Assembly (NCBI RefSeq): GCF_000621125.1
Contig: NZ_JHZC01000005.1
Span: forward strand, 186,001 to 250,000
DNA length: 64,000 bases
Reading direction: 5' to 3'
DNA from: Maribacter antarcticus DSM 21422
Lineage (GTDB): Bacteria; Bacteroidota; Bacteroidia; Flavobacteriales; Flavobacteriaceae
Shown: positions 1-64,000 of the stretch, piece after piece
How the letters are laid out: each line of letters begins with the position of its first letter
Position numbering within the stretch: position 1 is the first letter of the stretch
Notes under the pieces: generated by a model
Databases searched by the model: none
The model's input: only the letters and a program-made list of their open reading frames with translations
Told to the model about the DNA's origin: nothing
Position numbers and translations under genes: made by a program

Positions 1-597
1 CTCAATACTATAGTATTATTAGAGGCTATTGCCCAACTGGGAGACCATAGGGAAATACCATATTTGAAGATGTTATTAAAGCAGGAAGCCAATGCTATGG
101 TGAAAACGAGTATAGAAGGATTAATAGCGGCTTTTTCTATATCAGATGATATATCTATATCTTTTGAACCTACCATCTCAAGCGAGCGGCAGAGTGTGTT
201 TCATAGTCTTTTTGAAGTAAGCGACACCGAAGCAAAAATCATTTTACTCGATGAAATAGCAGAAGTGGGCGATGAGCAAGAAATACCATTATTGGAAAGC
301 TTTGTTTTAGCTGAGGATGTACACTTAAAAAAAAGAGCAAAAAAAGCATTAGAAAAACTAATAACACGGCTTATGATTACCGGTAAAACAGCTCCTTTGG
401 AAGTACCCACCCTAGCGGAGGAAACGGATACAATGTTTAGCCCCGATATCGATAATCTATTTACGGTAGACTTTGAATTGACACCTACAATAAAGAAAAA
501 TAATACAATAGCATATCAGCCTAGAGATAACATGGATGGCAACACCTTGTTTGATCGATTATGTGCCATGTCGACTAATCTATATAATAGGGAATAA
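1..597 (+). CDS. HEAT-repeat protein, 5' end outside window
   Basis: The reading frame is open at base 1, so the gene starts upstream; 198 codons are visible. Two helical-repeat units are readable, one around AIAQLGDHREIPYLKML at the very start and one around LLDEIAEVGDEQEIPLLESF about 60 residues later, each with the G-D-x-x-(E)-I-P-x-L pattern of HEAT repeats. The last 80 residues are charged and low in complexity. It stops six bases before the glycosyltransferase remnant and appears to be the first visible gene of an envelope polysaccharide operon. HEAT-repeat proteins commonly act as protein-protein scaffolds. The visible part has no internal stop, but every following operon member is broken, so it may be non-functional in practice. 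Confidence 0.7.
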   Translation, partial: LNTIVLLEAIAQLGDHREIPYLKMLLKQEANAMVKTSIEGLIAAFSISDDISISFEPTISSERQSVFHSLFEVSDTEAKIILLDEIAEVGDEQEIPLLESFVLAEDVHLKKRAKKALEKLITRLMITGKTAPLEVPTLAEETDTMFSPDIDNLFTVDFELTPTIKKNNTIAYQPRDNMDGNTLFDRLCAMSTNLYNRE

Positions 598-602
598 TAA
601 AT

Positions 603-959
603 AGTGGCGCATTCGATATCGTCCTAGAATATATCAACATCGTTTTCTTTGTATTTACGTTGGTGCTATTTCTGTTGTTTATAGGAATGGGTTATTTTTC
701 TGCTAGAAATTCTATTCATTACAAGAACAAAAATAATTTCGGTGAGATGGCCAACTTAATGGCATCGGACGTGTATTCCTATAATGAGTACATCAAGACC
801 AAGGATGTTTTAATATTAATGCTTTGTGCCATAATTGAGCCTTTTGGTTATCACCCTTTTATGGTGTGGGCAGCTATTCGAGGTAATTATAGGAAACTGT
901 TCAAGATAAAATCTGGATGGGGTACGCAAGTACGCAAAGGATTTGCTAAAGCAACTTAA
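603..959 (+). pseudogene. Family 2 glycosyltransferase remnant with catalytic domain deleted
   Basis: The frame encodes one N-terminal hydrophobic segment (around VFFVFTLVLFLLFIGMGYF) followed after about 25 residues by a C-terminal tail (EPFGYHPFMVWAAIRG ... GWGTQVRKGF). That tail is typical of membrane-bound processive GT2 enzymes of the IcaA/BcsA type. The roughly 300-residue GT-A domain with its DxD and QxxRW motifs, which should lie between them, is absent, so the fragment looks like an internal deletion. No good ATG start is present; only TTG at 660 or a lost start upstream. The frame ends at TAA 957-959, three bases before the next gene. The family assignment rests on the tail motif; the deletion is inferred from known architecture. 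Confidence 0.6.
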
Positions 960-962
960 ATT

Positions 963-3318
963 ATGCAAATAGAAAAGCATAATATACCGCAAAATAGTAG
1001 AATATTAAAGGATTATATTCCTCCGGTAATTACATTCTTTGTGGGTCTCATACTTTTATCTGTCTATCAAAATATAATACTTTATCTCACGGGTGTACTA
1101 GACAGCGTAGTGAACAAAAGTCTGTTCCTTAATAGTTTACATCATTTGGGTTATGCTGCAGTATGTTCCGTACTATTTGCGTTTTTATTTAATCTACTGG
1201 AAAATAAAAAATCGAATCTTGGTTTTAAGGTAATTCGTTTTATTTTCGCTGCCCTCCTTTTAATAGAGGGTCTCCTAATTACTTATTTTATTGGTAATTA
1301 GGAGCCATTGGGAGCTAATGGCCTATTCTGTAGCAATGCTGAACATATACAATTCAATATCCTAAATGCGTTTATAGCCATTTCGGTTACTTTGTTTACC
1401 TGCTATTTGTTATATCGATATACGGCTCCATTCTATAAAGTAATCAGTAGAATGTATCCGTTTACAATTATTTTATTCAGCATGTTTTTAGTGACTTTAT
1501 ATTACAATAGGAAGCCTATAAATGAAAACAAAACCTAACATCTTTTAGATGTTAGGTATACTGCTGTTTTTGATATAAACACTTATACGGGTAGCGAAGA
1601 ATATCTATTGGCCAGAGCGTATACTCCAAATAGCAATTTGATTCCCTATTTTAATCTTACGACCGAAAAAACCTCATATTAAAATACTTATTGTAGAAGG
1701 ACTTGGAACCCCCTTTATTAATGCAAAAGGAGCTTACAGCGGTATTATGCCTCGTTTAAAGAAAATGAGTGAATCATCTTTATACTGGCCAAATTTTTTA
1801 AGTAATACGGGAGAAAGTGAAGCGGCATTGGCGACAATTATCGGTTCCCTACCATTTGGCGAAACTGGCTTTACAAATATAGAGGGCTTTACCCATAGAC
1901 ATACTTTGTTTAGTATTTTAAAGCAAAACGGATATGAAACTTCCTTCAATTATGGTGGAAACAGTGCTTTAAATAGCTATGACCGATTTTTGGTAGAGGA
2001 AGGTGTAGATGAAATTTTAGATAAAACAGTTTTTGGAATAGCGTATAATTTGCAAAATGCCTGTGTAGCAGGAATTACCTTGGGCTATCCTGACGACGCA
2101 TTGTTTCGGCGCTACTCCGAAGAAAATAACACAGTGAATGAAAGGCCGCAGTTAACCGTATTTAAAATCTTAAGTACCAAGACTCCTTATGCCATACCGA
2201 ACTTTGGTAAATATGAAAAGAATGTTGATAAACTAATCAGTCATTCCACAAGCAACGAAAAGACCCAAAGGTTTATTTCACATAATGTAGAACTGTTTGC
2301 AAGTTATAGCTACGCAGATGAAGCTATTGCTCACTTTCTAAATGACGACAAGAAAACAAAGGCATACAAAAACACCATCTATATCATTACGGGAAGCCAT
2401 CTCAATCGGAATATCCCATCGGAAAATACGTTGAAACGTTATCAAGTACCACTTTTGATGTACCGCCCGTTACTAAAATCTACATCGAAAATAACAAAAC
2501 TTGCCTCACATACAGTTATCGCTCTGGCCATTATTTCATTGTTGGATAGGGCATATAGCTTAAAAGTACCAAAGACGGTAGCTTGGCTTGGGAATGGAGA
2601 ACTGGTTTCGAACGGAAATGACTTTAACAAGGAGATTCCATTATTCAGGGGAGCGAATAACATTAAGGATTATGTGCATCATTCTTTTTTCCTAATGGAT
2701 GGTGAGCTAATCGAGCTAAATGCTGACCTAAGCTTTACTGACAACGAGGTTCGGGATATAAAGATTGTTGATATCAAGAATCGCTTTAGCTATAGCAAAT
2801 CAGTCAACCAATATGTGACGCAAAACGATAAAATAATTCCTAGTACATTATCATCTGTAGCCAACGATAAACGGGAATTTTCCAAAACTGAAGCAATCTA
2901 GTTACAAAGTGTTTTTAACGGTAAGGATTTTGACGATGCCTATAAAACGGCAAGAAAACTAGCTTTTGATACGGATTGGGACAGGTCACTATTACTATGT
3001 GAACATATCTTAGGTAAAATACCACGCCATGCGGATACGGAAATTTTAAAAGGCCGTATCTATTCTTGGAAAGAAGAATACGATAAGTCAGTGAAGACCT
3101 TAAAAGAGGTGGTTAGAAAATACCCGGAATATACAGATGGATATTGTGCGCTTATGGATAGCGATTTTTGGACTAATCCGCAGAAAGACATACGTTCGCT
3201 TATACAACAAATAGAATAGCATCAGTTAAATGATGCGTTACTTATTGAGAAAATACAACGTGCAAGCAAACACGAGTTCATGTTAGACAACCCAACAGTT
3301 AAACGAGACATGCATTGA
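963..3318 (+). pseudogene. LTA-synthase-like sulfatase with C-terminal TPR region, broken
   Basis: The ATG at 963 opens an N-terminal membrane region of about five hydrophobic segments (963-1538), followed by a sulfatase/alkaline-phosphatase-superfamily domain from about 1670 (KILIVEGLGTPFI, then the SLLFATIIGS-like core, here SEAALATIIGSLPFG) and a TPR-like tail (about 2905-3315, with RIYSWKEEYDKSVKTLKEVV). In-frame stops occur at 1299-1301 (TAG), 1536-1538 (TAA), 2899-2901 (TAG) and 3217-3219 (TAG). One frameshift near 1660-1680 moves from frame 3 to frame 1. The final TGA (3316-3318) overlaps the next start, as in an intact operon. Such enzymes move phosphoglycerol-type groups or act on envelope glycans. 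The longest open piece is 1747-2901; the whole is judged a decaying gene. Confidence 0.75.
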
Positions 3319-4532
3319 AACTGACTCCACTATTCACAGCCGTTTTACTCCTGTTTTTCTTGACTAGCGTTACCGGTCAAGAGTATGCTTATACTGGAGA
3401 TTTGGATGCTTCTTACTTTACCGCGAGGGATTTAGCTTTTGAAGGAAAGCGCAGTGATGCACGAGATATTTTGATAGGTGTAGTTACACGGTATCCAGAA
3501 CATACAGATGTGCAGTGCCTTTTGGTAAAAATATATAGTTGGGATTAAGAATATGACCAAGCTAGAGCTCGATTTAATAGCATAACCAACAAGGAAAAAC
3601 GAAATAAGGAAGTTTGGATAGGTGCGATAAAAAACCAGCAATATGCAGATAAGTTGCATATTGGCTTGGGCTTGGGCAATAAAGCATTGATTTATGTAAA
3701 AGAAGATATGGATATTCTTGCCCTCAAAGCTGAAATAGTAAAGCAGATAGGAGATGCACACCTCTTACAGAACAAATTGAAAGTAACAAAAATAGTAGAA
3801 TAACGCAAGCAAGCTTTTACGATTTATACAGAAGGCGAAGTGTTCGATCAAGTTTTATATCCAATGTTCTATGGTGCTGTGGAATACAAAAAACAAACAA
3901 AATGGGGTGTTATTTTACAACGTATCAACTTTAATAGGTGTTTTAATATTAAAGGAGTACAAGCGGAAGTGGATGCCTATCCTAAAATTTATAAATCACT
4001 TAGTGGGTATTTTAATTATGGGTTTTCAACTTCAGAAATTTTTCCAAAACATAGAGTAGGGGCGGAAATGGTAAAAGAATTGCACAACGCCATGGAGGCA
4101 TCCTTAGGCTTTAGACACTTATCTTTTGTAGCAGATCAAGCAATTATTCTCACAGGTAGTTTTGGATTATACAGCGGTAACTATTATGTCTCCATTAGGC
4201 CCTTTGTTGTGCCCGATGGAGTGAAAGGGCTTGGAGTATCCGATAGTCTTTTGGTACGGCGTTACCTTAAAGATGGGAATAACTATTTGGGAATGAACCT
4301 AGGCAAAGGATTTGATACTGAAATGAATCAGTTTATCGTAGACAAAGAACTATTGACGTAAACTTTATTATTTTTAGAATCGAAACGGTTACGTTTTGAA
4401 GATCAGTTTACGACGACAAAAAATAGCAATCAATACAAAGCGAATGTTGGTATAAAACGCCAAGAACTCGCCTTTAGTTCTGGTAAATTCTTTTTATCGG
4501 TTATCGAAGGGCTATCCTATCAGGTTAAATTT
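3315..4532 (+). pseudogene. YaiO-family outer-membrane beta-barrel protein, broken by stops
   Basis: A signal peptide (LTPLFTAVLLLFFLTSVTGQ) is followed by TPR-like repeats (YFTARDLAFEGKRSDARDIL, then YSWD) and then a C-terminal barrel of alternating aromatic strands (VLYPMFYGAVEYKKQTKWG onward), the standard Bacteroidota YaiO layout. Three in-frame TAA codons interrupt it at 3546-3548, 3801-3803 and 4359-4361. No frameshift is needed: the same frame carries TPRs, barrel and the final strand ending in YQVKF near 4530. The TTG at 3315 overlaps the upstream stop. YaiO barrels are thought to take part in export or docking of envelope polysaccharide. The frame stays open past 4532 to a TAA near 4745, probably non-coding read-on. 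Confidence 0.75.
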
Positions 4533-4670
4533 CAGATAAGGCAACCAAGATTCTTACCACAGGTTATCCATTATGGTCTATTCACCCTAACGGGTATGAG
4601 TACTAATGAAATCAGTTACCAACTCCAATCGATACGTTTACAACAAAAACTAAGGGGTACACCACAATTA

Positions 4671-4702
4671 ATTGTACACAGCCTGTGTTTCTTTTATGTT
4701 TA
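4671..4702 (+). promoter_or_regulatory. Possible promoter for the microprotein pair
   Basis: ATTG at 4671-4674 and TATGTTTA at 4695-4702 are separated by 20 bases. This approximates the Bacteroidota pattern TTTG-N19-TAnnTTTG, with the last base of the -7 element not matching. A start about seven bases downstream would leave a leader of about 45 bases before the ATG at 4753. Confidence 0.3.
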
Positions 4703-4752
4703 CTGTGTAATTGAGCATTACCCAAATCTAATTACTAATCAATAAAGAATCC

Positions 4753-4851
4753 ATGCTTTACGACACCTACGGAGAGGAATATTTAGTGTTCCTTCAAGAT
4801 TTGAACGAAATTTTAAGCTTTAACGAATTAGCGGAATTGGATTATATGTAA
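4753..4851 (+). CDS. 32-residue microprotein, first of a paralogous pair
   Basis: ATG at 4753 to TAA at 4849-4851 encodes 32 acidic, Leu-rich residues. The core YLVFLQDLNEIL matches YQNFIQDLNDIL in the next small frame (4884-4985); a following F-N and a terminal L-x-Y also align. Shared sequence between two adjacent short frames is the main argument that both are translated. The peptide is acidic with an amphipathic helix-like core and no signal sequence or membrane segment. It sits after the decayed YaiO gene and before a strong terminator, and unlike its upstream neighbours it is intact. The family is not recognised and no function is assigned. Confidence 0.55.
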   Translation: MLYDTYGEEYLVFLQDLNEILSFNELAELDYM

Positions 4852-4883
4852 TCCTTTTTCCAATTAACCCAAAACCTTTAAAT

Positions 4884-4985
4884 ATGGCCTATCAAAACCA
4901 AGACAACAATTCATATCAAAATTTTATTCAAGACTTAAACGACATCCTTGTGGATTTCAATATTAGCAAGCTATCGTATTCTTAG
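4884..4985 (+). CDS. 33-residue microprotein, second of a paralogous pair
   Basis: ATG at 4884 (preceded by an A/T-rich leader, normal for this phylum) to TAG at 4983-4985 encodes 33 residues. The Gln/Asn-rich N-terminus leads into the shared core YQNFIQDLNDIL and a C-terminal FNISKLSY. The same Y-x-x-F-x-Q-D-L-N-x-I-L pattern occurs in the peptide at 4753, 32 bases upstream. The frame ends 15 bases before a 21-bp terminator hairpin, so the pair probably forms its own short transcript. No signal peptide is visible. Product unknown; possibilities include a small regulatory or interaction peptide. Confidence 0.55.
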   Translation: MAYQNQDNNSYQNFIQDLNDILVDFNISKLSYS

Positions 4986-4999
4986 TTTAGTGTTCAGTT

Positions 5000-5048
5000 T
5001 TTATAAAGAAAAAGCACCTTCGAAAAGAAGGTGCTTTTTCTTTATAAA
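5000..5048. terminator. Perfect 21-bp bidirectional hairpin terminator
   Basis: The arms 5000-5020 and 5028-5048 are perfect reverse complements with a 7-base loop. A runs on one side and T runs on the other allow it to end both the plus-strand microprotein transcript and the minus-strand rpoD transcript. Confidence 0.9.
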
Positions 5049-5058
5049 AACCTACGTG

Positions 5059-5922
5059 TTACCCTAAATAGGTCTTTAATAATTTACTTCTAGAATTATG
5101 TCTTAATTTACGAATGGCTTTTTCCCTTATTTGTCTTACGCGTTCTCGCGTAAGATCAAAGGTTTGACCTATTTCGGCTAAAGTCATAGACTGCTGGTCA
5201 CCAATACCATAATAGAGTTTTACCACATCTGCTTCTCTAGGGGATAAGGTATCCAATGCTCTATTAATTTCAGTGTTTAATGATTGTTGCAGTAGTTGAT
5301 TATCTGGTCTTGGTGATTCACCAGAACGCAACACGTCATAAAGATTTGAATCCTCTCCTTCACGCAATGGTGCATCCATAGAAACGTGTCTCCCTGAATT
5401 TTTTAAAGACTGTTTCACCTCGCTTACTGTCATTTCTAACTCAGTTGCTATTTCTTCAGCAGATGGTGGTCGCTCGTGTGCTTGTTCTAAATAAGAAAAT
5501 GTCTTTTTTATCTTATTTATAGAGCCAATTTTATTCAAGGGTAGACGTACCACACGGGACTGTTCTGCCAATGCTTGTAAAATAGACTGTCGTATCCACC
5601 ATACAGCATAAGAAATAAACTTGAAACCTCTAGTTTCATCAAAACGTTTGGCGGCTTTTACTAGTCCTAAATTACCTTCATTTATTAAATCGGGAAGCTT
5701 TAAGCCTTGGTTTTGATATTGTTTTGCCACGGATACCACGAACCTTAAGTTAGCAGTGGTTAATTTTTCCAATGCAATCTGGTCTCCCTTTCGTATACGT
5801 TGTGCTAATTCTACTTCTTCATTTGCGGTAATCAAATCTATTTTACTAATATCTTGCAGGTATTTGTCCAAGGACTTTGATTCACGATTCGTTACCTGCT
5901 TGATTATCTTTAGTTGCCTCAT
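5059..5922 (-). CDS. rpoD: Primary RNA polymerase sigma factor RpoD/SigA
   Basis: 287 residues, the short form typical of Bacteroidota primary sigma factors (E. coli RpoD is over 600 because of a long non-conserved insert missing here). Region 1.2 lies at the N-terminus. Region 2 is clear ([38 protein letters not shown]), which binds core and melts the -10-like element. Region 3 follows, and region 4.2 carries the helix-turn-helix ([20 protein letters not shown]). It directs core polymerase to the TTTG/TAnnTTTG promoters seen across this window. It is monocistronic, facing the microprotein genes across a shared terminator. Confidence 0.97.
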
Positions 5923-6050
5923 ATATAGATGTGTGTATGTTAGTAATTCTACCAGAGAACATAATACATTATTATTGGCTCTTTTCCAAAAGGAACAAGA
6001 CTTAATTATACATATTTTATGAGCTTTTAAGATTATTTTTAAGGAAGCTC

Positions 6051-6079
6051 TTGTTTTTTCGTGGCAAAGCTTATTTTTG
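6051..6079 (+). promoter_or_regulatory. Promoter for the DUF6155-ghrA operon
   Basis: TTG at 6051-6053 and TATTTTTG at 6072-6079 are separated by 18 bases, a good match to the Bacteroidota primary-sigma consensus. The predicted start near 6086 leaves a very short leader before the ATG at 6095. Confidence 0.6.
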
Positions 6080-6094
6080 AACTAAGCGTATATT

Positions 6095-6604
6095 ATGAGT
6101 AAGAGAACCTTAAAAAACTACGTAGCAGAATTACCCAATGAGGAATTGAAGCTACAGCTCCTAGATTTGTATGAGCGTTTTCCGGATGTGAAAACCTATT
6201 ACGACTTTATATTTAACCCGAAAGAGGATAAATTGGTGCAAGAGGCGAAGACTAAAATTTCTAGTGAGTATTTTCCGGTAAAACGTAAGCGTCCAAAAGC
6301 GAGGCGTTCCGTTGCTCAGAAATACATAAAGCATTTTTTAAAATTAGGAATGGAGCCTAGCTTGGTCGCTGATGTAATGTGTTTTAATCTAGAAATAGCA
6401 CAAACCTTTGCTATGGAGCGCAATGTTCCAGATAGTTTTTATAAAAGCATGTCCAATTCCTTTTTAGAAATGACAGTTTATATTTCACAGCATGGACTTC
6501 TGGTTGATTTTAAGGAACGCATACTCAAGATTTATGAACATACACAAAACGAAACCTGGTCTTTTGAAGAGGATTTTTCAAGAGCCTTAGATATATTGGA
6601 TTAA
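6095..6604 (+). CDS. DUF6155 family protein
   Basis: 169 residues, soluble, no signal peptide. The N-terminal part (TLKNYVAELPNEELKLQLLDLY, then VKTYYDFIFNPKED) is characteristic of a conserved Bacteroidota family annotated DUF6155. A basic stretch, KRKRPKARRS, lies near residue 65 and could contact nucleic acid, but that is inference. The rest is predicted helical. The stop is one base from the start of the next gene, so the two are almost certainly co-transcribed from the promoter at 6051-6079. The biochemical role of the family is not known to me. Confidence 0.75.
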   Translation: MSKRTLKNYVAELPNEELKLQLLDLYERFPDVKTYYDFIFNPKEDKLVQEAKTKISSEYFPVKRKRPKARRSVAQKYIKHFLKLGMEPSLVADVMCFNLEIAQTFAMERNVPDSFYKSMSNSFLEMTVYISQHGLLVDFKERILKIYEHTQNETWSFEEDFSRALDILD

Positions 6605-6605
6605 T

Positions 6606-7535
6606 ATGGCACTAGTACTCATTAGACAGGATGGTAAAATAGACCTTTGGAAAAACGCACTGCTAAAAGCGAATCCAGATTTACCTACATACAGCTATTT
6701 AGAGGAGCACCCTAAAGAGGATATAACTATGGCGCTTATTTGGAAGCACCCAGAAGGGAGTTTGTCCATATATCCGAACTTGAAATGTATAGCATCGGCA
6801 GGAGCAGGGGTAGACTATATTTTTGAAGATGAAACGATACCAAATGCCATTCCTATCACTAGGTTAGTAGACCCTTATTTGGCGGGTGACATGAGCGAAC
6901 ATGTATTGGCATCGATATTCGCAGAACTTAAAAATTTTAATACCTATAAAGTGCAACAAACCCAAGCAGTATGGAAACCTAAAAACTATAGGCGAATTAC
7001 AGATGTTACTATAAGTATTATGGGCTTGGGAGAATTAGGTGCACTAACAGCCAAAGACCTGGTACAGTCAGGTTTTAAGGTTCAGGGCTGGTCTAGAAGT
7101 AAAAAATCTATTGCAGGAGTCACTACATTTTCTGGCAACAACGATTTAAACAAATTTTTAAGAACTTCAGATTTTTTGGTATGCTTGTTACCATTAACGC
7201 CAGAAACAAACGGAATTTTAAACACCGTCCTGTTTGAGCAACTTCCTAAAGGTGCTTATATTATAAATGTCGCTCGTGGTGGTCATTTGGTAGACAACGA
7301 TTTACTGGCACAATTGGATAATGGACATCTTTCCGGCGCTTGCTTAGATGTATACCATCAAGAACCGTTAGCAGTTACACATCCTTTTTGGAAACAACCA
7401 AAAATTATCATGACTCCACATTATGCCAGTGTATCCGACACGAAATCGGTTATTCCACAAATTCTTGAAAACTATAAAAATCTACAGAATGGAAAAGAGC
7501 TGATGAACGTTGTAAGCAGGAAAAAGGGATACTGA
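6606..7535 (+). CDS. Glyoxylate/hydroxypyruvate reductase A-type 2-hydroxyacid dehydrogenase
   Basis: 309 residues, full length for the GhrA group, which reduces glyoxylate and hydroxypyruvate with NAD(P)H. The Rossmann motif (IMGLGELGALTAKDL, about residue 138) marks the nucleotide-binding domain. The catalytic Arg-Glu-His set is readable as INVARGGHLVD, the E in LDVYHQEPL, and TPHYAS. A hydrophobic N-terminal half-domain contains IASAGAGVDYI. It follows the DUF6155 gene with a one-base gap, so it is in the same operon. The substrate within the 2-hydroxyacid family cannot be fixed from sequence alone. Confidence 0.88.
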   Translation: MALVLIRQDGKIDLWKNALLKANPDLPTYSYLEEHPKEDITMALIWKHPEGSLSIYPNLKCIASAGAGVDYIFEDETIPNAIPITRLVDPYLAGDMSEHVLASIFAELKNFNTYKVQQTQAVWKPKNYRRITDVTISIMGLGELGALTAKDLVQSGFKVQGWSRSKKSIAGVTTFSGNNDLNKFLRTSDFLVCLLPLTPETNGILNTVLFEQLPKGAYIINVARGGHLVDNDLLAQLDNGHLSGACLDVYHQEPLAVTHPFWKQPKIIMTPHYASVSDTKSVIPQILENYKNLQNGKELMNVVSRKKGY

Positions 7536-7632
7536 GGGTTTACGCGTGATACGAACCTTAAATATGAAGCCCAAAACATCTAGCTCCTTACTTTTTTGCT
7601 CTCCAATATTTCGTTTACCCATAAAAATCTTT

Positions 7633-7640
7633 TAATTTTG
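7633..7640 (+). promoter_or_regulatory. -7 element upstream of the SF2 helicase
   Basis: TAATTTTG matches TAnnTTTG exactly, 46 bases before the assigned helicase start. No convincing -33 TTTG lies 19 bases upstream, so strength is uncertain. Confidence 0.4.
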
Positions 7641-7685
7641 TAAGGTTTTTGTTTATATATTCAATCTTAAACTTGTACCAACTTT

Positions 7686-9197
7686 TTGAAATCACCAAAA
7701 GATACTACTGAAAAGACCCTGTACGATTATCAAGAGGAAGACCTAAATACTATTTTTAAGTATTTAGAGGACAACCCAGATGGTTCAAACTTGTTGTACC
7801 AACTACCTACTGGTGGTGGCAAAACGGTGGTTTTTTCCGAGATTGCCAGGCGGTATATCGAAAAAACAAATAAAAAGGTAGTAGTTCTTACCCACCGTGT
7901 AGAATTGAGTGCACAGACTTCCAAAATGCTGCACGGATTTGGCGTAAACAATAAAATAATCAATAGCGAGGTAAAGGAGCTACGTGACCAGGACGAGTTT
8001 AAGTGTTTTGTGGCCATGGTAGAAACTCTTAACAATCGTTTGCAAGAAGAAAAGGTAGAAATCAATAATATTGGTTTGGTTATTATTGATGAAGCGCACT
8101 ATAATTCTTTTCGGAAACTATTCAAGTATTTTGAAAATGCAGCTATTATAGGGGTAACCGCAACACCGCTAAGTTCCAATATTAAGCTTCCCATGAAGGA
8201 CAACTATAAAAAGTTGATTGTTGGAGAAAGTATTGGTTCCCTGATCGGAAAAAAGTTCCTAGCTAAGGCAAACATGTATAATTACGATGTTAGCTTACAA
8301 AGTTTAAAATTGGGAATAAACGGCGATTACACAGTTAAGTCCTCAGATGAACTCTATGGGAACCATAGTATGTTGGGCAAACTGATATCTGCATATTCTG
8401 AGATAGCCTTGGGAACAAAAACATTGATATTTAATAATGGAATAAATACCTCTCGTTACGTATATGAGACCTTTAAAAAGGCAGGGTACAATATTCAACA
8501 TTTAGACAATAAGAATACTGCCACAGAACGAAAGGAAATCCTAAAATGGTTCTCTGAAACTCCAGATGCTATATTAACCTCCGTAAGTATTCTTACTACA
8601 GGGTTTGACGAGCCCTCTGTCGAAACCATAATCCTTAACCGCGCTACCCGTTCCCTTACTTTATATTTTCAAATGATTGGTCGTGGCTCGCGCTATCTAC
8701 CTCATAAAGAGCAATTTACTGTGGTTGATATGGGTAATAATGTTGCGCGTTTTGGAATGTGGAACGCAGCAGTAGACTGGCAGGAGATTTTTCATTTTCC
8801 AGATTTTTATCTGGAAAATATTAAGAACGACGAGGAAATAGAACGGGAATTTATTTATGAAATGCCGAAAGAACTGCGGAACGAATTTAATAAATCCGAT
8901 CAGATTGAATTTGATATTAAGGCAGAGTACAAAAAAAGTTTTGCCAATGGTGAAAAATCCAAGCTGGTATTAGAACGAAGTATAGAGCAGCACGCCCAAA
9001 TTTGCGTGGAAAATGCCGAAGATGTTTTTGATGCCCGTATTCTAGCCAAAAAACTAAAAGAAGAAATACAGTATCGTGTTCGTCAATATTCTTATTGTAT
9101 TATGAACAACACCAAAAATTACAAGGAATGGTTGGAAGAGGACTACGAACGAAAATTACGTAGTAATATTTCCAAAAAGTTTGCTGCAAGAATGTGA
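7686..9197 (+). CDS. DEAD/DEAH-box superfamily 2 helicase
   Basis: 503 residues. Motif I (LPTGGGKTVVF), motif II (DEAH in VIIDEAHYNSF), motif III (TATP) and motif VI (QMIGRGSRYLP) are all present and in order, giving both RecA-like lobes of an SF2 ATPase of the COG1061/Ssl2 type. A helical C-terminal extension of about 130 residues follows lobe 2; it has no recognisable nuclease or methylase motif. It probably translocates on or unwinds nucleic acid using ATP. No ATG fits the N-terminus, so TTG at 7686 is used. No restriction or defence partner gene lies next to it; the neighbour is a glycosyltransferase. Confidence 0.85.
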   Translation: MKSPKDTTEKTLYDYQEEDLNTIFKYLEDNPDGSNLLYQLPTGGGKTVVFSEIARRYIEKTNKKVVVLTHRVELSAQTSKMLHGFGVNNKIINSEVKELRDQDEFKCFVAMVETLNNRLQEEKVEINNIGLVIIDEAHYNSFRKLFKYFENAAIIGVTATPLSSNIKLPMKDNYKKLIVGESIGSLIGKKFLAKANMYNYDVSLQSLKLGINGDYTVKSSDELYGNHSMLGKLISAYSEIALGTKTLIFNNGINTSRYVYETFKKAGYNIQHLDNKNTATERKEILKWFSETPDAILTSVSILTTGFDEPSVETIILNRATRSLTLYFQMIGRGSRYLPHKEQFTVVDMGNNVARFGMWNAAVDWQEIFHFPDFYLENIKNDEEIEREFIYEMPKELRNEFNKSDQIEFDIKAEYKKSFANGEKSKLVLERSIEQHAQICVENAEDVFDARILAKKLKEEIQYRVRQYSYCIMNNTKNYKEWLEEDYERKLRSNISKKFAARM

Positions 9198-9248
9198 ACT
9201 GGGGAAGTTCAAGTTCAAAAATAAAGTGAGTAAATTTAAAGCAATGTT

Positions 9249-10577
9249 TTGCTGTTAACAAACTACCCACTGCGCTCTAACAACTATCCTCTTTTAAACT
9301 TGAAACCTTACAAACCAACCAACATCGACCCAATAAAAAAAAATAAACGTCATCAACTATTAATTATAGGATGGGGATGGCCGGAGCCAAACGCTACTGC
9401 TGCGGGGTTTCGGATGCTGCAGCTAGCAAACTACTTCTTAGAACGCAGTTACGAGGTGACCTTTGTGGCAACCACTGCGGAAAATGAATACAGCTTATCT
9501 CTTGTAACGTTAGGGATAAAAACCAAGCAGGTAGTTTTGAATAGCGATTCTTTCAATGACTTTATAGCTGATTTACAACCTAATATCGTCCTGTTCGATA
9601 GATTTCTTTCAGAAGAGCAATTTGGCTGGCGGGTCGCCAAACATGCTCCTGATGCCCTGCGTATTTTGGATACTGAAGATTTGCACTCCCTGCGTTACGT
9701 GCGTGAGTTGTGTTTCAAAACAAAGATTCCATTTACTGTCGATATTTGGCTACAAGACGATAAAACCAAACGCGAAATCGCGAGTATATATCGATGTGAT
9801 ATGTCACTCATAATTTCTGATTTCGAGATTAACTTGCTTAGGACTACTATAGGAATAAACGAAAGCCTCCTCTTGCATCTTCCTTTTATGCTAGCTAAAG
9901 ACGATATCCCGATTAAAACACCGAGTTTTGAAGAACGAAGTGATTTTATTTTCATTGGAGGAGGAAAACACCTGCCGAACTTAGATGCAATAAAATATCT
10001 AAAAAAAGATATTTGGCCAAAAATAAAAACCAAGTTACCAAACGCAAAGTTGGAAATTTATGGTGCCTATCTGCCCCAACAAATACTGGAGTTTAATGAT
10101 GCGGTAAGCGGGTTTAATGTGCTGGGAAAGGCAAGTAATGTCTCCGAGGTTTTACAGAATGCTAAGGTTTGTCTGGCGCCATTACGCTTTGGTGCGGGGA
10201 TTAAAGGAAAGCTATTACATGCCATGCAGTTTGGTACGCCAAGTGTAACAACGAGCATTGGTGCAGAAGGTATGCATGGAGACTTAGATTGGAACGGAGT
10301 AATTGCTGACGAGGAAAGTGACTTTGTAACTGCCGCTGTTACTTTGTATTTAAATAGAACCCAATGGGAAAAAGCCCAACGAAATGGAAATGCCTTACTA
10401 AATTCTCGGTATCATAAAGCCTCTCTGGAGAATACGTTTGATTTCAAAATAAGTCAACTGCATAACCATCTTGAAAATCATAGAATACAAAATTTTATAG
10501 GAAGCTTGTTAGAACATCAGACGATGGCGAGTACCAAGTATATGAGTAAGTGGATTCAGGAAAAGAATAAAAAGTAA
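9249..10577 (+). CDS. Glycosyltransferase, GT4/group 1 type
   Basis: 442 residues from a TTG start. The N-terminal Rossmann lobe begins QLLIIGWGWPEPNATAAGFR, resembling the donor/acceptor loop of GT-B enzymes. The C-terminal lobe has FIFIGGGKHLPNLDAIKYL, LEIYGAYLP, and the nucleotide-sugar site region LAPLRFGAGIKGKLLHAMQFGTPSVTTSIGAEG, where the E of the usual EX7E motif is weakly conserved. No membrane segment is visible. It likely transfers a sugar from a nucleotide donor to an envelope glycan or protein. It follows the helicase by 51 bases on the same strand. Substrate unknown. Confidence 0.82.
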   Translation: MLLTNYPLRSNNYPLLNLKPYKPTNIDPIKKNKRHQLLIIGWGWPEPNATAAGFRMLQLANYFLERSYEVTFVATTAENEYSLSLVTLGIKTKQVVLNSDSFNDFIADLQPNIVLFDRFLSEEQFGWRVAKHAPDALRILDTEDLHSLRYVRELCFKTKIPFTVDIWLQDDKTKREIASIYRCDMSLIISDFEINLLRTTIGINESLLLHLPFMLAKDDIPIKTPSFEERSDFIFIGGGKHLPNLDAIKYLKKDIWPKIKTKLPNAKLEIYGAYLPQQILEFNDAVSGFNVLGKASNVSEVLQNAKVCLAPLRFGAGIKGKLLHAMQFGTPSVTTSIGAEGMHGDLDWNGVIADEESDFVTAAVTLYLNRTQWEKAQRNGNALLNSRYHKASLENTFDFKISQLHNHLENHRIQNFIGSLLEHQTMASTKYMSKWIQEKNKK

Positions 10578-10648
10578 CGAACTTATACATGTATTTTAGC
10601 AATGGAAAATAGAAATATACAGCCAGTATTAGGTACTGTATCTATTAT

Positions 10649-11245
10649 TTAGCTTTTTAACTCCCGCTTTACAAGAACCTCTAAATAAGTCATCGTGTTT
10701 ACCAAATATTTACGGTCACCCGATAATGTCGCCATCACCACGGAACCTTGAATTATCGTATACAATTGTTTTGCAAATTGTAAGGGCGATACCGGGAGTT
10801 TAAATTCGCCTTTATTGATTCCATTTTCTAAAACTAAAGCGATTTTTCCTTCAATTTCCTTTACAGTTTCCTTAGATGCTGCAGCCAACAAATTATTATT
10901 GTGTTGTGCATCTATTCCAATATTTAAAATAGGACAACCACCTATTTTTAAAGTGAATATATCATATTTTTTATAAAAATCGATGAGTTTAAAAAGCTTC
11001 TCAACAGCAGTTCCTTGCATTTCTAATACTATATCTATTGCATCTAACAGTAGCCTCCGATTATGCTCAAAAGCCGCTAAAGCCAAAGCTTCTTTGTTTT
11101 CGAAATTACCATAAATTGCACCTTTTGTTAAACCTGTAGCCTCGGTTAAATCACTCATACTTGTTCCGATATAACCGTGTTTGTTAAATATAGGTGCTAC
11201 GGTCTCGATGATAAAACTGGAAGTTCTTTCGGCTTTTGTGGTCAT
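10649..11245 (-). CDS. TetR/AcrR family transcriptional regulator
   Basis: 198 residues. The N-terminal helix-turn-helix (GYIGTSMSDLTEATGLTKGAIYGNFENKEAL, residues about 20-50) is typical of TetR. The C-terminal ligand domain contains a conserved-looking GGCPILNIGIDA segment of the TetR_C subgroup. The gene stands alone, flanked by a convergent glycosyltransferase and by clpB in tandem downstream of its promoter region. A palindrome at 11277-11292 overlaps its own promoter, so autorepression is likely. No adjacent efflux or enzyme gene shows what else it controls. Confidence 0.9.
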   Translation of the reverse strand: MTTKAERTSSFIIETVAPIFNKHGYIGTSMSDLTEATGLTKGAIYGNFENKEALALAAFEHNRRLLLDAIDIVLEMQGTAVEKLFKLIDFYKKYDIFTLKIGGCPILNIGIDAQHNNNLLAAASKETVKEIEGKIALVLENGINKGEFKLPVSPLQFAKQLYTIIQGSVVMATLSGDRKYLVNTMTYLEVLVKRELKS

Positions 11246-11261
11246 TAGTCTAAAATTTATA

Positions 11262-11292
11262 CAAAGATAAAAAATCTATACTGTACGGTATA
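11262..11292 (-). promoter_or_regulatory. tetR promoter with overlapping palindromic operator
   Basis: On the minus strand TATCTTTG (complement of 11262-11269) is an exact -7 element 17 bases from the start codon. The near-palindrome TATACTGTACGGTATA (11277-11292) occupies the spacer between -7 and -33. Its form, TAC-N-GTAC-N-GTA, is typical of TetR operators; binding there would block the polymerase. Confidence 0.6.
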
Positions 11293-11428
11293 AATTGTTG
11301 ATAAAAAAGTTCTTAAAACTTTCATTCATACCAATACAAAAACGGGGTCGAAAATATCAAACTTATTAGGTTCAACATCTATCGACTCCGCTCTATTTTG
11401 CCAAAAATAAAACTATAATACCTCCATA

Positions 11429-14029
11429 TTAACGTACCAAATCATTCTGGTTTCTATATACCAATGTATTGTCAAAAGCATCCAATAAAATAATACTATC
11501 CGTCTTAATCTCTCCACTTAGAAGGGATTTAGACATATTGTTAAGCACCTCCTTTTGTATGGTTCGCTTTACCGGTCTAGCGCCAAATTGGGGTTCATAC
11601 CCTTTCTCTGCCAAGAAACTAATTGCTTCATCAGTTGCGTCTAAAGTAATGTTTTGTTTGTTCAACATCTTTTTTATTCCTTCTAATTGTAACTTTACAA
11701 TTTCATGGATATTCTCCTTGGTTAGTGGTGTAAACATGATGATATCATCTATCCTGTTTAAGAACTCTGGGCGTATTGTTTTATTCAATAGCCCCATAAC
11801 TTCAACTCTTGCATCTTCTGCGGCACTAATACTATCATTTGAATTTTCAAACTTTTCCAAGATAATATGGCTGCCCATATTACTGGTCATAATAATGATG
11901 GTATTCTTAAAATCAGCCAAACGACCTTTATTGTCTGTTAGCCTTCCTTCATCTAATACCTGTAGAAGGATATTAAAAGTATCTGGGTGTGCCTTTTCAA
12001 TCTCGTCTAAAAGTACAACAGAGTAGGGGCGTCTGCGCACGGCTTCCGTTAACTGCCCGCCCTCGTCATACCCAACATATCCTGGAGGTGCACCTATTAA
12101 TCTGCTAACCGAGTGCCGTTCTTGGTATTCACTCATATCTATTCTGGTCATGGCGTTTTCATCATCAAAGAGATACGCAGCCAAGGTCTTTGCCAATTCA
12201 GTTTTTCCCACTCCTGTAGTACCCAAGAACAAGAAGGAACCAATAGGTTTTTTCATATCCTGTAAACCGGCCCTACTTCTTCTAATAGCGTCGGATACCG
12301 CTTGTATAGCTTCATTTTGACCCACAACACGTTTGTGCAGTACATTCTCAAGGTTCAATAGTTTTTCCCGCTCGCTTTGAAGCATTTTCGTTACTGGAAT
12401 ACCTGTCCATTTGGCAACTACCTCGGCAATATCCTCGCTGGTAACCTCTTCTTTGATTAAGGTTCCTGCCTCCTGCTGTTTTGCCAATTCTTCCTGAAGC
12501 TTAACAAGTTTTTCCTGTGCCTCCTTAATTTTACCGTATCGTATTTCTGCTACCTTTCCGTAGTCTCCATTACGCTCCGCTCGTTCTGCATCTGCCTTGA
12601 AATTTTCAATATCTAATTTTGTCTTTTGGATATTATCCACCACAGTTTTTTCGCTCTCCCATTTTGCGAATATTTCATTTCGTTCGTCCTTTACATTAGC
12701 AAGATCTAAATTAAGTACCTTGAGTTTAGACTTATCATTCTCTCGCTTTATGGCCGCTATCTCAATCTCCAATTGCATAATTTTCCTATCCAATACGTCT
12801 AGTTCCTCTGGTTTAGAGTTGATTTCCATACGTAATTTGGAAGCGGCTTCGTCCATAAGATCAATAGCCTTATCTGGCAAGAATCTATTGGTGATATAGC
12901 GCTGTGAAAGTTCAACTGCGGCTATTACGGCTTCATCCTTTATACGGACTTTATGGTGTGCCTCATATTTTTCCTTGATTCCCCTAAGGATGGAAATAGC
13001 ACTCTCCGTATCTGGCTCATCCACAATAATTTTTTGGAACCTCCTTTCCAAGGCTTTGTCCTTTTCAAAGTATTTTTGATACTCATCTAAAGTTGTTGCA
13101 CCTATAGCCCTTAGTTCTCCCCTAGCTAAAGCAGGCTTAAGTATGTTTGCCGCATCCATAGCACCTTGGCCGCCACCTGCACCTACAAGCGTATGTATTT
13201 CATCTATAAACAAGATGATATCGCCATCAGCACTGATAACCTCTTTGATTACTGCCTTTAAACGCTCTTCAAATTCTCCTTTGTATTTGGCTCCTGCAAT
13301 TAGAGCGCCCATGTCCAATGAATATATGGTCTTATTCTTTAAATTTTCTGGAATGTCGCCTTGTACGATACGATGCGCTAAACCTTCTGCAATGGCTGTT
13401 TTACCCACACCAGGCTCACCAACCAACATAGGATTATTCTTGGTTCTTCTAGATAGGATTTGAAGTACGCGCCTAATTTCTTCATCCCTACCTATTACTG
13501 GGTCTAATTTTCCGCTATCTGCTAACTCATTCAGATTTTTAGCATACTTATTTAAGGAATTATACGTTTCCTCAGCGCTTTGAGACGTAACCTTAGCGCC
13601 ATTACGTAATTCTGAAATAGCTGCAAGTACATTTTTCTCCGAAACTCCTTGGTCCTTTAAAATGTGTGCAATCTTACTTTTAGATTTAAAAATGGACAAG
13701 AAGAGATGCTCTATGGAAACATATTCGTCTCCCATCCCTTTTGCTACAATACTGGCTTCATTCAAAGTCTTACTGGCTTCTCGGGAAAATTGTAATTCTC
13801 CTCCCTCAACTTTAGGAAACGTATTCATCTCCTTTTCTAAAATCTGATTAATCAGGTTAGGATTTAGCCCTAATTTTTTAAGCATAAACGGAATAGCATT
13901 TTCATCTACCTCTGTAATTGCTTTAAAAAGATGCTCATTCTCTATTTGCTGATGTCCCATGGTCTGGGCTATTACTTGAGCTTGTTGTATGGCCTCTTGT
14001 GATTTTATTGTGAAATTATTACCGATCAT
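11429..14029 (-). CDS. clpB: ATP-dependent disaggregase ClpB
   Basis: 866 residues, full length. The Clp N-domain is at residues 1-150. The first AAA+ module has Walker A GEPGVGKT and Walker [12 protein letters not shown]. The coiled-coil middle domain that binds DnaK spans about 400-530. The second AAA+ module has [16 protein letters not shown] and [13 protein letters not shown], plus the C-terminal D2-small domain. ClpB hexamers thread aggregated protein through a central pore together with DnaK/DnaJ/GrpE. The Walker A of module 2 has Thr where Pro is usual (GTTGVGKT), a mild variation. It is divergent from ytxJ across a 160-base region carrying two palindromic sites. Confidence 0.98.
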
Positions 14030-14102
14030 ATCTATATATGTTTAGTTTCTTAGGTTATTTTTGTCTAATAATAAGCAACAATCTTACCAATAAGGGGTGA
14101 GC

Positions 14103-14149
14103 GACATAATGTCGGTAAAGCAACTAATGCACAAGACATTACGTCAGTA
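14103..14149. promoter_or_regulatory. Paired 15-base palindromic repeats between clpB and ytxJ
   Basis: GACATAATGTCGGTA (14103-14117) and GACATTACGTCAGTA (14135-14149) match at 12 of 15 positions and lie 32 bases apart, three helical turns. The first contains a perfect palindrome GACATAATGTC. The second overlaps the expected -33 position of the ytxJ promoter (-7 box at 14163). They look like operators for one regulator acting on both divergent genes; the regulator is unknown. Confidence 0.55.
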
Positions 14150-14162
14150 TTGTAAGGATTTT

Positions 14163-14170
14163 TAGATTTG
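14163..14170 (+). promoter_or_regulatory. -7 element of the ytxJ promoter
   Basis: TAGATTTG matches TAnnTTTG and lies 20 bases before the ATG of ytxJ. No -33 TTTG is present; the position is taken by the GACATTACGTCAGTA repeat, which suggests activator dependence or repression. Confidence 0.5.
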
Positions 14171-14189
14171 TTGACCAATAGAAAAAAGT

Positions 14190-14585
14190 ATGGGATTATT
14201 TAATAATATGTTCGGAAGCAAGAATGAGGAAACTCCTAAACAAAGTAAAAAAATTGAATGGGTACCGCTAGCGTCTGTAGACCAATTAGATGATATTGCA
14301 GCTAAATCTGCAGGAAGACCACAAGTAATCTTTAAACATTCTACCAGCTGCGGCATAAGCCGTATGGTACTAAATATGTTTACCGGTTCTTACGCGCTAG
14401 AAGCTGAAAGCATAGATATGTATTTTTTGGACTTACTCGCGAATAGAAATGTATCCAATGCTGTAGCAGAGAAGTTTCAAGTGATGCACCAATCACCGCA
14501 AATGTTGATTATTAAAAATGGGGTAGTAGTGGCTCATGATTCCCATGGCGCTATAAATGAGCTGGAATTGGAGAAATACATATAG
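14190..14585 (+). CDS. ytxJ: Bacillithiol system redox-active protein YtxJ
   Basis: 131 residues with a thioredoxin-like fold. The active-site segment HSTSCGISRMVLNMF holds a single cysteine in the T-S-C-G-I-S motif of YtxJ, a monothiol bacilliredoxin-like protein found in organisms that use bacillithiol. The cis-Pro loop is visible as MHQSPQMLII. It is expected to remove bacillithiol from protein cysteines in the cytosol. It is divergent from clpB with shared putative operators, which fits a joint stress response. It ends before a strong shared terminator. Confidence 0.92.
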   Translation: MGLFNNMFGSKNEETPKQSKKIEWVPLASVDQLDDIAAKSAGRPQVIFKHSTSCGISRMVLNMFTGSYALEAESIDMYFLDLLANRNVSNAVAEKFQVMHQSPQMLIIKNGVVVAHDSHGAINELELEKYI

Positions 14586-14698
14586 ACCACCAAGTACTTA
14601 GGGCTATAAGACGTCCTCTGTAATGGCAACTAGTTTAGCGCTATTGCGCGGGTAGAAGCCTAATTTTTTAAAGCGTTGCAGTTCTCTCAACCGTTATA

Positions 14699-14751
14699 AA
14701 TACTAAAGTCCACTATACTTTAAGATTCAAAGTATAGTGGACTTTAGTATT
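14699..14751. terminator. Perfect 23-bp bidirectional hairpin
   Basis: The arms 14699-14721 and 14729-14751 are perfect complements with a 7-base loop. It lies between the end of ytxJ (+) and the end of the lipoprotein gene (-), so it can end both. The T-tracts flanking it are short. Confidence 0.8.
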
Positions 14752-14766
14752 ATCAACCAATGGTAG

Positions 14767-15951
14767 TTAATTAAATCGTTGTCTACCTAGGATGTTTTTA
14801 AGATTATTTTTTAAATTTTCCCCGGCATTATAAACCATTTGTTCGTTACTTGGAAATGGAACCCTTGCCAATTGTAATAATGAAAGCAAGTCGTTATCCA
14901 AAGCTCGTTTATCCCCGTCGTAGCTGGCATAACTATGTTCGAATATAAAATTACTAGCCAATGGATATTGGTTTAACTGCTGTTGTTTTCTTAAGTCTAC
15001 AAAGTTCACAATTCCCGTTACTTGAGCACTTTTAAACTGTGTAAACTGATAAAAATCTGCACGAACTGTTTTAAAATTATCCGTTTTAATCTTGTTTCCA
15101 AGACTGTCTTTGACAACATTACCTCGTTGATCTTTAACATAGGTAAAGCCATCTTTGACCTGTCTTTCTTTTATAATTTGTTTCTCATTAATTTGCTCTG
15201 GAGAGATATTGATATCCTGAAAAGATACTTCCATTTGATAATCATAATCCAAATCGGTTAATTTGTTTGTATGATATTCTGTCCATAGGTTATTTAATCC
15301 ATAAGTATTAAAATTTAATAATTCTTCTTCTAATCTTACTGGGATTACCTTATCCGTATTATTAAATATTTGCACGATTACATAATCTAATCCTTTCTGA
15401 TATGCTTCGTCTGTCTTTTGTCTTACATCTCTATAATCCGGACTTATTTCTTGTAAATAAGTCAAATCATCATACGCTTGTCTAAAGTCTATTTTAGTTT
15501 TACCAGATGCCAGTAAGTTTGCAGCGTTGTTATACAAGTAACCAGATAAGGTTTCCTTAGCAGCTATTATTTGTGCATCATAATTTTTAAAACTGAACTG
15601 CGCCTCTCTGTTTTCATCTGTTATGCGTAAGGGTAACAAAGGCCGTATTTGTTGTTGCACGGACTTTAATTGCGCGTAGGTTTTAAAAATTGATTCATAG
15701 TTTGCTGGATTACCTTCTTTTTTTAGAAAATTGATATGCTGTAACTCACGTATTGTATTCTTTTTAAACGCGTCCTCTAGCATTACAATAAAAGGCTGAT
15801 GGCTTTTTTTATCTTTATTATCCGCAATATTGGAAATAGCCTTAGTAATAGCTGTCCAGTAATTACCAGAATTTAAAGCTTCCTGTGTCCTTTTAACTCC
15901 ACTACAGGAAAAGAAAATAACAAAAATACCGTAAAGTATAATTTTTTTCAT
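14767..15951 (-). CDS. Lipoprotein of unknown function
   Basis: 394 residues from the ATG at 15949-15951. An upstream in-frame start at 16008 would put 19 extra residues before the signal peptide, so it is rejected. The lipobox reads IFVIFFSCSG, so the protein is anchored to a membrane after SPII cleavage. The first half is helical and contains a TPR-like unit (ALNSGNYWTAITKAISNI). The second half, from about residue 180, is rich in Tyr and Asp and has a beta-like segment with DQRGNVVKDSLGNKIK. The family is conserved in flavobacteria as far as I recall, but no function is known. It faces ytxJ across a shared terminator. Confidence 0.8.
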   Translation of the reverse strand: MKKIILYGIFVIFFSCSGVKRTQEALNSGNYWTAITKAISNIADNKDKKSHQPFIVMLEDAFKKNTIRELQHINFLKKEGNPANYESIFKTYAQLKSVQQQIRPLLPLRITDENREAQFSFKNYDAQIIAAKETLSGYLYNNAANLLASGKTKIDFRQAYDDLTYLQEISPDYRDVRQKTDEAYQKGLDYVIVQIFNNTDKVIPVRLEEELLNFNTYGLNNLWTEYHTNKLTDLDYDYQMEVSFQDINISPEQINEKQIIKERQVKDGFTYVKDQRGNVVKDSLGNKIKTDNFKTVRADFYQFTQFKSAQVTGIVNFVDLRKQQQLNQYPLASNFIFEHSYASYDGDKRALDNDLLSLLQLARVPFPSNEQMVYNAGENLKNNLKNILGRQRFN

Positions 15952-16179
15952 GACGTTATATTTTAATGTTTGGTTTGGTATTTCAATCTCTGTGCCAAAA
16001 AGACACAAGACGATAACGCAAAAGAAATCGAATTAGTGTAAGTACTGCTTTTGTATATAACCTTGGGACATTTTAACAAGTTCATTTTTTGTCTATATTT
16101 CTTTTTGATTGTTAACTAGTTATTAATAAATAATAAAATTTATGAGTTAAATAATTCTAATGGAATCACAAGCTATTCG

Positions 16180-16187
16180 TATTTTTG
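16180..16187 (+). promoter_or_regulatory. -7 element of the glyA promoter
   Basis: TATTTTTG matches the -7 consensus 25 bases before the glyA ATG, giving a leader of about 20 bases. A clear -33 element is not seen. Confidence 0.5.
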
Positions 16188-16212
16188 TAGCTCAAAATAA
16201 TAATAAAACGCT

Positions 16213-17502
16213 ATGCAAAGGGATAATCGCATTTTTGAGTTAATCGAAGAAGAAAGACAGCGCCAGATTAATGGTGTAGAATTGATTGCTTCAGAAAATT
16301 TTACCAGTCCGCAAGTAATGGAAGCTTCAGGTTCGGTTTTGACTAATAAATATGCTGAAGGATACCCAGGTAAGCGTTATTATGGTGGTTGTGAAGTCGT
16401 TGATAAAGTAGAACAACTAGCTATTGATAGAGCTAAAGAGCTTTTTGGAGCTACCTATGCCAACGTTCAACCGCATTCAGGTTCCCAAGCAAATGTATCA
16501 GTTTATCATGCCTGTTTGAAACCCGGGGATACGATATTAGGTTTTGACCTTTCACATGGTGGCCATCTTACCCATGGTTCCCCAGTTAACTTTTCTGGAA
16601 GGCTTTACAACCCTGTTTTTTATGGGGTTGATGAAGCAACAGGTCTATTGAATTATGATAAAATTCAAGAAATAGCATTAAAAGAGCGTCCAAAATTGAT
16701 TATCGCTGGAGCATCGGCATATTCTAGGGATATGGATTTTGAGCGTTTTCGTAAAATTGCAGATAGTGTTGATGCCTTGCTATTGGCTGATATTTCTCAT
16801 CCATCCGGATTAATCGCAAAAGGAATATTAAGTGATCCTATCCCACATTGCCATATTGTTACAACAACAACACATAAGACATTGCGTGGTCCGCGTGGCG
16901 GCCTTATATTAATGGGTAAAGACTTCGATAACCCGTTTGGTATTACGCTAAAGAATGGAAAATTACGTAAAATGTCCGCTCTGTTGGACCTTGCGGTATT
17001 TCCTGGAAACCAAGGAGGACCTCTAGAGCATATTATTGCAGCGAAGGCGATTGCTTTTGGTGAAGCGTTAACGGAAGAGTTTTCTGAATATATGTGGCAG
17101 GTAAAGAAAAATGCCGATGCGATGGCGAAAGCCTTTGTAGATTTAGATTATCATATAATATCTGGAGGAACAGATAACCACATGATGCTTATAGACTTAC
17201 GTAATAAAAATATTTCTGGTAAAGATGCGGAAAAGGTATTAGTACTTGCAGATATAACTGCGAATAAAAATATGGTTCCTTTTGATGATAAATCACCATT
17301 TGTTACCTCAGGAATTCGGTTTGGTACACCTGCCATCACTACTAGAGGTCTTTTAGAGGAAGACATGAAAACGATTGTTGGGTTAATAGATAGGGTCATC
17401 ACTAATCCTGAAGACGCTACTATCATAGCTCATGTTAAAAAAGAAGTAAATACAATGATGCATACGAGACCCATATTTACTGGTGCTCCAGAGAAAGTAT
17501 AA
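16213..17502 (+). CDS. glyA: Serine hydroxymethyltransferase
   Basis: 429 residues. It interconverts serine and glycine while loading one-carbon units onto tetrahydrofolate. The PLP lysine lies in the signature [15 protein letters not shown] (about residue 228). Substrate-binding motifs [10 protein letters not shown] near the N-terminus and GKRYYGG at about residue 53 are intact. Full length for the bacterial enzyme; cytosolic, dimeric or tetrameric. It has its own promoter and ends 14 bases from a convergent hypothetical gene, with no room for a separate terminator. Confidence 0.98.
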
Positions 17503-17516
17503 CTATTATAATGTAA

Positions 17517-18167
17517 CTAATCCTCCATCATATACAAATCAAGGTCGGCAGAAATATATGTATTTATATTAAGATCGTATATGAAAGCATCATCTTGTGA
17601 TTCTAAATAGACACCCCAGAATTCGAAGTAGCTCTTGGGTGTTTTTTGTTTATTTTCGATAAGTGCACCGCTATCGCTTATACTGTCACTAACATTATCC
17701 TCGAAAACAGGTATGAAAATCTCATAGGGCTTTTCTGTAAGACCTATAGTCAAATATACATAGTGGTTGGCAATTTCATAAATAATTTCATCCAGTAATT
17801 CAGGAATACTGCGGTAGTGGATTTTCTTAATAATGATACTTGTATCGTTTAGGAACAAAGTAAGTTCCTCAATATCCAATTTTATATTGTTTTGTTCTGT
17901 TAGGATATCAAAACTCTCTTTCAATGGCGATATACCAGTGCTGTTAAACCCCCATCTGCTTTTGTTATGAAATTCCAACACTTCCAAAAGTTCCATCTGA
18001 CAATTCATATCAATAGTCATTTCCAGCGTTCCATCACTAGACGTATAGCTCCTCAATGAGACTTCAGAAAAATAGTGTCTTTCTAAAGATTTTAGGTAAA
18101 GATCTAGACCTATGACACCAGAATTTTCATCTAATTTTGTTGGGGGTATCAACTCAAAATTCTCCAT
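17517..18167 (-). CDS. Hypothetical protein, 216 residues, acidic
   Basis: I do not recognise this protein. It is acidic, has no signal peptide or membrane segment, and reads as mixed alpha/beta. The N-terminal half has repeated hydrophobic/acidic alternation (GVIGLDLYLKSLERHYF), the middle has FLNDTSIIIKKIHY, and a low-complexity linker (DNVSDSISDSGAL) precedes an aromatic segment. The end is very acidic (DLDLYMMED). It is alone between glyA and the response-regulator gene, with normal codon use and an intact frame. A role cannot be inferred from context. Confidence 0.6.
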   Translation of the reverse strand: MENFELIPPTKLDENSGVIGLDLYLKSLERHYFSEVSLRSYTSSDGTLEMTIDMNCQMELLEVLEFHNKSRWGFNSTGISPLKESFDILTEQNNIKLDIEELTLFLNDTSIIIKKIHYRSIPELLDEIIYEIANHYVYLTIGLTEKPYEIFIPVFEDNVSDSISDSGALIENKQKTPKSYFEFWGVYLESQDDAFIYDLNINTYISADLDLYMMED

Positions 18168-18423
18168 ATGTTTTCAACTATCGGATATTAAATAATCAAT
18201 TCCATCATAAAGGTATTGTTAATCGTTAATTTCAGACACTAGGATAGCCTTAGAAATGTGGAGGATATTCTATTTTTCTAAAGAATATCACCTATTTGAC
18301 TCTAATAATGTAATAAAAACTTGTGTTTTGCCGATTTACTAAGAACTACCAGAAAAGTAACTGATCTAAGTGTCGAACCTTAATTTCGATTTTGATACAA
18401 GAATTAGGCAAATAAATAATCCT

Positions 18424-18537
18424 CGAGGTGGAGCCATCGAGGTATTCAACGGAAGAAAGTTGTAACATTTTATGAAAACTATCTGTTTTCAAACTTTCCT
18501 CTAAAACCTACGAGGCAGAGCTTCGGAGAATTCTAAC
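18424..18537. repeat. Two diverged direct repeats in a 390-base gene-free stretch
   Basis: The gap 18168-18557 holds no plausible gene. Within it CGAGGTGGAGCCATCGAGG with the trailing ATTCAAC (18424-18450) resembles CGAGGCAGAGCTTCGGAG with trailing AATTCTAAC (18511-18537): both read CGAGG-GAGC-CGAG-ATTC-AAC with small differences. The first copy can fold as CCTCGA/TCGAGG. The pair may be the scar of an inserted element or a dispersed repeat. No transposase is nearby. Confidence 0.4.
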
Positions 18538-18557
18538 TATTAAAGATATTTGTGAGA

Positions 18558-19235
18558 TTAAAGAAAACCTCTTTTTCTAGCTTCTTCCATGAGTGCCAAA
18601 TCATTTCCGTTCTTAACACCAAAAATAGATTTTAATTGACGCTTCCTAGCTTCTACCGTAGTGTTAGTAGAGGCTATTAATGGTGCGATATCACGTGTGT
18701 TTACACCTAGCGATAAGTGATATAAAATTTTAAGGTCTTGGTCATCCAATGCAATATCGTTTGACATTTTGCGCCTCATAGCGGCTAATGCTCCTGCTGT
18801 ATAATAAGGTGGTCTATCGATGACGGTCTCTACCATAGCTTTTAACGAGAGCTCATCTATTTCAGATTTCACCATATATCCTTCGGGGTCTACCGTTTTA
18901 AAAATATTGTTGATTCTGTAGTTATCACTGAAGGAGGACATGAACACCAGTTTCGAACCCGGTACGAGCTGTCTTGCCAAGACTCCCAAATCCACACCAC
19001 TTCTTGGATCTTTGGATTGCGGTGGGAATAACTGTATGTCCAATAAAATAATGTCATATCGTAACGAACGCGAAGAAAACTCTATTTTTTCCTTACCTAT
19101 ATCGTAGCTTTTTGCAATTTCAACCTTAACGTTAAAATTTTCAAACTCGGAATCCTCAAGGATGTATTTATAGCCTAGGGTGGTCATTTCATGATCATCT
19201 ACCGCCAAAATCCTTATGGTTTGCATATTTTCCAT
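18558..19235 (-). CDS. LuxR/NarL-family response regulator
   Basis: 225 residues. The receiver domain has the acidic pocket (VDDHEM) and the phosphoacceptor Asp in YDIILLDIQLFPP at about residue 64, a Thr/Ser switch (LVFMSSFSD) and a conserved Lys (GYMVKSEIDEL). The C-terminal helix-turn-helix (LGVNTRDIAPLIASTNTTVEARKRQLKSIFGVKN) is LuxR-like. Two adjacent Met codons are possible; the first is used. It lies 11 bases downstream of a histidine kinase of the matching HisKA_3 type, so the two form a two-component pair transcribed from upstream of 21361. Confidence 0.92.
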   Translation of the reverse strand: MENMQTIRILAVDDHEMTTLGYKYILEDSEFENFNVKVEIAKSYDIGKEKIEFSSRSLRYDIILLDIQLFPPQSKDPRSGVDLGVLARQLVPGSKLVFMSSFSDNYRINNIFKTVDPEGYMVKSEIDELSLKAMVETVIDRPPYYTAGALAAMRRKMSNDIALDDQDLKILYHLSLGVNTRDIAPLIASTNTTVEARKRQLKSIFGVKNGNDLALMEEARKRGFL

Positions 19236-19246
19236 TCGTATATTTT

Positions 19247-21361
19247 TTAATTAATGCCTAGCTCATTATTTTCCAAGACATCATTATTTGGTATTGTACT
19301 AAATTGTGCTGGTATAGTTAATTTCATAACGGTACCTCTATTAGGGGAGGTATCTATGGTCCAGGTCCCATTCATTTTTTTTACCCTAGATTTAATATTC
19401 CGAATACCAATTCCCTTTCTCTCCTTGTCAAAAACAAAACCTTTTCCGTCATCTCCAATGGTTACTAAAAACACATCAAAATCCATCTCAAAGTTAACAA
19501 AGAAATTAGAGCAACCAGAATGTTTTATGGCGTTTTGAAAATTTTCTTGGATAATACGGTATACATTAATCTTTATATCTCCAAGCAAGCCATCCCAATC
19601 TTTATCTTCGTTGTAATTGAATATAGTGTTCATTGGTTTGTCCTTCGCAGAATCCAAAAGCGCCTCTATAGAAGTTCCAAAGTTATTTGTTTTTTGATAT
19701 GCGGTATGGCTTAACTCATGTGATATAGATCGGAGTTCACTTTCTATATTTTTCAAAGCAACAATAGCTCCAGACCTTTCTTGTATAGCGCCTGTATCTG
19801 CTTTTTTGTTTAGGCCAGTAAGCACCATTCTGGCGCCCAACATTTTCCCTAGAATCCCGTCATGCAGCTCTTCAGAAATTCTTTTTTGCTCCATACGCTT
19901 TACCTCATCTACCTTTTGCTTTTGTGCTAACATCAGGTTAAATATTTCCTGATTATTTGCTTGCTGTTGCTGTTGAAAAACTAATTTTTGGTTTTTAGAT
20001 CGCTGATTTACTATAATGTATACGGCAATTACTAAAAAAAATAATCCTGCTACAACTGCTGCCCAGATTTGATTTTGCCTCGATAACAGCTCTTTTTCCT
20101 CAGAAAGAACTTCGTTTTCTGCAATGAATTCATCGGTCTCAAAACGAATTCTGGCAAACTTATTTCGCGTCTGTCGCTCTTCGTTTTGTAAGCGATGGTT
20201 TAAGGTGTAATAGGTTACGGCATGTTTCGATGCGTTTTTTGTATCAATTTTTGTTAAAAATTCAAGTGTTTCCAAAAGCTGTTCATTGTTACTGCTTTCG
20301 AGCGCAATTGTTCTTGATTTTGAAGCAGTAGAAATTGATGCTACAGTATCGTTTTTTAACCAATAATATTCTGCAAGGCTCATATAACAAGTAGCTGTAG
20401 AACTTTCTAGTCCAAGGCTATCCTTTATTCTAATGGATTCTTGAATTAAGTTTTTGACCCCAAAAGTATCTTTTAATTGAATTTTACTAAACGCAAGGTT
20501 GTTTAAGGCGATGGAATATAATTTGGCCTCTTTTATTTTAATGCTATCCGCACTTAAAATAGCTTCAAAATTATCAATAGCACTTGCAAAGTCTTTTTTA
20601 CGCTGGTACACCACTCCTACGTTATTTTTGATACTTAATAGTAGACTTCCATTAGCATCTAGTTTTTTTGCATAAAAACTCGCTTCATTATAATATTCAA
20701 TCGCTTTATCATAATCCCCTAGGTCTTTGGTTATGACTCCCAATAGATTATAACAGGCGGATAGTTGCTTAAAATTATGTAAGGGTTTTAAACGCTGAAT
20801 CGCTAATATAGCATTGGCCTCGCTGCCCAGGTAATCTTTAACTACTTCTTGTTGGTTAGCCATATAAAGCAACAATCTACCGGAAAGCGAAGGATTATTT
20901 TTAGCCTCATATAGTTGTTGCGCTTGGGAATAAGCATAATACGCACTGTCCCGCACTGAAATTCGATGATAAAAAGCCCCAAGGTCCCAATACGCTTCTG
21001 CCAAGGCTATGGAGTCCTTGACTTGTTTTGATAATGCAATAGCGGTTCGGTTGGTTTGTCGGAATAAGATAGAATCCCCATATTGGTATATGGCATAAGA
21101 GAGTTTGGAGAAGGCCTTAGATTTTGCTGTATCTACTTTTATCTTTTCTGCATACTGTAGTCCTTTTATCAGCGCACCCAATCTTTCTGTAGGAGGAAAG
21201 TCGCTTCTACCTATGGTTAGGTAGATGGCCATGCTATCTACTTTCTCATCTTTAACTAGTTGGGTGTTTTGAGCATTGAGTACTGTTGGATAAAACATTC
21301 CCATTAGTAGTAGGGTGCATACACAGATTTTATTGTTTAAAGTGAGGTAGCTAGATAACAT
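19247..21361 (-). CDS. TPR-containing sensor histidine kinase (HisKA_3 type)
   Basis: 704 residues. A signal peptide (ICVCTLLLMGMFYPTVLNAQ) precedes at least five TPR units outside the cytoplasm (for example AYYAYSQAQQLYEAKNNP and YDKAIEYYNEASFYAKKL). One transmembrane helix follows (IWAAVVAGLFFLVIAVYIIV, about residue 435), then a coiled coil, the HisKA_3 box with its phospho-His (RISEELHDGILG) and a HATPase domain (N box ENFQNAIKHSG, G boxes GDDGKGF and KGIGIRNI). This layout suggests a periplasmic TPR sensor for a peptide or protein partner. It pairs with the LuxR regulator downstream; a small exported peptide gene lies 69 bases upstream. Confidence 0.93.
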   Translation of the reverse strand: MLSSYLTLNNKICVCTLLLMGMFYPTVLNAQNTQLVKDEKVDSMAIYLTIGRSDFPPTERLGALIKGLQYAEKIKVDTAKSKAFSKLSYAIYQYGDSILFRQTNRTAIALSKQVKDSIALAEAYWDLGAFYHRISVRDSAYYAYSQAQQLYEAKNNPSLSGRLLLYMANQQEVVKDYLGSEANAILAIQRLKPLHNFKQLSACYNLLGVITKDLGDYDKAIEYYNEASFYAKKLDANGSLLLSIKNNVGVVYQRKKDFASAIDNFEAILSADSIKIKEAKLYSIALNNLAFSKIQLKDTFGVKNLIQESIRIKDSLGLESSTATCYMSLAEYYWLKNDTVASISTASKSRTIALESSNNEQLLETLEFLTKIDTKNASKHAVTYYTLNHRLQNEERQTRNKFARIRFETDEFIAENEVLSEEKELLSRQNQIWAAVVAGLFFLVIAVYIIVNQRSKNQKLVFQQQQQANNQEIFNLMLAQKQKVDEVKRMEQKRISEELHDGILGKMLGARMVLTGLNKKADTGAIQERSGAIVALKNIESELRSISHELSHTAYQKTNNFGTSIEALLDSAKDKPMNTIFNYNEDKDWDGLLGDIKINVYRIIQENFQNAIKHSGCSNFFVNFEMDFDVFLVTIGDDGKGFVFDKERKGIGIRNIKSRVKKMNGTWTIDTSPNRGTVMKLTIPAQFSTIPNNDVLENNELGIN

Positions 21362-21376
21362 TAATTACAAGATAGC

Positions 21377-21409
21377 AAAAAGCCTTAAACTAAGTGTCTA
21401 AGGCTTTTT
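21377..21409 (-). terminator. Hairpin terminator after the exported peptide gene
   Basis: AAAAAGCCTTA (21377-21387) pairs with TAAGGCTTTTT (21399-21409) across an 11-base loop, with further T/A-rich flanks. It lies between the peptide gene (ending 21431) and the histidine-kinase start (21361) on the minus strand, so most peptide transcripts should end here. Confidence 0.7.
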
Positions 21410-21430
21410 ATTTTTGTAAGAAATATATTA

Positions 21431-21607
21431 TTAAGCTAAATCTTTTGGTGGTGGACGATCCTGAGATCCAGTAGAACAATTACCACAGGCTAACATGGTA
21501 TTTAAATCGCTCATGATGTCGAATTCATTTGCTGTTTTCTCTGCTACGTATGTTACTAAGCCAAATGCCATTAAAGCTACTACTACAATACTTAATAATT
21601 TTTTCAT
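21431..21607 (-). CDS. 58-residue exported peptide with CxxC, NVEALA-like
   Basis: The start codon is complement 21605-21607 and TAA is at complement 21431-21433. A typical short signal or anchor segment (KLLSIVVVALMAFGLVTYVA) is followed by a linker, a motif SDLNTMLACGNCSTGSQ, and a basic, Pro-rich end (DRPPPKDLA). The layout of signal, short linker, hydrophobic L-N-x-x-L-A, then Cys-containing tail recalls the NVEALA small-protein group of Bacteroidota, but the match is not exact. It has its own terminator and lies between a LytTR regulator and a TPR-histidine kinase, which suggests it may be the signal or a regulated product. Function is not established. Confidence 0.65.
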   Translation of the reverse strand: MKKLLSIVVVALMAFGLVTYVAEKTANEFDIMSDLNTMLACGNCSTGSQDRPPPKDLA

Positions 21608-21746
21608 TTTATATTATTTTGGTTAAACATGCTCTGCTTTCTGTTACCAAAGTAATACGCTTCCTACACAATAGAAAGGAAACGAAAGTTCTTTAAGGAA
21701 ATGACCAGAATCTGTGAGTAAACGGACGGGTTTTGAGAGTATTTGA

Positions 21747-22508
21747 TTAATTAAGGTTGGAAACCGACTTTTTAGAGAGAATCTGTTTCAGAGTATCCAT
21801 ATTTTCACGGTAAGATTTTGAAAAGGGGAGTGGTTTAGCTACTGACTTTAAAGCGCAGTTGTTCTTACCAAAGTTGATACGGGATATATAGTCCGTATTA
21901 ACAATATAACTTTGATGTATACGCACAAAGTTCTTGGGAAGCTTTTTTTCAAAGGTTTTTAGGGTCTTATACGCATTGTTTACAGTACCGTCTGCCATAA
22001 AAAACTCGGTAGTGTTATTATCTGCCTGTAAGTAAAGAATTTCCCGAGTGTCTAGAAAGTGAAAGTCATTATATGATTTAAGGCAAAGTGTTTCCGGAGC
22101 TTTTTCTTTTGGCGCCGTTTTTCTGAGCTTTAAAATCGACTTGCGAATATCAAATTCATTATAAGGCTGTAACCAATAATCAAAAAAATTATTCTTTATA
22201 GCTTCGTAGGCGTAATTCTTTGTTTTAGCTAGCCCTATAAAAATTGGAATCTGGGACATGTACTGGTGCAGTTCTATTACCATTTGTAACAGGGGTGCTG
22301 CTTGGTCATTTAAATGAACAAAAACAATATCTGGATTAAATTTAAGAACATTGTTTAAACCTTCGTTGGCAGTTTTTGAGAATCCTACACAATCAAAGTC
22401 CCCGTACTCTTCCAAAAATGACTGAAGCTGCAACTTGGAAACGGCATCTGAATCTATAATAGTATAAGAGTAGTCCAAAATAAAAATCTTATGTAAGCAA
22501 TGTACCAA
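21747..22508 (-). CDS. LytTR-family regulator with degenerate receiver domain
   Basis: 253 residues from a TTG start; a stop lies just upstream in frame, so no longer start exists. The C-terminal LytTR DNA-binding domain is complete (FLDTREILYLQADNNTTEFF, then FVRIHQSYIVNTDYI). The N-terminal region folds like a receiver, but the phosphoacceptor position reads DIVFVHLND instead of the usual x-D-x, and the conserved Lys of the K-P motif is Gln (DYWLQPY). The acidic pair at the start of strand 1 is also reduced (ILDYSYT). Aspartate phosphorylation is therefore unlikely, and control must be by another route. Its nearest downstream gene on the strand is the exported peptide. Confidence 0.88.
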   Translation of the reverse strand: MVHCLHKIFILDYSYTIIDSDAVSKLQLQSFLEEYGDFDCVGFSKTANEGLNNVLKFNPDIVFVHLNDQAAPLLQMVIELHQYMSQIPIFIGLAKTKNYAYEAIKNNFFDYWLQPYNEFDIRKSILKLRKTAPKEKAPETLCLKSYNDFHFLDTREILYLQADNNTTEFFMADGTVNNAYKTLKTFEKKLPKNFVRIHQSYIVNTDYISRINFGKNNCALKSVAKPLPFSKSYRENMDTLKQILSKKSVSNLN

Positions 22509-22627
22509 TACTGTTTAAGAAATCATATTAGAATGTCCTTATAAAAATGGAGGTTTTTGTCTTAATCGACTTATTATTAAGTACTTTGAAAGAAAATACT
22601 TTCAATTTGGTTGGTAGAAACGAAGTG

Positions 22628-24175
22628 CTATTCCTTTTCTACAGCTTGGTAACTTCCAATATCTGGAGCTAAAGCCCGATCAGTTCCCAAAATATCTATC
22701 GGAACTTCTTTGGCAACCTCCAATCCTCCGTTAGCAATTGCCTCGGAATCCAATCCTATTCTAAAATCATTTCTTAGAGAGAAGAAGAAATCAGCATCAA
22801 GGTTTAGTAGGATACTCTTATATCTGACTTCATCCTTAAAATTGTACAGGGGATTGTCTGATAATTGCATGCTAAAGTCATTGAACTTTAGCATACAGTG
22901 CTCAAAGCTATAGTTAAACAGGGCTGTTTCATTAAATATCAAACTAAGTTCTAGTGGTGAATTACCGTCTATAATGCAATTGCGAAAATCTGCCTGTATC
23001 AAATCACTACTAAGGATATTCGTTTCAGAAACTAAAGTAAAATTGTCTATTGCTACCGCAGCGCTTGTTCGGAAGCCATTATTCCAAAAGTTAGCGATGG
23101 TGCAGTGAGTAAAACTATAGTTTCCTCCCAGATTACAATAAAGAGAAGCGCTACCTGAACCTCCTAGCACCAAGTTTTTAGCTTCAATAAATGCGGTTCT
23201 GGCCCAAAGGTTATGACTGGAATTATTGAATATACGACTGTTGTTTATAGTGAGCGTAGGGGATAGGAGTTGGTTATCTCCTTCTACAAAAAGTCCTATA
23301 CTTCCATTTTTAATGGTTGCGTAGTTTATGCTATTGTCGCTGCTGCCGCTCGCAATCCAAAAAGACCCCCACTGCCCAGGAATATCAGAAAAAGATGGTT
23401 CTAGCCGATCGCCCTCAAAAACAACCTCTCCCTCCATCAATTCTGGGTCTTTGCTCAGTTCCCCATTAATGCTAATAGATGCCCCTTCTTGCACCAACAA
23501 GCCAGATTCCTTATGAAAGTGTACCCTGGCGCCGGAATCAATAATCAATTCTTTTGTCGCTGCCACCGCTGCGTAGCCATATATTACGTAAGGCTTCTCA
23601 TTTGTAAACCTTAATTGGTCATCTGTTAATTGAAAACCTTCGACACGTATTTCGTTACCCTCTGCATCAACCGAGAAGCGAATGGTTTCCTTAGTACCAT
23701 CGGTACTAGTTCGTGGATAAAGAAAAACAGCATCTTTTACTAAAGTTACCAAGCGTACTTCTTGTTGGTCTATTCCAGAATCAAATGCAAGTACATCTGT
23801 ATATAAGATATTATTTTCTGGTCTTTCACCAATTTCCACAGTAGTTTCTATAAATATAAACATACTATCCCTGGCCTTTAGAGGTATGTTTTTGAAGTCT
23901 TTTCCAGCGTCGCCATCCACATTCAACCTATAAAAACTAGCAGGACCTTTCTCAAGTCTAATAGATGGAATAACGACATCGTCACGCGTTTCGTTATATA
24001 CTTTAAGTGCATAGGTACTACTGCCAATAGTGTTGAAAACCGTATCTAAAAAAACGGTATCCCTAGAAAACGAAAGATTTCCCGCGCTTGGTGCATATTC
24101 AAAATTCTTACGACAGGAACTGCTCCAAAGCACTATTCCTAGTAGGATAACAACCATAAAAATAGGTTTACGCAC
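22628..24175 (-). CDS. Right-handed beta-helix lipoprotein
   Basis: 515 residues. The lipobox LGIVLWSSSCRK anchors it to a membrane. An N-terminal beta domain (about 30-150, SFSRDTVFLDTVFNTIGSS) resembles a choice-of-anchor or immunoglobulin-like module. From about 200 to 480 there are repeated short strands with N-x-x-I/L patterns (SINYATIKNGSIGLFVEG, TINNSRIFNNSSHNLWAR), the signature of a right-handed parallel beta-helix. No catalytic residues can be assigned. It is the last gene of the glutaminyl cyclase-thioesterase-lipoprotein run, 26 bases after the thioesterase. It is conserved in flavobacteria from memory; function unknown. Confidence 0.85.
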   Translation of the reverse strand: MRKPIFMVVILLGIVLWSSSCRKNFEYAPSAGNLSFSRDTVFLDTVFNTIGSSTYALKVYNETRDDVVIPSIRLEKGPASFYRLNVDGDAGKDFKNIPLKARDSMFIFIETTVEIGERPENNILYTDVLAFDSGIDQQEVRLVTLVKDAVFLYPRTSTDGTKETIRFSVDAEGNEIRVEGFQLTDDQLRFTNEKPYVIYGYAAVAATKELIIDSGARVHFHKESGLLVQEGASISINGELSKDPELMEGEVVFEGDRLEPSFSDIPGQWGSFWIASGSSDNSINYATIKNGSIGLFVEGDNQLLSPTLTINNSRIFNNSSHNLWARTAFIEAKNLVLGGSGSASLYCNLGGNYSFTHCTIANFWNNGFRTSAAVAIDNFTLVSETNILSSDLIQADFRNCIIDGNSPLELSLIFNETALFNYSFEHCMLKFNDFSMQLSDNPLYNFKDEVRYKSILLNLDADFFFSLRNDFRIGLDSEAIANGGLEVAKEVPIDILGTDRALAPDIGSYQAVEKE

Positions 24176-24201
24176 AGTGGTAGTATTAGGTTGTAGTCCG
24201 A

Positions 24202-24591
24202 TTACAAAAAAATATTTTCGATTCTTTCAGATATTCTCATGGGTCTAAAGTTCGCTTTGTTCAATAGGCACCATTCTGTACTAGAACGAACTAATAAGGT
24301 CTTTGTTCTATTATTACGTATTTCTACCACCCTAGTACATTTTGCACCTTTGCTATTCTTTATATATGTAGTTAATAAAATTTCGTCATTGAGTATGGCG
24401 GCAGTTTTGTATTCGATATGATGTGTCATCACCACCCAAACCACTTCTTCTTGAATATCTTTTGGTGCCATGGCTTGCCAATGCGCTTTAGAGATGTCCT
24501 GTATCCACTGTACATAGCGTACATTATTAACATGCTCGAGATCGTCTAAATCATCTTGGGTTACTATGCATTCCTTTTGGTAGCTATTCAT
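24202..24591 (-). CDS. Acyl-CoA thioesterase, 4HBT hot-dog fold
   Basis: 129 residues, standard length for a single hot-dog domain. The active-site motif of the 4-hydroxybenzoyl-CoA thioesterase group is visible as VTQDDLDDLEHVNNVRYVQWIQDIS, with Asp/His-Asn-Asn near the start of the central helix. It is predicted to hydrolyse an acyl-CoA thioester in the cytosol. It begins one base after the glutaminyl cyclase stop codon, so the two are translationally coupled although their substrates are unrelated. Confidence 0.88.
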   Translation of the reverse strand: MNSYQKECIVTQDDLDDLEHVNNVRYVQWIQDISKAHWQAMAPKDIQEEVVWVVMTHHIEYKTAAILNDEILLTTYIKNSKGAKCTRVVEIRNNRTKTLLVRSSTEWCLLNKANFRPMRISERIENIFL

Positions 24592-24592
24592 C

Positions 24593-25648
24593 TTATTTCT
24601 TATGGAGTTCTACTTCAAAGAGGATATCCCAATCTTTTCCCGTAACAAAAAATGTTTTTCTGGTAGGGTGGTATGCAATCCCATTTAGTACGTTATCCGT
24701 AGCTACCCAATTTTCCGTTTTAGTTATTTTAGCACTTAATCCTCCAAAATTAACAACGCCTTCGATGGCGCCACTTTTCGCATCAATAATCATAACACTC
24801 GGTTTTTGATATACATTAGCATACAGCTTTCCATTTACGTACTCCAATTCATTAGCCTTGTTAAAGATTGATGAATTGGTAACTGTTTCTATATAACCTT
24901 CCTCCATCATGGTATCAGGATTTAAAAACCAAATTTTTTCAGTACCATCACTTTTAAAAAGCTTTTCCCCATCATTGGCAAGACCCCAACCTTTGGTACT
25001 TTCTCCGTATTGAAAATTATCTAGTTTTTTAAGCTCTTTTCTGTCGTATATGAATCCTTTTTTACTTTGCCATGTTAACTGGTATATTTTGTTGTTTAAA
25101 ATCGTAATCCCTTCCCCAAAATATATTTTGTCCAAATCTATCTGCTGCAACACTTTTCCGGTGCTATAATCAGTTTTACGAAGAAAGGACCTACCATTTT
25201 TTCCTGTCCCTTCATAAAGGGTATCATTATAAAACTCCAATCCCTGGGTGTATGCTTTATTGTCGTGCGGAAATTCGTTAAGAATAGTATAGGTATAAAT
25301 TTCTGGAGCCTTGGCTGCAAGAACTTTTAAATTTTTAGAAATTTCCACAGTCTTTGAGTCATATGTAATGGAGGCAATCAGCGTTTTATTGCCTAATTTA
25401 GGAATATCTAATTCTAGGATATTCCCATCTATTTTTAGCGTTGTTTCATCGATACGGTATACCACTTTTTGTATCTTTATATCAGTCAAATTCTTAATAC
25501 TTACTCCGAGCTTATCTCCTTGTTGTAGCGTAGTTTTATTACCGTTTAATACGATATCAAATAAAGAAGATGGCTTCTGATTTCCACTTCCGCAAGATGC
25601 AATGAAGGCAAGAAAAACACCTGCACATAAAATTTTCAGATAACTCAT
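24593..25648 (-). CDS. Glutaminyl-peptide cyclotransferase, plant type, lipoprotein
   Basis: 351 residues from the ATG at complement 25646-25648. A start at 25702 would place 18 residues before the signal peptide and lie upstream of the promoter at 25675, so it is rejected. The lipobox is AFIASCGSG. After an Ig-like N-terminal domain, the beta-propeller of the plant-type glutamine cyclotransferase family begins at about residue 135 (EFPHDNKAYTQGLEFYNDTLYEGTGKNGRS) and continues with TWQSKKGFIYD and KGWGLANDGEKLFKSDGT. It converts N-terminal Gln to pyroglutamate on exported proteins. This is the first gene of a three-gene minus-strand operon. Confidence 0.9.
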   Translation of the reverse strand: MSYLKILCAGVFLAFIASCGSGNQKPSSLFDIVLNGNKTTLQQGDKLGVSIKNLTDIKIQKVVYRIDETTLKIDGNILELDIPKLGNKTLIASITYDSKTVEISKNLKVLAAKAPEIYTYTILNEFPHDNKAYTQGLEFYNDTLYEGTGKNGRSFLRKTDYSTGKVLQQIDLDKIYFGEGITILNNKIYQLTWQSKKGFIYDRKELKKLDNFQYGESTKGWGLANDGEKLFKSDGTEKIWFLNPDTMMEEGYIETVTNSSIFNKANELEYVNGKLYANVYQKPSVMIIDAKSGAIEGVVNFGGLSAKITKTENWVATDNVLNGIAYHPTRKTFFVTGKDWDILFEVELHKK

Positions 25649-25674
25649 GATACAAAAATTATAAAATGAAATTA

Positions 25675-25682
25675 CAAAAGTA
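25675..25682 (-). promoter_or_regulatory. -7 element for the glutaminyl cyclase operon
   Basis: The complement reads TACTTTTG, an exact TAnnTTTG match 26 bases from the chosen start at 25648. It supports that start over the longer frame beginning at 25702. Confidence 0.5.
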
Positions 25683-25757
25683 AGACATACAAACGGAAGC
25701 ACTTATCCTCTTCTGTAGTAAACCTTCATTTTTGATAAAATTTAGATTCTAAAAGAA

Positions 25758-25787
25758 TTGTGAAAGATTTAAAAGATTGTATATTTG
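25758..25787 (+). promoter_or_regulatory. Promoter of the SRP RNA gene
   Basis: TTG at 25758-25760, a 19-base spacer, and TATATTTG at 25780-25787 give the canonical Bacteroidota promoter. The predicted start, six bases after the -7 element, coincides with the first base of the RNA helix at 25793. Confidence 0.85.
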
Positions 25788-25792
25788 CAACT

Positions 25793-25886
25793 GGCAAGTC
25801 CTACACGACCAGCTCCTTTAGAATCCCCCAGGGTGGGAACACAGCAAGGGTATATGGTTGTAGCGGTGCGATGTAGGTAGCTTGCC
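25793..25886 (+). ncRNA. ffs: Signal recognition particle small RNA (4.5S)
   Basis: The 94-base transcript begins GGCAAG (25793-25798) and ends CTTGCC (25881-25886), closing the terminal helix. The apical domain contains the conserved purine-rich loop region around GGTGGGAACACAGCAAGGG, matching the SRP54/Ffh-binding site of bacterial small SRP RNA. With Ffh and FtsY the RNA directs membrane proteins co-translationally to SecYEG. A consensus promoter precedes it and a T8 run follows directly. Confidence 0.95.
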
Positions 25887-25894
25887 TTTTTTTT
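25887..25894 (+). terminator. Intrinsic terminator of the SRP RNA
   Basis: A run of eight T residues directly follows the terminal helix of the SRP RNA, which itself serves as the terminator hairpin. Confidence 0.8.
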
Positions 25895-26016
25895 GTGCTT
25901 TAAAATTAGCTTTAGATAACACTCTTCGCTATACTAGATTTTAACTTGCCAATTATTTTAAGTACAACGAAACATCAGTACATTACTTCCAATGATATGT
26001 TTTAATTTAGAACAGA

Positions 26017-26823
26017 ATGAAATCTAAAACTGTACTTATTACTGGTGGCTCTTCTGGAATTGGAAAAGCGATTGGTACATATTTAACGACAAAAGGACAT
26101 ATCGTTTATGGGACTACGCGAAATATTTCTAAGTATCCAGATTTTGTGGCGTTCTCCCTATTGGAGATGGATGTTAGAGAGCCTAAAAGTATCCTGTTAG
26201 CAGTTTCTGAGCTGATAAAAAAGGAAGGACGTTTAGATGTATTGATTAATAATGCAGGTGTAGGTATTACGGGCCCTTTAGAGGAGACACCGAATATCGA
26301 AATTCTAAAAGCATTTGACACTAATTTCAATGGCCCATTAAACGTAATTAAAACGGTATTACCGCAAATGCGTATTCAAAATAGTGGCCTGGTAATAAAT
26401 ATAACCTCGATTGCCGGCTACATGGGGCTACCTTATAGGGGAATATATTCAGCAACAAAAGGGGCGTTAGAAATAATAACGGAGAGCCTGCGACTGGAAA
26501 CCCGAGAATTTGGAATTCAAGTTACCTGTATCGCTCCTGGAGATTTCGCGACAAATATAGCCTCTGGACGCTATCATGCGCCTGTTAAAGAAGGTTCTCC
26601 CTATCAAAAAGTTTATAGTAAAACCTTAACGACAATCGATAACCATGTGGAGGCAGGGGGCAACCCCTTGGAGGTAGCTAAACTGGTAGATGAAATAATG
26701 AATACAGAATACCCAAAAATACACTATAAAGTAGGGTCTTTTATGCAAAAATTCTCTGTAATATTAAAACGCATATTGCCTGATAAATGGTATGAGCAAC
26801 TGTTATTAAACTATAGCAATTAA
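26017..26823 (+). CDS. Short-chain dehydrogenase/reductase
   Basis: 268 residues of the classical SDR type. The cofactor-binding motif TGGSSGIGKAIG is at residue 8, NNAG at about 84, the catalytic Ser in INITSIAGYMG, and the Tyr-x-x-x-Lys pair in YSATKGALEI (about residue 155). The TGxxxGIG region has no acidic residue after strand 2, so NADP(H) is plausible. The substrate is unknown; the C-terminal basic region (FSVILKRILPDKWYEQLL) resembles SDRs annotated as acting on hydrophobic alcohols or ketones. It is monocistronic and follows the SRP RNA gene. Confidence 0.9.
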   Translation: MKSKTVLITGGSSGIGKAIGTYLTTKGHIVYGTTRNISKYPDFVAFSLLEMDVREPKSILLAVSELIKKEGRLDVLINNAGVGITGPLEETPNIEILKAFDTNFNGPLNVIKTVLPQMRIQNSGLVINITSIAGYMGLPYRGIYSATKGALEIITESLRLETREFGIQVTCIAPGDFATNIASGRYHAPVKEGSPYQKVYSKTLTTIDNHVEAGGNPLEVAKLVDEIMNTEYPKIHYKVGSFMQKFSVILKRILPDKWYEQLLLNYSN

Positions 26824-26864
26824 ATAGGAATATGAAATTTCCAAAATTTTTATTCTTTGGATGC

Positions 26865-28247
26865 TTAAAATTTCGCATAAATATTGGAAAAAGCATCAAC
26901 AATAAGGGCATCGTCCGTGATAATACATTTGTTCATTGGGTAAATGACTAACTTTTGAGTGGCTTCCTCAAAATTTTCTGACTTAAATTGTTTATCCATA
27001 TCTAGTCCTGAACTCTCTATTATTCTTTTCCAGTTTGCTTTGTCCGTTTGAAAATTTATCCCAACAAAATCTAATTCAGGTTTCGATTTAGAAAGCTGAA
27101 TTACTCTTTTAAAAATATTTTGGTAATGCGACTTATTCGTGCCCGTCCAAAAGTAGAAAACCGTTTTTTTACTTCTTGCTATTTCAGTCAAGGTTACGGA
27201 CTCGTCGTTTACGGATAAAACGGGTATTGATGGTATTGGGTTATTGGGCTGTATGTTACGAATTCCTTCATAAAGTTCTTCTATTTCCTTTATGTGCATA
27301 TTATTTCCCGAAACGGTTACAAAATCATCCAAGAACATTTTATTATTGCTAGGAGAATCGTGCTCCTTTAACAAATAATCGAATGCAACATTTCTAAAAA
27401 GATTGTCCCTAAGCTCTTTCTCTACTACTAAGCTATCAATCACATGTAATTTATGTATATTAAAATGTAGTTGTTTTTTTGTGCTGGCTGCACTGTCTTT
27501 ACAGCTATGTTTGCACGTCATATAAGAAAGGTTACCAAGGTGGGATTTCATAAAATCGTAATAGGGTCTTAAGTAACTTAGCTCTGTATCGTTATAGCTT
27601 ATATTTTGTCTATAACCATAAAAATTAGCGTCCATGTCATGAAGGCCATGTTCGCTAAGCTTTCTTTTATGCTCAAAGGGGTATATCTCCAAATACGTAT
27701 AATACGTATAGTCAATACTTGCTTTCGCTATTCTAAACGCCTTTTCCGATAATTTGGACTCTTCATTTATTACGTTAAGAGTTTTGAGCTTATCCCTTCT
27801 AAGTTTATTTATCTTGTCTGTAAATTCAGTAGATTCTAAATTATAATATTCCTTACGAACCGTTTGTTCCTCTTCTTCTTGCGTTAAAAAAAGTTCTAAT
27901 AAAAAATTATTAAGATTTTCATTACTTCCAGAAAAGACTAAGGACTCATCAAAATAAAGTGTATTCAAACGAACCATCAAACTATCACCTTGTTCCAGAT
28001 AAACGTATTGGAATTCGGGGGCATGGTTAAAATGGTAAAGTCCGTCCTCAACGGAATTGAATTTAAAGGTAAATCTGTTTGTACCATCCAACCTGGCAGA
28101 GTCGATTACTTTAGTACCTTTTAATAGTACCACGTAGTCACTACTAGGATTAACAATTTCCCCTGCAAATAATACGTAATCCTTTTTTTCTATAGAAGTG
28201 CAGCCTGCTGCAAAAATTACAATTACAAGAAGTAAAAATTTCTTCAT
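26865..28247 (-). CDS. Thioredoxin-like lipoprotein lacking the CxxC motif
   Basis: 460 residues. The lipobox IVIFAAGCTS anchors it. An N-terminal DUF4369-like beta domain (about 25-110, FAGEIVNPSSDYVVLLKGTK) is followed by a helical middle and a C-terminal thioredoxin-fold domain (from about 345). Where TlpA/ResA-like proteins have W-C-x-x-C, this one reads FYFWTGTNKSHYQNIF: the tryptophan and context remain but both cysteines are gone. The domain order matches Bacteroidota TlpA-family lipoproteins. Loss of the cysteines argues against disulfide exchange, and it may bind rather than reduce its partner. Confidence 0.8.
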   Translation of the reverse strand: MKKFLLLVIVIFAAGCTSIEKKDYVLFAGEIVNPSSDYVVLLKGTKVIDSARLDGTNRFTFKFNSVEDGLYHFNHAPEFQYVYLEQGDSLMVRLNTLYFDESLVFSGSNENLNNFLLELFLTQEEEEQTVRKEYYNLESTEFTDKINKLRRDKLKTLNVINEESKLSEKAFRIAKASIDYTYYTYLEIYPFEHKRKLSEHGLHDMDANFYGYRQNISYNDTELSYLRPYYDFMKSHLGNLSYMTCKHSCKDSAASTKKQLHFNIHKLHVIDSLVVEKELRDNLFRNVAFDYLLKEHDSPSNNKMFLDDFVTVSGNNMHIKEIEELYEGIRNIQPNNPIPSIPVLSVNDESVTLTEIARSKKTVFYFWTGTNKSHYQNIFKRVIQLSKSKPELDFVGINFQTDKANWKRIIESSGLDMDKQFKSENFEEATQKLVIYPMNKCIITDDALIVDAFSNIYAKF

Positions 28248-28269
28248 ATAAAAACAGAATTATTCAAAC

Positions 28270-28277
28270 CAAATTTA
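28270..28277 (-). promoter_or_regulatory. -7 element for the thioredoxin-like lipoprotein
   Basis: The complement reads TAAATTTG, an exact TAnnTTTG match 22 bases from the start codon at 28247. Confidence 0.45.
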
Positions 28278-28393
28278 AGGAAGACCTATCTCCAATGCTG
28301 TTAATGATGCGTTAAATATTATAGGGGTTAATATATCAAGATAAGCAAACCTGATAGGCCGTAAGAATGTTAGCTTACCCGTATAAAATTAGC

Positions 28394-28401
28394 TATTTTT
28401 G
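28394..28401 (+). promoter_or_regulatory. -7 element of the ABC-F gene
   Basis: TATTTTTG lies 25 bases before the ATG at 28427. A start about seven bases downstream would fall after the alternative upstream start at 28367, which supports 28427. Confidence 0.5.
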
Positions 28402-28426
28402 CACCGATTTTAAAAATAAAGTTGTT

Positions 28427-30055
28427 ATGTTATCTGTATCTAATTTATCGGTCCAATTCGGAAAAAGGGTGTTATTCGATGAAGTAAACGTTTCTTTTAC
28501 ACGAGGAAATTGCTATGGAATTATCGGTGCCAATGGTGCTGGAAAGTCAACCTTACTTAAAATTATGTCAGGTCAGATAGATCCTACCTCGGGGCATGTA
28601 CATTTAGAACCTACCAAAAGGATGTCCATCTTGGAACAGAACCACAACTCGTCCGATACTTTTACCGTATTAGAAACCGTGGTCAAAGGAAACAAACCGC
28701 TTTACGAAATTAAGAAAGAAATCGATGCTCTTTATGCAGATTATGATGATAAAGACGCAGATAGAATAGGGGAACTGCAGGTACGGTTCGAGGAGATGAA
28801 CGGTTGGAATGCGGAGAGTAACGCTGCATCATTATTATCCAATCTGGGAATTAATGCTGAACAGCATCTCACCCTTATGTCCGATATGGATTCAAAATTA
28901 AAGCTAAGGGTTTTATTGGCCCAAGCGCTTTTTGGAAACCCCGATGTGCTTATTATGGATGAGCCTACCAACGATTTGGATTATGAAACCATCAACTGGT
29001 TAGAACATTTCTTGGCAGACTACGAGAATACGGTAATCGTTGTTTCGCATGACCGTCACTTTTTGGATACCGTTTGTACTCATATAGGAGATATAGATTT
29101 TGGCAAACTGAACCTGTACTCTGGTAATTATACTTTTTGGTACGAAAGCAGCCAACTGGCGGCAAGGCAAAGAGCACAGCAGAATAAGAAATCTGAGGAA
29201 AAGGCAAAGGAACTCCAGGAATTTATCATGAGATTTAGTGCTAACGTGGCTAAAAGTAAACAAGCAACCTCTAGAAAGAAGATGTTGTCTAAATTAAAGA
29301 TTGATGATATTAAACCTTCTAGCAGAAGATACCCGGCTATCATATTTGAAAGGGAGCGGGAAGCAGGAGACCAAATATTGAATGTTGACGGTCTTTCTGC
29401 AACGACTGCTGAAGGAGAGGTTTTATTTAACAATGTAAATATTAACCTTTCTAAGGGTGATAAGATTGCAATAATTTCGAGGGACTCAAGAGCTACAAGT
29501 GCTTTTTATGAAATCATAAACAGCAATAGAAAAGCGGACAAAGGTACTTTTCAATGGGGGGTAACGACAACGCAATCCTACCTTCCGGCCGATAATTCCC
29601 ATTATTTTGAACAAAATATTAATTTAGTAGATTGGTTACGCCAATGGGCAACAACAGAAGAAGAACGCGAAGAAGTATATATCAGAGGCTTTTTGGGTAA
29701 GATGTTGTTCAGTGGTGAAGAAGCATTAAAAAAATGTACAGTGCTTTCTGGAGGAGAAAAAGTGCGATGTATGTTGAGCAGAATGATGATGCTAAGAGCT
29801 AATGTGCTTATGCTAGACGAACCAACCAACCACTTAGATCTTGAAAGTATTACTGCATTTAATAACTCTTTAAAGAATTTTAAAGGTACTGTTCTATTCA
29901 CTACGCATGATCATGAATTTGCTCAAACCGTGGCAAATAGGATTATAGAATTAACTCCAAAAGGCAATATTGACCGCTATTCCACGTTTGATGAATACAT
30001 GTCTGACAAGGCATTGAAGGAGCAGAGGGGCAAGATGTATGCAGTTCCAGTTTAG
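28427..30055 (+). CDS. ABC-F family ribosome-associated ATPase, YbiT type
   Basis: 542 residues from ATG 28427; the 20 codons upstream to 28367 lack family similarity and precede the predicted promoter start. Two ABC domains are present: Walker A GANGAGKS with LMDEPTND-type Walker B, and a second with an altered Walker A region (ISRDSRATSAFYEI) and LSGGEKVRC plus LMLDEPTNHLDLES. The linker between them is helical and basic (AKSKQATSRKKMLSK). The second site departs from GxxGxGK[ST], as in YbiT-type members. ABC-F proteins act at the ribosomal E site to relieve stalling. No membrane segments, so not a transporter. Confidence 0.92.
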   Translation: MLSVSNLSVQFGKRVLFDEVNVSFTRGNCYGIIGANGAGKSTLLKIMSGQIDPTSGHVHLEPTKRMSILEQNHNSSDTFTVLETVVKGNKPLYEIKKEIDALYADYDDKDADRIGELQVRFEEMNGWNAESNAASLLSNLGINAEQHLTLMSDMDSKLKLRVLLAQALFGNPDVLIMDEPTNDLDYETINWLEHFLADYENTVIVVSHDRHFLDTVCTHIGDIDFGKLNLYSGNYTFWYESSQLAARQRAQQNKKSEEKAKELQEFIMRFSANVAKSKQATSRKKMLSKLKIDDIKPSSRRYPAIIFEREREAGDQILNVDGLSATTAEGEVLFNNVNINLSKGDKIAIISRDSRATSAFYEIINSNRKADKGTFQWGVTTTQSYLPADNSHYFEQNINLVDWLRQWATTEEEREEVYIRGFLGKMLFSGEEALKKCTVLSGGEKVRCMLSRMMMLRANVLMLDEPTNHLDLESITAFNNSLKNFKGTVLFTTHDHEFAQTVANRIIELTPKGNIDRYSTFDEYMSDKALKEQRGKMYAVPV

Positions 30056-30083
30056 CATACACATCTAACCAAATACTTACATC

Positions 30084-31205
30084 ATGAAAATCTGGACGCT
30101 TTTTGCCAGCGTACTGTTTGGCGCCACGATTCTCGGCTGCAGTACTTCCAACACTTCTCTTCAAGAGGGAGGGCGAGAATTATCACTCACTAATTACCAA
30201 GTACTAGTAAGCGGCGGCTCCGGTTTTTACGCACAAAATATAGTATCAGATTCGGATGGACTTTCCGTAACTAATAGTCCCAATATATTTCCAGGCGGTA
30301 CAACAGCATCACTTGAATTTAGAGCTAGTTCTAAGATTACATTTTATCATAAAACTGATACCTGTGGAGGAACCGTATTATTTTATGATTTTGAGGATGG
30401 TTTGGAATTTGAATTACCTGTTTTTTTGGATTTATCTTCCTGTACACTAACTGTAACTGCTGTTACCCAGCAGGATGACATGGTTTTTCTTTCCTACTAC
30501 CTAGATCGTAGCGGAAAGAATCAAGCATTTTTTGTAAGAAGTATTAATATAAACACCAAGAATTTTACCGATTTCGAATTAAATCAAAAGCCAACGCAGT
30601 TGGCAGTATCGAATAGCCGATTGTTCGTTCTAACGAGGGATGAGAGCCAAACAAGTGCCTATGCGCTTAAGATAATAGATATTGAGATAAACACAAAAAT
30701 CCATGAAATAGATTTGGGTTTAGATGTTGGAACTATCTTCACTAAGACCAACGGAGATATTATTATAAGCTATCCCAATGCACATACAACTTTGGACAGC
30801 AACTCTTTAAACCCTTCATATACCAGATATAATTCAGGTTCCGAGCCGCACTTTTACAATGCGCAACATATTATTTTTGACGAATCTGGGAGAATGTATT
30901 ATATAAGAAATACTGCGTTAGATTCTGAAACAGATGGCATTACAGCAACGCACGATTTTAATTCAAATAGTACCGTGCTGTATTATTTTGAAAATTTCTT
31001 AAACGAGGCACAGTTTAAGGTTGAGTTTGATATAGAAACCACAACAACCTTAAACTATGACGACGTTAATGACTTGATTTTGATAGGATACAAAAAAAAT
31101 ACAACTTCTGGCGGCGGTATTATAAGAATTACCCCTGCACCTAATTTAACTTTTGTTGATAATTTAGATTTAGAGGATATTCCGGCTCATATATTTCAGA
31201 ACTGA
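30084..31205 (+). CDS. Lipoprotein, propeller-like, function unknown
   Basis: 373 residues. The lipobox reads FGATILGCSTS. The body is strand-rich with repeated short blade-like units (for example SGFYAQNIVSDSDGLSV, QPT-like QKPTQLAVSNSRLFVLT, and GGIIRITPAPNLTFVDNL), which suggests a beta-propeller or similar all-beta fold. A conserved-looking pair of cysteines (DTCGG and LSSCTLT) may form a disulfide. It follows the ABC-F gene by 28 bases and could be on the same transcript. No catalytic motif is visible. Confidence 0.75.
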   Translation: MKIWTLFASVLFGATILGCSTSNTSLQEGGRELSLTNYQVLVSGGSGFYAQNIVSDSDGLSVTNSPNIFPGGTTASLEFRASSKITFYHKTDTCGGTVLFYDFEDGLEFELPVFLDLSSCTLTVTAVTQQDDMVFLSYYLDRSGKNQAFFVRSININTKNFTDFELNQKPTQLAVSNSRLFVLTRDESQTSAYALKIIDIEINTKIHEIDLGLDVGTIFTKTNGDIIISYPNAHTTLDSNSLNPSYTRYNSGSEPHFYNAQHIIFDESGRMYYIRNTALDSETDGITATHDFNSNSTVLYYFENFLNEAQFKVEFDIETTTTLNYDDVNDLILIGYKKNTTSGGGIIRITPAPNLTFVDNLDLEDIPAHIFQN

Positions 31206-31235
31206 TTAAGGAAAAGAAAACGTTGGTACTATACC

Positions 31236-31958
31236 TTACGCATTAAAATACTTACTGTTCCAAATTGCTGGATTGAAGTTTTTACCTAAAGCAAAACCGT
31301 AGAAAATGACAACGGCAGCGATAGATTTAAACATAAAAAAATAAAGAATCCAAAACTCAACAGACGAATTTGACTTAGAAAATAAACCTTCAGGCACCAT
31401 GAGGGTGACCAAAAAACTGATTGCAAACACTAAAACAGCTAAGTTTATAATATTTTTAAAAGGCCACATCAAGGCTTTTCTCAAGGGATGTAAATCATTT
31501 CCCCATTGGTGTATCAAATAAAAATAACCGTTACCAATAGGAGCGAATAATAAAGGGTCGTCTTTATCTTCTAGTTTAAAAAGTTTTGAAGGTGCAATTA
31601 TCTTAAACCCTTTCAATTCTATTTTATGTTCTTTTTCTAGAGATTTTATTTTAGAAATGCCCTCAACTGGTATCTCACCTTTAAAATAACGCGAATCCAA
31701 AAACCGTAGACGATAATCTATACATATCTTTTTTATGTCGGTCACGTGAAAAATCTTTGAACTTTCCAATAAATCGAAATCAAAACTATTGGTTAACGCA
31801 CCGCCACCATTGGCTATGCTTTTTTTGATTCGTAGATGTTGCTCATCTAAAGTATTGAGAATGGCGAATACCTCATTGAGCACCTGTTCTTCGCCGATGG
31901 GATTTTTAGCTTTTACCCGAGCTAGTTTCTCTTGAATATTAGTTTTTTGTAGGAACAT
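31236..31958 (-). CDS. Hypothetical membrane protein with cytosolic N-terminal domain
   Basis: 240 residues. The first 165 residues are soluble and charged; they contain a helical start (EKLARVKAKNPIGEEQVLNEVFAILNTL) and a mixed region with CIDYRLRFLDSRYFKG. Two transmembrane helices follow (INLAVLVFAISFLVTLMVP and WILYFFMFKSIAAVVIFYGF). I do not recognise the family. It is single-gene and convergent with the preceding lipoprotein gene. A -7 element is seen at 31984. Confidence 0.7.
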   Translation of the reverse strand: MFLQKTNIQEKLARVKAKNPIGEEQVLNEVFAILNTLDEQHLRIKKSIANGGGALTNSFDFDLLESSKIFHVTDIKKICIDYRLRFLDSRYFKGEIPVEGISKIKSLEKEHKIELKGFKIIAPSKLFKLEDKDDPLLFAPIGNGYFYLIHQWGNDLHPLRKALMWPFKNIINLAVLVFAISFLVTLMVPEGLFSKSNSSVEFWILYFFMFKSIAAVVIFYGFALGKNFNPAIWNSKYFNA

Positions 31959-31983
31959 ATTTTCTTTTTTTTAGCAATGGTAT

Positions 31984-31991
31984 CAAAGTTA
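31984..31991 (-). promoter_or_regulatory. -7 element for the membrane protein at 31236-31958
   Basis: The complement reads TAACTTTG, an exact match to TAnnTTTG, 25 bases from the start at 31958. No -33 TTTG is at the right distance. Confidence 0.45.
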
Positions 31992-32167
31992 CCTAATAAA
32001 TGATGTCAATGGAATTTTGTTTAATGTTTCGAAATGTTAATATTTTGTTAATATACTTATGTCCTTTATTTTTTATTATGTTGGATACCTCTTAAATTGT
32101 ACATTGTCCATGTAATTGACCCTTTCACCGGATTTTAGAACAATTCGCCCCGAACATAATTACCTAT

Positions 32168-32743
32168 ATGAAAAAATGGACCTCCCCTATTTCTCTTTGC
32201 ATACTATTGTTTGCACTAGTTCTAAAAGCTCAAGAACCTTCTACACCTATAATATTACCTATAGTTTCTAATTACGTAATGGATCCAGAAAAATCCATAC
32301 TTACCAATGCGGAGACATCCGATAGACATAGCACTTTAATGTCGGCCTTGCGTGCTACTGATTTGGACAAAGTACTCGGATACAAGGGACAATTTACAGT
32401 TTTTGCCCCTTCAGACATGGCTTTTGAAAAGCTTTCAAAACTAACCACCAAAAGGTTAATGGACCCTAAGAATAAAAAGGAATTAAAAGCTATTCTCTCA
32501 TGCCACATCGTAGCAGCCAAACTTTCGGCCTCTACTATTTTAAAATCGATGTGCAGAGGAGGTGGAAAGGCAAGTTTTACGACCATACTAGGAGAAAAAA
32601 TTACTGCAACAATGAACGGCATTGATATCATACTTAGGGATAAGCATGGCAACAAAGCGAAAATAGTATTGGCAGATGCCAACCAGAGCAATGGGGTTAT
32701 ACACGAAGTAGACAGTGTTTTCTTGCCTATTGCTGCGTTATAA
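32168..32743 (+). CDS. Secreted fasciclin (FAS1) domain protein
   Basis: 191 residues. A signal peptide (WTSPISLCILLFALVLKAQ) precedes one FAS1 domain. Its H1 motif is readable as LDKVLGYKGQFTVFAPSDMAFEKL, and the H2-like region is ADANQSNGVIHEVDSVFLP. FAS1 domains mediate adhesion or matrix contacts outside the cell. A conserved Cys pair (SCHIVAAKL, MCRGGGKASF) is visible. It is convergent with pheT, whose stop lies only 23 bases away. Confidence 0.92.
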   Translation: MKKWTSPISLCILLFALVLKAQEPSTPIILPIVSNYVMDPEKSILTNAETSDRHSTLMSALRATDLDKVLGYKGQFTVFAPSDMAFEKLSKLTTKRLMDPKNKKELKAILSCHIVAAKLSASTILKSMCRGGGKASFTTILGEKITATMNGIDIILRDKHGNKAKIVLADANQSNGVIHEVDSVFLPIAAL

Positions 32744-32766
32744 CCACCACAACTTATAAACTATAC

Positions 32767-35196
32767 TTATCTTAATTCTGCATTCAATTCGGTTTCGTAG
32801 CTTCTTTGTAGTTTAGACATTATCTTTTCAATTTGTTTGTCTGTTAATGTCTTATTTTGATCTTGTATGGTAAAACTAACTGCATAGGATTTTTTCCCTT
32901 CTGGCAGCTTTTCTCCCTTGTACACATCAAATAAACTAATATTCTTTAACAGTTTTCGCTCGTTTTTATAGGCAATATCATAAACCTGTTTAAATGTTAC
33001 CGACTGGTCTAGCAACAAAGCAAAATCCCGCTTCACCTCTGGATATTTAGAGATTTCGCTGAATACAACTTCCTTCTTATTCATTACTTTTAAAATGACA
33101 TCCCAATTAAAACTAGCAAACAAAATTTCCTGTTTGATATCAAACCTCTTTAAAATTGCTTTTTTGACCACCCCAAAAGATACTAAGGTCATTGGCCCCT
33201 TCGTCAATGACAGTCCTTCTGCAAATAAACCTGAGGTATCCGGTTGACTAGCACTATCCTTTATGCCCAACTTAGACAAGACGGTTTCTACAATAGATTT
33301 CATCTGAAAAAAGCCGGTAGTTTGGGTAATCCCTGTCCAACTGGGCTCCTGTTTGGCTCCGCTTAAAAGTATGCTCAGGTATTTTTCCTCTATTCGATTG
33401 TCACTTAACGTATAATATGTTTTACCAAATTCAAAAAGCTTTAGGTTTTGCCTTTTTCTATTGATGTTATACGCTGCAACTTCCAACGCCGAAAAAATAG
33501 AATTTTTTCTTAATATGGATAAATCTCCACTTAGCGGGTTAACCAGTGTTACTTCTTTTTTAGTAGATGAATTATCTTCCAACAAGGTATTGTACTCAGG
33601 AGTGGTTAAACTGTTTGTCAAAATCTCATAACAGCCCTTAGCTGCAAGTAAATTTCCGATGGCATGCTGCACTTTATAGTCCTCAAATGCACTTGCACTT
33701 GCCACAGAAGCGTTGAGTTTTTCACTAAACGCTACGTTATTATAGCCATATACCCTAAGAATTTCTTCAATGACATCTACTTGCCTTTGAACATCAACCC
33801 TGTAGGGTGGGACGGAAAGGCCCATTCCAGATTCTGTTACATTCTTTACCTTAATATCCAACGAGGCCAAAATAGATTTTATGGTATCCGTAGGAATTTC
33901 TTGCCCTATAAGTTTATTGATTTTTTCAAAAGCTAAGAACACTTCAGAATTCTCTTTCTTATTGGGATAAAGGTCAACAATGTCCGAGGTAATATCCCCT
34001 CCGGCGATTTCCCTTATTAATAACGCAGCCCGTTTTAAAGCGTATTCTACATTTTCTATATCGATACCTCTTTCAAATCGGAAGGAGGCATCCGTATTCA
34101 ATCCATGTCTCTTTGCAGATTTTCTAATCGAAACAGGGTTAAAATAAGCACTCTCTAAAAAAATAGAGGTCGTATACTCCGTTACTCCGGAATTTAAACC
34201 ACCAAATACCCCGGCAATACACATGGGTTTCTCTGCATCACAAATCATTAAATCTTCTTCGTGTAGCTCAAGCTCTAAACCGTCCAAGGTGGTAAACTTA
34301 GTTCCTTTTGGCAGGGTCTTGACAATAATCTTTGCCCCTTTAATCTTTGCTGCATCAAACGCGTGTAGGGGCTGTCCCAAATCATGAAGCACATAGTTGG
34401 TCGCATCTACTAAATTGTTCTTTGGCATAATACCGATAGCTCTTAACCTATTCTTTAACCAGTCTGGCGAAGGCTGCACTATCAAATTACTTAGGGTTAC
34501 CCCGCAGTATCTGGGTGCCAATTGGTTATCCTCAATATCAACATCGATACGTAATGAACGACTGTCTACATGAAAATGACTTGTAGGCGGTGTAATTAGC
34601 TCTTTCGTAATCTCCCGCTGTAGTAGACCTGCCTTTAAGTCTCTTGCTACCCCAAAATGGCTCATGGCATCCGATCTGTTGGGTGTAAGTCCAATTTCAA
34701 AAACTTCATCGTTTTCTACTTCGAACAATGCTGCACAAGGTGTTCCAGCTTCAAGACTTTCTTCTAAAACCATGATGCCCTCGTGACTTTCACCAAGCCC
34801 TAATTCATCTTCCGCACAAATCATTCCATGACTTTCTTCTCCTCTTATCTTGCCTTTTTTAATAATCCATTCTTCCCCTTCAGCAGTATATAATTTTGTC
34901 CCTATGGTAGCCACAGGTACTTTTTGACCCTTAGCAACATTAGGGGCGCCACAAACTATTTGTAGGGGAATTTCTCCACCAATATCAACCGTTGTTAATT
35001 TTAACTTATCTGCGTTAGGATGCTTTTCACAGGTAAGCACGTGGCCAACCACAATACCTTTTAAACCACCCTTAACGGATTCAAATGGTGTGATTCCTTC
35101 AACTTCTAGACCTAAATCTGTTAAAAGTTCACCAGTATTTTGGGAATCCCAATCAATATGTATAAACTGCTTTAGCCAGTTGTAAGAAATTTTCAT
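32767..35196 (-). CDS. pheT: Phenylalanine-tRNA ligase beta subunit
   Basis: 809 residues, full length for PheT. The N-terminal tRNA-binding OB fold (VVGHVLTCEKHPNADKLKLTTVD), the B3/B4 editing domain (ending around DLGQPLHAFDAAKI), the B5 domain and the catalytic-core-like fold (B6/B7), and the C-terminal ferredoxin-like anticodon-binding domain (SKYPEVKRDFALLLDQ) are all present in order. It pairs with PheS (not in this window) to charge tRNA-Phe. It is monocistronic here. The catalytic site proper lies in PheS. Confidence 0.98.
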   Translation of the reverse strand: MKISYNWLKQFIHIDWDSQNTGELLTDLGLEVEGITPFESVKGGLKGIVVGHVLTCEKHPNADKLKLTTVDIGGEIPLQIVCGAPNVAKGQKVPVATIGTKLYTAEGEEWIIKKGKIRGEESHGMICAEDELGLGESHEGIMVLEESLEAGTPCAALFEVENDEVFEIGLTPNRSDAMSHFGVARDLKAGLLQREITKELITPPTSHFHVDSRSLRIDVDIEDNQLAPRYCGVTLSNLIVQPSPDWLKNRLRAIGIMPKNNLVDATNYVLHDLGQPLHAFDAAKIKGAKIIVKTLPKGTKFTTLDGLELELHEEDLMICDAEKPMCIAGVFGGLNSGVTEYTTSIFLESAYFNPVSIRKSAKRHGLNTDASFRFERGIDIENVEYALKRAALLIREIAGGDITSDIVDLYPNKKENSEVFLAFEKINKLIGQEIPTDTIKSILASLDIKVKNVTESGMGLSVPPYRVDVQRQVDVIEEILRVYGYNNVAFSEKLNASVASASAFEDYKVQHAIGNLLAAKGCYEILTNSLTTPEYNTLLEDNSSTKKEVTLVNPLSGDLSILRKNSIFSALEVAAYNINRKRQNLKLFEFGKTYYTLSDNRIEEKYLSILLSGAKQEPSWTGITQTTGFFQMKSIVETVLSKLGIKDSASQPDTSGLFAEGLSLTKGPMTLVSFGVVKKAILKRFDIKQEILFASFNWDVILKVMNKKEVVFSEISKYPEVKRDFALLLDQSVTFKQVYDIAYKNERKLLKNISLFDVYKGEKLPEGKKSYAVSFTIQDQNKTLTDKQIEKIMSKLQRSYETELNAELR

Positions 35197-35323
35197 TTGT
35201 TAGTTTTATAACGCGTAAAGATAAAACAATGTCAGAACACATTCAATATAGAACTTGTTGATTTGCCCTTAAATTTTTTAGTCCTCTATTTATGTCGTTA
35301 ATTCGTTTAAACTTAGTACACAT

Positions 35324-36550
35324 ATGAAGTATTCTATTTTTTGTTGTAGTTTTTTATTTTTGTTGTTGGCTTGTAAGCAATCCAAACCAGAAATACAACT
35401 CAATGAGGGCATATGGTTAGCGGAACTTACCACTTTGGATGATCAACAATTGCCCTTCAATTTTAAGCTCTACACAGCACCCGAAGGTGAATACATACTG
35501 GACATATTTAATGCGCAAGAGATTATTACTGTGGATGAAATTACAACCTTTAACGATTCCATTATCATTAAAGCCCCTGGTTTTAATGGTCGTATAGTCG
35601 GCACGTTTACTCCAAATAGTATTACCGGAAGGTTTATCATTGAAACTATGGATAGAAATATTGCGTTTAAAGCTGTTTTCGATACTCCGGTGCGGTTTAG
35701 GGATACTGCATCGCCCGAATTGAATATTTCAGGTATATGGGAAACCGAATTCAGTCCTAAAACAGAAGATCGATATATGGGTAAAGGTATATTTACCCAA
35801 AAAGAAGGAAATGTAATCGGAACGTTTAGAACGCCTACGGGGGATTACAGATTTCTTGAAGGTGTGGTTGACAAAGATTCTTTAAAACTATCCGCATTTG
35901 ACGGTGCACATGTATTTTTATTTCTTGCTAAAGTTACGGACTCCTCGCTTACAGGAATGTTTTATTCAGGCAACCATTTTAAAGAACCTTTTACAGCGGT
36001 AAGGAACGAAACTTTTGAGCTCCCCAGTCCAGATTCACTTACTTTTATCAAAGAAGGGTATGATAAATTCGACTTCTCCTTTCCCGATATAAAAGGGAAC
36101 ATGGTATCCCTATCTGATAAAAAATTTGAGAATAAAGTGGTCATTGTACAACTGATGGGTACCTGGTGTCCTAATTGCTTGGACGAGACACGGTTTTTGG
36201 TAGCGCATATTGAAGAAAATAAACAAAATAACCTTCAAGTAGTAGGCCTAGCCTTTGAATATGCTAAAACGAAAGAAGCCGCCATTAATGGCATAGAGCG
36301 CTTAGCGGATAGGGTAGGAATAAATTACCCGGTTTTATTGGCGCAATATGGCACTTCAGATAAAGAACAGGCACAACAAAAACTACCCATGCTCAATCAC
36401 GTGATGTCTTATCCGACAACCATTTTCATCGATAAAACCGGAGAGGTACGAAGAATTCATACTGGTTTCAACGGGCCGGCGACTGGAGATACCTACATAT
36501 CGTTTAAAGCAGAGTTTAGCGACTATGTAGCAAAGTTATTACAAGAATAA
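35324..36550 (+). CDS. TlpA-family thioredoxin-like lipoprotein
   Basis: 408 residues. The lipobox FLLLACKQS marks a lipoprotein. An N-terminal beta domain (about 30-240, GIWLAELTTLDDQQLPFNFKL) is followed by a redox thioredoxin fold with the active site GTWCPNCLDE (about residue 280) and a cis-Pro loop (MSYPTTIFIDKTG). It is predicted to reduce or exchange disulfides on exported proteins or heme-maturation partners in the periplasm. Compared with the related lipoprotein at 26865, this copy keeps its CxxC. It is convergent with leuB. Confidence 0.9.
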   Translation: MKYSIFCCSFLFLLLACKQSKPEIQLNEGIWLAELTTLDDQQLPFNFKLYTAPEGEYILDIFNAQEIITVDEITTFNDSIIIKAPGFNGRIVGTFTPNSITGRFIIETMDRNIAFKAVFDTPVRFRDTASPELNISGIWETEFSPKTEDRYMGKGIFTQKEGNVIGTFRTPTGDYRFLEGVVDKDSLKLSAFDGAHVFLFLAKVTDSSLTGMFYSGNHFKEPFTAVRNETFELPSPDSLTFIKEGYDKFDFSFPDIKGNMVSLSDKKFENKVVIVQLMGTWCPNCLDETRFLVAHIEENKQNNLQVVGLAFEYAKTKEAAINGIERLADRVGINYPVLLAQYGTSDKEQAQQKLPMLNHVMSYPTTIFIDKTGEVRRIHTGFNGPATGDTYISFKAEFSDYVAKLLQE

Positions 36551-36556
36551 CAAGGG

Positions 36557-37675
36557 CTATATAATGGTAGATTTACCTAGTCCAATATTTTCGTCGTTCA
36601 TTTTAAAACTACCATCTAACTCCATGATATTATCGGCAATAAAATCACCTACATAATTGGTTCCGTACTTGCTACTCCCCATAATGTCTGGGGTAACAAT
36701 TTTTTTGGAGAATGATTTAAGAACAGCAGCCACAACAGCGTCTGATTCCTCACCCAGTTTAAAATGTTGTAAAAGCATAGCCGTACTTAGTATAGATGCT
36801 ATTGGATTGGCAATGTTTTTGTCTTTTGCATAGGGGTAAGAGCCGTGAACAGGTTCAAACATAGCATAATCCGCACCAACAGAAGCAGAAGGCAAAAGAC
36901 CTATAGAACCTGCAATTACGCTTCCCTGGTCAGAAAGAATATCCCCAAACATAATATCCGTCAAAATCACGTCGAACTGACTAGGATTCAGTATCATCTG
37001 CACGGCTGCATTATCAATGAAGAGGCATTCCAAAGTTACCTCCGGATAACTTTTGGCAATCGTATAAACCGTTCTTCTCCATAACCTAGACGTTTCTAGT
37101 ACATTGGCCTTATCTACTAATGCAATTTTTTTTCGCCTTCCCTTAGCAGCTTTAAACGCCAAATGGGCTATCCTGCTAATTTCGCTTTCGGTGTAGGTAC
37201 AGGTATCCGTTGCAGAGGTGTTGGCCTCATTTGTACTTTTATCACCGTAATAAATACCGCTAGACAATTCCCTATAAATTACCAAATCAGTATGCTGTAT
37301 AACTTTTTTTGCCAGTGGTGATTGTTTCACCAAGGCTGGAAAAACTTTTACAGGTCTAATATTTGCAAAAAGCCCTAGTTCCTTTCTAAGTCTAAAAAGA
37401 CCTTGTTCTGGCCATACTTTTGACGTGGGATTGACATCATATTCCGGTGAGCCAATTGCTCCAAAGAGAACAGCATCTGAGTCCTTACAAATCTGTAGTG
37501 TCTTTTCTGGTAAGGGATTTCCTGTTTTATCAATTGCCGTTGCGCCTACCAATGCCTTCCTAAAGGTAAAGCTATGTCCAAAAGTTTCCTCAACAGACCT
37601 TAGGCACTTAATGGATTCTGCCATTACTTCAGGGCCTATACCGTCACCTGCTAAAACAGCTATATTCAACTTCAT
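36557..37675 (-). CDS. leuB: 3-isopropylmalate dehydrogenase
   Basis: 372 residues. It oxidatively decarboxylates 3-isopropylmalate with NAD+ in leucine synthesis. The isocitrate/isopropylmalate dehydrogenase signature is readable as ILTDIMFGDILSDQGSVIAGSIGLLPSASVG (the D-x-x-F-G-D block that binds Mg2+), and the substrate Arg/Tyr region as DLVIYRELSSGIYYG. The start is two bases after the leuA stop, so it is translationally coupled to leuA. leuC and leuD are not in this window, so the other leucine steps must be encoded elsewhere. Confidence 0.97.
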   Translation of the reverse strand: MKLNIAVLAGDGIGPEVMAESIKCLRSVEETFGHSFTFRKALVGATAIDKTGNPLPEKTLQICKDSDAVLFGAIGSPEYDVNPTSKVWPEQGLFRLRKELGLFANIRPVKVFPALVKQSPLAKKVIQHTDLVIYRELSSGIYYGDKSTNEANTSATDTCTYTESEISRIAHLAFKAAKGRRKKIALVDKANVLETSRLWRRTVYTIAKSYPEVTLECLFIDNAAVQMILNPSQFDVILTDIMFGDILSDQGSVIAGSIGLLPSASVGADYAMFEPVHGSYPYAKDKNIANPIASILSTAMLLQHFKLGEESDAVVAAVLKSFSKKIVTPDIMGSSKYGTNYVGDFIADNIMELDGSFKMNDENIGLGKSTII

Positions 37676-37677
37676 AA

Positions 37678-38850
37678 TTAACTAACGCTTTGAAGGTTCA
37701 AATTACTTGCTTCTACAATTTCATGAATGTCGCCATCTAAAATCTCCTTTTTCCTATCAGCAAACTTCAAAAACTCGTCATACACCAAATCCAATTGAAT
37801 TTTAGTCAATTCGTAACCTACATTTTTTGCACGATAGGCTAAAGCAGCTCTTCCGCTTCTCGCAGTAAGTACGATAGAAGATTCTGTTACGCCTACATCG
37901 GCAGGGTCCATTATTTCATAGGTTTCCCTATTTTTTATAACACCGTCTTGGTGAATTCCGGAACTATGCGCAAAGGCATTAGCCCCTACGATAGCTTTGT
38001 TCGGTTGCACTAACATGCCCATTTTATTGGAAACCATTAAACTAGTATCGTAAAGCAATTTGCTGTTAATAGTGGTGTCTAAGTTAAGGCTTGGATGCTG
38101 TCTCAGTATCATCACAACTTCTTCCAAAGAGGTATTTCCAGCGCGCTCTCCAATACCATTGATAGTACATTCTATTTGACGTGCTCCATTAATCACACCT
38201 GCGATAGAGTTGGCCGTAGCAAGGCCCAAATCGTTATGGCAGTGACAAGAGAGAATAGCCTTTTCTATTCCCTTGACGTTTTCCTTTAAATATTTTATTT
38301 TAGCGCCATATTCCTCTGGAAGGCAATAACCGGTAGTATCTGGAATATTCAATACCGTTGCCCCTGCTTTTATAGCAGCTTCGCAAACCCGTGCTAAAAA
38401 CTCATTATCCGTTCTTCCGGCATCTTCTGCATAAAATTCAACATCCTCTACAAAGGTTTTGGCATAACTAACGGCGTCTATTGCTCTTTCAATAATGGCA
38501 TCACGGTTTGAGTTAAATTTAAATTTAATATGGGAATCCGAGGTACCTATACCGGTATGTATCCTTGGTTTAACTGCATATTTAAGTGCTTCCGCCGCTA
38601 CTTCAATATCCTTTTTTACCGCTCTGGTGAGTCCGCATACCGTTGCATTCTTAACCAGCTTACCTATGGCTTCTACAGATTTAAAATCTCCTGGGCTAGA
38701 AATAGGAAATCCTGCTTCGATTATGTTTACACCAAGCTCATCTAAACGTGCTGCAATAACTAATTTTTGCTCCATGTCCAGTTTACAGCCAGGTACTTGT
38801 TCTCCGTCCCTAAGTGTCGTATCAAAAATTTGTACTATATCTTTGCTCAT
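37678..38850 (-). CDS. leuA: 2-isopropylmalate synthase, short form
   Basis: 390 residues, the TIM-barrel catalytic part only. The HMGL-like signature [13 protein letters not shown] (about residue 9) binds the divalent metal, and the metal-site His pair lies in [12 protein letters not shown]. The C-terminal regulatory LeuA dimer domain of the roughly 520-residue enzymes (leucine feedback site) is absent, so allosteric inhibition by leucine is not expected through that domain. It condenses acetyl-CoA with 2-oxoisovalerate in the cytosol. It is followed by leuB with a two-base gap. A homologue with other substrates (citramalate synthase, NifV type) is less likely because of the leuB coupling. 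Confidence 0.92.
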
Positions 38851-38996
38851 TATATTTACGTAGTTTTAACCAGTCAAACGAATATATGGCCATATACACA
38901 AAAGATATAAATTTTGTTGTGGATTTTACAACGTTAAGACACTTTTTTGGGTAACCAACAAACTCATTTTCAATTACTTAAACTGTTTTTTTTACG

Positions 38997-40541
38997 ATGA
39001 CAAATGCCCATAAAGACGCACTGTTCATATTAGTTAAGGCTTTATCAAAATCCGAAAAGCGGCAATTTAAACTTTACGTAGGCCGGCTTGGGGTAAATAC
39101 CGATGCTAAATTCCTGGCCCTATTCAACTTATTGGATAAAATAAAGCGATACGACGAAAAGGTTATTTTAAGTAGCGTTAGCGTTAAAAAAGCCCAGCTT
39201 TCAAATTTAAAGGCACATTTATACCGTCAAATTTTAGTCAGTCTGCGTTTAAATCCAGTGAATCAGAATATTCGTGTTCAGATGCGGGAGCAACTAGATT
39301 TTGCTACTATCCTTTATCAAAAGGGATTGTACAAACAAAGCCTTAAAATTTTGGATAAGGCAAAATCAGTCGCTATTGAAAATGAAGAGAAGAATATCGC
39401 TTATGAAATAGTAGAGCTTGAAAAGATAATTGAGACACAGTACATCACCCGAAGTATTCCAGATAGAGCCGATGAATTGGCATTACAGGCCAAAGAATTA
39501 TCTGGCCAAAATGTGATGACGAGCAAACTTTCCAATCTTTCCTTGCAGTTATACGGAATGATGCTAAAAGTAGGGTATGTACGAAGTGATGATGACTTAA
39601 AAGGAGTAAAAGAATACTTTACAAAACACCTACCTAAATATGACTTGGATACCCTAGGTTTTAGAGAAAAACTTTGGTTGTATAAGGCTTATTTATGGTA
39701 CAGTTTTTTAATTCAGGATTTTCTTTCTTGCTATAAATATTCCAGTAAATGGGTAGACCTTTTCAATGAGAACAAGGAAATGATTTATCTGAATCCCGTT
39801 TTTTATCTTAAAGGAAATCATTATTTATTAGAATCTTTATTTTATGTTAAATATAGCTCTCAATTTAAAGTTACGCTTGAAGAGTTGGAGGTGATATTGA
39901 AGGACTCTAATTTTCCAAAAAACGACAATATCACATCGCTTGCATTTTTGTACTTGAACGCAAATAAGCTTAACCTTCATTTCTTGGATGGTACCTTTGA
40001 AAAGGGCTTGTACCTGGTGAAAATTGTAGAGTACGGTATCAACAAACACAAAGACCGGATAGATGCACATCATGTGATGGTATTGTATTATAAAATAGCC
40101 TGTCTGTATTTTGGCATAGGCGACAATAAAACCTGTATTGTCTACCTAAAAAAGATCATTGAGAACAAAAACCTTAAAATGCGGGAAGATCTTATGTGCT
40201 TCGCAAGAGTGCTGAGCCTTGTTGCGCACTACGAAGCTGGTATGGATTACCATTTGGAAATTCAGCTAAAAAGTACTTACAAATTCTTGTTGAAAATGAA
40301 CGACATGCACGAAGTGCAAAAAGAAATGATAAAGTTCTTGAGAAGCCTTGGGGGTATTTATCCGAATGAGCTTAGGAGAGAATTCCAAAAACTACATACA
40401 GAACTTAAAAAGTATGAAGACCATCCTTATGAAAAACGTTCGTTCCTATATTTGGATATTATTTCTTGGCTAGAAAGCCATTTGGAGAACAAACCCGTTT
40501 CCCAAATTATACGTGAAAAGGCCTTGTTACATACGCGATAA
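38997..40541 (+). CDS. Conserved hypothetical helical-repeat protein
   Basis: 514 residues, cytosolic. It begins NAHKDALFILVKALSKSEKRQFKLYV and continues with regular helix pairs that read like TPRs (LYQKGLYKQSLKILDKAKSVA, and YKIACLYFGIGDNKTCIVYLKKI). No enzyme motif is visible. It is Lys/Leu/Tyr rich. It is divergent from leuA, with the DMT-type transporter gene 14 bases downstream on the same strand. I recall similar proteins in flavobacterial genomes annotated only as hypothetical; I do not assign a function. Confidence 0.75.
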   Translation: MTNAHKDALFILVKALSKSEKRQFKLYVGRLGVNTDAKFLALFNLLDKIKRYDEKVILSSVSVKKAQLSNLKAHLYRQILVSLRLNPVNQNIRVQMREQLDFATILYQKGLYKQSLKILDKAKSVAIENEEKNIAYEIVELEKIIETQYITRSIPDRADELALQAKELSGQNVMTSKLSNLSLQLYGMMLKVGYVRSDDDLKGVKEYFTKHLPKYDLDTLGFREKLWLYKAYLWYSFLIQDFLSCYKYSSKWVDLFNENKEMIYLNPVFYLKGNHYLLESLFYVKYSSQFKVTLEELEVILKDSNFPKNDNITSLAFLYLNANKLNLHFLDGTFEKGLYLVKIVEYGINKHKDRIDAHHVMVLYYKIACLYFGIGDNKTCIVYLKKIIENKNLKMREDLMCFARVLSLVAHYEAGMDYHLEIQLKSTYKFLLKMNDMHEVQKEMIKFLRSLGGIYPNELRREFQKLHTELKKYEDHPYEKRSFLYLDIISWLESHLENKPVSQIIREKALLHTR

Positions 40542-40555
40542 GGCGTGACTTTAAA

Positions 40556-41413
40556 ATGAAACGTTCTCACCTCTCGCATTTATTGGAAATTAACCTTGCC
40601 ATGGTTTTTGTGGGCACTTCTGGGGCCTTAGGAAGATATGTAGACCTTCCTGTTCCTGTTACAATTGCCTCACGTGCGATTTTAGCCTTTTTGGCGTTAC
40701 TTTTTTTTTGTAAATGGAAAGGAATATCCTTACGAATTAAGCCGGCGCACAGGGTCGTTGTCCTAGGCAGTAGTATCCTAATGGGCTTGCATTGGATTAC
40801 CTACTTTTATGCGTTACAGTGGTCCAGCGTGGCTATTGGGATGCTCTCTTTGTTTACATACCCAGTACTTACTGCCTTTTTAGAACCCCTGCTTTTAAAA
40901 ACACCGTTCCAGAAAATACATTTACTCTTAGGCGCTATGGTTTTAGCCGGTATCTATTTTTTAAGTCCGGAATTCAATTTTGAAGATTCTAACACCCTTG
41001 CGATAGCGATAGGTGTTTTCTCGGCACTGTGTTATGCGCTAAGGAACCTGATTTTGAAGGCTAGGGTAACCGAATACCATGGCTCTGCCTTAATGGTATA
41101 TCAAACAGGAATTATTGGTGTTATATTACTGCCTGCATTTTTATATATTAATTTTAATAATGTTATAGGGCAATGGCAGGGCCTTGTAGCTTTGGCAGTA
41201 ATTACCACGGCTATTGGGCATACCTTGTTTTTAATGACATTTAGGCATTTCAGTATTACTACCGTGAGTATTCTCAGTAGTATACAACCCGTTTACGGGA
41301 TACTTATCGGAGCTATTTTCTTGAATGAAATTCCAGAATTAACTACCGTATTCGGTGGAATGTTGATTTTAGGATCTGTGGTCATTGAAAGTTTTAGGTC
41401 TTCACAAAAATAA
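40556..41413 (+). CDS. EamA/DMT-family inner-membrane transporter
   Basis: 285 residues with about ten hydrophobic segments in two EamA halves. Half one runs from VFVGTSGALGRYVDL to AGIYFLSPEFNF, and half two from NTLAIAIGVFSALCYALRNLIL to ESFRSSQ. The Pro-x-x-x-x-L/F pairs typical of DMT helices are visible (LFTYPVLTAFLEPLLL and ILSSIQPVYGILIGAIFLNE). It probably exports a small metabolite; the substrate cannot be inferred. It lies directly after the helical-repeat gene. A convergent pseudogene overlaps its last 20 bases. Confidence 0.88.
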   Translation: MKRSHLSHLLEINLAMVFVGTSGALGRYVDLPVPVTIASRAILAFLALLFFCKWKGISLRIKPAHRVVVLGSSILMGLHWITYFYALQWSSVAIGMLSLFTYPVLTAFLEPLLLKTPFQKIHLLLGAMVLAGIYFLSPEFNFEDSNTLAIAIGVFSALCYALRNLILKARVTEYHGSALMVYQTGIIGVILLPAFLYINFNNVIGQWQGLVALAVITTAIGHTLFLMTFRHFSITTVSILSSIQPVYGILIGAIFLNEIPELTTVFGGMLILGSVVIESFRSSQK

Positions 41414-41940
41414 AAGGTCCATATTCCAGACTAGTATTTGGTGTTCCCCTTCCCGTATATTGATTTATAATGCAGTCCCCTAATGTTTTAATGCCATCCT
41501 CTCTGGCCAACAGCCTTACTTTTTCTGGGTCAAAATTTTCGTTTAAGTACAAAAAATACCCGTTTTAATCATTATTAGTATAGATAAGTAGCTCCTTAAC
41601 AGCCATTTGCTTTTCACGTATGGAACCTACATTACGATTTAAATTGTCCTTTATGCGGAACACTTTATTATATAAATCTCCTGTAATACCATTCATTTGC
41701 TGATTTAAAAATTGAGTTCTGGATTGTATTACGCTAGGAAACTACATGCCTCACAAATCTTTGGTGTTTCCTATAAATGCATTCATTTCTGCTGAAATAT
41801 GACCTAACATTCCTAGCATAAATTTAGGCACAGGAATAGCCGTTGCCTGATTATCGTTTTTAATGGCATTTTAAAAAAGTATCTATAAAATTATTACTGC
41901 CACAGTTGGAAAGCAGTATGAGTACCAAAAAAGACAACAT
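41394..41940 (-). pseudogene. Lipoprotein pseudogene with nonsense codons
   Basis: On the minus strand a start at complement 41938-41940 gives an SPII signal (MLSFLVLILLSNCGS). One frameshift at a T/A run about 60 bases in is followed by a long frame readable to the stop at complement 41394-41396. That frame contains NAIKNDNQATAIPVPKFMLG, FLNQQMNGITGDLYNKVFRI and FDPEKVRLLAREDGIKTLGD, but is cut by three in-frame stops: TGA then TAG in KDL*GM*FPS and TAA in NND*NGYF. Restoring W, Q and Q would give a continuous protein of about 175 residues. I do not recognise the family. The 3' end overlaps the DMT gene by 20 bases. Confidence 0.65.
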
Positions 41941-41984
41941 AAGTGATTTTATCCGGGTTTGTTTAGCCTTAAAATATATTAAAA

Positions 41985-42683
41985 TCAGCTACATGCACCC
42001 CAAATCGGGTCCTTAGGTGGTGGAGCGACTACGGTTACGGTCTCTTTATTTACGGGATGTACAAATTGTAGCTTACGAGCATGAAGGTGAATGCTACCGT
42101 CCGGATTACTTCTATCAAAACCATATTTTAAATCCCCCTTTATAGGACTTCCGATACTTGATAGTTGAGATCTTATCTGATGGTGCCGGCCCGTTTTTAA
42201 ATCGATTTCCAACAGGGCATAACGATCTAGTTTTTTTACTAGTCGATATTCTAGAATCGCTTTTTTACTTTCAGGCACTTCCTTTTTGTTGGCATAGGAC
42301 TTGTTTTGTTTGGTATTTCGTTTGAGCCAATGCACAAGCGTATCCGATGTTTTTTCTGGTATATTTTTTACAATAGCCCAGTATGTTTTTTTAGCTTCTT
42401 TCTCTGCAAATAATTTATTGAGTCTTGGCAAGGCTTTTGAAGTCTTAGCAAAAAGTACGATGCCAGAAGTAGGCCTATCCAGCCGGTGTACAACGCCCAA
42501 ATACACATTACCGGGCTTGTTGTATTTTTCCTTTATAAACTCCTTAACAACCTCACTCAAAGGCATATCCCCAGTCTTATCGCCCTGTACGATATCTCCT
42601 GGCCGTTTATTAACTATAATGACGTGATTATCTTCAAAAAGTACTTGAAGATTTTTACTGCTAGAATGTTGTTTTTTGGACAA
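41985..42683 (-). CDS. RluA-family RNA pseudouridine synthase
   Basis: 232 residues. The catalytic Asp lies in the RluA signature GVVHRLDRPTSGIVLFAKT (about residue 66). Further core motifs are DLKTGRHHQIRSQLSSIG and IHLHARKLQFVHP. It converts a specific uridine in rRNA or tRNA to pseudouridine. There is no S4-type N-terminal domain, which fits the RluA/RluC-short subgroup; the exact target is not determinable. It is a single gene. The family assignment is firm. Confidence 0.95.
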   Translation of the reverse strand: MSKKQHSSSKNLQVLFEDNHVIIVNKRPGDIVQGDKTGDMPLSEVVKEFIKEKYNKPGNVYLGVVHRLDRPTSGIVLFAKTSKALPRLNKLFAEKEAKKTYWAIVKNIPEKTSDTLVHWLKRNTKQNKSYANKKEVPESKKAILEYRLVKKLDRYALLEIDLKTGRHHQIRSQLSSIGSPIKGDLKYGFDRSNPDGSIHLHARKLQFVHPVNKETVTVVAPPPKDPIWGACS

Positions 42684-42775
42684 GTTATTATTTAAGATTT
42701 ATCTACGTATTATTTTCATACTTAGCCTGGATTTAATAGACTATATTTTAGTTTTTATAGGTTTGTTCGGTGTCT

Positions 42776-43267
42776 TTAATCTAAGGTGTAGCATCCGTCA
42801 AAAAAACTAAATCGATACTTTTTTCCAAACACGCCTATAAACAGAATCATTACAACACCAATCGTTACAGCGACATCAGCCATATTAAAAACGCCTATTT
42901 TTAAAAACCCCAGGGGAATCTGAAAAAAATCGGTTACCGAACCGTACACGATACGGTCTATTAAATTTCCAATACCACCCCCAATAACAAAAGCAAAAGC
43001 GATTACAGGCCATCTGCCAATTATTTTTTTGGTAAGTACCCGATAAAGTAAAACCATAAGAACAAGTACGGGTATAATTTGAAACAGTATAATTTTTACA
43101 ATAGGAGGGAAGCTAGCCCCAAAGCCTAGCATAGCTCCAGTATTCTCAACGTTGGTAAGGATAAGGTGATCGGTTACTATTTCAATATAATCCTGACTTA
43201 CTACGTTTTTGCGAACCACCTCTTTGGAGCTTTGGTCACAGCTAATATTCAATAATACCAAGGCCAT
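42776..43267 (-). CDS. lspA: Signal peptidase II (lipoprotein signal peptidase)
   Basis: 163 residues with four hydrophobic segments. The two catalytic aspartates lie in GGGIGNLIDRIVYGSVTDF and FNMADVAVTIGV. It removes the signal from prolipoproteins in the inner membrane, and many SPII substrates are encoded in this window. The first segment is short (ALVLLNISCDQSSKEVV); an in-frame TGA lies shortly upstream, so ATG at 43267 is the only credible start. It lies 49 bases downstream of panB on the same strand. A second lspA elsewhere in the genome would make this a paralogue. Confidence 0.85.
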   Translation of the reverse strand: MALVLLNISCDQSSKEVVRKNVVSQDYIEIVTDHLILTNVENTGAMLGFGASFPPIVKIILFQIIPVLVLMVLLYRVLTKKIIGRWPVIAFAFVIGGGIGNLIDRIVYGSVTDFFQIPLGFLKIGVFNMADVAVTIGVVMILFIGVFGKKYRFSFFDGCYTLD

Positions 43268-43316
43268 ACTATAAAATCAACATACAAAATCCTTTTGTTT
43301 CAAACCTTTTTTAAAA

Positions 43317-44135
43317 TTAATATTGTTCCTCATTATTAGGAAAATCCATGCTTTTTACATCGGAAACATAGCTAGATATAGCCTTCCCCATTTCTTCATA
43401 GAGGTTCATATATCTTCTTAAAAACCTTGGATTAAATTCATGTGTCATTCCCAACAGGTCATGAATTACTAAAACCTGCCCGTCGGCATGTTTTCCGCCG
43501 CCAATACCAATAGTGGGTATGGTAAGGCTCTCGGAAACTTCTTTCGTAAGGTTCGCAGGTATCTTTTCCAAAACAATACCAAAACAACCTAGTTTTTCTA
43601 AAAGAAGTGCGTCTTCTTTCAATTTTTCTGCTTCAACTTCTTCTTTTGCCCTAACCGTATAGGTCCCAAATTTATAAATAGACTGTGGTGTAAGACCTAA
43701 ATGCCCCATAACTGGTATACCTGCAGCTAAAATCCGCTTTACAGATTCCTTTATCTCTGCGCCACCTTCAACTTTTACAGCATGTGCGCCACTTTCTTTC
43801 ATGATTCGTATGGCAGACCTTAGCGCTTCTTTAGGATCACTTTGGTAACTTCCAAATGGGAGATCTACCACCACCAAAGCTCGATCAATAGCCCTTATAA
43901 CAGAGGATGCGTGATAAATCATTTGATCCAAGGTAATAGGTAAGGTGGTCTCATGGCCTGCCATAACGTTACTAGCGGAATCTCCTACCAAAATAACATC
44001 CACATTGGCAGCATCCACAATTTTAGCCATGGAATAGTCGTATGCGGTTAACATAGATATCTTTTCGCCGTTTCTCTTCATGTCCACCAAGGACTTTACG
44101 GTGACTCTTTTGTACTCTTTTTTTGCTATGGACAT
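43317..44135 (-). CDS. panB: 3-methyl-2-oxobutanoate hydroxymethyltransferase
   Basis: 272 residues, full length. It transfers a hydroxymethyl group from methylene-tetrahydrofolate to 2-oxoisovalerate in the pantothenate/CoA pathway. The Mg2+ and substrate residues are in [31 protein letters not shown], and [14 protein letters not shown]; the C-terminal motif is [24 protein letters not shown]. It shares its keto-acid substrate with leuA and its folate with glyA elsewhere in this window. lspA follows 49 bases downstream. Confidence 0.98.
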
Positions 44136-44268
44136 GTATTTGAATTTATTCGGAGTTAAAAATAAGGAGTTTTGATGACAATGAGGTGCAGTTAAGACAA
44201 TGGCTTTATTTACTTTTTGTTCAATGGATTATTCTTACTTTTAGTTTTCAACTAAAAACAGTTTTCTA

Positions 44269-44724
44269 ATGAAGTGCCTATGCATACTACTCTTCTTTTC
44301 TTTTAGTTACTTAGGGTCAGCACAAACCCCAGACGAAACAGTAAAAAACACTGTTGATTCCTTTTTTAAAGCCTTTCATGCCCGTGACGGAAAAGGCATG
44401 AATATGTTAATTCATGCAGATGCCCGTTTACAACGTACCGCTCCAAATGCCGAGGGAATACAATCGCTAAGAGCTCAAAATTTTCAAGATCTGATTGCTG
44501 GTATCGTTTCCATGCCAGATTCTACCGTGTTTGAAGAAAAGCTTTTAAGCTATGCGATACAGATAGATGGCCCTTTGGCGCACGTATGGACACCCTATGA
44601 ATTTTGGTTGGATGCCGAACTACATCATTCTGGTGCGAACTCTATCCAACTTTTTCTTGATGAAGGGAATTGGAAAATCATTTATTTGGTAGATTCTCGA
44701 ACGTCAGAAGGATTAAAAGAATAG
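44269..44724 (+). CDS. Secreted NTF2/SnoaL-like protein
   Basis: 151 residues. A signal peptide (CILLFFSFSYLGSAQ) is followed by an NTF2-like cone fold: helix TVDSFFKAFHARDGKGMNMLIHADARL, strands to DGPLAHVWTPYEFWLD, and HHSGANSIQLFLDEGNWKIIYLVDSR. DUF4440/SnoaL-type members include ketosteroid-isomerase-like enzymes and binding proteins; no catalytic Asp pair is obvious. It is a single gene, divergent from panB. Confidence 0.82.
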   Translation: MKCLCILLFFSFSYLGSAQTPDETVKNTVDSFFKAFHARDGKGMNMLIHADARLQRTAPNAEGIQSLRAQNFQDLIAGIVSMPDSTVFEEKLLSYAIQIDGPLAHVWTPYEFWLDAELHHSGANSIQLFLDEGNWKIIYLVDSRTSEGLKE

Positions 44725-45070
44725 ATAGTCATGAGCGTTTATAACGGGTAAGGAGATTCTGTTGTTTTAACTAGCTATAAGCTAGTAATTTCTATTGTTT
44801 GGTTCTTTAGTTATTTCCACTTCCTTATAGTTTTTCAGATTACCAGAGTTCTTTGTATTCCACCAAATTATTCCCAAAACAAGTACTATTACCTTAGAGG
44901 GTTAATTTGACAAGGACACGTGTAGTACTAAAATATACTCCTAAAAGTAAATACAAACATAATAGCGGTACCAGTACAGCGCATAAAGACAATAGATAAA
45001 ACTTGAACAAGCTATTGTGGTTTTATAAAACACCTATTAAATTAGTATTTTGATACCTAGAGTTTACAAC
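44725..45070. other. Intergenic stretch, no gene seen
   Basis: All frames carry frequent stops and I see no convincing small frame, hairpin or repeat. The last bases (TATTTTGA near 45046) resemble a weak -7 element for the next gene. Confidence 0.6.
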
Positions 45071-45592
45071 ATGACATTATTAGGTATAGGATCACGAATA
45101 CATCACTCACAACACGGGAAAGGTGTTGTAACAAATATATCGTCCAAACAGTATTGGGTAACTTTTATAGAAAAAGGTATGGAAACCATAGACATAGCTG
45201 ATGATTTTGAGGTCATTGAACGCTTGGAAGGTAAAGTGGATACCGTAAGTTTTTTTGACGTTGAACGTTCTTTAGTTAAGATATTGGAAAAGTGGAACGA
45301 TACCCACGAGAAAGTAGCCCTAGCGGACAAATGGCGTGGAGGAAAATTAATTTTGGAACCGGGTGATGCCGTTGCCTATAAGGAAATTCCTATCGATACC
45401 TTCTTTCATAAAATAGTAATGGTACGCGACCGTATCCGTGTGATGGAACAAAAAATAAACAGCAGTAAAAACTTGGATGACCAAGAGAAGATAGACCTTC
45501 AGCAATACATTACCCGTATTTACGGCAGTTTGACTTCTTTTAATGTTTTATTTAAAAACAAAAACGATTATTCTGTGGGGCAACGCACATAA
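45071..45592 (+). CDS. Conserved hypothetical protein, SH3/Tudor-like N-terminus
   Basis: 173 residues from ATG 45071; a TTG at 45050 would add seven residues without similarity to anything, so the ATG is preferred. The N-terminal 40 residues (GIGSRIHHSQHGKGVVTNISSKQYWVTFIEKGMETIDI) resemble the small barrel found in DUF and CarD/Tudor-like proteins that bind DNA or partners. The rest is helical (VRDRIRVMEQKINSSKNLDDQEKIDLQQYI) and could form a coiled coil. Basic and acidic patches alternate; no membrane segment. I recall homologues in flavobacteria but know no function. A weak hairpin at 45732-45751 follows. Confidence 0.72.
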   Translation: MTLLGIGSRIHHSQHGKGVVTNISSKQYWVTFIEKGMETIDIADDFEVIERLEGKVDTVSFFDVERSLVKILEKWNDTHEKVALADKWRGGKLILEPGDAVAYKEIPIDTFFHKIVMVRDRIRVMEQKINSSKNLDDQEKIDLQQYITRIYGSLTSFNVLFKNKNDYSVGQRT

Positions 45593-45731
45593 CTGAGAAT
45601 ATCTATTCTAAAGCGCCACTATTTAGTAGGAATAACAAATTCCAGAACTACTTAACCTAATTAACTATCAAATGCCATACTACATTTAGTAAAATAAATG
45701 AACATATGGGCGCTTTTGCTGCTAGCAACAG

Positions 45732-45751
45732 CTCCCAATTTGTATTGGGGG
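45732..45751 (+). terminator. Possible hairpin downstream of the SH3-like gene
   Basis: CTCCCAAT (45732-45739) pairs with ATTGGGGG (45744-45751) through a 4-base loop, with one G-T pair, followed by TGTTTT. It lies 140 bases after the stop codon and is weaker than the other terminators here. Confidence 0.35.
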
Positions 45752-45824
45752 TGTTTTGAACCTTAAAATTATGGAGTCCTAAAAATTTAATTTATCTTTT
45801 ATGTCCTAACCGATATGAAGCTAT

Positions 45825-47171
45825 ATGTGCACTGAACACCAAATACCAAGAAGAACATTCATTAAGACAACAGCTAAAGCAATGGCAGCAATTCCCATGC
45901 TACCAGTACTAAAAACCCATAAACCCTCAAACAAAGCTCTTAAATTGGCTGAAAAACATAGAAAGGAGCTTATCGACGTATTGGAAAAACTGATACGGGT
46001 ACAGAGTATCGAAGGAGAATCGGCCGCCAATGCACAAAAGGTGGTAAGCGACTACCTCTCAAAGCTACCCTACCGCATAGAAGAAAGCGAAGACCAACCA
46101 AGTCACTATGAAGAGCATCCTGAATATATGGCCCCTAGCCCAGCGGGTGATGGTCCATTTGTTAATATCGTAGGATGGCCAAAGAAGCAAGGAAGCCAAC
46201 AATTTGCAATGTTCTCTCATATCGATACCCATTCGATAGAAGAAGGATGGTCCACCGACCCTTTTGAACCTAAGATAGTAGGTAATAAGCTATACGGTTT
46301 GGGAACATCCGATGATAAGGGTGGGGTAGCGGCCATGCTCGTTGCCGCCACTATTCTTTCCAAAACCGGAAAACAATTACCCGTTGTCATGAGCCTTCAC
46401 GGTAAAGGTGGTGGCGGTCGTGGAAGTCTACCCGTTTTTGAACGGATACGAAAGACAAACCATAATATTGGAGCTGTACTTTATGTACACCCTGCCGAAA
46501 CAGGTCGGGGAATGGAAGATATCAAAAATTCAGTACAAGGCATTGCCGACTTAAAACTAGAAATGACCGGATGGCGTGGAGAACCACTGGAAATTGGAAG
46601 TATCGACTCTGCGAAATGGAAGGATGGCGGAAGTGCAGTTGACCTTTGCTTAGCGTTATTGGAAACCTTGAGGAAGACAATCTATAAAGATGTTATGGTT
46701 AATATTGGGATTATAGAAGGCGGCGATCGCATTGGATCTGTCGCCGATAACGTCAGCGTCACTTTTCGGCTAAAGTTCAAGGAATCTAATACCTGGAGGG
46801 CACTTTTTGATGATTCAAATAAAGTAATTACCGAGTTTGTGAAGGCTCGGTCAACATCCGGACATTCATATACGGCAGAACTTAAAAGTGTTGGCTATAT
46901 GACCAATCCGGGCGCTGTAGATTGGGAAGCATCAGAGAGTAAAATAATTCGAAACTCAATTACTGAAATTACGGGTAAAGCACCAACGGCATATCCTAAT
47001 CATTATGCTGGCGACATTAGGTATCCTATACGCTTATTAGGTGTTCCAGCCTATGGTATTGGTTCTCTTGGTGGAAATTTTTATATGCCTAACGAATGGG
47101 TAGATATAGATGATTTAGTTAAACTGGTCGCAGTTCTCGTCGACACTATTGGTAATTGGCAAAAGGATTGA
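45825..47171 (+). CDS. M20-family peptidase-like protein with Tat-like signal, altered active site
   Basis: 448 residues. The N-terminus has a twin-arginine-like signal (RRTFIKTTAKAMAAIPMLP), so folded export is expected. The M20 metal-site His-x-Asp is present (MFSHIDTHS), as is the second Asp region (SDDKGGVAAML). But where M20 enzymes have Glu-Glu as catalytic base and metal ligand, the sequence reads SLHGKGGGGRGSLPVFE, with no Glu pair. The dimerisation domain (GIADLKLEMTGWRGEP) and a C-terminal half follow. Either the base comes from elsewhere, or the protein is an inactive homologue. It is bounded by gene-poor DNA. Confidence 0.78.
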   Translation: MCTEHQIPRRTFIKTTAKAMAAIPMLPVLKTHKPSNKALKLAEKHRKELIDVLEKLIRVQSIEGESAANAQKVVSDYLSKLPYRIEESEDQPSHYEEHPEYMAPSPAGDGPFVNIVGWPKKQGSQQFAMFSHIDTHSIEEGWSTDPFEPKIVGNKLYGLGTSDDKGGVAAMLVAATILSKTGKQLPVVMSLHGKGGGGRGSLPVFERIRKTNHNIGAVLYVHPAETGRGMEDIKNSVQGIADLKLEMTGWRGEPLEIGSIDSAKWKDGGSAVDLCLALLETLRKTIYKDVMVNIGIIEGGDRIGSVADNVSVTFRLKFKESNTWRALFDDSNKVITEFVKARSTSGHSYTAELKSVGYMTNPGAVDWEASESKIIRNSITEITGKAPTAYPNHYAGDIRYPIRLLGVPAYGIGSLGGNFYMPNEWVDIDDLVKLVAVLVDTIGNWQKD

Positions 47172-47771
47172 TTCTGTGATGATTTTTGCATATAACTTGT
47201 TTCATAACGAATTAAGCTATGCGGCATAAAAGTAAAAAATCTAGCAAACCTTGTGTTTTTTGAACGTGAGTGTGCTTCGCCATCTTTGGCATTTATTTTT
47301 CTTTGCCAGCGCTACAATTCGCCTACGTTTTTAAAAGTACTCCGCCTTTAAAAGTTATAGTGTCTAAAAAAGAATAAGACTGAACGCTTTAGGTATTTTA
47401 TAAAAACCATTGACACCTAATTAATCGTCAAGGTATTAACAGGTAGTATACGAGTTCACTAGCTTGTTCGTCCTAGGTTTTTGAGAAGGAAGATAGTTGG
47501 AACGTGGCATCGAAGAAGGAGCTGCACACATACCTTATTTGAGTATAGACAAGGTATTTGTACCTGCGTGTGAAATGGTATTGCACTCAAAAGGGAAAAG
47601 TGCAAAAGCATTATTTTTACACCGTATTACAGGTTGAGATTCACTAATAAAAAGAGATATTTAGTAGGCATATGATAAAATAAAACCGCTCCATTGCTCA
47701 TTTTATAATTGCACAAAAAAATCACGCTCAATCTGTAAAAAAGAAGTCACTTATCAGTACTTTACGAGTTC
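47172..47771. other. 600-base gene-poor gap
   Basis: I see no complete gene. One short plus-strand frame (about 47499-47638) reads GIEEGAAHIPYLSIDKVFVP and onward to KALFLHRITG, protein-like but without a start or recognisable family; it may be the remnant of a lost gene. There are no strong hairpins, and the transporter start at 47772 lacks a clear promoter. Confidence 0.5.
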
Positions 47772-49076
47772 TTGAAAACGAATAGGAAATTTATACAGAC
47801 TGAAATTCTTGCTGGGATAAGCTCTTTCCTTGCGACTTTTTACATCATAATTGTAAACCCTGCTATTCTTTCAGAGACAGGTATGCCATTTTCAGCGGTC
47901 GTAACTTCTACCGTTCTTGTATGCGCTTTTGGTAGTATAATGATGGGGGTTTATGCTAAAAACCCATTTGTAATTGCACCAGGAATGGGTCTTAATGCCT
48001 TTTTTACCTATACAGCTGTTTTAGGCTTAGGACTTAGTTATGAAACTGCTCTTGGAGCCGTTTTTTGGGCGGGAGTGCTATTTTTAATATTAAGTATATT
48101 AAAGGTTCGAGACAAAATAGTACAATCTATTCCACATGCATTACGCTTCGCTATCGCCGCAGGCATAGGTCTTTTCATTTGTTTTATCGGTTTTCAAAAT
48201 GCTGGTTTTATTGTCGATGATGCTGCAACCTTAGTTAGTCTAGGCTCTATAAAAGACCCCATGTGTCTTACTTTTTTAATTGGATTGGGAATAACCGCTG
48301 TTTTGGTCGCTAAAAAAGTGCCAGGCGCAATGATTATAGGTATTTTGTTGACCACCGTTTTGGCTTGGCCTATAGGAAGGTGGTGGGGAGACGCTTCTTT
48401 AATTAATTACGGAACACCAACACTAGTAAATTACACAGGAATCTTTTCGATGCCAAATTTCAGCCTGTTCCTCAAAGCGAATCTGGTGGGCTCCATTCAA
48501 TATGCGTTCCTTCCCATAATTTTTGTGTTTGCCTTCACCGATTTATTTGATAGCCTTTCGACATTTGTTGGTCTTGCAGAGGCATCTGGCTATAAAGATG
48601 AGGAGGGAAATCCAAGAAATCTTAAAAAATCACTCTTTGTAGATGCGGTCACCACCATCTTTTCAGGCCTTGTTGGCAGTAGTTCTGGAACTGCATATAT
48701 AGAATCCGCAGTAGGTATTCGCGAAGGTGGAAAAACAGGACTCACAGCAATCACAGCTGGAGTGTTATTCTTACCCTTTTTGTTTTTCTCTCCATTATTA
48801 TCTGTAGTTCCTAGTATTGCCAGTTCCATTGCCTTGGTTTTGGTAGGCTCTTTTATGATGAAACCTTTAACCAAAATCAACTGGAGTATGCTAGATGAGG
48901 CCATACCTGTTTTTTTTACCATGATTCTAATGCCCTTAACATACAGCATTACTACCGGAATTATTTTTGGTTTCTTAAGCTGGACTTTACTTAAATTGTT
49001 TGCTGGTAAACGAAAAGAAGTAAATCCTGTACTCATTATAATTAATATATTCTCGCTCCTCTACTTATGGTTATAA
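47772..49076 (+). CDS. NCS2-family purine permease
   Basis: 434 residues, 12-14 hydrophobic segments. It resembles the AzgA-like adenine/guanine/hypoxanthine group: FATFYIIIVNPAIL-type start (SSFLATFYIIIVNPAIL), the signature FVIAPGMGLNAFFTYT, and the SSSGTAYIESAVGIREGGKTGLTA substrate region of helices 8-10. It is a proton symporter that imports purine bases. The start is TTG 47772, immediately upstream of a good N-terminus. The end overlaps the start of an exported MTA/SAH nucleosidase by ten bases, so the two are translationally coupled. Confidence 0.92.
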   Translation: MKTNRKFIQTEILAGISSFLATFYIIIVNPAILSETGMPFSAVVTSTVLVCAFGSIMMGVYAKNPFVIAPGMGLNAFFTYTAVLGLGLSYETALGAVFWAGVLFLILSILKVRDKIVQSIPHALRFAIAAGIGLFICFIGFQNAGFIVDDAATLVSLGSIKDPMCLTFLIGLGITAVLVAKKVPGAMIIGILLTTVLAWPIGRWWGDASLINYGTPTLVNYTGIFSMPNFSLFLKANLVGSIQYAFLPIIFVFAFTDLFDSLSTFVGLAEASGYKDEEGNPRNLKKSLFVDAVTTIFSGLVGSSSGTAYIESAVGIREGGKTGLTAITAGVLFLPFLFFSPLLSVVPSIASSIALVLVGSFMMKPLTKINWSMLDEAIPVFFTMILMPLTYSITTGIIFGFLSWTLLKLFAGKRKEVNPVLIIINIFSLLYLWL

Positions 49077-49870
49077 AACAAATAGTGCTCGTTCTAATAT
49101 TCCTTATTGTTTACACAGCAACAGGACAACGTATTGCTATTATGGGCGCTATGGATGAAGAAATAGAATTACTAAAAGAGGAATTAAAAAATAAAAAAGA
49201 GATACAGAAAAACGGCGTAACTTTTTTTACAGGAAAACTTAAAGGACAAAAAGTTGTGCTTTTAAAGGCGGGTATCGGCAAGGTGAACGCAGCCTATAGC
49301 ACAGCCATTCTGATGACTAATTTTAAGTTAGACGCCCTGTTATTTACAGGCGTTGCTGGGGGCTTACATCCAGATATTGAGCCGGGAGATATTGTCATCT
49401 CCGATAAGCTCATACAATACGATTTTGGAGAACTGAAAGCGGGTTCATTTGAAACCTGGCCCACAAAAAATCTGGCCAAAAATAATAGAAATCCACTATA
49501 TCTTACTGTAGACCAGGATTTATTAGCATTAAGTAAGAAGGTATCCGATCGTATTACCTTGAAACCGCTAAACGATAGAATTCCAAAATTCTTTGTAGGT
49601 GTTATTGCTACTGGAGATACCTTTATGAGCGACCCCAAAAAGGCAAAAGAATTATATACCAATTTCAAAGCGCTTGCCACTGAAATGGAAGGCGCCGCCG
49701 TTGCTCAGATATGCACCATGGCAGCAATACCTTACATTGTGATTAGAAGTTGTAGTGATAACGCAAATACCCAAGCACATGCAGATTATTTTAAGTTTAT
49801 TACCGTTGCCGCTGTTAATTCTGCTCAAATGGTACTAGGAATATTGGAAAATTACGAACTAAAAAAATAG
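49067..49870 (+). CDS. Exported 5'-methylthioadenosine/S-adenosylhomocysteine nucleosidase
   Basis: 267 residues. The enzyme part starts RIAIMGAMDEEIELLKEEL and holds the full MTAN core: GIGKVNAAYSTAIL, FTGVAGGLHPDIEPGDIVIS, the catalytic Glu region ATEMEGAAVAQI, and SCSDNA with the catalytic Asp. Before it lies an N-terminal signal peptide (QIVLVLIFLIVYTATG), while the usual enzyme is cytosolic and about 230 residues. The export signal places base release in the periplasm. The overlap with the permease suggests that released adenine is taken up directly. It hydrolyses MTA, SAH or 5'-deoxyadenosine to adenine. Confidence 0.88.
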   Translation: MVIKQIVLVLIFLIVYTATGQRIAIMGAMDEEIELLKEELKNKKEIQKNGVTFFTGKLKGQKVVLLKAGIGKVNAAYSTAILMTNFKLDALLFTGVAGGLHPDIEPGDIVISDKLIQYDFGELKAGSFETWPTKNLAKNNRNPLYLTVDQDLLALSKKVSDRITLKPLNDRIPKFFVGVIATGDTFMSDPKKAKELYTNFKALATEMEGAAVAQICTMAAIPYIVIRSCSDNANTQAHADYFKFITVAAVNSAQMVLGILENYELKK

Positions 49871-49932
49871 TTGTAGGTACCTAAATACTTTCCAACATAA
49901 AAGCAATATATAAACTACTAAAAGCAAAGACG

Positions 49933-50643
49933 ATGAAGTCAAATTCAATTTATAAACTTTTCTCGCGGTATATCTTAGTGGTACTTCTTATATTCAGCAG
50001 TCACTCTTTTGCTCAAGAAAAAATGACCGACCAATCTAAAACAGAAAACAAAGAAATAGCCTTTTTACTTTTCGACAATTATGAAACCCTTGATGTATTC
50101 GGCCCTGTTGAAATTTTTGGCCGTCTGGCGGACAAATACACCTTAAAATTCTATTCGCTTGAAGGGGGGGTAATCAAAAATAGTCATAAGGTATCTGTTA
50201 TGACAGAAAAGTTAACTACCGCTACTAAAAACTCCTATATATTCTTAATACCAGGTGGTATGGGAACACGAAAAGAAGTCAATAATGAGGTACTCATTAA
50301 TTGGATTAAGGAAATTTCAAACTCCAGCGACTATGTATTGACTGTTTGTACCGGTAGTGCACTTTTGGCCAAGTCTGGGCTGTTAGATGATAAGCAGGCC
50401 ACTTCCAATAAAAGGGCGTTTTCATGGGTGGTCACAAATGGGCCTAATGTAATTTGGGACAAGAAGGCACGTTGGAAAGTTGATGGAAAATACTATACCT
50501 CTTCGGGGGTCAGTGCCGGAATGGATATGGCATTAGGATTTTTGGCGGATAGACATGGAGTTGATTTCGCAAGTAACCTTGCCTTAGAGATTGAATATAA
50601 TTGGATAAAGGATAAGGATAACGACACGTTTAAAGCCAAGTAA
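49933..50643 (+). CDS. Exported DJ-1/PfpI family protein
   Basis: 236 residues. A signal peptide (YILVVLLIFSSHSFAQ) precedes a DJ-1/PfpI domain. The nucleophile cysteine is in DYVLTVCTGSALLAKSG, and the domain start IAFLLFDNYETLDVFGPVEIFGRL is that of the ThiJ/isonitrile-hydratase-like branch (AraC-N-terminal type). Family members act on glyoxals, amides or nitriles; the substrate is unknown. It follows the nucleosidase by 62 bases and may be part of the same transcript. Periplasmic localisation is inferred from the signal. Confidence 0.85.
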   Translation: MKSNSIYKLFSRYILVVLLIFSSHSFAQEKMTDQSKTENKEIAFLLFDNYETLDVFGPVEIFGRLADKYTLKFYSLEGGVIKNSHKVSVMTEKLTTATKNSYIFLIPGGMGTRKEVNNEVLINWIKEISNSSDYVLTVCTGSALLAKSGLLDDKQATSNKRAFSWVVTNGPNVIWDKKARWKVDGKYYTSSGVSAGMDMALGFLADRHGVDFASNLALEIEYNWIKDKDNDTFKAK

Positions 50644-51345
50644 AAACTGCTATTCAAAATTCATCTAGCAAACTTCGATTGTAAAGACACTTAAACACCC
50701 CTAGGTTATAGGGCTACTACTATTTATACACAGTGCCTATCAAGAACCTGAACTCAAAGTAATATTGGAGGTAGCACGTATTCATATCTACTTTCCAGGC
50801 CGTGTCTAAAACACCGTCACGCTTTGTATTTTGGCGATTGCAATAATTTAAATGGTATTTTGTGTGATAATTTTATGGAATTGGATACCAATAGGGTGAA
50901 CAAAAATTGTACTACTATGAAAACAGCATCTAAAAACCAGCGTATCCGAGAAAATCTAATAAAATGGTATCTATGTGAAGTACGCCTTTTTAAACGCATA
51001 TTTGGTATAAAATAAAAGTACTACAATAGCTTTATATTTTATACGTATAAAATTCCCGAGTATGTTTATACTGGCTAGAAAAACAAAGACACAACGCCTT
51101 GAGATACTATTCATACCAATACAAAAAAGGGCCTAGAAAGCCCTCCCGAGAGTACCTTTAACCTTTCCATATTACACGGTATTGTATTGATACCATTCAT
51201 GATCTTTAAGCACCATTTAATATAAAAAGAAGTAGGTAATTGTGTTACCTTTATCTCTGCGTTTATAGGTTGAATAACGCCACGCTATAACAGCTACTAG
51301 GTTTAGCTAAGCCGATCAAAAAAAACGTGAATACAAGTTTGAGAA
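50644..51345. other. 700-base gene-poor gap with a short dispersed repeat
   Basis: No convincing gene. A 63-codon plus frame at 50824-51015 has biased, Asn/Lys-rich composition and no recognisable domain. At 51110-51127 lies TTCATACCAATACAAAAA, also present exactly at 11325-11342, with a partial inverted copy (TTGTATTG, 51182-51189) about 60 bases downstream. The stretch may be a scar of a mobile or repetitive element. Confidence 0.5.
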
Positions 51346-52254
51346 ATGAGTCATATCCGAATAAAAATGTTGCTAAAGAATTCTATGCCCTACTACGCAT
51401 TAATAGGCCTTATGCTATTAGGGTGCACGTCTACCAAAAAAATTAAACAGAAGACAATTCTTTGGGGTGCTAATCAAAATTCTACACAAGTACATAGCAG
51501 TAGTGGAGATACAGCAACTGCTGCTGCTGCTGCGTATGAGTATGGTTTTGATTATCATAAATATATTAGCCTAAAACCAACGCTAACAACGCCAATCCTA
51601 TCCATTGCTAAAGATTCATTGGCACATATCCATACTAATACAGCGGTAAGCAAAAGTACATCACCGGCTCTAGTAGAAAGTAAAAGTCTAGTAGCAGATA
51701 AGATAGTAGAAAATTATCTAAACAGCGAAAATAAGGAGCCTGGAGGTCATTGCCTTTCGGTAAGTAAAGGTCGTTTTGAACAGGCGTATAAACAGGTTCA
51801 TGGTCATTTGCCTTATCAAGACCTTCCAGATAGTATGGCCTCAAAATTCCATACCCCTAAACAGGTGTTTAATTTGCTATACGTTTCCGCTTCTGAAAAA
51901 CACCCGGAATGGCAAAGCCTTCCAGAAGAATATAGGGGTAAGGGCAATGCTGGTGCTATTGCTTATGCCGGTATGGGAACATTGGTTGATACGTCAGGAA
52001 TTTGGAATGGCCAATTAAAACCCGGAGCACTCATACAAGTTTGGTGGCATAAAGCAGATTATGAAAAGGTAATGCTAGGTGCAAATGTCAAAAAACTAGA
52101 TCCTTATGGACATTCGTTTATTTTTATAAGCTATGTGCGCAATAAAGACAATGAAATTACTGGGCTTAAAATAGCCGATCAAGGTTTTCAAAGTTACAGA
52201 CCTTTAATCCCTAGAGATTATGAAGTGTGGTGGGCGGTGAACCTTAGTGTTTAG
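51346..52254 (+). CDS. Lipoprotein with cysteine-peptidase-like domain
   Basis: 302 residues from ATG 51346; ATG 51367 or 51385 would give a better-placed signal. The lipobox is IGLMLLGCTST. A low-complexity Ala/Ser/Thr-rich linker of about 90 residues leads to a domain with a possible Cys-His dyad: GGHCLSVSKGRFEQ and, 120 residues later, DPYGHSFIFISYV. Trp/Tyr-rich segments (GALIQVWWHKADYEKV, YEVWWAVNL) resemble NlpC/P60-, CHAP- or amidase-type folds that cut peptidoglycan, but I cannot name the family. The next gene encodes a second such domain. Cell-wall hydrolysis is an inference. Confidence 0.6.
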   Translation: MSHIRIKMLLKNSMPYYALIGLMLLGCTSTKKIKQKTILWGANQNSTQVHSSSGDTATAAAAAYEYGFDYHKYISLKPTLTTPILSIAKDSLAHIHTNTAVSKSTSPALVESKSLVADKIVENYLNSENKEPGGHCLSVSKGRFEQAYKQVHGHLPYQDLPDSMASKFHTPKQVFNLLYVSASEKHPEWQSLPEEYRGKGNAGAIAYAGMGTLVDTSGIWNGQLKPGALIQVWWHKADYEKVMLGANVKKLDPYGHSFIFISYVRNKDNEITGLKIADQGFQSYRPLIPRDYEVWWAVNLSV

Positions 52255-52364
52255 AGGACTAATATTTAGTAACCTAATAATTTAGAATTTTTAATGTAAT
52301 TTCTTCTTACCTAATACGTTATAAATATGGAGCATGACTCCTAAATTTATAATCTATAAAATCC

Positions 52365-53144
52365 ATGTTACTTTTTTCCCTACTATTTTATTTAGGCTTT
52401 ACGACCGAAATGCCACCTAAAATAGACCAGCTGGCAGCCTATAGCCTTGTCGCTAAAAAGCTGCTGCCTATAGCGAAAACCAGAAGTTTTAAGGCAGGGA
52501 CAACCGTTGAGTTTAAAATAGATTTAGATAGTATTGGTGATTCTTATGCCAACGCTAAAGTTGATGCCAAGGAACTTCGTTTGCGTTTAAAAGAAGGCCT
52601 ACGGTCGGGTACTATTTCTTTTGACAACATCAAAACAGCTTTTACCAATCAATTAGTAGATAAGATTATACCACACTGGTATGGTACTCAATGGAGTTTT
52701 GGGGGCCATACAGCTATGCCTAACCAAGGTAAAATTGCATGCGGTTATTTTATATCAACCACCCTGCGCGATATGGGTATAAATATCAACCGGTATGAAT
52801 TGGCTCAAAAATCACCTATTGACGAGGCTAAAATGATCAGTTGTGGCTCGGTAATTAACAAGGTTGTTGAGGATACCCCGGAAAAAGCATTCGAAGAGAT
52901 TGATCAATTAACCAAAGAAGGACTCTATTTTATAGGTTTTGACGCGGGGCATGTGGGTTATCTTTTAAAACGTGAAGGCGAACTATTTTTAATCCATTCC
53001 AATTATCTATCTCCGGTATCAGTTTGTATGGAAACGCTCAAAGAATCACGAGTTTTCAAGAGTTTTACTAAATTTCATTTGGTAGCTATTTCTCATAACG
53101 ATACCCTTTTACAACGGTGGTTAGACAATGGTACAGTGTTGTAA
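52365..53144 (+). CDS. Exported NlpC/P60-like cysteine-peptidase protein
   Basis: 259 residues. A short hydrophobic N-terminus (LLFSLLFYLGFTTEMPP) suggests export. The domain reads WSFGGHTAMPNQGKIACGYFISTTLRDMGIN, like the NlpC Y-x-x-G-G ... C-S/G helix with the nucleophile Cys at the start of a helix. The His is in YFIGFDAGHVGYLLKR, about 80 residues on, followed by a strand pair (LFLIHSNYL). It probably cleaves peptide bonds in peptidoglycan or a protein partner. It lies 110 bases after the other lipoprotein and is co-oriented, so the pair may act together. No immunity-type gene is visible. Confidence 0.68.
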   Translation: MLLFSLLFYLGFTTEMPPKIDQLAAYSLVAKKLLPIAKTRSFKAGTTVEFKIDLDSIGDSYANAKVDAKELRLRLKEGLRSGTISFDNIKTAFTNQLVDKIIPHWYGTQWSFGGHTAMPNQGKIACGYFISTTLRDMGININRYELAQKSPIDEAKMISCGSVINKVVEDTPEKAFEEIDQLTKEGLYFIGFDAGHVGYLLKREGELFLIHSNYLSPVSVCMETLKESRVFKSFTKFHLVAISHNDTLLQRWLDNGTVL

Positions 53145-53812
53145 CAGAGAACACCACACCCAAGGCACTTCTTTCTTATTATTTGAACCTATTCGCTAGA
53201 TAGTTACTACATCTTCATATATTTTTTCTGTTGAAGTTTCTTCTCAAAAGGGAATGAAACCGGAGTGTGGGGTTCACGAATATCCTTAAAAAAACAAACA
53301 TGTAATGCTACACGCATTAACTAACTCACGCTAGCAGGTCAGGCTCTGTGCGTGAAGTGGGATTTTACTTTGTTATTTATTTCCTAACGCATACCTCTGG
53401 CGCATTCAACTAGGTTCTAGATTTTGTATACTAGATGTTCAAATGAACTAAGAAGAAAACAATAAAATCTTTGAATTAAAATCGGACGTCCTATACAAAT
53501 AAGCGCTGTTTCTTGTTTTAATTAATAATACGCTCTCTATTAAGGACTAGGCTTGTTAAAAAAATTATGGAGAAATAATAGAAATGTAGTATCTTAACCC
53601 TTGTAAATTTCTCCCAATTATGTATGTTTTGATAAATAAATAGCTCCTTTCGAGTAGTATTTATAAACATTCATCCTTAGCTATTAGTTTTTTTTTCGAA
53701 TTACACTATGTTGACATCAATTGAATAGTCAAACTAAAACTTGATACCATCATAAAATGAGTCATTTAAAACCTTAAAAGATAAAACATCAAAATACTTT
53801 TTTTTATTCATA
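53145..53812. other. 670-base gene-free gap
   Basis: Stops are frequent in all frames. A weak hairpin (TCACGC at 53326-53331 and GCGTGA at 53350-53355) is the only structure noticed. Nothing recognisable as a promoter, RNA or mobile element is present. Confidence 0.5.
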
Positions 53813-54292
53813 ATGATAGTTGAAAAAGATACAGAAATAAGTGCTACAGATATCCTATTTATTTTAGAAAATATATGGGAAAAATCTAAACCAGAGTGGT
53901 TGCTGACGACGGAAGATGAGCGCAAGGAAACCTTGGTGTTTATTCAAAACCGACTTAAATCTGCCCACCCTTATGGATATGCTAAAATTTGGAAAACAGC
54001 CACTGGTGAACCTATAGGCATTCTTGGAGCATATAAAATTGAAGATAAAAGATATGAGACGTTTTTTATCTGTAGCCGACACATGGAGGAACATGCTATG
54101 AAACTGAGCTTTGAAATGCGAAAAATCCTTCTAGACTTATCCATTGAATATAAAGGTTGTGCCCTTGGCCAATATGCAGAGGCGCACCGTACAGACCAAC
54201 GCTCGTGGTTTCGTTTTCTGGGATTTAGCTATAAACCCGAAGGTAATGTTGGAAACAGGCGGTATTTTGAATATGTGTCTCCCAACACATGA
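53813..54292 (+). CDS. GNAT-like acyltransferase
   Basis: 159 residues. Helix-strand order fits a GNAT fold: an N-terminal helix (ISATDILFILENIWEKS), central strands with IGILGAYKIEDKRYETFFICSR, and the late segment CALGQYAEAHRTDQRSWFRFLGFSYKPEG typical of the alpha4/beta6-7 region. The Q/R-x-x-G-x-A acetyl-CoA loop is not clearly readable. Function and substrate unknown; it might be a divergent or phage-type GNAT. It stands between gene-free DNA and the small protein of the cyclase operon. Confidence 0.65.
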   Translation: MIVEKDTEISATDILFILENIWEKSKPEWLLTTEDERKETLVFIQNRLKSAHPYGYAKIWKTATGEPIGILGAYKIEDKRYETFFICSRHMEEHAMKLSFEMRKILLDLSIEYKGCALGQYAEAHRTDQRSWFRFLGFSYKPEGNVGNRRYFEYVSPNT

Positions 54293-54401
54293 TACGATAA
54301 AAATTTATGTGATACTTGAGTATTTATAACCTAAAATCTAAACGCTTACTATTTGATATTCAGTAATTAATCTATTATTAACCAAACTAAAAACTACAAT
54401 T

Positions 54402-54869
54402 ATGTGCAATGGAAACAATCCACCGGCAACACCGGTAAATCATTCAATTATTCTAAAAGTAAACACATCAGGTATTCCGGCACCGGAGAACCCACCAAAC
54501 AATGTAGATGCCTATTGTTCTTTTGAAGGCCAGACGGGAGGAGTAACCAATGAAAATTTTGAAGTTTCGGTTGCCAATGGTGATACCGTAACCTGGAGCG
54601 GTGTACCAAACCCTGCAAATGCGAGTGATGTGATAAAAATTACCGAAATTGACTATGAAGCGGGTACCAATCTATTTGGAACTGCTGATTTGTCTCCCAT
54701 CGGTGGTGCAGCTACGATTACAGGAACTATTGCAAATCTCACAACAACGGATGTTGAAACCTACACTATAAAATTTGAAGTATACAACAATAGTATTCTT
54801 AAATCTAGTGGTGGTACCAGTGTATACCAAATAGATCCAAAGCTTAAAATGAAACAAAAAGCAAAATAA
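54402..54869 (+). CDS. Small beta-rich protein coupled to the adenylate cyclase
   Basis: 155 residues, no signal peptide (starts MCNGNNPPATPVNHS). The composition is Thr/Ala/Asn/Val-rich and strand-forming, ending in a basic tail (DPKLKMKQKAK). Segments such as NGDTVTWSGVPNPANASDVIKI and TDVETYTIKFEVYNNSILK look immunoglobulin- or copper-protein-like, but I cannot name a family. Its TAA overlaps the cyclase ATG (TAATG, 54867-54871), so the two are translated together at a fixed ratio. A partner or ligand-binding subunit for the cyclase is a reasonable guess. Confidence 0.65.
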   Translation: MCNGNNPPATPVNHSIILKVNTSGIPAPENPPNNVDAYCSFEGQTGGVTNENFEVSVANGDTVTWSGVPNPANASDVIKITEIDYEAGTNLFGTADLSPIGGAATITGTIANLTTTDVETYTIKFEVYNNSILKSSGGTSVYQIDPKLKMKQKAK

Positions 54870-56683
54870 TGAAATGTAGAAAATTAGCCTATTGTTTTCT
54901 GATAGGCTCATTTTATTTTTTCAGCAATGTTATTCTTTCACAAGATCAACGAATTGCGGATAGTTTGGTGGTTATTTATAATGCAGATACCGCGCAGGGG
55001 TTAGAAAAATTGGACTTGCTTCATGCCTTGTCGTTTAATGAAATAAATAATTTTGATGTAGCATTAAAATATTCAGAAGAATTAATACACTTATCCAGAC
55101 AAAGTAGCAATTATGAATACCTGAGTTATGGATATTTTCAAAAAGGATATGCCAAACAATATAGTGGAGATTTGGAGGATGCTTTGTCAGCCTATTTTCA
55201 AAGTGCTGATGTTGCTAAAAAAGAAAAAATAGTATCCAGTGAAGGTAGTGCCTATGCTGCTATCGCAGACATATATTCGATTTCCGATAATTTTGATAAT
55301 GCAATGCTCTATTATCAAAGGGCAATAAAAACACTGAGAAAATCACCACAAAAAAGAGAAGACACAGTACTTTTAGCAACCTCTATATTGAATGCAGGCG
55401 ATGAGTTGCTTATTCATAAAGTATATGATTCAGCCTTAGTTTATTTTAAAGAATCAGGAGAACTTTTTGAAGAAGTAGATTATACCGCAGGAAAAGCATT
55501 TAATTTGGGGAATATAGGCATGGTACACGCCTATACCGGTAAAAATGACCTTGCTGAAAATAACATTCACCAAGCAATTCGTATTTTAGAAAAATCTGAA
55601 AATTATTATCCCATTAGTGTGTATTTGATGGCGATGGCCGATATTTATGTAGAGAAAAAGGAACACCAAACTGCTATTGATTACGCCCAAAAGAGTCTTA
55701 GCTTGGCAAAAAAATATGGTTTAATAGAACAGCTTGCCGATGCCAATGAAAAATTAGCCAAGCTTTATGAGGGTGTTGGGGACCAAGTGACCTCGTATAG
55801 CCACTATAAAGACCATATTGCCTACCGGGATAGTTTACTTAATATTGAAAAAGTCCAACAATTGGCCAATCAACGTACCGACTTTGAGGTTTCTCAAAAG
55901 CAAGTAGAAGTCGAGCTATTAGAAACACAGAAAAGAAATCAGTTAATCGTCTTGGGTTTTATCGGATTGCTATTAGTAGCTTCCTTATGGTTTTACCGCA
56001 CCATTTCAAAAGAGAAAAAAAAATCAGAAAAACTTTTGTTGAATATCTTACCAGAAGATACCGCCAAAGAACTAAAAGCAACTGGTGCGGTAAAAGCCAA
56101 AAAATACGATTCGGTAACGGTATTATTTACAGACTTTAAAGGTTTTACTAGGTATTCAGAAAAACTATTGCCAGAGGCCTTAGTAGAAACGATAAGTTTT
56201 TACTTTTCAAAATTTGACGCTATTATAGACAAGCATGGTTTAGAAAAAATTAAAACCATTGGCGATGCCTATATGTGTGCAGGTGGCTTACATGATACTG
56301 AAGAAGATCATGCCCAACGCATGGTCCATGCTGCATTTGAGATAGCTACTTTTGTAGAAGAAACAAAGAAAGATGTAGCGGCGAGTGAATTGACTTTTGA
56401 TATCCGCATTGGAATCAATTCAGGCCCTGTAGTAGCTGGGGTAGTGGGTACCAAAAAATTCGCCTATGATATTTGGGGCGATACGGTAAATGTAGCCTCT
56501 CGGATGGAATCGATGTCTGAACCTGGAAAAATTAATGTGTCCAACAGTACCTTTGAGCTTATAAAATCCGATTTTGATTGTGACTATCGTGGAGAAATAG
56601 AAGCAAAGAATAGAGGAAAAATAAAGATGTACTTTGTTACCGGTGCTAAAAAGGAAGTGTTAGCGATGACTAATGGGTGCTAA
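54869..56683 (+). CDS. TPR-containing class III adenylate cyclase
   Basis: 604 residues. A signal or anchor segment (LAYCFLIGSFYFFSNVILS) is followed by six or so TPRs outside the cytoplasm (LEDALSAYFQSADVAKKE, FDNAMLYYQRAIKTLRK), one transmembrane helix (LIVLGFIGLLLVASLWFY, about residue 355) and the class III catalytic domain. Metal Asp residues are in VLFTDFKGFTRYSE and IKTIGDAYMCAGG; the adenine-selecting Lys (EKIKTIGD) and Asp (YDIWGDTVNVASRME) and transition-state Asn/Arg are present, so ATP is the likely substrate. The periplasmic TPR module probably senses a protein or peptide. Confidence 0.9.
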   Translation: MKCRKLAYCFLIGSFYFFSNVILSQDQRIADSLVVIYNADTAQGLEKLDLLHALSFNEINNFDVALKYSEELIHLSRQSSNYEYLSYGYFQKGYAKQYSGDLEDALSAYFQSADVAKKEKIVSSEGSAYAAIADIYSISDNFDNAMLYYQRAIKTLRKSPQKREDTVLLATSILNAGDELLIHKVYDSALVYFKESGELFEEVDYTAGKAFNLGNIGMVHAYTGKNDLAENNIHQAIRILEKSENYYPISVYLMAMADIYVEKKEHQTAIDYAQKSLSLAKKYGLIEQLADANEKLAKLYEGVGDQVTSYSHYKDHIAYRDSLLNIEKVQQLANQRTDFEVSQKQVEVELLETQKRNQLIVLGFIGLLLVASLWFYRTISKEKKKSEKLLLNILPEDTAKELKATGAVKAKKYDSVTVLFTDFKGFTRYSEKLLPEALVETISFYFSKFDAIIDKHGLEKIKTIGDAYMCAGGLHDTEEDHAQRMVHAAFEIATFVEETKKDVAASELTFDIRIGINSGPVVAGVVGTKKFAYDIWGDTVNVASRMESMSEPGKINVSNSTFELIKSDFDCDYRGEIEAKNRGKIKMYFVTGAKKEVLAMTNGC

Positions 56684-56686
56684 AAT

Positions 56687-56721
56687 AAAAAAAGGGTGTC
56701 TCCAAGAGACACCCTTTTTTT
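56687..56721. terminator. Bidirectional terminator between cyclase and Hsp31-like gene
   Basis: The arms 56687-56701 and 56707-56721 pair perfectly over 15 bases, including A7/T7 runs, with loop CCAAG. It serves both the plus-strand cyclase and the minus-strand DJ-1 gene. Confidence 0.9.
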
Positions 56722-56744
56722 CTGTTATTAAACCATCGCTAGTG

Positions 56745-57422
56745 CTACTTTAAACTTTCCAATAGTTTTTCGGCAACCAACTCTGATGATGCAGGGTTCT
56801 GGCCTGTAATCAAATTACCATCTTGTATAGCATAGGCTTCCCAGTCTCCTTTTTTAGAATAGATTCCGCCATTGTTATTCAGCATATCCTCTACTAAAAA
56901 CGGAACCACATCGGTAAGTTGTACCGCAGCTTCTTCCGTGTTCGTAAATCCGGTAACTTTTTTACCGTTTACTAAGGGTTTCCCATTGGTGTCCTTTACC
57001 TCTTTTAGTGCTGCCGGAGCATGACATACAAATGCTATAGGCTTGGCTTGACTATTAAAGGTTTCAATTAATTTTATGGATGTAGCATCATTTGCTAAAT
57101 CCCATAAAGGTCCATGACCTCCAGGATAGAATACAGCATCAAAATCATCTGGATTCATATCTGCCAATACTTTAGTGTTAGCAATACGCTCCTTTGCTTC
57201 GGCATCCGCATTATACCTTTTTGTAGCGTCAGTTGCGGCATCTGGGCCATCACTGCTTGGGTCTATCGGTGCCGCGCCACCTTTTGGTGTTGCAATGGTA
57301 ATATTGGCACCCTTGTCCAATAAAGTGTAATATGGACTGGCGAATTCTTCTACCCAAAATCCTGTTTTTTTACCGGTGTCTCCCAGTTTATCGTGCGATG
57401 TTAATACAAATAATACCTTCAT
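56745..57422 (-). CDS. DJ-1/Hsp31-like glyoxalase family protein
   Basis: 225 residues, cytosolic, no signal. The nucleophile Cys lies in KPIAFVCHAPAALKEV with a His next to it. An acidic residue of the catalytic triad is in TGFWVEEFASPYYTL. The PfpI/DJ-1 type 1 glutamine-amidotransferase fold with a short Hsp31 insertion fits the glutathione-independent glyoxalase III (HchA) class, which turns methylglyoxal into lactate. It is the last gene of the TetR-nitroreductase-alcohol dehydrogenase run, consistent with clearance of reactive aldehydes. Chaperone activity is an alternative role for this family. Confidence 0.88.
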   Translation of the reverse strand: MKVLFVLTSHDKLGDTGKKTGFWVEEFASPYYTLLDKGANITIATPKGGAAPIDPSSDGPDAATDATKRYNADAEAKERIANTKVLADMNPDDFDAVFYPGGHGPLWDLANDATSIKLIETFNSQAKPIAFVCHAPAALKEVKDTNGKPLVNGKKVTGFTNTEEAAVQLTDVVPFLVEDMLNNNGGIYSKKGDWEAYAIQDGNLITGQNPASSELVAEKLLESLK

Positions 57423-57548
57423 TTTTTTACCTTTTTAAATTTCTGTTTTTTCTTCTGAAACGTTTTCAGAAGGTCTTTCTCCTTTGTTCTCTTCGTAGCG
57501 TAAAGCTATAAATATTGTTAACCTTGGTGTTAATAATTCTAATATAAG

Positions 57549-58709
57549 TTAGTACGCCATTTTTATAATTTTTTCAACTTTATCTGGGGATAAAGATTGA
57601 TGCTCACCTAAGCCCAACCAACCACGATCGGTAAATCGTTTGGAAATGGTTTCGGCTGTTCCTTCGTAATTCTTAGTATAATCAGATAATTTAGTATCGA
57701 TGCCTAATTCATGGAAAAACGCTTCGGTTTTTTCAATAGCAGCATACGCTTTATCATCTATACTGCCTTCTGTTATGTTCCAAACACGCTCGGCATACTG
57801 GGCTAATTTTTCTTTTTTAGCTTCAAAATTAAATTTGTAATGACTTGGAGTAATTACGGCTAAAGTACGTGCGTGATCTATACGGAATAATGCAGTTAAC
57901 TCGTGTCCAATCGCATGTACAGCCCAATCTGTTGGTACACCTTTTTGTATTAATCCGTTTAAAGCCATTGTACAACTCCACATAAAATTAGAAGCCGCTT
58001 TATAATCTGTTGGGTCTTTTAATACTTTTGGGGCCACTTCTATAACTGTCTGCATAATGCTTTCAGAAAAACGATCTTGTAATAAAGCACCAATTGGATA
58101 GGTCATATATTGCTCCAAAACGTGTGTAAAGGCGTCCATAAGTCCATTTGCCAATTGGCGCTCTGGAATAGAGTGAACCACCTGCGGGTCTAAAATAGAA
58201 AATACAGGAAACAGCCCTGGTCCGCCCATCGCTAGTTTTTCTTTGGTTTCCTTTCTTGTTATTACGGACCCTGAATTCATTTCGGATCCTGTTGCTGGTA
58301 ATGTTAACACGGTACCGAAAGGCATTCCTTTTTCGGTCTTCATATTTTTACTTAAAATATCCCAAGGCGTATCGCCTTTAAATAAAGCTGCAGCCGATAA
58401 AAATTTGGTACCATCTATTACAGAGCCGCCACCAACAGCTAATAAGTAGGTGATGTTTTCGTCTTTAATCACTTTTAAAGCCTCCATTAAAACAGCATAC
58501 TCAGGGTTTGCAGGGATACCTCCAAACTCAATGACGTCTACGTTTGCCAAAGCTATTTTTACTTGGTCGTAAATGCCGTTTTTCTTTATGCTTCCGCCAC
58601 CGTAAAGGAGTAATACTTTAGCATCATTAGGAATTTCGTTTTCTAATTTTTTTATAGTGTCCTTTCCAAAAATAATTTTGGTCGGATTTTTAAATTCAAA
58701 ATTGTTCAT
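57549..58709 (-). CDS. Iron-containing alcohol/aldehyde reductase (YqhD/BdhA type)
   Basis: 386 residues of the group III iron-dependent dehydrogenases. The NADP-binding GGGSVIDGTKF motif (about residue 93) is clear, and the metal ligands are in the block NGLMDAFTHVLEQY and the two later His-containing stretches VHAIGHELTALFRIDHARTLA. Family members reduce aldehydes such as butanal, methylglyoxal or isobutyraldehyde with NADPH. It is placed between a nitroreductase and a DJ-1/Hsp31 gene on the same strand, fitting aldehyde detoxification. The substrate is not fixed by sequence. Confidence 0.92.
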   Translation of the reverse strand: MNNFEFKNPTKIIFGKDTIKKLENEIPNDAKVLLLYGGGSIKKNGIYDQVKIALANVDVIEFGGIPANPEYAVLMEALKVIKDENITYLLAVGGGSVIDGTKFLSAAALFKGDTPWDILSKNMKTEKGMPFGTVLTLPATGSEMNSGSVITRKETKEKLAMGGPGLFPVFSILDPQVVHSIPERQLANGLMDAFTHVLEQYMTYPIGALLQDRFSESIMQTVIEVAPKVLKDPTDYKAASNFMWSCTMALNGLIQKGVPTDWAVHAIGHELTALFRIDHARTLAVITPSHYKFNFEAKKEKLAQYAERVWNITEGSIDDKAYAAIEKTEAFFHELGIDTKLSDYTKNYEGTAETISKRFTDRGWLGLGEHQSLSPDKVEKIIKMAY

Positions 58710-58757
58710 CTTTTTTTCTTTTTTTAATCTTAATTTTTGTGATTTTCAGCAAATAGC

Positions 58758-59390
58758 TTACGCCATTACAGTCACTAAATGATGCATTGGTTTTCTCACT
58801 TTTGTTAAGTTTACTAACCAGTCATTATCTTCTTTTCTATACCCTATGGGCAATAAAACAGTACTTCTTAAGCCTTTTTCGCGTAGGCCTAAAATTTCGT
58901 CTACCTTGTCTACACTAAACCCTTCTATTGGTGTACAGTCCACTTTTTCGTAAGCTGCGCCAACCATGGCTGTACCCAACGCGATATAGGCTTGCTTAGC
59001 AGCATGATTAAAGTTTTCTTCTGCATCTTTCTGTGGATACGAGTTTAAAAGCATCTGACGGTACTTTTCCCAACCTTCGTTTTTAAATCCACGAATTTCG
59101 TTCGTTAAATCAAACATGTAGTTAATTCGGTCTACCGTATAGGTATCCCACGCTGCAAAAACGAGTAGGTGAGAGCAGTCCGTGATTACAGATTGGTTCC
59201 AAGCTACAGGTCTTATTTTTTCTTTTAGTTCCTGATTTTTAATTACAAAAATCTCGAAAGGCTGCAAACCACTTGATGTTGGTGCCAAACGAGCTGCTTC
59301 TAAAATACGTTCTATTTTTTCTTCAGCTACTTTTTCTGCATTCATTGCTTTAGCAGCATATCTCCAGTTTAGTTTATCTAATAATTCCAT
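58758..59390 (-). CDS. NAD(P)H-dependent nitroreductase family protein
   Basis: 210 residues, FMN-dependent nitroreductase fold, NfsB-like length. The N-terminal segment (LNWRYAAKAMNAEKV) matches the R-x-S/A-x-R FMN-phosphate motif loosely, and APTSSGLQPFEIFVI, QAYIALGTAMVGAAYEKVDCTPIEGF, and LGLREKGLRSTVLLPIGYR are conserved. It may reduce quinones, nitro compounds or enones. It is co-transcribed with TetR upstream (36 bases) and the iron dehydrogenase downstream (48 bases). Confidence 0.9.
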   Translation of the reverse strand: MELLDKLNWRYAAKAMNAEKVAEEKIERILEAARLAPTSSGLQPFEIFVIKNQELKEKIRPVAWNQSVITDCSHLLVFAAWDTYTVDRINYMFDLTNEIRGFKNEGWEKYRQMLLNSYPQKDAEENFNHAAKQAYIALGTAMVGAAYEKVDCTPIEGFSVDKVDEILGLREKGLRSTVLLPIGYRKEDNDWLVNLTKVRKPMHHLVTVMA

Positions 59391-59426
59391 ATATTCAATA
59401 GTGTATCTTAGTTTTATTTGTAATCA

Positions 59427-60011
59427 TTATGTTATGACCTTTATACTGTTCCAAGCAGATAGATAGGCTTCTTCAATATGTACTTTATCTAATTTAAAAG
59501 ATCCACGCTTTTCAGACATGATTAAAAAAGATAATGGATTTATTGCATAAGCATATAGTAGATAGTTGGACAAAGGCTTGATAATACCTTCTTTTTTGCC
59601 ACACTCCCAAAGGTCCAATAAGGGCTGTAAATGCTTAATACCTTCTTGTAAACTAGGTTCATCAATCATTGGTGTATTGTCACATTGCGCTAAAAACATA
59701 GCATTTTCACATTCTTTAAGTTTAAAATCTGCAATACGCTTCCAAATGATTTTAAAACCTTCTTCTACAGGCATATTTTGGTTGTAGGTAGCAAACGCAT
59801 ATGTGGTATATTTTGCTTTTACTTCCATATAGGTTTGATTTACTAAATCTTGCTTATTTTCAAAATACAAATAAATAGTAGCAGGAGATACGTTTGCTAT
59901 TTTTGCAATTTTACTCATTGGAGTGGCATGAAAACCATTATTGTTCACTAGCTCAATAGTTGCTTTTATGAGTGCATTACGTTTATCAATACTTTTTTGA
60001 AGTGGAGCCAT
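59427..60011 (-). CDS. TetR-family repressor of the detoxification operon
   Basis: 194 residues. The helix-turn-helix (GFHATPMSKIAKIANVSPATIYLYFENKQDLV) is standard TetR. The C-terminal ligand domain contains MIDEPSLQEGIKHLQPLLD and FLIMSEKRGSF, of the TetR_C group. It is the first gene of the minus-strand operon that continues with a nitroreductase, an iron alcohol dehydrogenase and a DJ-1 protein. A perfect palindrome at 60045-60058 overlaps its promoter, so autorepression and electrophile-induced derepression of the operon are likely. Confidence 0.92.
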   Translation of the reverse strand: MAPLQKSIDKRNALIKATIELVNNNGFHATPMSKIAKIANVSPATIYLYFENKQDLVNQTYMEVKAKYTTYAFATYNQNMPVEEGFKIIWKRIADFKLKECENAMFLAQCDNTPMIDEPSLQEGIKHLQPLLDLWECGKKEGIIKPLSNYLLYAYAINPLSFLIMSEKRGSFKLDKVHIEEAYLSAWNSIKVIT

Positions 60012-60030
60012 TTTGTTTTTGATTCTTGTA

Positions 60031-60058
60031 CAAAGATATATAAAAATGAACGTTCATT
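60031..60058 (-). promoter_or_regulatory. Promoter and TetR operator of the detoxification operon
   Basis: The complement of 60031-60038 is TATCTTTG, an exact -7 element 20 bases from the tetR start. AATGAACGTTCATT (60045-60058) is a perfect 14-base palindrome lying in the -7/-33 spacer. The geometry mirrors that of the TetR gene at 10649-11245. Confidence 0.7.
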
Positions 60059-60308
60059 CTTTTATTTAGCAAAGATTTAGGAGTTTCATACCTAATAGCA
60101 CGTCAACAATGCTATTGATAACAAAATAGTCTAGACATCAATACGATCTTGAATTTATAACAAATGGTTCGTACACCCCTTGTATCCCTTTGGCGGAGAA
60201 GACAAAGAGGTGTATGTGGCCTTTTGTAGGCGTACAGGTCTAAAAAGTACTATTGAATCTGGTGCTCAAAAGGACAAAATCAGTATTGCCTTTTAGCATC
60301 CCTATGTT
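60059..60308. other. Gene-poor stretch with a short coding-like remnant
   Basis: One plus-strand frame near 60160-60296 reads KWFVHPLYPFGGEDKEVYVA and then RTGLKSTIESGAQKD before a stop. It has no start codon and no recognised family. It is convergent on the transporter gene. I regard it as a possible decayed gene end, not an annotated CDS. Confidence 0.35.
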
Positions 60309-62498
60309 TTATGCCTTTTCTTTACTGAAATTCAAGTCCAATACATTAAAATTATTAGCTGCCTTTACTAAAAGGGTAGAGCCAATAGTTTCAAACAACT
60401 GATTGTTTTTAAGGATAAACTCAGCTTGTTTTTCTATTTTAAAATTAGGGATACCTACTAAGGTTAAATCTGTAGTTTTAGAATGTTGCTTAATTATGGT
60501 GTAAAAAGATTCTTGTTCTACGGCATTATTGATAATTATAATTTCAACATTAACCCGTAAATCCTCCACAAGTTTAGAAATTTTTGAGTTGATTAAAGCC
60601 TTGTTTACATTGTTGTTATTTACAAACAAAACGCGAATATTTGTATTGTTCCATTTAGGGGATGCAATGATAAATCGCGCTATATTTAACATCATTTCAG
60701 CATTTTTACTATCGGTTTCCCGCCACCAAAGATCTACCGTATGGTAGTTGCCAAACTTTGTCTTTCTATCAAAATCCAAATACAATAAATTATAATCCAG
60801 ATACAAGAGTGTTTGCGTCATTTCAGCATATTCTTCTGAACTTTCCAAACCTTTAGGCCAGCCCATCATTATCGTATTGGGTTCAACACCAGAAAACCCA
60901 AACGTTGTAGCTATGTTGGTAATCCCTTTATAAATATTATCCACTTTTATCTGCCGTGCAAAAATACCAAGGTCTTTAAAATTATCGTCTCTAATAACCT
61001 GTTCGGTTTTTTTAAATGGCCTATGATTATTTTTATCGAGAATCAATTTAAAATTGGTAACGATACCCGTGCGTCCAGAAATGGTTTTAGCCAGCTCCAA
61101 TAAATAGGACTGATGGGTGCTTTGTCCACTAAACAGAATAACATTGGGGTTCCAATTGGAATCTATATTAACTACGCGGGCATCTATCCGTTTTAATCCT
61201 TTGTTCACCACATTTTCCCAAACACTTCGCCAAACATCGTTAGATTGTAATTGCACTTCTTTTTTCTGTAACCCAAAATATAAAGCCCCAATGACTGCCA
61301 GGGCAGCGAGCATAGCAAACATATCTAGCTTGAACATCACCGTAAAACAAGCAATAAAACCGAGGAGGCCAATCCAGCGTTTAATTTTAAATGTGGGTTG
61401 AAAGTCTGGATTTGCCCAACTTTCTAAGAAAAATGAAATATTAATAAAACCATATGCTGTTAAATAAAACATAGAAACCACACGTGCAATAATATCTAAT
61501 TCACCAATCAAAATTCCGGCTTCGGCGATAATAAAAACCAATAGCATGGCATTTACGGGTTCCTTATTTTTTCCCTTACCAAAACCAAATAGTTTAGGTG
61601 TCACCTTATCAATAGACATGGCTTGTATTATTCTAGGTCCTCCTAAAATTCCTCCCAATGCAGAGGATAGGGTAGCACCCCAAATACCGGCGACCACTGC
61701 AGGCGCGAAAAGTGCTATTTTCATTAAGATATTATATTCTGTTTTTAGCACTTCAGAATCAACCGTTACCGCTAAAAATACAGCAAGGGCAAGGTAGATT
61801 AAAAGCCCCCCACCAATGGCAAATAAGGTGCCACTAGGAATAGATTTTTTAGGGTCTTTAAGATCACCACTCATAGCGATACCGGCGGTAAAACCGGTCA
61901 CAGCAGGGAAAAATACAGCAAATACAACTTCTAAAGGCACGGCATCCATTGTAGAAAAAAGAGGAATACTATTTGGTGTAAATTCAGATGCCCCAAAAAA
62001 GACCGAAACCAGAGAAATAATAATAGCAGCTAGAATAATATACTGTGATTTTAGGGCTACAGAGGTGCTTATTAGTGCTAACAGCGTAAGTGCGATTAAT
62101 GCTAAAGTGCCTGTTAATCGAAAATCATTAATGGACATACCAAAGCCAAAAAAAGCATTAAAGCTTTCTGCAAAACCAATTAAATATAAGGCAATTGAAA
62201 AGGCAGTTCCTATAGATAATGCGATACCTATAGAACCTCCGATTGGAATTCCCATGCTGCGTGATAGCACATGGTAAATACCACCAGCACCTATTTTTTT
62301 ATCCGTAGCTACTGACGATACACTTAAACCTGTTGTAACTGCAATAAGGTGCGCGAGTACGATGATACCTATGGCTCCTATAAGTCCGGCATTACCAACA
62401 ACCCAACCTAGGCGCATATACATGATAACCCCTACAATCGTTAAGATAGAAGGGGTGAAAACGCCACTAAAAGTTCCAAACTTTTGCATTTTTCCCAT
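60309..62498 (-). CDS. SLC12-like (cation-chloride cotransporter/APC superfamily) permease
   Basis: 729 residues. The first 460 residues form about 12 transmembrane helices. The N-terminal GTFSGVFTPSILTIVGVIMYMRLGWVVGNAG is the hallmark of SLC12/NKCC-type carriers, and the repeat core has FAVFFPAVTGFTAGIAMSGDLKDPKKSIPSGT. The C-terminal 270 residues are cytosolic and contain alpha/beta units (WNPNVILFSGQSTHQSYLLELAKTI) like the SLC12 C-domain. Prokaryotic members transport amino acids or ions; the substrate is not fixed. It is monocistronic. Confidence 0.9.
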   Translation of the reverse strand: MGKMQKFGTFSGVFTPSILTIVGVIMYMRLGWVVGNAGLIGAIGIIVLAHLIAVTTGLSVSSVATDKKIGAGGIYHVLSRSMGIPIGGSIGIALSIGTAFSIALYLIGFAESFNAFFGFGMSINDFRLTGTLALIALTLLALISTSVALKSQYIILAAIIISLVSVFFGASEFTPNSIPLFSTMDAVPLEVVFAVFFPAVTGFTAGIAMSGDLKDPKKSIPSGTLFAIGGGLLIYLALAVFLAVTVDSEVLKTEYNILMKIALFAPAVVAGIWGATLSSALGGILGGPRIIQAMSIDKVTPKLFGFGKGKNKEPVNAMLLVFIIAEAGILIGELDIIARVVSMFYLTAYGFINISFFLESWANPDFQPTFKIKRWIGLLGFIACFTVMFKLDMFAMLAALAVIGALYFGLQKKEVQLQSNDVWRSVWENVVNKGLKRIDARVVNIDSNWNPNVILFSGQSTHQSYLLELAKTISGRTGIVTNFKLILDKNNHRPFKKTEQVIRDDNFKDLGIFARQIKVDNIYKGITNIATTFGFSGVEPNTIMMGWPKGLESSEEYAEMTQTLLYLDYNLLYLDFDRKTKFGNYHTVDLWWRETDSKNAEMMLNIARFIIASPKWNNTNIRVLFVNNNNVNKALINSKISKLVEDLRVNVEIIIINNAVEQESFYTIIKQHSKTTDLTLVGIPNFKIEKQAEFILKNNQLFETIGSTLLVKAANNFNVLDLNFSKEKA

Positions 62499-62926
62499 TA
62501 AAAAAATAGCTCTTTAATTTTGGTAAGGGAAAGTAACTATTCTTTTTGTAATTACAGGAGATTCAATCTAAATGAAGGACAATTAATGTTTTCCCTTTAA
62601 GACAACTAAAATCGCAAACCAAAGCGATTGGTATAGTTTAAATATTCCTAAAGAATAAATAGAAGTACTGGAGTGTGTTATCCGAGTTAGTATAGGTAAA
62701 CATCATATCCATTGTAAAATGCTACGAAATGATTCGGTAAGAATACAGCAACTAGTTAGGGTATAAGTTCAGGACGCGGCTTTCTTCATAATAGCTTAAG
62801 CCTTTACGTGGAAACTTTGGTTATCGGCATTGTGCTAAAAGAAAATGGGCATGCGCTCGGTAATTTGTTTCCGCCATAAAAACCAATTATATTTAGGCCA
62901 CTATTAAAAATACAAAAGCGAAACAC
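62499..62926. other. Intergenic stretch, no gene seen
   Basis: This 428-base divergent region between the transporter and the GH4 gene has frequent stops in all frames. I see no exact -7 element, hairpin or repeat that stands out, although regulation of the glycosidase probably lies here. Confidence 0.5.
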
Positions 62927-64000
62927 ATGGTTAAAATCGCCTATATCGGTGCAGGAAGCTTACAGTTTGGACCGATTATAGTACAAGACATTCTAATGAG
63001 CTCAACATTGTGTGAAAATGGTTTAGAAATCCATTTGATGGATATTGAAATAAGCCATTTAGATCATGTAATCAAGCACGGAGAATATGTCAAAGAAAAG
63101 TTGAACCGTCAAGCTAAAATCCTAGCAACAACAGACAGGAATGAGGCTATTAAAGACGCTGATTTCGTCATTTGCGCCCTTGAAAAAGACCGTAATGTAT
63201 ACTGGTCTCAAGATTTTCATATCCCTAGAAAATACGGTTTCAAACAAGTATACGGTGAAAATGGGGGCGTAGGATCGCTATTTCATGCCTTGCGCAATAT
63301 CAAGGTGATTATGGATTTAGCGCGGGCAATGGAACGCTTATGTCCAAATGCCATGCTTTTGAATTTTTCCAATCCCGAACATAAAATATGTGAAGCGGTT
63401 ACACGCTTGACCGCTATAAAAGCAATTGGATTATGCCATGGTGTTTTTATGGGTAGAGAACAACTGTCTGAATTATTGGATGTTCCCTTAAGCGATTTGC
63501 AAACCAAAGCCTGCGGTATGAATCACTTTACTTGGTTTCAAGAGATTGTTCAAAAATCTACAGGAGAAGATTTATATCCAAAATTGCGAGAGGTAGAAAA
63601 AAAAGGCGATTGGTTGGCCAAATGGCACGAACTGGCCTTAGGTAGAATTTTATTTAGACGGTTTGGACAATGGCCTTCGCCAGCTTCCAATCATTACGGA
63701 GAATATCTTCGTTGGGGAGAAGAATTTGTGATTCCGCAAGTGCAGTTTTTCTACGACCCTTATGAGGGTCATCCTTGGGAAAACAATCAAATCCCTGAAG
63801 GGGTATATACCGTTGATCGCGTGGATTATGAACGCGAATGGACCAAAGATTGGAATAAAAAACTTTTACCGGTAGGCAGTACCGAAGAAATTGAATTAGA
63901 AAATGAGGATGGTAGTTTTAAGAGCTCCGGCGAAATAGCCACCCAAATTATGGAAGCTGTAGTGAGTAACAAAAAACAATGGCTTGAAGCTGTGAATGTG
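62927..64000 (+). CDS. Family 4 glycoside hydrolase (alpha-glucosidase/alpha-galactosidase type), 3' end outside window
   Basis: The frame begins ATG 62927 and is open to the window edge (358 codons). GH4 enzymes use NAD+ and a divalent metal in a redox-elimination mechanism. The Rossmann start IAYIGAGSLQFGPIIVQDI binds NAD; NFSNPEH, GLCHGVFMGR (metal-ligand Cys-His) and ACGMNHFTWFQEI (catalytic region) are intact. Similarity to alpha-galactosidase/alpha-glucuronidase members is suggested by length and the GENGG block, but the sugar is not certain. It is likely the first gene of a sugar-use locus outside the window. Confidence 0.92.
   Translation, partial: MVKIAYIGAGSLQFGPIIVQDILMSSTLCENGLEIHLMDIEISHLDHVIKHGEYVKEKLNRQAKILATTDRNEAIKDADFVICALEKDRNVYWSQDFHIPRKYGFKQVYGENGGVGSLFHALRNIKVIMDLARAMERLCPNAMLLNFSNPEHKICEAVTRLTAIKAIGLCHGVFMGREQLSELLDVPLSDLQTKACGMNHFTWFQEIVQKSTGEDLYPKLREVEKKGDWLAKWHELALGRILFRRFGQWPSPASNHYGEYLRWGEEFVIPQVQFFYDPYEGHPWENNQIPEGVYTVDRVDYEREWTKDWNKKLLPVGSTEEIELENEDGSFKSSGEIATQIMEAVVSNKKQWLEAVNV

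What the first reader, a model, noticed from the sequence alone, without database searches (positions are those of the whole stretch)
4753..4985. Twin microproteins sharing a Y-x-x-F-x-Q-D-L-N-x-I-L core
Two intact adjacent short frames of 32 and 33 codons share a 12-residue core plus a trailing F-N and L-x-Y, with an A/T-rich leader before each ATG and a strong terminator just after. The shared core at the protein level is hard to explain by chance, and the frames are intact although the upstream operon is not. They could be a new small-protein family.
Basis: seen in the sequence. Interest (0 to 1): 0.72.

Follow-up and report, generated by a model that had tools for sequence, protein, structure and literature searches.

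The report
Twin microproteins in a hidden regulon
Two 32-33-residue proteins of a marine Maribacter bacterium are real and strongly conserved in related genera, and they appear to be switched on together with unrecognised small RNAs and a third tiny protein by one shared type of control switch.

Summary
ORF1 (4753-4851) and ORF2 (4884-4985) are real genes: ORF1 matches in 51 of 299 Flavobacteriaceae genomes, ORF2 in 48 of 299, each time just 3' of ORF1. Selection is purifying (pN/pS 0.11 and 0.26 in frame, 0.8-2.2 in shifted frames). Their profiles are related (hhalign 96.4%). No known family matches.

Beyond the finding, the pair has its own rigid promoter: two 9-nt repeats 12 nt apart (21-bp register in 107 of 109), then a TAnnTTTAC box (34 bp on in 108 of 111). 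This is the site geometry reported for LytTR response regulators. Promoters of this type recur elsewhere: before a near-invariant ncRNA (A), sibling ncRNAs with CCCAAAT motifs (B), another 33-35-aa microprotein (C), and between a REC-LytTR gene and its probable kinase gene. A and C occur in all 48 pair genomes and almost nowhere else. CCCAAA also marks many leaders of both microORFs.

Best reading: twin acidic, mostly helical microproteins made as outputs of a LytTR-type regulon, with a shared leader/ncRNA element adding a post-transcriptional layer. Regulator, RNA-binding factor and protein partner are inferred, not shown.

The parts
4637..4645 (+). distal 9-nt repeat TTTACAACA of the promoter
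   Evidence: Alignment of 50 promoters, conserved core; 21-bp register to the second repeat in 107 of 109
4658..4666 (+). proximal 9-nt repeat TACACCACA, 12 nt after the first
   Evidence: R1 model hit at 4637-4705, 55.6 bits, the only one in the window
4672..4674 (+). TTG of the -33 region, in ATTG after the second repeat
   Evidence: conserved columns; the role is inferred
4695..4703 (+). TATGTTTAC, -7-like box (cf. TAnnTTTG of flavobacterial sigma-A)
   Evidence: 34 bp from ACCACA in 108 of 111; consensus TAnnTTTG from a passage of PMC9723704
4721..4727 (+). CCCAAAT leader motif of ORF1
   Evidence: CCCAAA in 78 of 122 ORF1 leaders, 4.1 expected from shuffles; mean unpaired probability 0.87 against 0.59 overall
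4753..4851 (+). ORF1, 32-aa acidic microprotein, no K or R
   Evidence: pN/pS 0.107 over 116 distinct sequences; 51 of 299 family genomes; one helix predicted, mean pLDDT 78
4868..4873 (+). CCCAAA motif in the ORF1-ORF2 spacer
   Evidence: 41 of 117 spacers, 4.7 expected from shuffles
4884..4985 (+). ORF2, 33-aa microprotein, diverged tandem copy of ORF1
   Evidence: pN/pS 0.261 over 107 sequences; 48 of 299 family genomes; hhalign with ORF1 96.4%; helix 3-24 predicted
4997..5051 (.). intrinsic terminator, probably bidirectional, between convergent genes
   Evidence: 25-bp stem, -35.5 kcal/mol, z -10.4
5059..5922 (-). convergent RpoD-like sigma factor gene: conserved neighbour, not part of the transcript
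   Evidence: tblastn finds it in 77 of 80 named loci, convergent in each; best NCBIfam matches are RpoD models, below their cut-offs

Best explanation
ORF1 and ORF2 are a tandem-duplicated pair of conserved microproteins on their own short transcript. Shown by sequence: purifying selection on both proteins; a fixed promoter with two 9-nt repeats 12 nt apart and a -7-like box; a terminator; the same promoter type at unlinked small-RNA and small-protein genes; and co-occurrence with two of those genes in the same 48 of 299 genomes. Inferred: a LytTR-type response regulator binds the repeats and switches on the whole set, most likely the REC-LytTR protein whose neighbouring kinase gene carries the same site. 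Inferred: CCCAAAT motifs in the leaders, shared with sibling ncRNAs, add a post-transcriptional control through a common RNA-binding factor or antisense partner. Inferred: the products are short acidic, mostly helical peptides that act by binding a protein partner, as connectors or adaptors of that signalling output, rather than as membrane toxins or enzymes.
For: Selection and distribution. Paralogy. Promoter geometry. Other promoters of this type in 9 Maribacter genomes and in 7 genomes of other genera (best E apart from the pair 9.9e-7 and 7.2e-8); their contents. REC-LytTR domain by Pfam (8.5e-18), with the site between regulator and kinase-like genes in L255 (E 1e-6) and L256 (5.6e-8) and a weaker split match in the own genome, L261. 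LytTR site geometry (repeats of 9-11 nt, spacer 11-13 nt): passage in PMC4847170. Co-occurrence: ncRNA A in 49 of 299 and microprotein C in 48 of 299 at E <= 7.6e-6; each of the 48 pair genomes has both. CCCAAA within 160 nt downstream of 19 of 42 other promoters, upstream 0 of 42, antisense 1 of 42. Helical models.
Against: No expression, binding or mutant data. The 48 genomes probably form one clade, so co-occurrence could be plain inheritance. Five single-copy relatives (L142-L146) lack the promoter before their frame, so the proteins are not tied to it everywhere. The own-genome site at the regulator-kinase pair is weak (two pieces, E 0.004 and 0.02). The own genome has 22 matches to the regulator, itself included, so which one binds is open. 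Not every promoter hit makes sense: several (L183, L191, L222, L224, L227, L234) precede ordinary genes or nothing recognised, and most own-genome hits of lower rank look like chance. CCCAAA is absent after 23 of the 42 other promoters, 9 of them ncRNA A. Whether genomes without the pair have such promoters was not tested. Synteny with rpoD (77 of 80) could mean a different partner.
Confidence: 0.62

Rival explanations
1. The pair modulates the housekeeping sigma factor: the microproteins bind RpoD, whose gene is the conserved convergent neighbour, as small anti-sigma or sigma-appropriating peptides.
For: RpoD-like gene convergent in 77 of 80 named loci; ORF1 net charge -8 in 96 of 116 sequences, in keeping with binding a basic surface.
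Against: Another gene lies between in the three Pricia loci. No sigma gene within the roughly 2 kb read on each side of the five single-copy relatives and of one pair locus, L149. The conserved promoter points to a regulon elsewhere. Shared inheritance explains the synteny.
Confidence: 0.12
2. The transcript works mainly as an RNA (dual-function sRNA) and the peptides are minor products.
For: Leader motif shared with ncRNA B and mostly unpaired in predicted folds; the transcript is short and ends in a strong terminator.
Against: Selection is on the amino acids: mean entropy 1.11 at third against 0.16 at second codon positions in ORF1, pN/pS 0.107. The distant relatives L142/L143 keep the 32-aa length with only 41% identity.
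Confidence: 0.13
3. Small toxin or toxin-antitoxin pair of the type I kind.
For: Tiny frames that share a promoter type with ncRNAs.
Against: Not hydrophobic: GRAVY 0.03 and -0.65; ORF1 strongly acidic. No PADLOC hit; ORF1 has no relatives in the phage, plasmid or viral-contig collections. Near-universal in the genus and fixed in place, unlike typical mobile TA genes.
Confidence: 0.04
4. Leader peptides that attenuate a downstream gene.
For: Short frames next to a terminator.
Against: The gene beyond the terminator runs the other way; both protein sequences are conserved; no codon run of one amino acid.
Confidence: 0.02

Closest known systems
LytTR-type two-component regulons (AgrA, VirR, YpdB)
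   Same: Two 9-nt repeats 12 nt apart upstream of the promoter; a REC-LytTR gene next to a kinase-like gene with the same site
   Different: Repeat sequence TTYACMACA, promoter of the Bacteroidetes -33/-7 kind, outputs include microproteins and sibling ncRNAs; binding not shown
Csr/Rsm systems (CsrB, RsmY/Z; recalled, not searched)
   Same: ncRNAs with several copies of a short, mostly unpaired motif that also lies in leaders of co-regulated mRNAs
   Different: Motif is CCCAAAT, not GGA; no RNA-binding protein identified; sibling RNAs stand in tandem, each with its own promoter
Sibling sRNA sets run by one response regulator (CiaR csRNAs, Qrr; recalled, not searched)
   Same: Several near-identical ncRNAs per genome under the same promoter type (1-5 copies of A)
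   Different: Coupled to three microproteins; other phylum; no Rfam match
Rfp18 and other sRNAs of Flavobacterium psychrophilum (PMC9723704)
   Same: Flavobacterial ncRNAs with regulatory roles
   Different: The terms LytTR and direct repeat do not occur in the paper's main text; sequences were not compared here

Membership tests
LytTR-controlled promoter | two repeats of 9-11 nt separated by 11-13 nt | tested here: met
   9 nt + 12 nt; 21-bp register in 107 of 109; criterion from a passage of PMC4847170
LytTR-controlled promoter | a LytTR regulator locus carrying the same site | tested here: met
   Site between the REC-LytTR gene and the kinase-like gene in L255 and L256 (E 1e-6, 5.6e-8); weak and split in own genome L261; LytTR domain
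LytTR-controlled promoter | binding and activation by that regulator | not testable with these tools
   needs EMSA or a deletion mutant
Csr/Rsm-like titration system | ncRNA with repeated accessible motif shared with mRNA leaders | tested here: met
   1-3 CCCAAA(T) per RNA in 12 distinct ncRNA B copies, predicted unpaired 0.79 against 0.53; leaders
Csr/Rsm-like titration system | an RNA-binding protein recognising the motif | not testable with these tools
   no candidate identified
Type I toxin | short hydrophobic membrane-spanning peptide | tested here: not met
   GRAVY 0.03 and -0.65; charge -8 in 96 of 116 ORF1
Anti-sigma peptide | constant linkage to the sigma gene (a soft criterion) | tested here: not met
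   77 of 80 named loci, but not found near L142-L146 and L149; intervening gene in Pricia
Anti-sigma peptide | binding to sigma | not testable with these tools
   needs interaction data
Any protein family in the libraries searched | significant profile match | tested here: not met
   Pfam, NCBIfam, PHROGs, PADLOC, PDB: none significant
Leader peptide (attenuation) | same-strand regulated gene downstream | tested here: not met
   convergent sigma gene

The most novel reading that the evidence does not exclude
A Csr/Rsm-like circuit in Bacteroidetes, built from other parts: a LytTR two-component system makes tandem sibling ncRNAs that present several CCCAAAT-N-ACCTA elements and titrate an unknown RNA-binding factor; the same element in the leaders of ORF1, ORF2 and microprotein C puts a set of microproteins under that factor, and the microproteins feed back as protein-binding connectors on the signalling pathway.
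Probability: 0.2. Interest if true: 0.9.

Novelty: new variant of a known kind. Interest (0 to 1): 0.72.

Why it matters
Flavobacteria lack Shine-Dalgarno sequences (PMC9723704, passage), and from general knowledge most Bacteroidetes lack Hfq and CsrA, so how their small RNAs work is an open question. The evidence gives a bounded, testable set: three microproteins, two ncRNA types, one promoter type and one candidate two-component system, in 48 of 299 sampled Flavobacteriaceae genomes for the parts that were counted (ORF1, ORF2, A, C). It also adds families of 32-35-aa proteins: ORF1/ORF2, which have no match in the libraries searched, and C, which was not searched against them.

Tried and rejected
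1. Similarity of the microprotein core to the N-terminus of a kinase gene behind the same promoter type (L190, L208): those proteins were not among the best 27 matches printed for the ORF1 and ORF2 HMMs (down to E about 8-9). Dropped.

2. ncRNA A as an anti-start-codon RNA (its reverse complement holds ATGAAAATGAAAA): the 14-mer is not enriched in the window, 1 match against 3.4 expected. Not pursued; the genome as a whole was not tested.

3. Rfam matches around the terminator (permissive threshold): all below gathering scores and mostly on the hairpin; taken as chance. Ten regulon loci gave no Rfam match at gathering.

4. Mobile or phage origin: no match of ORF1 in phages or plasmids, and no confirmed relative in viral contigs. 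ORF2 was not searched there.

5. Members outside the family: order (7 of 246 matched, six of them in the same family) and phylum (5 of 296, all in the same family) gave none that I believe; the one hit in another family (E 0.004, stop inside) is taken as chance.

6. Literature: seven searches of the open-access library. Searches listed nothing on this pair or regulon; one search was for LytTR site geometry. I saw search listings and abstract starts, plus term passages of PMC9723704, PMC4847170 and PMC4227749; no paper was read whole. Subscription papers and preprints were not covered.

7. Limits: the 80 named loci were picked by conserved peptide patterns and are the best 80 of 245, so invariance counted on them is biased upward; the 299-genome searches are less so. 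ORF2 was matched by pattern in 68 of 80 and read by eye in the other 12. Regions were deduplicated from 164 to 122; 11 of the 122 fell out of the promoter count (5 single-copy relatives, 6 variant boxes). The CCCAAA test used 42 promoter loci with E up to 0.008 for which a locus was saved; further hits without a saved locus were not examined, and several of the 42 are orthologues of one another. Kinase (H-box), hybrid kinase and ECF sigma are my reading of protein sequences; Pfam saw only TPR repeats on the truncated kinase-like protein.

Full report
The two frames. ORF1 (4753-4851, 32 aa) and ORF2 (4884-4985, 33 aa) are intact and share an exact Y-x-x-F-x-Q-D-L-N-x-I-L core. ORF2 is in 35 of 36 genomes of the genus, own one included, the miss being a 64% complete genome. 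In the 30 pair loci saved then, ORF1 was found in 30 and ORF2 by a strict pattern in 29; the odd one (L009, the same contig as L119 by its length) reads as ORF2 with one altered core residue. The named genomes show that the genus is Maribacter and that the pair is also in Arenibacter, Zobellia, Kriegella, Pricia, Flagellimonas/Allomuricauda, Croceivirga, Muriicola, Poritiphilus and Cerina: 245 confirmed ORF1 loci, best 80 kept. All 80 carry ORF2 after ORF1 (68 by pattern, 12 by eye).

How far it goes. In 299 family genomes ORF1 has 51 matches at E <= 3.1e-12, then a gap; ORF2 has 48 at E <= 4.1e-13, each on the same contig and strand as ORF1 with 22-63 bases between the matched ends. The three ORF1 genomes without ORF2 (G092, G111, G321) and two weaker ones (G056, G284; E 6.5e-4 and 0.012) hold single 32-aa relatives in other surroundings. 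Order (246) and phylum (296) samples gave none outside the family apart from one chance-like hit. The simplest history is one ancestral 32-aa protein, duplicated in one clade (inference).

Coding and homology tests. Over 116 distinct ORF1 and 107 ORF2 sequences, pN/pS is 0.107 and 0.261 in frame, and 0.80-2.24 and 0.93-1.22 in shifted frames; third codon positions carry most variation. Profiles of the twins align over 24 columns at 96.4% probability. No library of protein families or solved structures gave a significant match, nor did phages, plasmids or viral contigs for ORF1. ORF1 has charge -8 in 96 of 116 sequences and no K or R in 101 of 116. AlphaFold gives one helix for ORF1 (2-31) and a helix 3-24 for ORF2, mean pLDDT 78, from alignments of 21 and 20 close sequences, which is weak evidence.

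Its own promoter. Upstream of ORF1 lie TTYACAACA and TNCACCACA with a 21-bp register (107 of 109) and then TAnnTTTAC 34 bp after ACCACA (108 of 111), out of 122 distinct regions, 11 of which did not fit the search pattern (alignment of 50). The box resembles the sigma-A element TAnnTTTG reported for F. psychrophilum (PMC9723704, passages). Two 9-nt repeats with a 12-nt gap fit the general form of LytTR response regulator sites, which share geometry but no consensus (PMC4847170, passage). The upstream genes differ between genomes and in this genome are broken, so the pair is most likely its own transcription unit, closed by a strong terminator.

The regulon. A sequence model of the 72-nt promoter finds one site in the window, and in 9 Maribacter genomes and in 7 genomes of other genera it finds further sites, best E 9.9e-7 and 7.2e-8. 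Reading what follows them gave: (A) an ncRNA with a near-invariant core TTTTCATTTTCATATAGTGTTCTCGTAAAAGA and a terminator, 1-5 copies per genome; (B) ncRNAs beginning GTAATTAAGTGATAGT, with CCCAAATC and ACCTA elements, in tandem in some genomes (three promoter units each in L257 and L258), with their own promoters and terminators; (C) a further microprotein of 33-35 aa ending ...VYxNDFxSG...KLFML; (D) a hybrid histidine kinase gene; (E) an ECF sigma gene (D and E by my reading); and a site between a REC-LytTR gene and a TPR protein with a kinase-like H-box (LytTR by Pfam; sites in L255 and L256, weak in the own genome). Other hits (for example L183, L191, L222, L224, L227, L234) precede ordinary genes or nothing I recognise, so the list is not clean. 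Of the 30 loci saved because they hold A or C, chosen without the promoter, 26 show the promoter model at E < 0.05 for the 91,684 bases searched: 16 of 20 for A and 10 of 10 for C; the repeats can be read before the others too, with variations.

Co-occurrence. The A core (up to 3 mismatches) is in 49 of 299 genomes, with 0 for the reversed control; C is in 48 of 299 at E <= 7.6e-6, plus two weak hits at 5.6e-4 and 6.3e-4. The 48 pair genomes all have A and C; the only extra A genome is G092, which holds a single-copy ORF1 relative. In the genomes looked at the places are far apart or on other contigs (for example G000: C3, C5, and C1, C2, C16). Because these genomes probably form one clade, this shows joint retention rather than many independent events.

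The leader motif. CCCAAA is in 78 of 122 ORF1 leaders and 41 of 117 spacers, against 4.1 and 4.7 in shuffles. In the window CCCAAAT occurs once outside frames of 90 aa or more, in the ORF1 leader. At 42 other promoter sites CCCAAA follows within 160 nt in 19, against 0 upstream and 1 antisense. It is predicted mostly unpaired, in ncRNA B and in leaders. The single-copy relatives L144-L146 keep CCCAAAT just before their ATG although they lack the promoter, so the motif goes with the gene and not only with the promoter.

Mechanism, with what is shown and what is inferred. Shown by sequence: the proteins are under selection, the promoter type and motif are shared, and the counted parts are kept together. 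Inferred: LytTR activation, a shared RNA-binding or pairing partner, and protein-binding action of the peptides. I put the regulon reading at 0.62 and the titration model at 0.2. The partner of the peptides is unknown; the kinase of the same system and RpoD are the first to test.

Noticed in passing
window 1005-4532: Broken operon: a sulfatase-like gene matches relatives in two frames meeting near 1657-1670, and the following YaiO outer-membrane gene is cut by several stops; relatives hold both as long open frames.
   Followed up: partly
G000:C2:735456-735487, C1:86559-86590, C16:55943-55974 (own genome); L260: ncRNA A: near-invariant 32-nt core plus terminator, 1-5 copies per genome in 49 of 299 family genomes; the three loci of it given to Rfam (L182, L220, variant L238) gave no match.
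   Followed up: partly
L257 3050-3900, L258 1949-2780, L192, L226, L235, L239: ncRNA B: sibling ncRNAs, tandem in L257 and L258, with CCCAAATC and ACCTA elements, each with promoter and terminator.
   Followed up: partly
G000:C5:238945-239034; L284-L293: Microprotein C, 33-35 aa, conserved end VYxNDFxSG...KLFML, same promoter type and often the leader motif; in the same 48 genomes as the pair.
   Followed up: partly
L188, L206, L241; L190, L208, L231, L237: ECF-sigma-like and hybrid-kinase-like genes (my reading) behind promoter-model hits, two of them weak (L206, L208).
   Followed up: no
L142, L143: Most distant single-copy relatives (MLYQIYGVEY...), 32 aa, in a setting shared by the two genomes, beside a mechanosensitive-channel-like and a carboxypeptidase-regulatory-like gene (recalled reading of the protein starts, no family search).
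   Followed up: no
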